A stretch of DNA of 64,000 bases from Antedon mediterranea (taxonomy: Eukaryota > Echinodermata > Crinoidea > Comatulida > Antedonidae), in contig NC_092674.1 in the NCBI RefSeq assembly GCF_964355755.1, positions 21,850,001 through 21,914,000 on the forward strand, written 5' to 3'. Of the stretch, positions 1 through 64,000 are shown in pieces. Position numbers and translations under genes: made by a program. The notes under the pieces were generated by a model, which was given only the letters and a program-made list of their open reading frames with translations, did no database searches and had not been told where the DNA came from. Each line of letters begins with the position of its first letter. Position 1 is the first letter of the stretch.

Positions 1-840
1 ACAGTGGCAGGGTACAAAAACGGTGGCAGGGTACAAAAACGATGGCAGGGTACAAAAACGATGGCAGCTGGGTACAAAAACAGTCGCAGGGTACATAAAC
101 AGTGGCAAAGTACACAAACAGTGGCAGAGTACAAAAACGGTGGCAGGGTACAAAAAAAGTGGCAGGGTACAAAAACGGTGGCAGTACAAAATCGATGGCA
201 GCTGGGTACAAAAACGGTGGCAGGGTACAAAAACGATGGCAGATGGGTACAAAAACAGTGGCAAGGTACAAAAATAGTGGCAGGGTACAAAAACGGTGAC
301 ATGGTACAAAAACGGTATCAGGGTACAAAAACAGAGACAGGGTATGACAAGCAGTGGTCTATGGTACAAAAACTTGTGTTGTATACAAAGTGTCTGGGAA
401 AAAAGACGATGACAGTGGTACAAAAAACGGTGGCAGGGATACAAAAACGGTGGCAGGATACAAAAACGGTGGCAGGCTATAAAAACAGTCGCAGGGTACA
501 AAAACAGTCGCAGGGTACAAAAACGGTGGCAGGGTATAAAAACAGTGGCAGGGTACAAAAACAGTGGCAGGGTACAAACACGATGGCAGCTGGGTACAAA
601 AACTGGGGCATGGTACAAAAACAGTGGCAGGGTACAAAACAGTTGCAGGGAAGAAAAACGGTGTCAGGGTACAAAAACAGAGACGGTACGACCAAGCAGT
701 GGTCTAGGATACAAAAACTTGTGTTGTATACAAAGTTTCTGGGAAAAAAGAAGATTGCAGGGATACAAAAACGGTGGCAGGGATACAAAACAGTGGCAGG
801 GTACACACAATTGTGTTGTACTAAAACAGTGGCAGGGTAA
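1..840. repeat. 18-bp minisatellite, runs off the left edge
   Basis: The stretch is an imperfect tandem array of an 18-bp unit close to GGCAGGGTACAAAAACGGT. Because 18 is divisible by three and the unit lacks stops, several frames stay open, giving artificial proteins of repeating VAGYKN / VQKRWQ type. A longer block containing GCAGTGGTCT and CTTGTGTTGTATAC recurs with a 344-bp offset (351 and 695), so there is a higher-order period. There is no initiation context, splice signal or non-repetitive coding sequence, so I do not call it a gene. Confidence 0.93.
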
Positions 841-2722
841 AAAACATACACACTTATTTGTAGCATTTTACGAAAAAAAGTATCAGAGTAACATCAGCAG
901 AGCTAAACAAATGATGAAAGGGTCAGAACATTTGACTCTGGCAGATAACAGATAACATTACTTTTCAAGAGTGATAAGAAAAAAGGAAACATATTATATT
1001 CAATTTGTTAACCTAAATATATCTTTCATTTTTAATTTAAGATAATTATTTACATAATGATAAAACTTTTTAATGTGTATTAATTTAAATTGGTTATCAT
1101 CACTTGGCGTTTATTTTTATTTATATGTTTATTTTAGGGTTCTTTCATAGGTCAATCATTTTTTCCATTCAAACTTAAAAATTGGCTATTTGTAGTTTAT
1201 TGTATTAATCTTTATGGTTTATTTTACATCATTTATATCTCAATGTATATTGCATTATTGTTCTTATCTTTGATTAAATATTAATATTATGTACTGTAGT
1301 AGGCCTATACACATTTTTAAAAATGCTCAACAAAGTCTCAAACCACATAAAATCTAAAAGTTGAAACTGAATATTTAATGGCCCATGAGAATTCTAGGTA
1401 GCCTGCGCAAAGGTCATCGAGGCCAAACTTAAGAGGATGACTCAAGCTCTTCCATGTGAATCATCTCAGGTTAGACCAACCTCCAGTGGGCAGGACTTGT
1501 AGTTAGAACTTGTGGCTCAAATGACACTCCAGGGCAATAAAATCACAATAACTTACAAAGCACTGACAGTAATTGCTTGTCAAAACCAAATTGCCTAACC
1601 GTAACGCTAACGTAGCCTGGTCCGCGTAATGATCTCAGTGGCCAGTCGGCATTGTTTCGGCGCTATATCCAAGCAGTGACAATCGAGTGAGAGTGGTGGA
1701 TGTTTGTGTCAACAAAGAGGTTTATCGATCTTGTGAAATTGTTGAAAGTAACGATAAAGCCGAAGAATCTAGAGCATAATTATTAGTTATGGCTTTAAAG
1801 ATATGTAATGTTTGAAACATAAGCCACGATAATGTTAAAAGAAGTTTAATCCATTGATTAATGATACAGGAAAATTGGTATGACTTGTACCTTGATTTTA
1901 TTAGGCGAATTTCATTAAGAAATTCTGAGGCCGACTGTTAAGACAGCGCAATATCCAAAAAGTGTCATTGCGCCCTCTGTTGTGGGTTAGCTTGTTGAAA
2001 AATAGCGATTGTATCGTCACAGTAAAGTTGATTATTTTTTAATAAATAGATGGATGTTGTTATAAACAATTCATGATTGATACTTATTTGCAAGTAAAGA
2101 TTCAACTAAACAAACCCAGCAACCCACCAAACAGAACAATTATTGTCGCTGACTAATGATGAAAATTCCCCCTACTATGTTAAATACTGTTATAGTGGGG
2201 AACCTAATGTTCCAAATATCAATTATGTAAGATTTTAATGCTCAAGTTGAGTTGTTGGCAGTTTTGGAATCCTTAGGACTAGTAGAATTCATTGCAACTG
2301 GTGGCCAATTTTTCCCGACCCTATTTTGGCCGCCATCTTGGATTTCAAAATGGCCCCCATTTTTTACTCAAAACTCATAGTAGCTCCTATTTTAAACAAC
2401 AGTCCTAAAATTTATAGCATTTATGTTACCAACCTCAACCCTGCAACCCTCCAAGTAAACACACTCACTATATTATAAAATATATTATATTTTGGTTTTT
2501 GTGAATAGGTTGGGAACCCCTCATGAATGTCAAAATAAACATGCATAATTCAGTAATCATATGCTTAGGTCTTGTCCAGGTCCCTAATTTCCAGAGGCGT
2601 GGCCATGTTTTCGAGAACTATTCATGTACACTCACGCATATAGACCCACTAGAGGGTGAGCGAGCAAACCCTCTAGTAATGAAATGAGAATTAACATTTA
2701 TAGTACACATTTATATTTTCAG
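841..2722. other. Upstream intergenic region of the transposase-derived gene
   Basis: No exon could be supported. The region 1580-1740 is richer in CpG than its surroundings and could hold a promoter or 5' UTR. Sequence around 2310-2370 (CCGCCATCTTGG...ATGGCCCCC) resembles another stretch near 16.86-16.92 kb and is probably dispersed repeat. A 10-bp inverted repeat (ACTAGAGGGT / ACCCTCTAGT) lies at 2648-2677. The missing first exon of the downstream gene must end with one base of a split codon; I tested the ATG at 1699 and its donors do not give the right phase. Confidence 0.5.
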
Positions 2723-3817
2723 AATTTTGGAGATATACTTTTGGTAAATTGTGGAAAAAATCGGTTACTGCTGAGAACACGCCTGATCACCAGGATAGCA
2801 AATGTGATATAGATGTACGAGTAAATGAAACTTTATCACAGAAAGAAGCTGTTAACGATGACTGTGGCAGGAAACTATTAAAGAAAAATTCAAGCATACA
2901 CTGTCAGAGAGGTTATGATGAAAGAGCGAAGCAGAATTTAAATCTCCTGCCAACTGTATGCGTTGACAAAGAGGAAGGTATTTTTGCTGTTCATAAAAAT
3001 GAGAAATCTGCTCATCCCATTCATGTTGTAAAAAGGACAATTGCCAAAGGAGATATGCCAATGAATTTGTTTTGTGAGGTGGAAGAGTGCATGATGGCAG
3101 TCAATCTGGCTCGCTACAGTGGAATAACATCCTTCGAATGTATACACCTTTTATCAGTTGCTGACAGTGAACCGCATCGACAGCAGGGAATGCTCAGTAA
3201 GGACAAGTTGCTAGAGTTGTCTCAATCTCAATCACAGCAGTACTCTAAGGAAATATTACATTCTGCAGATGCATTGAACCAGGCAGCTAGAACATGTGCT
3301 AAATGCAGTGTATATCCCATTTCGCAGATGACAGAAGATAACACATTTTTGTTCTTCTCAGTTTATTGCCCCACAGTAAGCTACTACAATAAGGTGAAAA
3401 GAGTGATAGTGCATTATAAGGCGATTGACAATTCATGGAATTGTAAATGTCCAATGGGTGAGCGGTCATGTGTACATAAAGTAATGGCAAAGTGGTATAT
3501 GTTAGAAAGTGCTCCGCAACTGTTAATGAAAACACTGACCACACCAACACAAACTGAACAAACATCTAAGCCAAATGCAAGCAATTATCCTCCACCTACT
3601 GCAATGAAAAGAAAAATGGTTTCCTATTGGTTAAACAATGCCAGCAAAAGAATACCGTATCCTGTTCCAAAGAAATTCACTCAAGTCAACTTAAATTCTC
3701 TGGATCTAGTTCCTACAGAAATAAGGTGTTCACAGTGTCCAGGAAACCCAACATTGGGTCTACGAAAACTGATAACAAGTCACGCTTCAATCATTACTAT
3801 GCATAAAATTATTAAAG
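2723..3817 (+). CDS. Exon with the SWIM zinc finger (N-terminal part of the transposase-derived protein)
   Basis: The exon follows a TTTTCAG acceptor and supplies residues 1-364. It begins inside a codon, so an upstream exon exists. The SWIM motif CKCPMGERSCVHK (CxC-x6-CxH) follows a conserved-looking NSW at about residue 238. An earlier Cys/His segment (CEVEEC...FECIHLLSV) and a later CSQC pair are also present. The frame stays open to TAA at 3936, which mimics a short complete protein. Using the GC donor after 3817 (AAAG/GCAAGT) joins the frame to the exon at 4687, where the encoded sequence continues the family pattern. Confidence 0.88.
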
Positions 3818-6800
3818 GCAAGTTTATGGCAATGATATGTTCAAATCATGACAATTATAATAAAAAAGTAACACAATTTCTTTCTTCGAACACAAATTGC
3901 ATTGACATGTTTGAAATGGATGAAATTACTTATTAACAACTAGAACAGCCCTCTGAGAGTGCATATACCTCCCCCTACTGTAAAATTCTCCTACATAAGA
4001 TTTTTTTTTTTTGGTGTTTTAATGTTGTGTGTGATTAGGCTAATTTCACTACAACCTTGTGTATGCGAATTTCGTGTAATGGTTATGTAACCAGCCTTTC
4101 AACTAACAATAGTTTCAGTTGACTAACAATAGAACAGCAATGCCAAAAACAAATTGAAAAGAAGTCGGTTTTTTTTAAACTACTTGTATCCAAAAACCTG
4201 TACATTATTAAATCAAATTACAAATGCCAAATTATAACTCTTGCCTCTTAATTGTACCTTTTTTGGACAAGTAGTTCTTGAGAAAATGCCATTTCAGTTT
4301 ACTTGTTACTTTAAGACTGTTCACCGGCTTTTGAAAATTGTCTCCTATCTTTTAACACTAGTAGGTCTGAAAATAATACTAAAAGTGGTCCAGAATTGGG
4401 ATCGTGGTTCGGATTGCTTCCAATGGAGTGGTCCTTGACCACATATCGATCTGTATTTTCATTTTGGTAAAGATCTTGCAATAACTTTTTGAGTAGTCCT
4501 GCTAACAAACAGACACACGCAATCGACTACATATACCTACTTGTCGGAGGTAAAGTTAATTATTGTTAATAACAGATAATCAAACACTCCCTAATAACAT
4601 TGTAATTTGTGTTTGAATAATAATTGAAATAAAATAGTTGAAAATGCCACAACTATATAATTTTAAATTATCATTAATTATTTCAGATGTTAAATTGTAC
4701 ATCAGAGAGTGTACATTATGTTCCTTGCCTTACCGATATCAAGAGTACACGGACGGAATTCACAATTTCGATGACAACTGGTTAATTTCCTTGGAACTAC
4801 TTGTGTTTTTGCGCCACAATCGGATGGTGAGTTATCCCATCCCATGGACAATGAATACAAGGACTTGCATCGGCGGCGAGATAAAACGAGCTTGCCTATA
4901 ACAATGTATCTTGCCTCAGCCCTCTATAGACAGTTTCAAATCAACTGTTAAAATTTTAAAATCATTATCAAAAACAAATGTACTCATGTATACAGTAAAT
5001 CATATATGCAGCCTCATTGCTCTATTGACTCCTCCACGGTAGTTGCAAACAATTACAACAATATGTTGCTGAACTCGATTATTTTTAATTTCATCAAAAT
5101 CGGGCGACAGAAAACTTATTTTCTTTTAATACAACCATAGCTTTTAGGTATTTTATATTATTGAAAACATAAAATTTGAAGTATTAGAATTATTACATTG
5201 TTCCAAAACCATGTAGTGATGTGCAGTGCAACAATTGTTTTAAATACATGGCTATAGGCAGCATTTTTTTCCATGAATCTCCTTAATTTATTTATCTATG
5301 TGATCTGGTGATTGTCATCTACAGTACATCACCGGGCCAAATCAAATCTAAACTGCTGCTGGCCAGTTGCGATACATGACTGACCACACACTCGTGCTCG
5401 TTTTGAAAGTAGACGCATGCCATACTTTCTCTCACTTTTTTTTCAGAGTTATATGGCTCTCGATGGTGTACTTACTGCTTTAGAAAATATGATAAATGAA
5501 AAACTACCATCAAAGGTATTACTACGTGGTTTGGAGCACTTCGAGGCCTTGAGTGAACGATCTTATAACTTTACATGTGTTGCATGTGGTATTCATCCAC
5601 CTATCCTTATAATGGAAATGCAGAAAAACGCTTGCTTTTCATTGGATGGTAAGTTTGTAGAGAAACTATTAATAGGCACAATTCATTATTGTTGTTGGTA
5701 CACTTTTCAAAATTATTTAACATCATTTTCAAATTATAGTTTCAGAGTTAGAGCTTCCAGATCTAACAGATGAAAATGACTCTGTCGATATTGAGGACTT
5801 TTGGACAAAAGTGAAAAAAGAAAAGCTGATAAATGGGCTACTAATAAGTAAGTGAACATTTAATTATGTTACAGTTATCATTGTATTCACTCAAAACAAT
5901 ATTAATGCAGTATAATAATATTAACAATAATTACCAGCACATACAAAATAAGTTATCGAATGCCAAAATTGAGTTTCATTGGATCAGATGTTGAAAATAT
6001 TGACTATAATCTTCAACAGAGAATGAACGAAACCCATTAAAAGTCAAACCTACATATACAAATTGGGCCCCATTTATTGGTAGACGAACCTGCTCTGCTG
6101 TTAAAGCTATCAACACTGAACATCGAAAATTTGTGCGAGACACCTCTCAACTTGAAGTTGATTGCCGGGAGACTTGTAAAAAACAACTTTTAGAAAGGCT
6201 GCTTTCACCACATATAAAGGCAGGTTTTGTAGTTTTATAAGAACAGTAGCAGAAAAATTAATTAAATGACCCTTGTTTTTTTTTTTTCTTAGTACAATAT
6301 AGTTGAGTACAACTTTTTAGATTTGCGTATATTATTTTGTTCTAACTGTGGTACTTGTTTATTTCAACATCCAGAGACTTTTTAAAATTTAATTAAACCA
6401 AACAACATTTTATAAAACACAAATTTTGCAGGTTCATCAAGTGAAAGATTTGTGCAGGGTATGTGATGTGAAACCAACCGGGTCCAAGCTTGACATGGTT
6501 TTGCAAATACAGGGCAGCAGTGTATGGGGCACTTCAGGTAAACCTTTTCAGAAAGGCATTTATTTTTTGGGTGTATGGTAACAAATAAATAAATGCCACT
6601 TGATATAAAAAAAATACAACACAATTAATATCAAGAAGTTATAAAATACAGTAAAAATTATATCAAAATACTTTGTAAATTGTAGATCTTTGAAGTCATG
6701 AATTCTACTACAAATAGAAATGTGTTCTAATACAGTATTGTGTGTAATGCACTTATTCAAAGCGAGGCATTTATTTGAATAAATACGGTATGTCTAATTT

Positions 6801-9800
6801 TCTAGTAGTATTACAAACAGTGATATTGCTGATATTCTGGAAATATTGATATTTTCTTTGTTACTTAACAGGTGGTTGGCTCTCTGCAAGTTGTCCACAT
6901 CAGATTGTATATGGAGTAAAATTCTTGCTCCTGGCCGAAAGTCCAAGGGACTATGTAGACTTGATTATGTCTTTGGCAAAACAACCACCAATTATTGTAT
7001 GTGATATACCCCAGATGGTTTCGAGACATGGTAACCGACGTACAGATGGAGTTATGTTTCAACCAAACGAAGGAAGATTTGTGGAACCAACTGAGGAAAA
7101 CATAAAAGCAGCCAAAGAAGGGACACTGCAAGTTCATCTTAAGACACTAGATGATGTCTATCCCAACATGAATCCTACATCCGTCACTGTAGATACAAAA
7201 GCAACACTTTGCCTCTTCAATACTTTTCATCAATTTGATACAAAAATGGAAAGGGAAGTACTACGAAAAGTTTGCCTATGCCCACAATTAAAAGGAATGT
7301 TAAATTCCCAGGTTGCAGAGCAGCTCCACAGATCTAGAGATTTCTTGAACAGCATGAACCCATCATCACACATTTTCTCTGTTTTGAATATACTAGACAG
7401 CAACAACACATCATTAAACCAGATATATGTTTCAAATATGAAGAAAGTGTTTAAGAAAGAAATAATCATCGATGACTGTAGTAAAGCAGTCATAGATACA
7501 CAAAGTCACGGTACGTTTTTGCAACCATATAACAGTTTCAGGAATTGAAACCAGACATGATACAATTACCATCATTTTGTAGAGTGACATGTATGTTACA
7601 CTACAGTTCGTATCTAAAATTAACCCATTTATATTGCAAATAGCTCATAATCGTATACTATCAACATTTTATCATATGTAATAAAGGAAATAAACAATAA
7701 CCTCAATGAAAGTTTTCCTTTTTAAATTTCATGCTAAGAATACCAATTCCCTTTAGCCCTTATTTATATTTCACCATTGTTTTTTCCAGTTATACCAATG
7801 CCCAGCAACATAAAAACAGAGAAAGCCACTGAGCAGAATGACGATGTCACCCATTCTGGTCAGTTAAACTTATATTAAAAACAATTTTTTCGATCCAGTT
7901 TTTGGTCAAAGGAATAATTATTATGTGATATTAAAATGGCATATTAAAAAAATTGTTTTTAAATATTATATCAGGGGGACAGTACAGTATATCTTTAATA
8001 GGGGTTCTACTGTATTTGAGAACCATCTGTGGGCACGACCTAGTTGGTGTGAGCGTTCCATTCAAATAAACACAATGATAAACCAAAAATTAAATACAAT
8101 ATGTTTAATTTCATTATAGAAACTGGAGAAAGAGATGTACATTCAGAGGACATCAATAATATTTATATTCCCGAAAAATATATAAACGGTAATAGAAATA
8201 AAGTAACAAAAAGCTGAATACATAAAAACACATGTAAAGTACAATTGTAAATTTTTTTTTAAATTGTTAAATTATATGAAGTATATTTAAATATATAGAG
8301 CGTATGGCATCGGTTACCTGTGTCACATTTGAGGAACTCCAAATTGGCCATATAATTATAATTTTATAAATAATAATTTGCAAATGACGAAATATATAAT
8401 ATAGACAACTTGTGCTGTCATAGTAGGGCATAATTATGACCAAACCTGATTTTTTTCAATCTGAAATATATACAATGAACAATACAGTCCAAACAAGTAT
8501 CTAAGGACAGGAATGTTGTGTATGCACAGACAATTTTCAAAATAAAATATTGATAATCATCAATTTTAGATGAGGATGAAGATATAGCAACAGACGAAAC
8601 TGATGCTGTTGCTAAAGAGTGTGACTTCAATACAACACCAGAAACAAAAAATTTGCATCACATCATTGAATCACTCCCAGAATCATGGAATGATGATATG
8701 AATGGTAAGGAAAAAATTGATCTCTTTCTTATGTACAGTATTTTTAATTTATGCCTTATTTCCAGCTAACCCAGCTCTGAAAATTCAATGATGAAAAAGT
8801 TTTGTTATATATACATTTACATAAACATTTTTTTTTTCAACCAATTTTTGATCAAAGTGAATAACTTTCATGTGACATTAAAATGGCCTATTCAATAATT
8901 GTTTTCAGGGGGACAATACATCTTTAATGACGAGCAAGAACAAGATGAAGAAAATAATGATATTAAGGAAGAAGATGAAGAAGAAATCATGAATGAGAAA
9001 GAAAAACAAAATGAAAACAATAAAAAATCAACACATTTGACGCAAAGTAGGTTAACAATTATGTTATTGAGGTAACAATTAACTGACTTATACAAACTTT
9101 GTTTATGCCATTATAACAAATATTATATAACACCTAAATAAATTCCTGTCATTTGATTGGACGAATGTGGGTCACATGGCATGCAATAGTATGCACTATT
9201 AAACGATCGTTTAATAGTACTTTTTTTGTGTACGAAAAAAAAATCTTTTCGCATTTGGAAAATATTTTGTTTTATACTATTGCTTTTCAAAAAACAACAG
9301 CGCCACCTATTTTGTTTCTTTCCCGGCGATTTGAATGTTATGACTGGTTTTAGTACTTTTCTGGAGAGATATAATATGTACTAATTTAGATCGAAAAGAC
9401 ATTTAAATTAGCTTTAGATAATTTGTAGGATTTTGATAAATTAATGGGAACATCTCTACAAGACGTGGAATCCATATGGTGGAAACCATCATTAGCCTAG
9501 ATAAGTTCCAATTTTCTGTCGAAGTTTTGCCTTTCAGCCAAGCTAGTACTAGGTCTAGCCTAGGCCTGTTAGTATTAGGCTAAGGCCTAGCCTAGGCATT
9601 TTAGCCTTGCTAGGCTTAGGATTGTTTGGTCGTTTGTTGATATAATTAACACTAAAGTAGGTGTGTTTATAAAATACATATTTATTATACAGTAAATATA
9701 ACATTTAATATAATATTAAAAACCAAACGTTACTGTTTTAATCAATGTGAATGAAATGTAAATGTAGGCCTTGGCTAGGCCTACCTTTTATTTGATTCAA

Positions 9801-12800
9801 ATGACAGGATTCTATTTAGATGTTATATAAAACAAATAATGAATGTTTTATATTCGTGTAATGGTACAAATAATGGCATTTGGTGAATGATGAAAGGTTA
9901 AATATCAACTCGGCGTTGCCTCGTTGATATATAACCTTTCATCATTCACCTCATGCCATTATTTGTACCATTACACTCATAAACATTCATTATTTGTGTC
10001 TATGCCATTATAACAAATACTATCTATGCCATTATAACAAATACTATATTCTAGGTTTATGCTGTAAGTCATCCAATTGCTATGGTCTCATATTTTGAAA
10101 TATTTAAATTGTATTTCTTCTGCCATATTTTATTGTTATGCATTTTTCATTTGTATGTCTATGCTGTTTTTAAAGGACCCCATTGGAATTCAGTTGATTT
10201 TTCTTTCGACTTTATGGGCTATCCTTGGTTTCTTATTTAATGTATTTGCTTGTAAATTGTTTGTTTTTATATTGTCTAGTAATCTTATGTTGAAAGCGAA
10301 TAAAATCAAATCAAATCAAATCTTATTCAGATTGAACCAACCAATTTAATCTCTATGAAATAGTTCATTTGACATTTATTAAGTTTTCCTTTAAGCAGGC
10401 AGGACTCGACTTGTTTGTACTGTGTACTTGAGCAATTAATGGCTATTTTAATATTAAAATTATTGGCTTCTTACCTACTTATGTTTATTAATTATTTGTT
10501 ATAGGCTATGTTACTTTTGTTCCAACCAGGTAAAGGTAGCCTGAGTAGGCAGTGCAGTTTTTATTACATGCCAGGTTAGTTAAAAATCGAACCCACTATA
10601 TATTGAACTTAATAACAACATTGGATTATTATTATTTTCTTTTTAAAGATATATCAGCATTAACTGGTTTTCTGCAGACAAGACAAACTGAGATGAAACA
10701 AATTGAAGAAAGCCTTAACAAAATAAGGAAAGACGAATGGCTGAAATTGCCAAAGTTCAGCGTCAACCTGGATGATTTGCTGTCACTTATAAGTCCAGGG
10801 TGGATCAGTGATGCGGTAAAAATGTGCTATTTGTTAAATAAATAAATACATGCAAAATGCAAAGACAATACAGCATTATTACCTAATTATTTTGACACCA
10901 CAAATAATCACCTATCTACAGCAGCCAATTGACTGCACTCATTTTCTAATAATTTTTAAAAACATTTCAAACTAGAAAGAAGGGCACTTTATTTATTTAT
11001 TTATTACCATATTTACTGAGGGTAGCCTATCCAGTTCCTAATAGAACTGATCATTCAGGGCCCTCGATAAAACATACATACAGTACAACACATAACATAT
11101 TAAATATTCAAATGACATAAAATATATTAAAGGCTTAAAAATTTACAATGATTATATAAAATTCATATAAAAGTTAAAATCGTTGACAGATAAAAAAAAA
11201 TATATATATATATGCAAAGTGCATACCTAATGTATAATTCCCCTACATATTATTTCCCCTCGAGTGTGATTAGGCTATTTTTGCACTATAACCTTTGTGA
11301 ATGTGAGTTTGTTGTAATGGTTATATATCCTTATACATCCCTGGTTCAATTCCCGCTGAGGGTCTTTTTTAAAGATATTTAACATTTACTATTTATTTCT
11401 ATAGATCGTAAATGCCTACCTGAGTTTAATTGCCTTCCAAAAAAACTTGCAAGATGAGGGGCATGTGTTTGTATTACCGACACACATTGCCACAAGGTGG
11501 AACAACCCACACATTTCACCGTGGTTGGCAAAGAAGGTATTGTTTCACAGTTATTTGCTTTTTGTACCTACCGAAATTGAATTGTTTATTCTTTTTAAAC
11601 AATGGTCAGTTACAATTTAGTTTTTCTCTTTTTGATTATTCTGTATTATAGTAGTTAAAATGTCCATCTTTAAGCTTATTATTATTATTTTTAATTCAAG
11701 AATATATTGAATATTTATATATTATTTGTGTACATTCATATTTTTTATCACTATTTAGGCCTGCAAAATGTTATGTTGGAGAAACCTGACTCTAAACGCA
11801 AATTTGCTCAAAACTTTGTGATCAAATTCTGTGACATGGATAGGATTAGAATAATAATTATATATTTTGGACTTAAAAATCCATTTGCCATGTTAACGAT
11901 AAATAATCAACTGCATATAAATGATTTTTTATTTCTTCTACATTTTATTATTATTATATATATATTATTATATGGTTCAGCTTATTTTTTGATCATGATT
12001 CAATTTTTGTTTTAATGTTTATGATTGAAGAATCAGATGTTTTTTTTTGTTCAAAGTGAACATTTTAGAGAACATGTCATCAGTAAATTAAGTTTATCTT
12101 TGTTCAACCAATTTCCTCTCTTTAGTTTCCATGTGAAAAGCTTAAACTGTGCAGCAAATTACCTGTAATTAGAAATTCAATCAATGTACAATATGTCACT
12201 TTACCATTATACTTACTTATACACACATAAATTTTTATCAATTTATACAGGTTGTCCTGTTTAAGTATGAGTGGATTCTTGTGCCAATTCATGTGCCACA
12301 ACACTGGATCCTACTTGTGGCACATGTGCCATCGAAATCAGTGAGTGTGTTGGATTCTTTACAGGGTAATAATGATGCACACATCCAGTACTTCAGGTAG
12401 TTTATTTTCTTTAATGTTCTAAACATTGAATCATTATGCCAACAATATATTAATATCTCAACCAATCTTTTGATCTAACATGAAGTTTTGGTTTATAATT
12501 TACATAAAACTAAACGTTACACAGTTATTTAAAATAATATGTAATATTTTTATCCCATTTAAGCAATTATATGGAAAAAAGGTCATCAGAAACAGGTGAA
12601 CTAGGTGGCCCATGGAAACAAATTGAAATGAATACGTGCAAACAAGCTGATGACCACAGCTGTGGTTCTTTTGTTATGTTGGTACGTACTAGGTTTTTAA
12701 AATTTAGATGTATAGTCTGTAAATTATAAGATACGATTATTATCTTTAAAACACAGAAAACCATTTTGCTTGGAAGTTTGTTACACATTTAAATTAAACA

Positions 12801-15800
12801 AGATAACAACTATACTTACTATAAATCTTTTAAAGGTAAAGTGTATAGACGGTTTTATATGTATAAATATATATGCTATATATTGACTAACAATAAAAGT
12901 ATAGTACTGTATTAAAAAATGTGGTAAACCAATGTTGACATACTAGACATTTTAGAAAACGGATCAGCTGAACGTCAACACACCTCTGTGTTAAAATAAC
13001 AAAATTGTAATTAATAATAATAGTAACTTTAAATTGATAGATCATTATACGTTTTGTTAAACATAATAATAATAATAACTAGATTTGAACTCGTCACTAC
13101 GGACGAGTTAGGTTATCCGCAGCGCAAACGCCACGTTCACATCATACGTTAGAATATTGCGCACAGAAAAACGATTATGCGATTGAAAAAATATTAGTGC
13201 GCTCTCTATTTTGTGTCACGTCTAAGTATATACAGTATAACACTGTATACGTACTACATACAGTGCAGAATAGGTGAAAATAAGTGACCAAAGTTATTGA
13301 CGCTTTTGGACATGATGACGTCACAAAAAATTTAAAAATGGTAAATCATGCGAAAGATAATTGATTGACCTAGACAATATAAAAACATGGGGGGAAAATG
13401 AAATACGGATAAGTGGAGATGCGCTCTATTAAATGTGATGAGCTATGACAGAAGAGAAAAAAATCCTCTATTTTATATTCGAGTGGCCATACGATGACGT
13501 CAAAATATTAGGTTAGTCATATCAATTCATGATTCGATATCTACAACTCATCTACTTTTAGAATATGTAATAAAAAATAAAATTCACCTTGTAGTTTAGA
13601 ATCTATGACTGATTAAAAAAAGGCATAATTTTGACAAATTGTTGAACTTTTTCATCAAAAACGCGCGCAAATTATCCAATTCCACGTGCTCGTATGACGT
13701 GATTTTAAGTCGAAATTGTTTAAAAATTGGTAAAATTACTAGAAAAGGCTGAAAAACATAAATCACGCAAAAAAAGATGTGCGAGCGTGGACATTTTTGA
13801 AATGCTCAAAATGACATGAAACGCGTAGAAAGTTGATTAGAAGTTGATTTTTCTCATTTTGAAATTTTAAACGCGCGTGCACACGTCTATGTTAAATACG
13901 CGAAATTCATAAAATCGCGCGTAACTTACGCTGCGTGACTCTAAAGTAAAAAAACGAACTTTCCTGCACTTCTACAGATAGAGGTCAATCTTCTGACAAA
14001 GTTATACAATGTAATGTTGATAAGAATTTGAGACAGACTGACCTCTAGAGGTCAGTCTGTTTGATGATAGATCGTCATTATTTCTGAAGAAGCTGTCCGA
14101 TCAGGACAGCGAAACTGTCAAGGTTAGTTTTTACTAATTATTGGTTTGGAAAAAAGAATATTTTCAAGATACATACACTGTATATGTTATATACAGTGTA
14201 GCATAGATGAAATTACGAGACCCATCTTTTAAATCCAATTATTAACACGATGACGTCATCAAATTGACATATAAAGATAACTATTTTAGAAGATAATTAT
14301 CTAAATAATTACATTAATACAAATTTGAAGAATTTTGGGCACGTAAAAGTCAGATGCGCTCTCGTTTAAACGCAATGAACTTTTACGCAAGAGATGAAAA
14401 TACGACTTTTTTATTCAACTGGCTATATGATGACGTCACAACATCTGATTTGAAAAATGTTCACATTAATTCGTATCTACAATCCAATAGCTTCCAGAAA
14501 ACGTTTTAATTATGATTATCACTTTTTATTCTGACGAGCTATAACAGATTGAAATTTACTGTAAAGATGAAAATAGGTGACCCACGTTATTTACATTTTT
14601 AGACATGATGACGTCATAACAATTAAAATATTTTTAACTCATGCGAAAGATAGTTGATTGACGTAGACAATAATAAAATCTTGGGGGAAATGAAATTCGT
14701 ATGAGCGAGATGCGCTTTGTTGAATGTGATGAGCAATAACAAAATAGACAAAAATCCTATTTTTTACATTTGTGTGGCCATACGATGACGTCATAACATC
14801 CGAGAGTTAAAAATTCTGCATAAGTTCATATCTACAATTTATCTTCTTGCATAATAAGTTAAAAATATTGGGGGTCACCTTCGATCATGAAGAGCTATAT
14901 TGGCATTATTTTGACAATATTTTCTAACTTTTTCAACAGAAACGCGCGCAAATGGTCTAAAATGGTCTGATTTTAAGTCGAAATTGTTTAAAAGTTGGTA
15001 AAATTACTAGAAAAAACCTGAAAAAACCTGTTTTTTTAACGCTACGTACGCACCGCGCGCGTAAAATATTTTGCGCGAGCGGTAATTTTTGACATGCTCA
15101 AAATGTCATGATCAGCGTAGAAAGTTGATTAGAAATTAATTTTGCAAATATTAAAATTTTAAATGCGCGTGCGCGCGTAACTTCTTGTGAAACATGCCAT
15201 TTTTAATCCATAGAAAGTTCGCCCTTGATATGACTTAAATGTTCACCAAGTGCGAATACAAAATGACTTTTGGTTTATAATCTATGATCAATCATTGAAA
15301 TTCATAAAATCGCGCGTAACTTACACTGCGCCACTCTAACGTCATAAAAAATATGGAGGTGCACAACTTCATGCAAATGTCCATATGTTGACTAAGTTAT
15401 GAAATGTTATATTTACAAGAATGACAGATATGCGTGACGCAAAATTCTGGGAAAGAAAGAAGAATAACAAAGAAGATAAAAAAGATCGTGACAATAACAA
15501 GGGTTATCCGCAACTACTAAGTTGCGGATAACCAAAAAAAAAAGATTGTGACAATAACAAGGGGTTATCCGCCAAGTGCGGATAACTAATAAAGTATATC
15601 TTAGTTTTCAGTATGAATGACAAATATTATGTACTGTATTTGTCATTTTTTTGTACTGTAATATAGAAATTATCTTTTTTTTTATCTTTTTCAGAATGCT
15701 TACTTCATCAGTGAAGGGGTGCATCCCTCTTTAATCACACCAGATATGGCAGCCACAATGAGGGTATGGGTCCTAAAGAAATTACTAGGATATGGCAAAA

Positions 15801-15967
15801 AGGGAACCCAAGTGCAATGTGATGCGGAACCATGTCTGGGGACAGATGACACATGGATTGGATGTGATGTGTGTGGCCGGTGGTTCCACAAAAATACTTG
15901 TACCACCACCATTGAAACTCCATCTACTGAATGGGAATGCGATATTTGTGTTGCAAGATATCGATAA
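2723..15967 (+). CDS. SWIM / KDZ transposase-like / Ulp1 protease / PHD protein (5' partial, 16 exons)
   Basis: Exons: 2723-3817, 4687-4826, 5447-5648, 5740-5847, 6020-6219, 6432-6537, 6872-7510, 7790-7858, 8120-8188, 8570-8704, 8909-9046, 10649-10815, 11405-11536, 12251-12396, 12564-12681, 15695-15967. All junction phases agree, giving 1244 residues plus a stop. Order of domains: Cys/His-rich segment and SWIM finger (C240, C242, C249, H251); a CTLC...YRYQEYTDGIHNFDD segment; an RNase H-like region (about 580-780) resembling KDZ/Zisupton transposases, as in proteins often named HMG domain-containing protein 3-like; an acidic linker; a Ulp1/C48 domain (H1084, D1101, Q1142, C1148); and a C4HC3 PHD finger (1196-1239). 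Likely nuclear, perhaps chromatin- or SUMO-related (inference). The multi-intron structure and uninterrupted frame favour a host or domesticated gene over a recent insertion. AATAAA lies at 16193. The first exon was not found. Confidence 0.88.
3818..4686 (+). other. GC-AG intron 1 of the transposase-derived gene
   Basis: The donor reads AAAG/GCAAGT, the strong consensus for rare GC-AG introns, and the acceptor is TATTTCAG. Splicing leaves one base that completes an Asp codon with the first two bases of the next exon, and the frame then stays open. No GT donor in the last 150 bases of the exon does this. The intron carries no other coding signal. Confidence 0.8.
6220..6431 (+). other. Second GC-AG intron
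   Basis: Exon 6020-6219 ends ATAAAG/GCAGGT, and the next exon starts after TTTTGCAG. With this GC donor the frame runs on into VHQVKDLCRVCDV. The nearby GT alternative at 6224 (GCAG/GTTTTG) is weak and gives a stop after 11 codons of the next exon. Confidence 0.72.
6872..7510 (+). CDS. Exon with the transposase-like (RNase H-fold type) core
   Basis: This 639-base exon encodes residues 617-830. Features that recall KDZ/Zisupton transposases are a C-x-H pair followed by IVYGVKFLLLAESPRDYVD, then PPIIVCDI (candidate catalytic D661), a GRFVEP segment, and SQVAEQLHRSRDFLNSM (candidate last acidic residue E766). The family assignment comes from motif order, and the catalytic roles are inferred. 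No stop or frameshift interrupts the exon. Confidence 0.78.
7886..7995 (+). pseudogene. Decayed duplicate of the acidic-linker exon start
   Basis: The intron between 7859 and 8119 contains a diverged copy of sequence found at 8822-8933. Both have a T-rich run, TTTTTGRTCAAAG, ATTAAAATGGC, a TCAGGGGGACA acceptor-like junction and TATCTTTAAT. The second copy is the 5' edge of the real exon at 8909 (GGQYIFND). The first copy has an inserted TAGTATA stretch and soon meets a stop, so it looks like a lost duplicate exon. Confidence 0.65.
9104..10046. mobile_element. Insertion flanked by TATGCCATTATAACAAATA direct repeats
   Basis: The motif TATGCCATTATAACAAATA occurs at 9104 and again at 10001 (final base changed to C) and 10025, bracketing about 900 bp inside an intron. 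The interior holds a perfect 24-bp palindrome (9195-9218, ACTATTAAACGA and its complement), a TAGGCCTA-rich patch (9540-9620) and a long foldback (9832-9997) next to the right repeat. I see no coding sequence, so this is probably a non-autonomous element or a nested pair. Confidence 0.6.
9832..9997. repeat. 166-bp near-perfect foldback (inverted repeat)
   Basis: Two arms of about 70-75 bp start with ACAAATAATGAATG and pair almost perfectly around a short CGGCGTTGCC centre. The structure is typical of a foldback-type MITE. Confidence 0.85.
10080..10335 (+). mobile_element. 3' tail of a non-LTR retrotransposon (truncated)
   Basis: A T-rich stretch ends in GAATAAAATCAAATCAAATC, a polyadenylation-like signal followed by short tandem TCAAA repeats. 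This is how many CR1/L2-type LINE fragments end. The 90-residue hydrophobic reading frame over it is not convincing as a gene. Confidence 0.45.
10649..12681 (+). CDS. Four exons encoding the Ulp1/C48 cysteine protease domain
   Basis: Exons 10649-10815, 11405-11536, 12251-12396 and 12564-12681 encode residues 967-1154. The family signature starts with PGWISDA/IVNAYLSLIA, followed by THIATRWNN and then YEWILVPIHVPQHWILLVAH with catalytic H1084. LDS gives D1101, and KQADDHSCGSFVM gives the oxyanion Q1142 and nucleophile C1148. The spacing (H to D 17, D to C 47) is normal for SUMO/Ulp1 proteases. All residues needed for activity are kept, so an active deSUMOylase or related isopeptidase is possible. 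Ulp1 domains are known as passengers in several eukaryotic DNA transposons. Confidence 0.9.
13316..14793. promoter_or_regulatory. Six perfect TGACGTCA (CRE) octamers
   Basis: TGACGTCA occurs at 13316, 13495, 14251, 14431, 14609 and 14786, with adjacent spacings of 177-180 bp. This is the CREB/ATF consensus palindrome. The octamers are part of the tandem unit of the intronic repeat, so function is not shown. Confidence 0.7.
14033..14060. repeat. 28-bp perfect palindrome
   Basis: ACAGACTGACCTCT is followed directly by its reverse complement. A second hairpin (GCTGTCC / GGACAGC) follows at 14092-14110, preceded by CTGAAGA and followed by GAAA. Confidence 0.9.
15695..15967 (+). CDS. Last exon with the C-terminal PHD finger
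   Basis: The exon follows a T-rich tract and TTTTTCAG and encodes residues 1155-1244. A C4HC3 PHD finger fills the end: C1196, C1201, C1211, C1214, H1219, C1223, C1236, C1239, with the typical WIGCD and WFH motifs. PHD fingers of this type commonly read histone H3 tails. The protein ends five residues after the last zinc ligand. Confidence 0.92.
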   Translation, partial: NAYFISEGVHPSLITPDMAATMRVWVLKKLLGYGKKGTQVQCDAEPCLGTDDTWIGCDVCGRWFHKNTCTTTIETPSTEWECDICVARYR

Positions 15968-18555
15968 TGTCACCTATGTTAATGAGTTGATGGAGAGAAT
16001 ATTTCATGAATATTGACTGCTCTACAGTATTTGTAATGAGGCAAGTCATTTTTTCATTGAATGAAATTTATTCATAGTAAAATTATTAACAAATACTAGG
16101 CTGGGAATCTAGGCCATTCAAAACAGCAGTGCTCCGATTTTAGACACGGAGTAGACCAGTTATAAATGGCGTGCACAACAAGTTGATCAATCAATAAAAT
16201 TTCATGACAAAAATAGGCTTAAACTTTTTTTTAAACCTGAATGTGAAATGATCACTATTAGATATCACTTTTTCATTAGGTATGGCTAATTTTAAATTAC
16301 ATGTGATGTGTAATGAAAACCAAGTATAAAATCAGGTGTTATACTCAATATAAATCATGTTGCAATACTTTCCTACATGATTATCTCGGGAAATGAAAAA
16401 TTAAAGCTGTTACACTAATTCGATGTCATTAGTGTGTTACAATATAAACTTTTATGGTAGTTTCTGTATAACAACTTGTTTGCGTCGCAACTAATTTACC
16501 TGCAAAGCAATGGTTGTTTGATTTTATTTTTTACTTGCAATGCGAAAACAGGGCATATCGAGGATCTTGATAGTTAAACTTATACTAAAGTATTTTCACA
16601 CACTGAAATTGTTATTATAAATATAACCAGATAAATGTTACCAATATTTGAATGAATTGTAAAACCAATAAGAAAAACTGTATTTATCTTAATAAGGAGA
16701 CCTTTTTCATTGTACATTTAAACATTTAGAAAATTAAAATGTTGACCTTTTGACCTTGGTCACGTGACTTGTTTTATTGTTAAATATAGATATCGATGTA
16801 ATAGGATAAAATGATCAGTATTACATTCCCTTTCCGATGATACTATGGATGACAAAGTTCAGTGTGGAATGTCGGCCATTTCAAAATACAAAATGGCGGC
16901 TGAAGGAATGGTCGAAAAAAATGGCACCTAACTTTTTTTAATTCAGCAACTCAAGAATAACAAAGTTAGCCAATAAAATCTATTTTGGCACAAATATCAA
17001 GCTGGAGCTAGTTTTCCTTACATATGTGACTGTGCTACTTTGATATCTGGAGCTCGGCATACTGTTGTTAGATTGCCTTGTTCAGAGGTACTGTAAGATT
17101 TAGTTAAAAGTTAAAATTGTTATTATATATTTAAAATGTGTGAAAATTGTAATGAATCTTTCATTTGATGTATAGATTTGTAATACTTCAGTTTCAGTAA
17201 TTGTTTCCCAGTTGCTTTGCTTTGTGTGTTATTTGTTTTTTGTAGGCTACTTTTTAAAAATATTTTAGCAGTTCCAAGGAATGTTACTGTTATAGTACAA
17301 TTGGTATTCAGAATTGTTCAGCTTTACTATATACCTTGATGGAAATTTATTAAGAAATATCCAATTTAATGTATGTAAATATAATATGACAAAAATAGAC
17401 ATTTTATTGTTTTTCCAATACTATGTACTTTAATAACACGTTCAATTTCTGAAACCTATATGCTACAGTACTTTTGTACATAATGTTTTACATAAACTAA
17501 AGTCTTGATCTAATAGCTATGCATTTTTAAGTTTCTAGGATAACCACACCCAGGACAACTACCCAACTAAACCCCAGGCCCTTTCAATATCTAAGATACT
17601 GCTGTATTGCCTGGTTAATCATTTTCATAGTGGGTAGTTTTCATTTTGGTATTTTATCCTATAGGATAATTGTTTTTCATTATCGGGTAATTATGGATAC
17701 ATATATTTTATGACATGGTACAAAATACAGTTCTACTCAACTTCTGATTCTGAGATTTGAATAAAGAACCAGAGCCTAGTACAGTTGCTACAGTATGATT
17801 TCTTTTTTCTACAGTTATTAGTTTTCAAAAAGACTTTAAGTCTTTATGATGGGTGGGTACTGTAATGCTTAAATTAATATTTTTGTTAAAAGAAAAACTA
17901 AGAAAAAAATTAAGCATAAATAAATGAAGAGGTAATGTGGAGCCAGTGGGTTAAAAAATAAATAAATAAATATTATATTTTGTTTTAAATTTAAAATTAT
18001 TGTTATTGCTGTATTCAAAGATCTAAATAAAATTTAACTAACAACATACAGAACTACTGTACACAATTTAATAAAACATATTAATGTGTGAAATTGCACA
18101 TTTAAATTAAAGAACAAACAATACTTGAGAAAAGGATTTTGGTAATCAAATGTAAATTATTAATATTTATTTTAATTGATTGGTGGAAATACCATAAATT
18201 TGATAAATATAGGTATTATGATAAAATGAAAATGAACAAATATAATTATGTATTAATTTTCTGATGAACAGTAACAATAATAACAATTAAAGGCTTAAGA
18301 CTTTAGAAATTTGGAACAACTAGAAAGTGGTAAAACCAATCGTGGGGAAAAACTTTTTGCATGCTAATGTTGAGATACTACTGTATATTCTCAACCTAAA
18401 GGGTCTCTCAAAATTATTTTTTAGGCATTGTAATTTTATTTTATTATACAAATGTATTATTTCTGGCTGCCGCTTATGGGAGGTGAATTCAACAACAAAA
18501 AATGTGTCCATGTAGACCGGCAGCCCAGATAAATTTGGTTAGATGAAATAGGTTA
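15968..18555. other. Intergenic region without supported genes
   Basis: The 3' UTR of the upstream gene probably ends near AATAAA at 16193. The rest is AT-rich. A patch at 16860-17060 (GTCGGCCATTTC...AAATGGCGGC) resembles dispersed sequence near 2.3 kb. No splice-flanked open frame could be assembled. Confidence 0.5.
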
Positions 18556-18559
18556 CGAT

Positions 18560-18735
18560 TCTACCATTTGTTTTGGCCTTCACGATCGATCGAAAGAGGA
18601 TGAATCACGGAAGAAAAATTAAAATATCAATCCACGCGCAATGCATGTTGAGATTAGAAACGACTTATTTGTCACATTTATAACCATTTAAAAACAAAGA
18701 AAGTTATCGCAATAGGATCATATAGTATTTATTTT
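18560..18735. repeat. Dispersed repeat, copy 1
   Basis: ACCATTTGTTTTGGCC, CGATCGATCGAAA, AAATATCAATCC and GTTATCGCAATAGGA occur here in the same order and orientation as at 47755-47945. The two copies differ by scattered substitutions and small indels. Confidence 0.75.
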
Positions 18736-18828
18736 TACAATAAATATAGTTTGTGACCTTAAATTAGGTCTAAAAAACGTAGGGAATGGGGCTTTAATAA
18801 ATGTCTCTTTCTCATCGTCTAAAATACT

Positions 18829-19757
18829 AACGCCCGTATTCTTAAACCGGACTTTAGTCGTAGTTCAAAGTTCGACTTGAAAAAGTTGTAGTTCGAGCTA
18901 TTACTTCAAATTCGATTCAAAAACGAAGTAGTCGAAGTTTGCAGTTCGACTTAATGAAGTCGAGCTTTTAGTCGAGTTGCACACGTCTGGGTAACAAAGG
19001 CTATACATTGGCCAATGACAAGAGAGTATTGAGGAGCAGACAAAATTTTGCGCATTGATATCACTTTCCATTTTCTTACAAAACTTTTTACGCATCAGGA
19101 CTATATACATGAAAAATAATTTTAATCGTTAATTATTAGAACAAGATCAGTATTAATTTAACAGTGAAGTACTTTTGATTAACAACAAACAAAATCTTCA
19201 AAATATATTTAGGAACCATGGCGGTACGGTAACTTCCATTTTTCTAGGCCTCCAACAAAGTATGATCGCGACGAACCATGCACTTCCTAGCATGACAAGA
19301 AAGCGCTAGGCCCCCTAAACATTCCATCGCGTGGTGAATTGCCGCATCTCCCATTGTCGCTATGGCGTGACGTAGTTCAAGTCGGACTTGCGCAAAGAAA
19401 ATAATGTAATTTGTATACAGTTGTAAATAAAGATGATTTTCATTATTATAACTTATACCAATGTATATTTAATTAAGCTAATATAAATATAGATATTTCA
19501 TTCTTCAATATCTGGCCAATATAACAACTCAATGACTGTTCCGTTTTTTATAAACATCGTTTAAAAACCATTTAGTCGAACATTTAGCCTGCCCCCTCCA
19601 GGACTAAAAAAATCGATCAAAATCCGTCTCGATTTAGTCGAGGTTGGCCTGATTTAGTCGGTGATTTAGTTGAAGTTCGGTTTATGAATTAAAATGACGT
19701 CATTTTTTTAGTTTTAGCTCGAACTACGACTAAAGTCCGGTTTATGAATACGGGCGT
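18829..19757. mobile_element. 0.93-kb TIR element (non-autonomous DNA transposon)
   Basis: The left end starts ACGCCCGTATTC...AAACCGGACTTTAGTCG. The right end is its reverse complement, and the similarity continues through GTAGTTCGAGC with small gaps. The flanks AATACTA and AAGACTA may be a 7-bp target duplication with one mismatch. No transposase frame is visible inside. Confidence 0.75.
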
Positions 19758-19823
19758 AAGACTAAAGGAAGCCATCATAATGCTCCTAGGGTTGCATTAA
19801 ACTATAATGCTAAACCAGGGCCT

Positions 19824-22800
19824 TTACTGAAGTGCATTCACCTCCATAACACTTTGTGCACGTTCGTCCTCTTTAAAGTCACTCTTCAAAGACTCCTCAT
19901 CCATTTCATGCTCAATGTTCAGTTCCTCACATGGAGTGCTAAGACCGGAGCCTAAGCCATCGTCTTGTACTATCCCTAGCTGGTCCTCATACTCCCCATC
20001 AGGGAAATCTTCCAACATACTGAGTCTGGATAAAGGACCATCAACTTCTGCAAGACAGGTAATAAATTGTTATATGTATTCGATTGTTACAGTAAGTGGT
20101 CCTGTGACTGGGTGTGGTTTTAGGGTTGCTTCGTAATTTGTGGCGTGTCAAGGGCAAATACACTTGGCATAGCCTATCCCTCTCAAGGTACAGTAGTGTG
20201 TGACAATGGCTTTTACAAGCATTTTGTGTACACTGGACCTACGGCTCATAGTCTTTATCCAAGAAGACTTGTTCTACCATCAGTGAACAAGTGAGCCTCG
20301 AACCCTTGCCGATATCATGGCCAAGTATATTACAGTTCCACTGTCTTAATCGCTTGACCAATCAATCAATGGTACGTTACCAAAAAATAGATTTTTTTCC
20401 ATGAAAAGGACTCCCTCACAAAAATAAAGACTCATCGACTAATTAATGACATAATGATAATGATCATACTTGCGAAATATTTTTTGCTATTAACTTTTAT
20501 ACTATAAAACTCAATTTAAAGAAATTACAAAAACAGTAAAGAAAATAGTAAATGACATGAAAAACATAAACGTATTAAAGGTTCTATGTGTTTACCTGAA
20601 TTTCTTCCCGACTCTAGCTCTAATGCAAGCTGCTCTAAAGTATCTTCATCATCAGCTGTAACTTCTTTTCCAAGTTTCAAATAATCTTCATCATAGATCC
20701 TAAAATCATCTCCCTCGATTTCAATACAACTCTTAGGCCGGGAGTCCCCGCCATTTGGAGGTGTTCTATCCATATTCTTACTGGGCTTTCTCTGGGTAGG
20801 TGTGGCTGACTTCCTGTCCAGGCTCCCCGAATAGTTTGTCTTATCTTGGCTTAGCTTATACGATATAGTTGACCGAGATTGTTGCTTGCGTGAGGCTTGA
20901 TTGCGGTCTTCTGCATTGAATTGTGTAACAGTTGTGTACGTAACATCTACTGTAGAAAGACTGCTATCTGGACGCCAATAGCCAGCTCCTAGACACATGA
21001 ATATTATACAAAAAAAGATTCAGTGCATTGAACACTTACTATGAAACAAACATTAAATAAAAATATTTCTAAAATATTAAAATCATTATATAGAGTTGCA
21101 ACACTTTTTGGTTAGATTTATTAAACAATCAAGCTTTGAATAAATCATATTAAGTTTGTTTTACTATATAAGTCAATGATTGTAAAATAATAATCTAAGA
21201 CAATATTTATGTTTACACATTTGTTATTAAATCTTAGATGATGAAGATCATTCAATAAAAAAAAGTAGTTTGATAAAAAAAAGGCCTCAGTTTTCACTTA
21301 ACCACTGCTTAACTAACTTGACTTAAGCAAACAGAATGATAAATGCTTGCCCAGACATTTTGTTATTCAAATGATTTTTAGGTTTGGAATCATTATAAAG
21401 CCATCATATCCAACACACCTTGAAATGAGCACTTTGGAAGACTTGTACTAATTGCATTGCTAGGCTCAATGGTTCGTTGCACAGGTTTTGATCCCTGACC
21501 ACCCATTCCTGCTGTGAAGAACTCATCAAGACCATGCTGATACTGATGCTGGGCTTTCCAGGCTAGCTTGCTTGTTTTTACCAAGTCTTCACTTGGTTTC
21601 CTTGTTATACCTAAGGAAAACAATACTGAATATTACAAAGAACAATGTGTGTGGTGTATGTTTGTCATTTTTTTCTTTAAAAACTGTACATAATACTTTG
21701 ATAGCATCCTTTAAATAAAATACAAAGTGTGAGAAATACCGCCCCCACCTGCAGATGCTGCCCTCTTTTTCTCACTTGCCGCTCTGACATTATCTTTTGA
21801 TGCCCCACCAGAAGTTTTCTGTTGATTTTGAACAGAAACAGGTCTTTTTGGCAACTTCTTGCCAACTCTTTTAACATCTTGGTTTTGTTGATCACTTTCC
21901 AGTTTCTTATAAGGGCCATCATTGTTCATGATGTCAGGTGATATTTTTAACTTTCTGTTTCTGCTACTTGTTCTCCTCGGTCCATTAACATTGTGCCTGT
22001 TTTTTTCTTTGATATCTTGCTTTGAATCGCCCTTATTTTCGATCTTGTTATTCACTATTTTACTTTCTGTAGATTTTCTTTTAGAATTATCAGACGGAGG
22101 CCTTGGAAGATACCTCCTTTGATTTTCTGATGCACTTTTCTTTTCACGCTGTTTCTTTACATTTTTTCCATTTTCATCTTTTCTATTTATTTTTGATGAT
22201 TCTGAAGTTTTTTTATTATTTCTAGCAAAGGAAATAAATTTAATTAGTACATTTCCTAAGAGAAGATTGTTGAAGAAAACCTAATTAATATCATTATTTG
22301 TACAAACTGATCACAATAATATTATGAGATAAGCCTGTATATTTTATACAGGCTCATCTCAAACAAAACCAGAGTAACACTACAATCTATGTAGGGATCA
22401 TTCAACCACTTCATTTTGGTACTACAATCTTTTTTCTAACCTTGACCGAATTTGTGGGCTTATATTCAAGTTAATATGAAATATTCAAGTTGGGTGTGGT
22501 TGAACCTAAAGCTACAACAAAATAACTACTGTCGTATAAATAGAAATTAAAAGAAATTTAAATGTATACTCGTGAAATACATTAAGACTTAAGGATTTTA
22601 CACTTAAAAAAGAGTTTTAGTGACAAACCCTTTGGTGGTTGCTATCTGTGGTTGTTGAGCAGTGTACATAATGGGCTCATCATCTGGTTCTTCTTGTACC
22701 AAATATGAAGTCTGCTCCTCAATGACACTGGTATCAATATTCTAAAAAGGAGGAATGTAAAATATATGTGATTGTAGCAATGACTGATTAAAGAATGTAA

Positions 22801-25800
22801 AATATGTGAGGCATAGAGCCTGTTCATACTTTACAAGTGTAATGGTTGCATGTCGTGAGGTGGTTTCCCGATTAATCGTACGATCAAAACGGTACTGGGT
22901 ATGATCAACTAGCGTTCGTGTTCCCACCTAATCATCCATTCATAGAAGTACTGATGAAGATATCAATCTGTGGCGACAATAGAATGGACCCGAGACCTGG
23001 CTATCTTCGACTTTTAAATAATAGAAAGTTTAGAAAATTTTTTGTTAGACTAGAAATGTACGTTGTATGTATATAGAAAAATGGTTGTAGTTTTCAAAAT
23101 TACGTTGTATAAGTTTTCAAAATTACGTTGTATAAGTTGCGATGTGAAAAACTGTTATTTGATCGTTAGTTGTCGTGTACATAAAGCAAAAACATAAATA
23201 TAATAAAAAAAAAAAAAATAAATAAATAAATAAATAAATAATAAAATAGAATAAAATAAAAATCGTTAGTAAAACTTTAAAAAAGAGTAAAGATATAAGG
23301 AAGAAAAACAAAGAGATCATGGAGCGGCTGTACCAGAATATACAACACTAAGTATTGTAAAGTTAAAACTAAAAAATTAGGCGATCTTGTCAAAGGTCAA
23401 GCGCCTTCAGCCTGCCACGTTTCGATATTCAATATTGAACTTGTTCAATTACACCTTAAACCAAAAGCTGATTAGCCACACGATAAGGAGAAATTTGACC
23501 TTACTAGTGTAAACAGATACATGAAATATGACCTTGCTGGGTAAATTTTTTTCAGTTTACATATGTAAATTGTTTATAGTCCGAACAGTTCATCTGGATA
23601 GTCCAGAGAGTAGGTTACACATGTAATTGAGTTTGAAGTCCGAACACAGCCTTAGATTAATACATAACAGACCTACAGTATGTTACATTAAGTCTGTATG
23701 TAAGGCAATTTACTAAGAAAGTAGGTAAAAATATGACTATGCATGTGTTTTCAATTGAACTATTGGAAAATAGACTACATGCAGAAATCATGTCTCTCTA
23801 TGCATCCACCAATTCTTTCCTGAAAACTGTCAATAATCCTAGTTGAAAGCACATACAGTACTTAACATCATCATAAAAAGAACTTACTTCTGGTAGTGGG
23901 GTAATGGTGACCACACTATTGCATCTGATCTCACCATCAGCTACTGGTGAAGTTGTTGAAAACATACTTGCATATCTTAAGTGCTCTTCCTGCAGTTCGA
24001 GTTCTAATTCTTCATCATCGTCAAAATCAACCAAGCCTAATACAAACAAACATATAGTATTATTTAAAAATAACTTCCTTAAATAGTCTAGTATAGAACA
24101 GAGCTCTGGAAGTCACTTTCAACAGTATATTATGCTTTTGTATTTATGGATTAAGGTATTACAATAATATAACAATACTTGATTCATAAACACATTCTAT
24201 TAACCTCCATCTGCGGCACGATACTTGATGTCTGGTACGCCAGTATAAATGGGAGCAAGATACAAATATTTAAGCACACGTTCCACTTTTTTTAAATTTT
24301 TTATTTTTAGAATGATTTTTGGACAATAATGACATTTTGTATGCTATTAATCAAAAGAAAAACAGTAATAAAACCAACCATTTGAAGAACTAGCATTTAA
24401 TGTTTCTCTTGGACTAACACTCTGAGTGTACATTCTGGAGTTGGACTCTCTCCCAGTCTCGAGTCGTGGTGTTTGTATCTGAGGTAATTCAGTACGCCGA
24501 TGCTTCTTCAGAAGTAGTTTATCAGCATAGCTCATGGATTCTTTAAACTCAATCTTTATCTCATGTTTGGGTTCTTGTTCAGTTCCTGTACCCTCATTCA
24601 CTGTTGTTACACCTAGTTGTGAGAAAAATATAGTGAAAATAAATTGAAAACATTCAATTTTACGTAATATTATAGTAGCATCCCACAAGGACTGGTAAAG
24701 AAAGGTATAATATGGTACATTGTGTGATTTTAAAAAGGAGGTAAAGTTGAGAAAATCTTGATGTTTCAGTTTCTGGAGTAATGAAATTCTCAACTTTACT
24801 TTCTCCTCTTGGAAATCACATGTACCACACACCTAAAGCTCTGTCTACACTATCAAACTAAAATATAGTAGTAGACATCATCGTGTCCATGGGCACATCA
24901 CATTTTTTGTCACATAAAGTTTCATAGTGTAGACAGAGATTTAGTTTACTAGTGTTTCTTCCCCATACTAAATTTACATTTACTGTACACATCTATGAAT
25001 GGTGACACATACCAGGTTTAGATTGATGAGGACTTGAGGTGGGCTTAGAGGTCACTTGTGGCTGACCTCTCCACTCAGCTAATGCTGCAGCAAAAGAGGC
25101 AGAGCTTTCTGCTTCATTATAATCACCATCTAACAAAGAGGGCCCATTTGATACCTGAAACATAAAAAGAAAACATTTTATGAATTGCAAACAATGATTA
25201 CAGAGAACCCTAGAAATTAAATGAGCGTTTTGTAAGTTTTCGTGACAATATAAAAATTATACCTTTCGTCACTTAGTTTTTTATTTATATTAGATATTAC
25301 AGTTACAGATTTGATCTGTACCGTGACTTGAATATGTACGTGTATTCAAGACTAATATTTTGTAGGTTAGCAGTTAATTATGACAAAACTAAAAATAGCA
25401 ACGAATGAACTAAACAAAAAATAAATCAACAACAGTATTATCATGATGAAGAAATACCTGTTGATTGGATAATGAAACTGGCGACTTCTTTTGCTGACGG
25501 GATTCAACAGAAGACATGGCTTCGGGTGCGATTGTGGAATCAATACTACTTCTCTCTGTTTGCTGGTTTGATTTCAATGCGATAGCTCGATCAGGACTAA
25601 GTGGACTATCACTAAAAAAATATATAATTACTGGAAGATAAATATTACTACTTTATACAGTACTCACAGTATGTAGTCAATTCTGGTGAGAAAACCAAAT
25701 TTAGTCTGACCTGTCAAAACTGAGGAAATTCGGATTAGCCAGAAGTGCAGTACCTACCGCGCCAGAGAGACGATCCCCTACTCTTTCTGAATAGTGTACC

Positions 25801-28800
25801 AAGTTCTTTAACAGACACTATAGTACACAGGACAAACGGCTTTACATTCGATTCAAGGCAATGGGAGTAAAGCATCTACAATATAGATAGAATTGAACAT
25901 GTGCCTATCACATGCTAGTTCGATATTATCATTACACTATCACTCTCCGGCCACGATTCCCAGATGGTCTTCCATCCTGAATGCACCCGGGCCTAACGTT
26001 GCTTAACTGCGGTAATCTTACGAGAACTGGAGTTTCAACTCAGAATGGTCAAGAGCTAGGATACAACATACCATTTTAGTATGACTTGAAATCCAGCATA
26101 CCATAGCAGTGGAATACTAATAAATAATCATTTAGGGTGATGAAAGACCTTAATGTTAGGATGTTACTTTTAAAATCCTACAGCTATTTTAAGGTATGGA
26201 GAATTCCTAAATACTGTAGTCAGAAATAAGAATCAGAAACTTACTTTTTGCTTCGTCTTAGTTCTTGGCCAGCTTGATATGGTACAGAGCGGTGTAGTTT
26301 CAGTGCACCCTTCAAGTGGAATTGTGCAAAGCATGCAGCACAGTACAGTTCAGCACATTCCATACATGACTGTTGAATACAAAATGAACTCGATAAGGGG
26401 TGTAAACAAAGTCTTGTAATATTATAATATAAACTATGATAATATACTGTATGATATATAATAAATGGTGTTGCTGCTGATATTCATTATTGAGAAATTC
26501 ATTCAAAATGTCTATACTTTATTAATCAAACCACCAATAATAATAATAACTATAACAATATCCAAATTACTCTTCCCTCACTTAATTAAGAAATTCAGTA
26601 TGAAGAAAAACAACAAATGTCATGTGATAATATTGTTGTCATTCTTACAAGTGCTCCAGCCTTTTCTTCACATTGTCCACAAGCAGGACCATCAAATGTC
26701 TTTCTTGCAGTTAGCTTTGGTCTCACAGCTCGCTTTGGAGCTTCTTTAACGGAAAAAAAATGTAAACATTTATTCAATGAATACAATTGTTCTAAAAATA
26801 TGGACCATATTTATATGTTCAAAGACGCAGATCTGTTTATGAATACTTTCGGAAATGAAAGGTGGTGGTAGGGGAGAGGGGGTTAGGGAGAGAGAGGAAA
26901 CAGTGGAATATGAGAATAAAAACAAAACGCTGTGTACAAAATGATGGGTTTGAAAAGAAAAGGGAGGATAGATATATACCTTCACACCCCCAGGGTTTGT
27001 AATAGTACACATACAAATTTAATTTAAATTTCTATCTTCAGATAGCTTTAGGTATAAACATGTTTTGAGATTGAGCAGCCTTTTAATTGTTGTAATAATT
27101 TAAAAAATGAAAATAAAAAAAATTAAAATTAAAAAAATATGTCTGTTTCTATGTAAATGTTGTCTAATTGGATAGATTCATGGTTTGAAGAATTTAATTT
27201 TAAAAATACTTACTGATAGGACCATCTTTCAAAACTGTTATTTTCTTTGGCTGAAAAACATTTAAAAAAAAACAGAATATAGACTAGAAATTCATCACTT
27301 TTTGCTTTTCTCCTGCATATCGCATTCCTGCATCCGGGTATACATTTTCTATTGTTTATTATACAATGTAAACCTTTTTAACAACATTGATAATAACCAC
27401 ACTTTTTTTTCATCACCGGTAAAGGAGAACGATCATGTGAAATAAAAAAAGTGGTGGTGGTAGAGGACTAGAAAATATGAAGTCCTACTTATATATTAAA
27501 TGTTTATACACTATTGAAAAGGGGAATTGAAAAGATTATTAAAGATATAATTGTTCCCTTTTGTCTCCTCCACTCCAAATCTTTTATTGAAGGTCGGTCC
27601 ATTTCTCATGTTTCTGATGTTTCTGAGGGAATACATCTTTAAATTAAGTGCTAAAATCCACTACACTTTCTTACCTTAGTGGACCTAGGCATTTCAGTAT
27701 AATTTCTGGTGTTCCTGCTGCTATTAGGCCCATGTCCTGCCAAAGCTCCTTCCTTGCCAGACCGCCAGTAACCACCACTTCCTTGACGTCTATATAAACA
27801 GTTTGAAAAAAAAAAGCTAAGATTATGTTGACCTGATACTGAAAGCATCCCAATATCGACAAAGAAGAACTCAATCAATCGTTTCTTAGAGTCTTAGAGC
27901 ATTTCTTCTTACTTTGGTTATCTTTTTTAAAAATCTTTTTTTGATTACTTTTTTTTATTGGACAGAATAGAGCTTAGTATGTGAATTCTGTTCCGACGAG
28001 CTCTCATATGGGAGTTTCAAAGTTCAGACGGTCTTAGAGACAAAGACACCCCTGTTAGTTAGACCATTGCTATAAAACAGTTTTAATTAAGACCGCGTAC
28101 AGAATTACGCATAGAATACCAAATAAGGTAATGTTTGTCACGCTTGTTCAATTCACAATTATAACAGTATGTACAATTATACGCATGAATCTATTCTAGG
28201 CCTATAATAAGAATAAAATCACCGTTATTATTTGATTTAACACTTAAAACTTGTTAAATTGGTTGTCTTTCACAATCAATAATATGTATAATAAGCAACA
28301 AAAAGAGAGGTTTAAGACTGTTTTAAGACTCCTTCGAGCAGGCTTTAATTTTAAAGACTGTTTACAGGATAGACCGCAGTATAGCAATGGTCTATAATAA
28401 AGACTACTTGCTACGTCACAAATTATAGCCGGCTAGGCGCTAAGACCGCTTATAGCAATCCGCTCCTGGAGAACGGAGCGGTGAAAATGATTACTCTGCA
28501 TCATCTTCGTTTTTGTGATTTTCTTAAGATATTTTATGGATTGATTTTCTGTAAAGTGCTTAGAAACATTGTATTAGGCGTCATAAAATAGAAGGCTACC
28601 ATTATAATTATATAATATAATTAGCAAATTATAATTAGTAAACTTACTCTCGTTCCTGTTTTTCCTGGCTCATTGTCATTTTTAACTCGCGGAGGCGCTC
28701 TTCCATTTTTCGGCTATCAATCTCCAGCTGCCTTGTTGCTGATTTTGAAGCATTGAAGGTTCTTTAAAAAAAAAAATGAATATAAAAACATTTATTCACT

Positions 28801-29067
28801 GTATAAATAATGAAGAATTTAAAATTATTTAATCATTAAATTAATTAATTGTGATTTTATGTTACGCAAAATGAGAAGCAAACACTTGCTTATTTAAACC
28901 TCTATGGTCAATTACATAGCTTGTATATATTTGCTGTTACTTCTTTATTAAGATATACAAATGGATGGATATTAAACATTGATATGCGCTGCAAAGCCTT
29001 ACCTTAGTTTAGTTGATAGTGGGTTTTTGCTTGATGTATTGAAGGCCCTCTTTGAAGTCATTGTCAT
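19824..29067 (-). CDS. ZBBX: Zinc finger B-box domain-containing protein (ZBBX), complete, 15 exons
   Basis: Exons in transcript order: 29067-29003, 28761-28648, 27789-27675, 27250-27214, 26743-26649, 26369-26245, 25611-25458, 25154-25013, 24612-24379, 24036-23888, 22741-22629, 22221-21740, 21610-21419, 20988-20596, 20047-19824. The coding total of 2634 bases gives 877 residues, similar to vertebrate ZBBX. A short coiled-coil-like segment ([19 protein letters not shown]) and [11 protein letters not shown] precede a B-box (C132, C135, C144, C147, C152, C155, H160, H168). FAAALAEWR and [20 protein letters not shown] are further family landmarks. The rest is charged, low-complexity tail. In vertebrates ZBBX is expressed in ciliated cells, but its molecular role is poorly known. 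A second in-frame ATG lies two codons downstream. The only weak donor is AAGG/GTTTGTC at 22628. Confidence 0.93.
20160..20365 (-). mobile_element. tRNA-derived SINE in a ZBBX intron
   Basis: On the minus strand the sequence starts TGGTCAAGCGATTAAGAC (an A-box like that of tRNA-Leu/Ser) and has GGGTTCGAGGC (B-box) about 50 bases later. The continuation through GTACACAAAATGCTTG has no cloverleaf. It lies in the intron between exons 20988-20596 and 20047-19824. Confidence 0.7.
22325..22365. repeat. Short hairpin in a ZBBX intron
   Basis: GAGATAAGCCTGTATA pairs with TATACAGGCTCATCTC around a 3-4 base loop with one mismatch. Confidence 0.6.
22742..23887. other. Intron with probable inserted repeat and AT microsatellite
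   Basis: An AATA-type simple repeat occupies 23200-23260. The edges (GAGCCTGTTCATACTTTACAA at about 22816, and the complement of AGTCCGAACACAGCCTTA near 23640) are loosely inverted, so a degraded TIR element is possible. No coding sequence is supported. Confidence 0.35.
24836..24946. mobile_element. About 110-bp MITE with CTCTGTCTACACTAT ends
   Basis: CTCTGTCTACACTAT at the left is matched by ATAGTGTAGACAGAG at the right, with further inverted similarity (CAAACT / AGTTTC). A decayed relative (ACATAAACTTTGAATAGTGTAGGCAGAG) lies near 31430-31460. Confidence 0.8.
25793..26046 (-). mobile_element. 5S rRNA-derived SINE (SINE3-like) in a ZBBX intron
   Basis: On the minus strand, about 26038-25945 reads like a diverged 5S rRNA 3' half: CAGTTAAGCAACG (box A region), CCCGGGTGCATTCAGGATGGAAGACC (C box, broken here by differences from 5S) and ATCTGGGAATCG. 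The sequence then continues without 5S similarity to about 25793. The order and spacing of the internal promoter elements are kept. The far end is uncertain. Confidence 0.68.
26245..26743 (-). CDS. ZBBX: Two exons forming the B-box of ZBBX
   Basis: Exon 26743-26649 ends in [11 protein letters not shown], and exon 26369-26245 continues with [21 protein letters not shown] phase-0 intron therefore splits the zinc-binding module between its first and second cysteine pairs. All eight expected ligands are present, so the fold should form. Confidence 0.93.
28061..28393. mobile_element. 0.33-kb TIR element in ZBBX intron 2
   Basis: AGACCATTGCTATA at 28061 is matched by TATAGCAATGGTCT ending at 28393. 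Related motifs (AAGACCGC / AGACCGCAG, AGACTGTTT) lie just inside each end. It has no coding content. Confidence 0.65.
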
Positions 29068-29344
29068 CTACTTGATCCTCAGAGAGTTGACAAAATACTG
29101 GACAGTAGATGGTATAAAATGTGGAAAGCTAAAAAACACAGCATATCATAAACAACTATTTTGTTTATAAATGTGCCTACTAGTACTAACTAATAGTCTA
29201 CAGCTTATTAACCTTATAATAAGTTATTATTAATAGTAATACTTAATAGTTAGGTGTGGCATGTATTAGGAGAAAGAACAAGGCAGGGCAAAGCCCTTCC
29301 TTATACTAGGCTATACTGTTACTATAGTAAATTTTATTCAACTA

Positions 29345-29660
29345 AATTTCAATAATCTAGCTAGGCCTAGGCCTCTATAGGCCTATTAATATTTAACTTT
29401 ATTAATTCAAGTTAGGCCCTAGGCTAGGAGAGAGGCTATTAAATTATGATATATGGGCTAGGCCTAGGGCCTTAGTACTTACTCTAGGCCCAGGGCCTAA
29501 TAGGACTAGGCCCCCTCTAGGCCTACTACTCTAGCTAGAGGGCCGGTCTCGTAGGCTAGCTAGGCCTAGCTAGCCTAGTAGCTAGCAGGGCCTATAGCTA
29601 GCAATACATAAATAAATAGAGTCCGGGTATTCCCAGTCCTCTAGCTAGGTCTAGTACTAG
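29345..29660. repeat. TAGGCCTA / CTAGCTAG-rich low-complexity patch
   Basis: About 300 bases consist almost entirely of CTAG, GGCC and AGGCCT words, a composition unlike the AT-rich surroundings. The patch lies 0.3-0.6 kb upstream of the ZBBX ATG. A smaller patch occurs at 9540-9620, and scattered AGGCCT words occur elsewhere. Confidence 0.85.
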
Positions 29661-29793
29661 TAGTAGGGGCTATTAAGGTATCATGCATTTATGTATTATT
29701 GCTAAAAGGTATTTCGTTTCCTACAAATAGGTTTAATTTTTACGCACTTTTGTTAACAAATGTTTGTTTTGGTTGAACAGTTTTCGGCGTCTG

Positions 29794-29807
29794 GCTGCTA
29801 AGACAAC
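29794..29807 (-). promoter_or_regulatory. Candidate RFX X-box upstream of ZBBX
   Basis: GCTGCTAAGACAAC fits the X-box pattern GYTRYY-N(1-3)-RRHRAC. It lies 0.73 kb upstream of the ZBBX start in a CpG-containing stretch that also has AAAATGGCG (YY1-like). RFX control would suit a ciliary gene, but a single motif match is weak evidence. Confidence 0.4.
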
Positions 29808-29849
29808 TATTCAAAATGGCGCTGTTGTAGGCTGTTGATATTGAGGGGG

Positions 29850-31042
29850 CTATATATATTATTATCTATTCTGAGGTGGGCATCGAAAAAAGAGAGGACT
29901 ATCTGTCCATTCTGTCAATTTTTCTTATTATAGATATCCAGCTGAGCTATCCAAATATTAAATGTTGTTTGGACGTTTTAGTGAGTACTAAAAATTAACC
30001 ATTCATGAGTAAAGTGTTAATAAACTGAATAATAAGGACACCGGTTAAGTGGAAATAAGTTTTTAGAGGACCCATGGAAATTAGTTTTTTTTACTTTTTT
30101 CTTGCCCCGTTTTCTGTGCAATTGTTTTTCTATTTCTATATTAACATTGATTATCAAATAAAAAAAATAAAAATAACTGATCAATTTTCGTTTTCTGATG
30201 ATGAATATTTAATTAATAATAATAATAGACAGTGATTTTGTGCCCGACGACCACCTCCACTCTGAGGGCCTTGAAAACAAGTCTATCTCCCTCTACTGTT
30301 ATCTTACTTTGAAAAAGAATGTGTATATGTACAGATGGGGGTACACAGTATTTCAATTGTAGTATAGTAGCTCTGGTCCAATCGTTGTGCTGGATTTTTG
30401 TTAGAATACAGTAGGCCTACTTGTAAATTCACCAATCAACGACCTACATCAACGACATGACGGAAGATTCAGCCAATCGAAATGACACGTAAGTTATCAT
30501 GTAATTTGCATTATTAATAAAAAAAATTCACGTCAAGAACTCAGCCAACACGTTAACACGGCGACGAAAAAACTGCTGCCTGAATCACCACAATCGAATT
30601 TATCGGTAGGTATGACACCCAAAACTTACAATTTCAATTACTATCTCTTTAATTAAGATTCGTTCCCTCCCAACTGGAACAAAAAATCACAATATTTTTC
30701 TAAAAATAATATGTATATCTAAAGTGAGTGTGTGAGTGGGTCCTACTACTCTAGAACTTGCAGGCAGCGCAGGTGCTTTTTGACAGAGGACAGCGCGTAG
30801 TGCGTGCGTAATGTCGTTTTGCTAATTGACACATTTTATTTAGATGCCTATTTTGTTTTAAATATAATATGGGCCTAAATTATTATTAACCATTCTGTTT
30901 GTTTGTATATTTTCTATTTGTTATTACCAACGTTTTTTTCACACCAATTAAGGTGTTGGATCCTTCCGAGATAATTAATAACAATCAATGTATGCGTGTT
31001 ACATTTCAATTAATATTTATTTATTCAAAGTAGTATTCGTGT
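29850..31042. other. Intergenic region between ZBBX and the tRNA
   Basis: No gene is confirmed. A possible plus-strand first exon is ATG at 30459 reading MTEDSANRND before GTAAGT. A second open segment with a CTCAG acceptor and a GTAGGT donor follows near 30545-30606, but I could not extend it into a recognisable protein. Confidence 0.35.
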
Positions 31043-31150
31043 TCCCCAGTGGCTCAGTCGGTTAGCGCGCCGTACTTATAAACAGTACATGGCTTCGCCC
31101 TTACTGGTTAGGTAATGCGGAGGTCGAGAGTTCGATCCTCTCCTGGGGAA
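31043..31150 (+). tRNA. tRNA-Ile (UAU anticodon) with a 34-bp intron
   Basis: The acceptor stem TCCCCAG pairs with CTGGGGA, followed by discriminator A at 31150. The D arm is GGCTCAGTCGGTTAGCGC. The anticodon stem CCGTA pairs with TGCGG, the loop is CTTATA(A), and the anticodon TAT is at 31077-31079. The T arm contains GAGTTCGATCCTC (B box GGTTCGANNC type). An intron of 34 bases (31081-31114) sits after position 37, the canonical tRNA intron site. tRNA-Ile(UAU) genes carry introns in many animals, which supports the call. It reads the AUA codon. Confidence 0.95.
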
Positions 31151-31526
31151 TTTACGTTTTATAACATTACACCATATTCAAACATTTTGATAGTATTTAA
31201 AATCCTGTCTGATGAACCGAATGTAACTACCTCAGTGGAATGTATTTGTATCTTTACTGGAGTTTTTTTTAGTTTTCACTGGTGGCACTAGTTCGAGAGT
31301 GAATAAAATCAAAGAATTAAGTCACCCCTTCTTAGGTTTTTTAAAAAATTATTCTAAATGTACGTTTCGGTCACAAAAATAAAGTGTGATATGCTTAAAT
31401 AAGGTAGCATCACAAGTTTTTTTTTTGTTACATAAACTTTGAATAGTGTAGGCAGAGCTTATTACTTTTCGTATTTAATGAAAAGATAAAAATGCCAAGG
31501 TATTATGTATATTCAACATTCTGTAC

Positions 31527-33140
31527 TTACTATGCATTGATGATAAAGCATCATTGGTCAAAGGTCACACTTTATGACGGATATGCTACTAGATTTATAT
31601 AAAATATAAATTTTGTGGAGAGAGCAGCAGTAGACGACAGTCTTTATACTGTGTAATGATGAAGCATCATTGGTAAAGGTCACACTTTATGACGGATGCT
31701 CCTAGATTTATATAAAATATAAATTTTGTGGAGAGATCAGCAGTAGACGACAGTCTTTATACTGTGTAATGATGAAGCATCATTGGTAAAGGTCACACTT
31801 TATGACGGATGCTACTAGATTTATATAAAATATAAGTTTGGAAAGAATACAGAAATAGATGACAGTCTTTATACTGTGTAATGATGAAGCGTCATTGGTA
31901 AAGGTCACACTTTATGACGGATGCTACTAGATTTATATAAAATATAAGTTCGGAAAGAATACAGAAATAGACGACAGTCTTTAGGCCTATACTGTGTAAT
32001 GATGAAGCGTCATTGGTAAAGGTCACACTTTATGACGGATGCTACTAGATTTATATAAAATATAAGTTAATTCGGAAAGAATACAGAAATAGACGACAGT
32101 CTTTATACTGTGTAACGATGAAGCGTCATTGGTAAAGGTCACACTTTATGACGGATGCTACTAGATTTATATAAAATATAAGTTCGGAAAGAATACAGAA
32201 ATAGACGACAGTCTTTATACTGTGTAATGATGAAGCGTCATCGGGTAAAGGTCACACTTTATGACAGATGCTACTAGATTTATATAAAATATAAGTTTGG
32301 AAAGAATACAGAAATAGATGACAGTCTTTATACTGTGTAATGATTAAGCGTCATTGGTAAAGGTCACACTTTATGACGGATGCTACTAGATTTATATAAA
32401 ATATAAGTTCGGAAAGAATACAGAAATAGACGACAGTCTTTAGGCCTATACTGTGTAATGATGAAGCGTCATTGGTAAAGGTCACACTTTATGACGGATC
32501 CTACTAGATTTATATAAAATATAAGTTCGGAAAGAATACAGAAATAGACGACAGTCTTTATACTGTGTAACGATGAAGCGTCATTGGTAAAGGTCACACT
32601 TTATGACGGATGCTACTAGATTTATATAAAATATAAGTTCGGAAAGAATACAGAAATAGACGACAGTCTTTATACTGTGTAATGATGAAGCGTCATTGGT
32701 AAAGGTCACACTTTATGACGGATGCTACTAGATTTATATAAAATATAAGTTCGGAAAGAATACAGAAATAGACGACAGTCTTTATACTGTGTAATGATGA
32801 AGCGTCATTGGTAAAGGTCACACTTTATGACGGATGCTACTAGATTTATATAACATATAAGTTCGGAAAGAATACAGAAATAGACGACAATCTTTATACT
32901 GTGTAATGATGAAGCGTCATTGGTAAAGGTCACACTACTTTATGACGGATGCTACTAGATTTATATAAAATAGCCTATACGTTCGGAAAGAATACAGAAG
33001 TAGACGACAGTCCTTGAACTGTGTAATGATGAAGCGTCATTGGTGAAGGTCACAGTTTATCACGGATGCTCTATATAAAGTATAGGGCCTAAGTTTTGGA
33101 AACAGAGCAGATATAGACGATAATCTTTGAACTGTGTAAT
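31527..33140 (+). repeat. 112-bp tandem (satellite-like) array, about 14 units
   Basis: Units begin CTTTATACTGTGTAATGATG and occur at 31641, 31756, 31867, 31979, 32101, 32213, 32326, 32438, 32556, 32668, 32780, 32892 and 33013, with degraded copies at each edge. Each contains GGTCACACTTTATGACGGATG and TTTATATAAAATATAA (TATA-like). Two units carry a 6-bp AGGCCT insertion. The first three units have AATGATGAAGCATCATT, a perfect hairpin; later units have GCGTCATT. The right edge lies about 120 bp before the GPCR start codon. Confidence 0.95.
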
Positions 33141-33260
33141 GCATCTGGAGAGCTTTCTATGACGCATGTTCTTCGAGTTATAAGAAAGGTACATACGGAT
33201 TGTTAGTTATTCAAATCCCACTCATTATAACAATCATTAATACGTTAAAGGCAAATTATC

Positions 33261-33635
33261 ATGGCTGCTGTTGGAAATGATACCTCGCGGTCTAGTGTGG
33301 AGTGGCAACATCTATTGGTACTGGTGATACTCCAGTGGCTTGTTGCTTCAACAGGTATTATTGCAAACTGCATGGTTATTGGTGTATTTGTTTACGACAA
33401 AACGTACAAAATGTCTTTGTCGATTAAACTAATTTTAAACCAGACTGTGATTGATCTCTTGGGATCGGTATCATTTTGGACGTTTTATGGTCCTAATAAT
33501 TCTGGCGAAAGATTATGTAATGTAAGAGCCTTCTTTTTTTTGTCATCAGCGTCTTCATACAACTTTGCCATCCTTAGTATCGAAAAATACATCGTTATCG
33601 TTCATCCTGTAAGTTATCGAAAGTATTTTGTGTAG
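33261..33635 (+). pseudogene. Truncated rhodopsin-type GPCR (TM1-TM3 only)
   Basis: The frame starts at an ATG with N-glycosylation site NDTS and encodes 124 residues. TM1 is LLVLVILQWLVASTGIIANC, with the usual Asn. TM2 is LILNQTVIDLLGSV, with the conserved Asp. TM3 follows a conserved Cys (LCNV) and ends in IEKYIVIVHP, where EKY replaces DRY. The second intracellular loop begins SYRKYF, then Val and a stop, so four helices are missing. Animal receptors of this kind are often single-exon, and nothing resembling TM4-TM7 is seen in the next kilobase. A GTAAGT inside the frame at 33609 could be a donor, but it lies in normal-looking family sequence. This is probably a broken receptor gene, less likely a first exon. 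Confidence 0.72.
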
Positions 33636-33649
33636 TGCATCTGTATCAA

Positions 33650-34495
33650 TGCTGGTAGGCCTGATGTTGAAATAAATAGATATACTGTAGGCCTATGGAC
33701 TGAACTGAACGAAGTCAATGTGTCGTATAAGTATCGATTCTGAACTTAACTTAAGAAAACTTCATTGACATTATGTAAAATGTCTTTTTTTATTACAATT
33801 ATAGCTCCAAGGCCATAAATGTGATGTTATGTACTGTACTGTATGTGTGAAGTAAATGGTTACATGTAACGTACCGGTAGGCCTACTTAATAAATGTATT
33901 ATTGTAAAAAGTACTTGTTATTGCTTTTTGTGATCACATGTGCAACTCGTCCTCCAGTACCACCGTCCAAGAGATTTACTACCAACATTCTGATTAATGT
34001 GTCACATCATGAGTATTAACCCAGACACACATCCTCTTTGGAGGTGGAGTTGCAGAGCAGAAGCACTGCAGAATGAGCATGTATTCGTCCGGAAATTACT
34101 ACCCCTTAAGACCAAATTACACAGACGGTAGCGTAACGGTAAACAAGATATAGAATTTACACACAACGCGGAGCGGATGGGTTGTTTCCGTACAGATTCT
34201 ACCTGGAACAACAATCTACGCGGTTTTCCGCTTATACCGTTACCTTACATTAACAATTTAATCTCGGCTATATTGAAAATCTCATCCATTATGATATTAT
34301 GATAATTATTATTTTTTTATCAACTTGTTTTTTTTTTTGCATGTTCTATACGAAATTAAATTAAATTTCTTCTTTAAATTATTTTCTTCAGACCACCTAC
34401 GCAGCTGTTCTGTTTGTCTCGATTCAAACCTTAGTTCATGATTTTATGAGCGAAACGTCTATTATGTAGATCATACAATCATACAGCCGGCTTTC
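33650..34495. other. Non-coding region after the GPCR fragment
   Basis: AATAAA occurs at about 33672. A 9-bp inverted repeat (GTAACGGTA / TACCGTTAC) near 34131 and 34240 may mark a small degraded element. I see no further transmembrane-coding sequence on either strand. Confidence 0.45.
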
Positions 34496-34499
34496 AATT

Positions 34500-34665
34500 C
34501 TCCTCAGTACAAGCAATCTGTCTTGAGAATCTCCTTCATCCAAAACAGCAACATAAACTCTCATCATCATTACATTTTTGTTTTCATGAACGTGAAGTCG
34601 TGACAGGCTTGATATCCACTCTCTGACAGAAGTTTATAGAATAAAAACTTGCTGAATCCTTAACA
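34500..34665 (-). pseudogene. Decayed partial copy of the neighbouring orphan gene
   Basis: Minus-strand sequence 34660-34588 matches the end of exon 2 of the orphan gene (GATTCAGCRAGTTTTTATTC through ACGACTTCACGTTCA), with a small deletion that shifts the frame. Just beyond, TTGAGAATCTCCTTCATCC...AACAGCAACATAAACTC resembles the C-terminal end of exon 3. The middle of the gene is missing. Confidence 0.7.
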
Positions 34666-34669
34666 TAGT

Positions 34670-34735
34670 CGTCGTCGCCGCCGGCGTCGCTGCCGCCGTC
34701 GCTGCCGCCGTCGCCAGTCAACAGGTTTCAGATAG
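34670..34735. repeat. GC-rich trinucleotide tract (GTCGCC/GCCGCC type)
   Basis: A short imperfect GTC/GCC/GCT repeat (GTCGTCGTCGCCGCCGGCG...), unusually GC-rich for this window. Confidence 0.8.
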
Positions 34736-34977
34736 CTAATGTAAGTAAGTACTAATAATAATAATACATGGGATATCAAAAGTTATATTTCATTTCGTTT
34801 TATTTAGTTTTATTTCAAACTACCAGCATGGCTATGCTAATAATCAAAGTCAATATTATCTTTTCCAAGCTCGATGTATCGAAGAGTAGGCCTAATTTAA
34901 GGTTAACAGCAAATTAAGTTAAGTCAAGTCAAATTGTTTTGGTTTGAATTTTTTAAATTTTTTAAACATTTTTATTA

Positions 34978-35650
34978 CGAAAAGAAGAACTGCAATTACA
35001 TGTAAGATCCACTCGGAACTTTCCTTCTGTTTGTTTCGGCTCAACATCTTGATTCATGTTTTCAGCTGAGAGAAGTCATTAACTTCATTATATATTAAGG
35101 CTATCAATGCCTACGCTACGTGTAATCCTGATTGCTTGGTTTGCATCTTTAGTGTGCTCTGTGCTTTATAGATTACTGCCTCGGTACGTATAAGAAATGT
35201 GTCATAATTGTTTTGAAAAGTCTTGAGAATCTTCTAAAAAAATACATGTTTCAATCACCAAAGCAACAAAATAAACTCTTGATGCGTTGTAATACCCCAC
35301 GTTCAAATTGTTTAGTTTTAAATTTTTTTTTTTATTTTAATACGAAAAGAAGAACTGCAATTACACGTACGATCCACTCGGAACTTTCCTTCTGTTGGTT
35401 CCGGCTTAACATCTTGATTCATATTTTCAGCTGAAAGACGTCATTAACTTCATTGTATTAAGGCTATCAATGCCTACGCTACGTGTAATCCTTATTGATT
35501 GGTGGTTTGCATCTTCAGTGTGCTCTGTGCTTTAAAAAATGTGTCATAATTGTTTTGAAAAGTCTTGAGAATCTTCTAAAAAAATACATGTTTCAACCAC
35601 CAAAGCAACAAAATAAACTCTTGATGCGTTGTAATACCCCGCGTTTTTGT
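34978..35650. repeat. Tandem duplication of the orphan gene 3' end
   Basis: A block starting ACGAAAAGAAGAACTGCAATTA at 34978 recurs at 35342. Both copies contain CTATCAATGCCTACGCTACG and then a block starting TGTCATAATTGTTTTGAAAAG, at 35200 and 35543. On the minus strand the second copy contains the true C-terminal codons of the orphan gene. The first contains a near-identical copy ending in CCFGD and a stop (about 35237-35300). Confidence 0.85.
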
Positions 35651-37016
35651 TTAATTTGCGAGCTCTCATCACCATCTTCTATATTTACAGCGTTCACTTC
35701 GTTCCTCTTAACCTCATTCTCTTTACTAACATTCTTCTTCTTTCTGAATAAGTTGCATCTCCTTTTCTTTTGCTTTTTCTGTGGTTTTTGAAGAACCACT
35801 GGAATATTACTTTCGATCACTTCTAACTGCTTTTTCTGTGTTTTTGGAAGAACCACTGGAATATTACTTTCGATCACTTCTAACTGTGGTAAGTCTTCAG
35901 TTGTGGCGACAGAACCATTTCGTCTTCGTACTCGGTTAAATTGGTAAATATCTAATTTGAAACCAACAAGGGAAGTCTAAATTATACAGATGTCTATACA
36001 GGCCTATTATATTAATTTTGATATAAATATTAATTGAAACTTCACATTTTTCGAATGTGAGTATTTAGTGGGAAAGAAACATGCCAGTACTTGAGTTATG
36101 ACCAGGAAAGAGTGACTCTTTCCTAGTGATAACATTTTATTTGAGACTCAGGAACTTTGACAAAATGTGTTGGTAACCAATATTACAATGTATTTTTCAT
36201 ATTTTATTAGGCCACATCCCTTTTTTAAAATAAAGAATTACCTGTGAACGTGAAGTCGTAGCATGATTGATATTCATATTCTGACATTGAGGTATCAACA
36301 GAATAAAAACTCGCTGAATCATCATCATCATCATCTTCTTCTTCTTCTGACTGAATATCTGGAGTTTTCTTAGGAGATGTTTCTCTACTAGAAAAGGATC
36401 GCTCGATGTCATATACAGATTCGTTAGTGTAATCCCTTTGCATCACCCAGACACACTTGGCGCACATTTCACTGCATGCACGATGTCGGACCACTTTGGT
36501 CGATCGGCTTCGACATCGGCCTTCAATCGGGTCAGTCTTCGGACAGTTTCGGTAGTACCAAAATGGTCTTGGATCACCGTCCAGATAACGAGTTATGGAG
36601 TACGTCAGAGGGGATTCAATTTCCGGATCCTTCCACGAGTCTGCATTATGATCTGATAATTCTATAATAATAAATATATACAAACATGCAGTGTAGCAAT
36701 AATGTGCTTTTCTTATAATATAACATTTTGTTTATTAATATTTATCTTGTAAGCCTAACCCTCCTTGTATACTAATTAATAATGTCTAAATAATAATGAC
36801 ACTTAATTAATGTTATTTCCTAAGTACATATCATACATTTTATGAATTACATATTCCCATCCCGATCTATAATACACACAACACACAGCGGAAGAATAAA
36901 ATTTTTTGTTCAATCAACTCTACCTCAACAGTGATCAATCAAGCGCCGTAAACTTGCAAAGCAATATAGCATATTTAACTAAAAACAATACAATGTTGCA
37001 TACCTGTTTTCATCAT
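35593..37016 (-). CDS. Orphan protein, acidic tract and basic/cysteine-pair C-terminus (3 exons)
   Basis: Exons 37016-37004, 36661-36242 and 35951-35593 join in phase (792 bases, 263 residues). I do not recognise the family. Order: MMKT, a Tyr/Trp-containing part with a cysteine-rich stretch (CPKTDPIEGRC...ACSEMCAKCVW), an acidic run SEEEEDDDDDD, an aromatic segment (YEYQSCYDFTF), and a 19-residue tandem repeat (VIESNIPVVL...QKKQLE, 57-bp repeat in DNA). The C-terminus is very basic (RRCNLFRKKK) and ends RIKSLFCCFGG, a plausible palmitoylation or membrane-binding tail (inference). There is no signal peptide. The very short first coding exon (13 bases) is the weakest part; phase and splice sites fit. 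Partial decayed copies downstream suggest recent local duplication. Confidence 0.68.
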
Positions 37017-37129
37017 TGTGAATTCAATGGAAGTTTTTCAGCTAATACAGTATAAATTCGTTAAAAACAACAATTTCGCGAGTTATTAAGTTTGCCTGAT
37101 ATTATAATAATAATAGACTAAGTTTGTTT

Positions 37130-37250
37130 GTCAGGGCAACGAAAACGATGACAACGAGACAGCGCGTGCGTACAAGGCGCATTTCCGATGTGACGTGTGC
37201 ATTTCATCGCGTAAGATAACGCGCTTCCGTCTATCACATGATATTATAAT
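37130..37250. promoter_or_regulatory. CpG-containing putative promoter of the orphan gene
   Basis: About 120-240 bp upstream of the orphan gene's first ATG the sequence turns CpG-rich (CAGCGCGTGCGTAC, GATGTGACGTG, AACGCGCTTCCG), unlike its AT-rich surroundings. TGACGTG is CRE-like. The call rests on position and composition only. Confidence 0.35.
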
Positions 37251-37300
37251 AATGCACGAACTCGATCTGTAATAACCTGTAATTATACTGTAATAATACA

Positions 37301-37447
37301 GGGCCGTAGCCACCAGTACGGTTGGTAAGGTTTCAACCTGACCACTTTCCACACAAAGCCTTTGACAACCCAGTGGCTTGAACAGAGATAGTTCCCTTTC
37401 ATTGCGTAAACCGCACCACTTTATTTCTTTGTGGCTACATCGCTGTA
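37301..37447. mobile_element. About 147-bp MITE with imperfect TIRs
   Basis: ACAGGGCCGTAGCCACC on the left is matched by the complement of TGTGGCTACATCGCTGT on the right. TA lies on either side of the CAG...CTG ends. Confidence 0.6.
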
Positions 37448-37449
37448 AT

Positions 37450-40400
37450 ACACCATATTTATTTATATTATTATTTATGTTTACTAGCTGCTAGCTAGAG
37501 ACAATGCAATATAATAATACACAGGATCAACAGTTAATGTTTTATTTTGTTTTATTTACAATGTTATCATTAATGTCTACAAGGCGATAGGATGGAATGT
37601 CAAACTGCCAGCATGGCCCACCGAAATCATAATTTCCATGCATGTATGTGTCGGCGGAATAGTTAAAAGTTAACGACAACAGGTCGTCACATGATACACC
37701 AGACGTCATTCATCTTAGAGATACAGTATTCACACTAGAACAATTTAACTGCGCAAAGCACAAAACGTAGTGTGCACCAACTCTATTACGACAGCAATAG
37801 TACCTTCTAATGAGATGAGTATGCTACAATATTAATCCAATGACGTAATTTGAACATGCTGATATTTTTTGTTATTAATAATCACGCTTCTTTGGCTGCC
37901 AATACTTGGTTTACTTATGTATTTGTTAAGTTCAAACTGCAGTAATGGTGTAGTAGAGGGCACTATAATATAACTAACCACTCCAACACTGAGTTTTACA
38001 CTCACTGCAACAATTATACAGATTTTTTTCTTTACTTTTTCAGTACGAACCATCATTAAATTTCTTATGGATTTATAGCAATTAAATTAAAAATAACCTC
38101 ACTGAGTTTAAAGTATCATAAACGTTGAACAAAGATATTATTGTTATTATATTGAAAATTCCAATTTGCAGATAATTTTAAATAATGCATACAAAAAATA
38201 GGACTTAACTTTTAACACCAATTTCTATTATAAATTATAATTTAGTTTATGATATTCCACAAAGGAGTTCTTTAATTTTTAATTTAATTTTTATAAATAT
38301 TTTTTTATTTTCTGAGAAATACATCTTGAATGTAGTTCCAACACTATCATAGTCTTATAAATTTTACTTTTTTTTTTATTAATAACTATTTTCCGATGAT
38401 TGTATCATCATCATAAATTATCTTCATGTAGGCCTCTAACAGACTATGGAACCATAAGCTACTGTATTAAACTTTTTTATTCACTTGGATTCCATCAATA
38501 AAAAATCAACATAATTTATATTTTAATCATAAAATATACCTCTATCATAACATAAGAAATAACAATAAAACATTTTTTTCCACAAATAAAAAAATAACAA
38601 ATAAATTTCTGCCCCTAATGCATTTGTTTAATACTTGATTCACACATATGGAAATGTAACAAAATGTAAAAAACACACAGATTGTTAGCGTTACCTTTTC
38701 AGTAATCGATCAAAAAGCCAACTGCATATCTTTCTGAGTATTTTGTTTACAGCTCAATTATATTACTCCGTGAAAAACTTAGTAAGAATATCACAGATGA
38801 TATCCATGCAATAATTTATTACATTTTGTTACATTTTTTTGTGAATCTGGTACAAATAAAAATATAATCATAGGAGCTTGTAGATTATTTATAAAAGTAA
38901 AACATTCTTATATAATATAAATATTGTTTTTCCTCCTTTCAAGTTTGATGATAGCTACGCGATTTCTGTGAAATACTACTTGCCAGCCAGTTACCAGCTT
39001 TTACTTTGATGAAAACAACATCATATTTGATTAAAAATAAACACATATTATTATTAATATATAAGTTAATCATCAAAAACCGAGGGTTTCTTCCTAAATT
39101 TGTACACAATATATATATATATAGATATATACCCACTACAAAAGAACACCGTTACCAATACTACACCTCCCTTTTAGGCAATGCTAATAATATTAAAATA
39201 CAAGAACTTAAAATCACATCATACTTTATAAATCTTAGAAGAGGAGCGAAGTAATTTCTTAAATAGCAACAAAAATTGACTGGATTTAGCATTGTTTATT
39301 AATAAACAAACAAGGCAAAAACATATCTCTCAATTTTACCATAGATTGTATACTAAACTGATTTAGTATGATGAACAAAAGATGAAGTATTCAAAATACA
39401 AGAAAACGGTTATTTTACTTACATTTTAAATATCAATTCTACATTTATTAGCCATTAATACATTTTTGTTTGCTAAGAAACAACAACATGCATGTTTCCA
39501 TAATATCATAGCAATGTTGATGTTTGTTATTCCGTTGCTATGCCATCATCCACTCCTTCTAAGCACCAATTTCTAAAGAAATCACTCTTTTCTAATATCA
39601 ATTTATTACAAATAATATTTACATACTCGCTTGTTTTTCTTTTTATATTCATAGATGTATATACATTATATTGAAACAATCCTAATGAAAGAGGAGTGAA
39701 GAGCAGTTAACACATATAAGCTATCATGGTAGGTATAGCCAGATATCCATGCTACTTTTACGTAACTTAGTTATATTATAACATATAAAACCATTAAAAC
39801 AACCCAAATTTTTATTCAACCTTTATACAGATCAGAACACCTTATATATCTTTTTATAGGAGTAATAATTTGAAGAGTTTTATTTTGATTTAGCAGAAGT
39901 GTACCCCACTTACGAAAGCAGGTTGCATTTAGAATTTCAAGCCCAGGTTAGCGTGGTTGCCACTTGGATGCAACTCAAACATGTAGGCACAAGCAACAGT
40001 GATCAATTGCGTCGTGATTTGTCAAATTACTTACAGCCTACTTACGTCGTTGCATTGCTTTCTAAGTGGGAACCAAGCTTTAGTATACAAATAATGAATG
40101 TTTATGAATTGAATTTGGGGATAATATTATGAAAACTAAATATTCTATTTCACATCTCTCATTAAATATATGATGTTTACTACAGATATTTAGTCATCAG
40201 CAAAGTTTTACCAAAAGCTGACTGTTGAATAACATTACCATTAACCATTGAAATGGAAGAAAATAACCCACGACACATGATACAAATACAACCAATCAAA
40301 TGGCAAAGATTTACTTAGGTGTGTTATTAAAGATATGGGTACTATTGTAATTGACAGATTCAAGAATAGATTACAATTATTAAATAAAAAAGTATATTTA

Positions 40401-42354
40401 ATATACAGTGTAAATTTAAGACAAAATTAATCAGCATCTAAAATTGCAAATACTAAATATTGGGTGGGTCTGTCCGTCTACTATCAAAGGTGGGTTGTCA
40501 AAATGTAAAATGAAGTCTGTGAAACACTCTTCAGTAACCAGCGGTTACTTGTATTATTACCAAATATGGGAAGATCTTAGTAGTTGCTCACACCCACACA
40601 AATTGTATAGATATTTTTTAGTTTATTTCTATTTCATAATTTTCCTTGTATTAAAAACAATTACCAACTCTTTTTACTGTACATTGGAATCTAATGTTTA
40701 CAATTTGGGTAACTTTACCTTATATGGAATGATACTAATTTTAAACTTAATCTAAGTATCATTGCCAAGTTTAAACATAACCTGTTAAAGTATTTATTAA
40801 TTTTTTAATTATCCTACAAATAAGGTAGGCCATATTTTGTTCGAAAATAATTATTTTAATCAGATTGTTGTGTTTTATAGATATAGTTCTGGTGAAGCAC
40901 ATGCTATTAACAACAAACCTTGACAATCTTAAAATAAATTGTAACACTATTTGCATATGTAACTACGACTTGTATACTTAACAAAGTATTGTTTCTGACT
41001 GAAATGACACTCTAACTCAATTCATTATCTACTTGTGAAGTAACAATAGCCAGTGCATTTCTTAATGGTAATGTTTTCCTTATATTTTCATCTGCGTATG
41101 TATATGTTTAGGTTTTCTAATTTGACTACACCATAATATTGTGCAATCCCACAAGTAAGATGTCAATAAATTAAATATTATAATACACAGTAACGACATC
41201 AACTCAGCATACATACTTTTTAAATGCAGGAATTTGATTTAATTTCATACTATAAATAACCTCAGTGTTTATTTATAATTTGATTATTAGATGTAACCAA
41301 TTAAAGGAACATAGTTAATACAGTAGAACCATTCCCTTTGGGACCCTATTAGGGGACACTTTCCTGTCAGACAAATTTGTAACATACACTAACAATACAG
41401 CCAACCCCTATTCAGGAGGCACCGTTATTTAGGTGACACTTTGTTGGGTTCTGATGGTGTCCTCTTAATAAGGGTTCTACTCTACTACAAGTGCCTTGTG
41501 TTTCATAGTGCTAAACAAGAATTGAATAAACAGTCTTTTTCAAAGTTTTTCTGTGACAGAGGTTACATTATGTTAGATTCTTGCCACATTTACTATAGAA
41601 TACTATGGTACTATACTGGGTATTTATTTGGAACACAGTGCATTGCAGCTCCAAGATATAAGTATAGCAAGTAGTTCAATAGCCTTGCTGGCCAAATCAT
41701 AACACAAGTATACTTGCTAAGAAATAACAATACATGTTGGTGATTCTTTTAATATGTTTCCAAAAGTTTACTGCATACCACATGTCACAGACTTCTGCTT
41801 AAATATATCTTCCAAACAGTTCACCATTTAAAATATTTGTTTTCTCAGTTCAAGTTTTTGCTAATGGTTTTTTCCCCCAAAACACACATGACCTGTGTAG
41901 CAAGTCAGATATTAGTCTTCCCACAAGAAAGCTTTCAGTCAGACATTCTTCTTGCTACTGTAGTAGACAGAGTTACATGTTGTTCACACTGAATATTCTG
42001 ATGTTATGCTTAACATGGGCTGCTACCACTTAAAAACGCTGACGCTGCACTTCTTGATGTTGTTATTTAAATGACCTGTTCGCACTAAAAACTCTGATTT
42101 TGCTGAATCAAATACTCTAGATCTCAATGCATTTTGGAGTGTTCACATTACTTGTAGTCTACATGGATCTTGAAGAATTGAAGATACTCAAACTAAAATA
42201 TGTTATTTTACTAGTGGGGCATTCACACTACAAAGGTTTTCCGATTCTGGTAATATTGTTGGGTCTATGCACTATTTATGTTGACTGGTCTTATTATGGG
42301 ATGTTCACACTATACCTATTTTGAAGCTGGTTCATAACTGTCTCTTCTGATTGG
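37450..42354. other. Long intergenic region; no supported gene
   Basis: The region is AT-rich with only short shadow frames. A small TIR-like element (CAGTAGAACC...GGTTCTACTC) lies at about 41319-41486. The 42000-42340 stretch has spaced GTTCACACTA-type repeats. The right part is downstream of the STK24-type gene and probably includes its 3' UTR. Confidence 0.45.
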
Positions 42355-61756
<19,402 letters not shown>

Positions 61757-62685
61757 CTTGAACATGTAAAATAAATTAAGCTACTCCAACAGAAGAAAAA
61801 AAAAATAAGGGATCAGTTCCCAGAGTGTTTCAACTATGCAGCAGCTTCCTAGCAAACTAGTCACCAACTTTGCAGCACTGTACTGTATTACATAATCTCA
61901 TGCTGTATGAATCCGCTCACATGAGGTGTAGGTCTAAACAGTATAGGCCTACTGCACAATACCTCAAAACCACAAGCTTCTATTTAAAATATGTTGTTAC
62001 ATAAAATATATCAAATTGCGATATATTGCAGTATCTCATATAATATCAAGATTATCATCAGCGCAACAATATGAAAAATATATCTTCAAAATATCTTGAT
62101 ATCAAAATAGGAAGATCCTTTAGTAGAAAACAATATCTTGGAAAAATTACATTCAAAAAATTACATTCAATTATAGTACTGTATACATTTTGTATTAATA
62201 GAGGCAATCAAGGACGTATTCTCACATGCACACACTTGCCAAGTCTAGTGAAGGCAATTAACTGAGCAGTAGGCCAATGGTGGTCTGATGGCCTGATATT
62301 TTTGTATTGGTCGTTACGCTCCACCGAACACTCTACAATGCTGTAACAGGATACAATAGATCATCTTGAGTGACTCATAAATATTAATGACCTGTTTTAT
62401 AAAAGTGGGTGTGTCTACATTTATAGGTCAATAGGTCAGCATAAATTATTAATCTGGACATTTTGATTATGTAAACATAACTGTGACAAAAACATGACAT
62501 GCAGAAGTATCTGTACAATAGTGGAGACTGTCAAAAAAGCATTAATTCATGAAAAAAATAAATGCAAATACTCAGTGGAAAACATATATATTTTCCAGTG
62601 AGTACAAAGAATATTTAGAGGAGATTAAACATATTGAGACACAATATTTGTTTACAAACAATCAATCAAATGATGGATGCGTGCA
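61757..62685. other. Upstream region of the STK24-type gene
   Basis: The start codon at 61756 is the first coding exon. The 5' UTR and promoter are presumably further right, but no CpG cluster or clear promoter was seen here. Additional upstream exons cannot be excluded. Confidence 0.4.
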
Positions 62686-62689
62686 CGTA

Positions 62690-63305
62690 CTGTAGCGTTA
62701 AAAACATAATTTTTTCATGTGAATTACGTTTTCCCAGCCTTTTCTAGTAATTTTACCAAATTTGAAACCATTTGGACTTAAAGTTATGAGCACGTCAAAT
62801 TAGACAATTCGTCCGCGTTTTTGATGAAAAAGTTTAAAAATTTGTCAAAATGATGTCTTTTTGGCCAGTTGAATTATAAAAGTCTATTTTCATTTTTTCA
62901 GGACATTTTTAAAAGAGCGCACATCTACAGTATATTCTACATATTCAAATTTCTTCAACATGTTATGTTTTTGGTCAGATAATTCCCTTCCAAAATTGCT
63001 ATCTTCGTGTTTCAAGTTGATGATGTCATCATATTAAAAATTGGAATAAATTAAAAGGTAGGTCCCGTAATTTCACCTATGCTACACTGTATACTGTAGT
63101 ACTGTATGTACAGTACAGTATAGTGTATTGTGGACTGATATACTTAGACATAAAATAGAGAGAACACTAACAACATTTTAATTTCTTTAGGTAACAATGG
63201 CATATTCTTTTTTCTGTCCACAATATTCTAACGTATGATATACACTTGGCATTTGCACGGCGGATAACCTAACTCGTCCGTAGTGACTAGTTCAAATCTA
63301 GTTAT
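62690..63305 (-). mobile_element. Truncated inverted copy of the CRE-rich intronic repeat
   Basis: Read on the minus strand, it begins ACTAGATTTGAACT, CACTACGGACGAGTTAGG and TTATCCGC, exactly like the element starting at 13080. It continues with CATACGTTAGAATATTG, AAAAACGCG and GGTAAAATTACTAGAAAAGG, which also occur there. The CRE octamer is mutated (GATGACATCATC). The copy is about 0.6 kb long. Confidence 0.8.
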
Positions 63306-63309
63306 ATTT

Positions 63310-64000
63310 AAATCTGTTTGTAAAGTTACTATAATAATTATCCTCCTTCAGTCATGACACGATTTCATTTATAAACTTTATACTCAAAATCAAATGAAAC
63401 CAACTACTACTACAATAGTACTACTGGGTTTTATAACCTCTTCAACCATCATAAATCCTATTGATTAAAATTGCTAAGTATTTCAAATAAGATCACATTA
63501 TCAATGAACCAGGATGCACTGTACAAACTGAACGGTACTCAGAAGTGTAATTGTGGTCATTTTGAAATAAACTATACATTTCAAAATGTGCCGACAGACA
63601 CAAACTTCCTTTGAGCTTTCACTTAAAAGCAATTGGAACTAATCCTCCTAAAAACAATTTACTAAATCCAAGAAATCAAATCGATTGTTTTCTCTGAAAA
63701 TATTAAAAGAAAATGTGCATAATCCTAGAGCTAACAATGAACTGTACTATTATTTTTGGTTATCATTTAATAGGGAAATCACATAATAATATCTGTAGCC
63801 AGGTTACTGTAATTTATCAATAAAGGCCCTGGGTCGGCAATTGATAAGTGTAAATACTCCAAAAAGTTAGGCCGGCCCTGGGCCGGACGCAGATCTGGGC
63901 CACCTCTCCAGGTAGGTTCAGGAGCGGCTTTTACGTTTGGGCCGGCTTACGCAGTGAACCGTGAACAACGTTTGACCTTTTTATGAGGTTGTTGTTATGA
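63310..64000. other. Right edge, no supported gene
   Basis: The last 170 bases turn GC-richer (GGCCGGCCCTGGGCCGG, GGGCCGGCTTACGCAG). This may be the start of another repeat or an upstream exon or promoter cut by the window edge. Confidence 0.35.

Follow-up and report, generated by a model that had tools for sequence, protein, structure and literature searches.

An intron-rich open frame that carries regulatory domains can resemble a new host gene and yet be of a known transposon type. Such a frame, joining SWIM, KDZ-type transposase, Ulp1 protease and PHD domains, lies on the forward strand of a 64,000-nucleotide stretch of the Antedon mediterranea genome (NC_092674.1, positions 21,850,001 to 21,914,000; hereafter the window), and raises the question of whether it belongs to the host or to a mobile element. 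Our analysis favors, with a probability of about 0.6, a transposon-derived locus composed of a KDZ/Zisupton-type transposase part and a Ulp1-PHD module.

Manual assembly of the exon chain from splice signals yielded a single frame of 1244 codons at 2723-15967 (+), in which 16 exons join in phase and the sole stop is the terminal one at 15967, as a preliminary description of this DNA had proposed. That gene model was reached independently, given that its numbering of the Ulp1 catalytic set (H1084, D1101, Q1142 and C1148) was reproduced exactly and the set found complete. GT-AG borders delimit 13 of the introns, whereas those following exons 1 and 5 are GC-AG; the intron-5 GC donor also occurs in the paralogue on C1. 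Since paralogues on C1 and C4 repeat the boundaries of exons 1-7, the chain is not a product of chance. The features of the gene are as follows.

2723..3817, +, exon 1: N-terminus (truncated) with a SWIM-type CxCxnCxH motif (from residue 240); homologous to C1 exon 1, which has an extra C2H2 finger upstream; a GC-AG intron follows
4687..4826, +, exon 2: remainder of the KDZ-associated CxC4 cysteine cluster (PF18717, 4.6e-7)
5447-5648, 5740-5847, 6020-6219 and 6432-6537, +, exons 3-6: start of the KDZ region, including E468; exon 6 (6432-6537) has a 12-aa gap relative to C1
6872..7510, +, exon 7: KDZ core; retains D661 and E766, has Asn in place of Asp at 733
within 6872..7510, +, exon 7 deletion: 4 aa, in-frame, after E766
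7790-7858, 8120-8188 and 8570-8704, +, exons 8-10: linker, with exons 9-10 conserved in the paralogue on C1
8839..8930, +, dispersed-repeat copy: provides the exon 11 acceptor and the first ~22 exon bases
8909..9046, +, exon 11: acidic linker, homologous from 8936 on to a separate Ulp1 locus on C3
10649-10815, 11405-11536, 12251-12396 and 12564-12681, +, exons 12-15: Ulp1/C48 protease with H1084, D1101, Q1142 and C1148
15695..15967, +, exon 16: end of the Ulp1 domain, C4HC3 PHD-like finger, stop codon

The proposed set of SWIM, KDZ, Ulp1 and PHD domains was supported, although profile searches called only part of it. In the window protein, Pfam recognized Peptidase_C48 (8e-13) and the KDZ-associated cysteine cluster CxC4 (PF18717), which passes its cut-off, while PHD (0.012) stayed under its own; neither SWIM nor a KDZ domain was matched, even at E 10. 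The SWIM part (CKC..CVH at residue 240) and the KDZ core were both assigned by motif and homology; the homology to copies flanked by target site duplications (TSDs) is clear. The KDZ model PF18758 appears insensitive to this branch, since the TSD-flanked transposon on C6 described below likewise gave no match. A PDB search with the window protein retrieved SENP5 (9.5e-12), SENP2 and SENP1, all at ~1e-11; judged by sequence, the protease belongs to Ulp1/SENP (C48) in fold and in its H-D-Q-C set, with SUMO cleavage as its putative activity.

When the exon 7 core was searched against all 354 Mb of the genome, 12 matches at 10 loci were obtained. Five KDZ copies (C3, C10, C4:20.24, C5:12.69 and C6:11.73, the last in reversed orientation) share the termini GAGACGGGTTGGTGAATTTTGTCC...GGACAAAATTCACCACACCTATTG and are flanked by five different, exact target duplications (CAATTTTT, AAAATTCT, TAACATTG, GTATATTC and GGTAATTC) of 8 bp, the TSD length of the KDZ superfamily (PMC12730594). 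The C3 and C10 elements are 99.98% identical across 4.9 kb. The C6:11.73 copy retains an intact single-exon frame of 1354 aa that encodes, in order, a C2H2-type finger, the SWIM motif, CxC, KDZ homology, and Ulp1-like, PHD-like and SprT-like segments. Its Ulp1-like segment, which presents HW, D, Q and C in order, was assigned from this motif order and a weak BLASTP match to the window protein (E 0.024); a PDB search with the segment returned no match. Because this element encodes it, the SWIM-KDZ-(Ulp1-like)-PHD set is the transposon's own, albeit weak by sequence in its Ulp1-like part, and the combination is not the unusual host novelty that it had been taken for. The window gene and the C6 element have in common the SWIM motif, CxC, KDZ homology and an Ulp1(-like) followed by a PHD(-like) part, but the latter is encoded by a single exon, has minisatellite-like inverted ends, a C2H2 finger and an extra C-terminal SprT-like domain, and its core is 42% identical.

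The KDZ copies of this one genome carry differing protease modules, namely Ulp1, OTU and SprT-like. A C-terminal SprT-like metalloprotease domain was observed in the single-exon KDZ frame L026:2088-5927 on C7 (2.8e-7) and in L027:3418-7479 (minus strand) on C6 (9.7e-6), one of the two being TSD-flanked. Minisatellite-like repeats make up the long inverted ends of the KDZ elements. Four decayed KDZ copies (C3, C10, L031 and L032) contain stop codons, and their second acidic site has changed from Asp to His; the near-identity of the C3 and C10 copies nevertheless suggests recent mobilization in trans.

The many introns of the window gene had been read as a sign of domestication. In Pristionchus pacificus, however, the Zisupton families comprise 18 and 31 exons, and their multi-exon genes encode proteins of up to ~1400 aa (PMC9297572). 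As a multi-exon structure is thus normal in Zisupton/KDZ elements, many introns are no evidence of domestication. Moreover, at least five intron-bearing KDZ copies exist in this genome besides the window copy. Those at C1:12.42, C4:31.81 and C4:32.01 have intron positions in common with it, while those at C1:2.94 and C4:13.72 are partial. The C4 31.8/32.0 Mb pair is 98.7% identical and the C1 2.94/12.42 Mb pair 97.8-99.4% identical. The type element of Zisupton, named for its zinc finger and Ulp1 SUMO protease, has 24 exons. The window gene resembles the Zisupton transposons (Bohne et al. 2012) in being multi-exonic but has no recognizable ends or TSD, a Glu at 468, no C2H2 finger and a repeat at the seam ahead of the protease.

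The intron-bearing relatives end in a different protease. In three, an OTU protease is encoded downstream of the KDZ part, where the window copy has Ulp1:

C1:12425482-12426168 and the downstream exons of C4a/C4b: OTU exons (Pfam 7e-14, 4e-14)

A fourth has an OTU match ~2.3 kb downstream, so that OTU lies 3' of KDZ in four of the four intron-bearing copies with an observed or matched 3' part, and Ulp1 in none of these four. An OTU remnant was also sought 3' of window exon 10, and none was found. Ginger1 DNA transposons carry alternative C-terminal Ulp1, OTU and PHD modules (PMC2836005), and variation between Ulp1 and OTU modules, as the KDZ copies display here, has already been described in these elements. 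Ginger1, however, has a gypsy-integrase-like transposase, and no Gypsy-like integrase core was found by Pfam in the 1244-aa window protein, which sets it apart from Ginger1. A genome search for OTU gave >100 matches, many of them in ~3000 aa frames and in same-length frames of 716 aa, and OTU-bearing mobile elements therefore look abundant. Two features of the C1 paralogues were also recorded: a one-base frameshift in a T run of exon 1, possibly an assembly error, and, at C1:2.938-2.941 Mb, a sequence near-identical to that at C1:12.42 Mb but for an internal deletion of 12.6 kb, with an extended array of a 157-bp satellite upstream.

The Ulp1 half of the window gene has dispersed relatives at the DNA level whose introns can be aligned at 79-92% identity: C3:13.56 Mb spans window 8936-11973, C3:12.98 Mb spans 11901-12733 in rearranged order, and C9:8.22 Mb spans 12539-13074. 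Introns of the transposase half, unlike these, could not be aligned even with the nearest copy. Homology to the C3 copy starts inside exon 11 (8936), and that copy has another acceptor further upstream, apparently in a different phase. The 8839-8930 repeat at this seam is dispersed (40 copies scored among 389 candidates) and occurs a second time in window intron 8. Other multi-exon Ulp1-PHD modules, at C6:9.16, C2:37.19 and C4:31.86, have no KDZ match of the window type nearby. As the seam is formed by a repeat and the Ulp1 half is dispersed separately, the join between transposase and protease may be secondary, through a repeat-derived splice site. Alternatively, the KDZ-Ulp1-PHD order may be ancestral, given that the TSD-flanked C6 relative has the same order, with the repeat merely having landed at the seam. 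The claim that all 16 exons form a single gene is accordingly doubtful: the seam on a repeat, the separate dispersal of the Ulp1 half and the OTU ending of the intron-bearing relatives argue against it, and the locus may be transcribed as one unit or as two.

In the composite, transposon-derived reading, exons 1-10 would be a multi-exon KDZ/Zisupton-type transposase gene, truncated at its 5' end, devoid of recognizable ends and changed from Asp to Glu at 468. Exons 11-16 would represent the Ulp1-PHD module of a dispersed multi-copy family, the two halves having been joined across the repeat that now provides a splice acceptor. From what is known of the family, the SWIM, CxC and C2H2 parts of the ancestral element would be responsible for DNA binding and its RNase-H-like KDZ core for cleavage, with the protease taking SUMO off near the transposition complex. 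Against this composite count the 1244-codon open frame, which indicates that a coding function was kept until recently, as well as the intact Ulp1 catalytic set and the difficulty of recognizing the terminal inverted repeats (TIRs) of a single-copy element. The locus would then be of an ordinary kind, derived from a KDZ/Zisupton-type transposon, with the fusion itself uncertain.

The preliminary description had called for a check of flanking TIRs and an 8-bp target duplication; across the stretch that runs from 10 kb before the window start to window position 50000, none were detected above control. As inverted ends and an 8-bp TSD were not found, we classify the window copy as KDZ/Zisupton-derived and not as a mobile member, and it is probably immobile. 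The one TIR/TSD match around the gene was no better than control, and a 94-bp inverted pair at -4030/20225 was rejected as a dispersed repeat with unequal flanks and without a TSD. A 19-bp minisatellite upstream was likewise discarded as a TIR of the window gene: it is part of an unrelated 5.3-kb DNA transposon (window -3650 to ~1635, TIRs TCATTACGCGGACC... plus the minisatellite) whose copy at C9:23.88 Mb is 99.7% identical and flanked by a direct repeat ~30 bp long.

The 5' end of the window gene is missing, since an in-frame stop directly precedes the acceptor at which the frame begins, and no Met occurs before residue 111. A start codon of its own was thus not found for the complete frame, and an unseen first exon upstream is possible. 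Exon 1 starts just past the site of the C2H2 finger in C1, C4a and C4b; a C2H2 exon was sought in the 10 kb that precede the window and ahead of exon 1, and none was found. Sites 468, 661 and 766 we take to be the D-D-E set of the transposase. D661 and E766 are kept, but residue 468, presumably the first catalytic Asp of the KDZ core, is Glu in the window copy and Asp in nine of nine relatives, so that the presumed set is not fully retained; transposase catalysis would have been lost. Residue 733 is Asn here and Asp in the clearly aligned relatives, and both E468 and N733 occur only in the window copy among the relatives aligned. In the whole-genome search, the closest copy of the transposase half had 78% aa identity, and the copy-number check proposed earlier thus turned up no near-identical copy.

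Against the C1 paralogue, dS was 0.72 and dN 0.147 over 864 codons (dN/dS 0.20), a value that active transposon lineages show as well. With C4a as outgroup, the window protein had 65 unique replacements and C1 had 34 (p=0.0024), so the window protein changes faster. In a simulation of neutral drift, 0.02 substitutions per site left only ~3% of such frames stop-free; the frame must therefore have been under selection until recently, by host or transposon, and the earlier emphasis on its openness holds in that long neutrality is ruled out. A domesticated single host gene, expressed as one transcript for a SUMO protease that binds DNA and reads chromatin, its transposase core having lost catalysis, would account for this open frame (a neutral time below ~0.02 substitutions per site), the dN/dS of 0.20, the lack of TIRs and TSD, and E468 alongside the kept Ulp1 H-D-Q-C. 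Introns 11 and 15 contain nested repeats, which suggest that the locus has long been resident, and Zisupton-derived genes have been reported in vertebrates (PMC3424704). Domestication is nevertheless rather unlikely: neither a start codon nor a C2H2 exon was found in the 10 kb upstream, the exon 11 acceptor derives from a repeat, OTU terminates the intron-bearing relatives, and the low dN/dS is equally a property of active transposons. A host gene born by fusion, in which an altered KDZ transposase was joined through the exonized repeat to an intact Ulp1-PHD module and became a chromatin-targeted SUMO protease, is a distinctly unlikely outcome.

Compared with the composite reading, a multi-exon Zisupton element that is still mobile, present in few copies and bounded by ends that escaped detection is improbable; the multi-exonic nature of Zisupton elements and the near-identical intron-bearing pairs on C1 (2.94/12.42 Mb) and C4 (31.8/32.0 Mb) would agree with it, but no TIR/TSD pair was found, nine relatives have Asp where this copy has E468, and the transposase half is 5'-truncated and has no close copy. 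Likewise improbable is a recently dead relic, the unexpressed remains of two adjoining transposon genes, which would fit the missing 5' end, the repeat at the seam and the decayed fragments of the Ulp1 half elsewhere but would require a very recent death, there being no stop or frameshift in 1244 codons. Further along the window, exons resembling an STK24/25/26-type kinase were recognized by eye at 45013-52549 on the minus strand.
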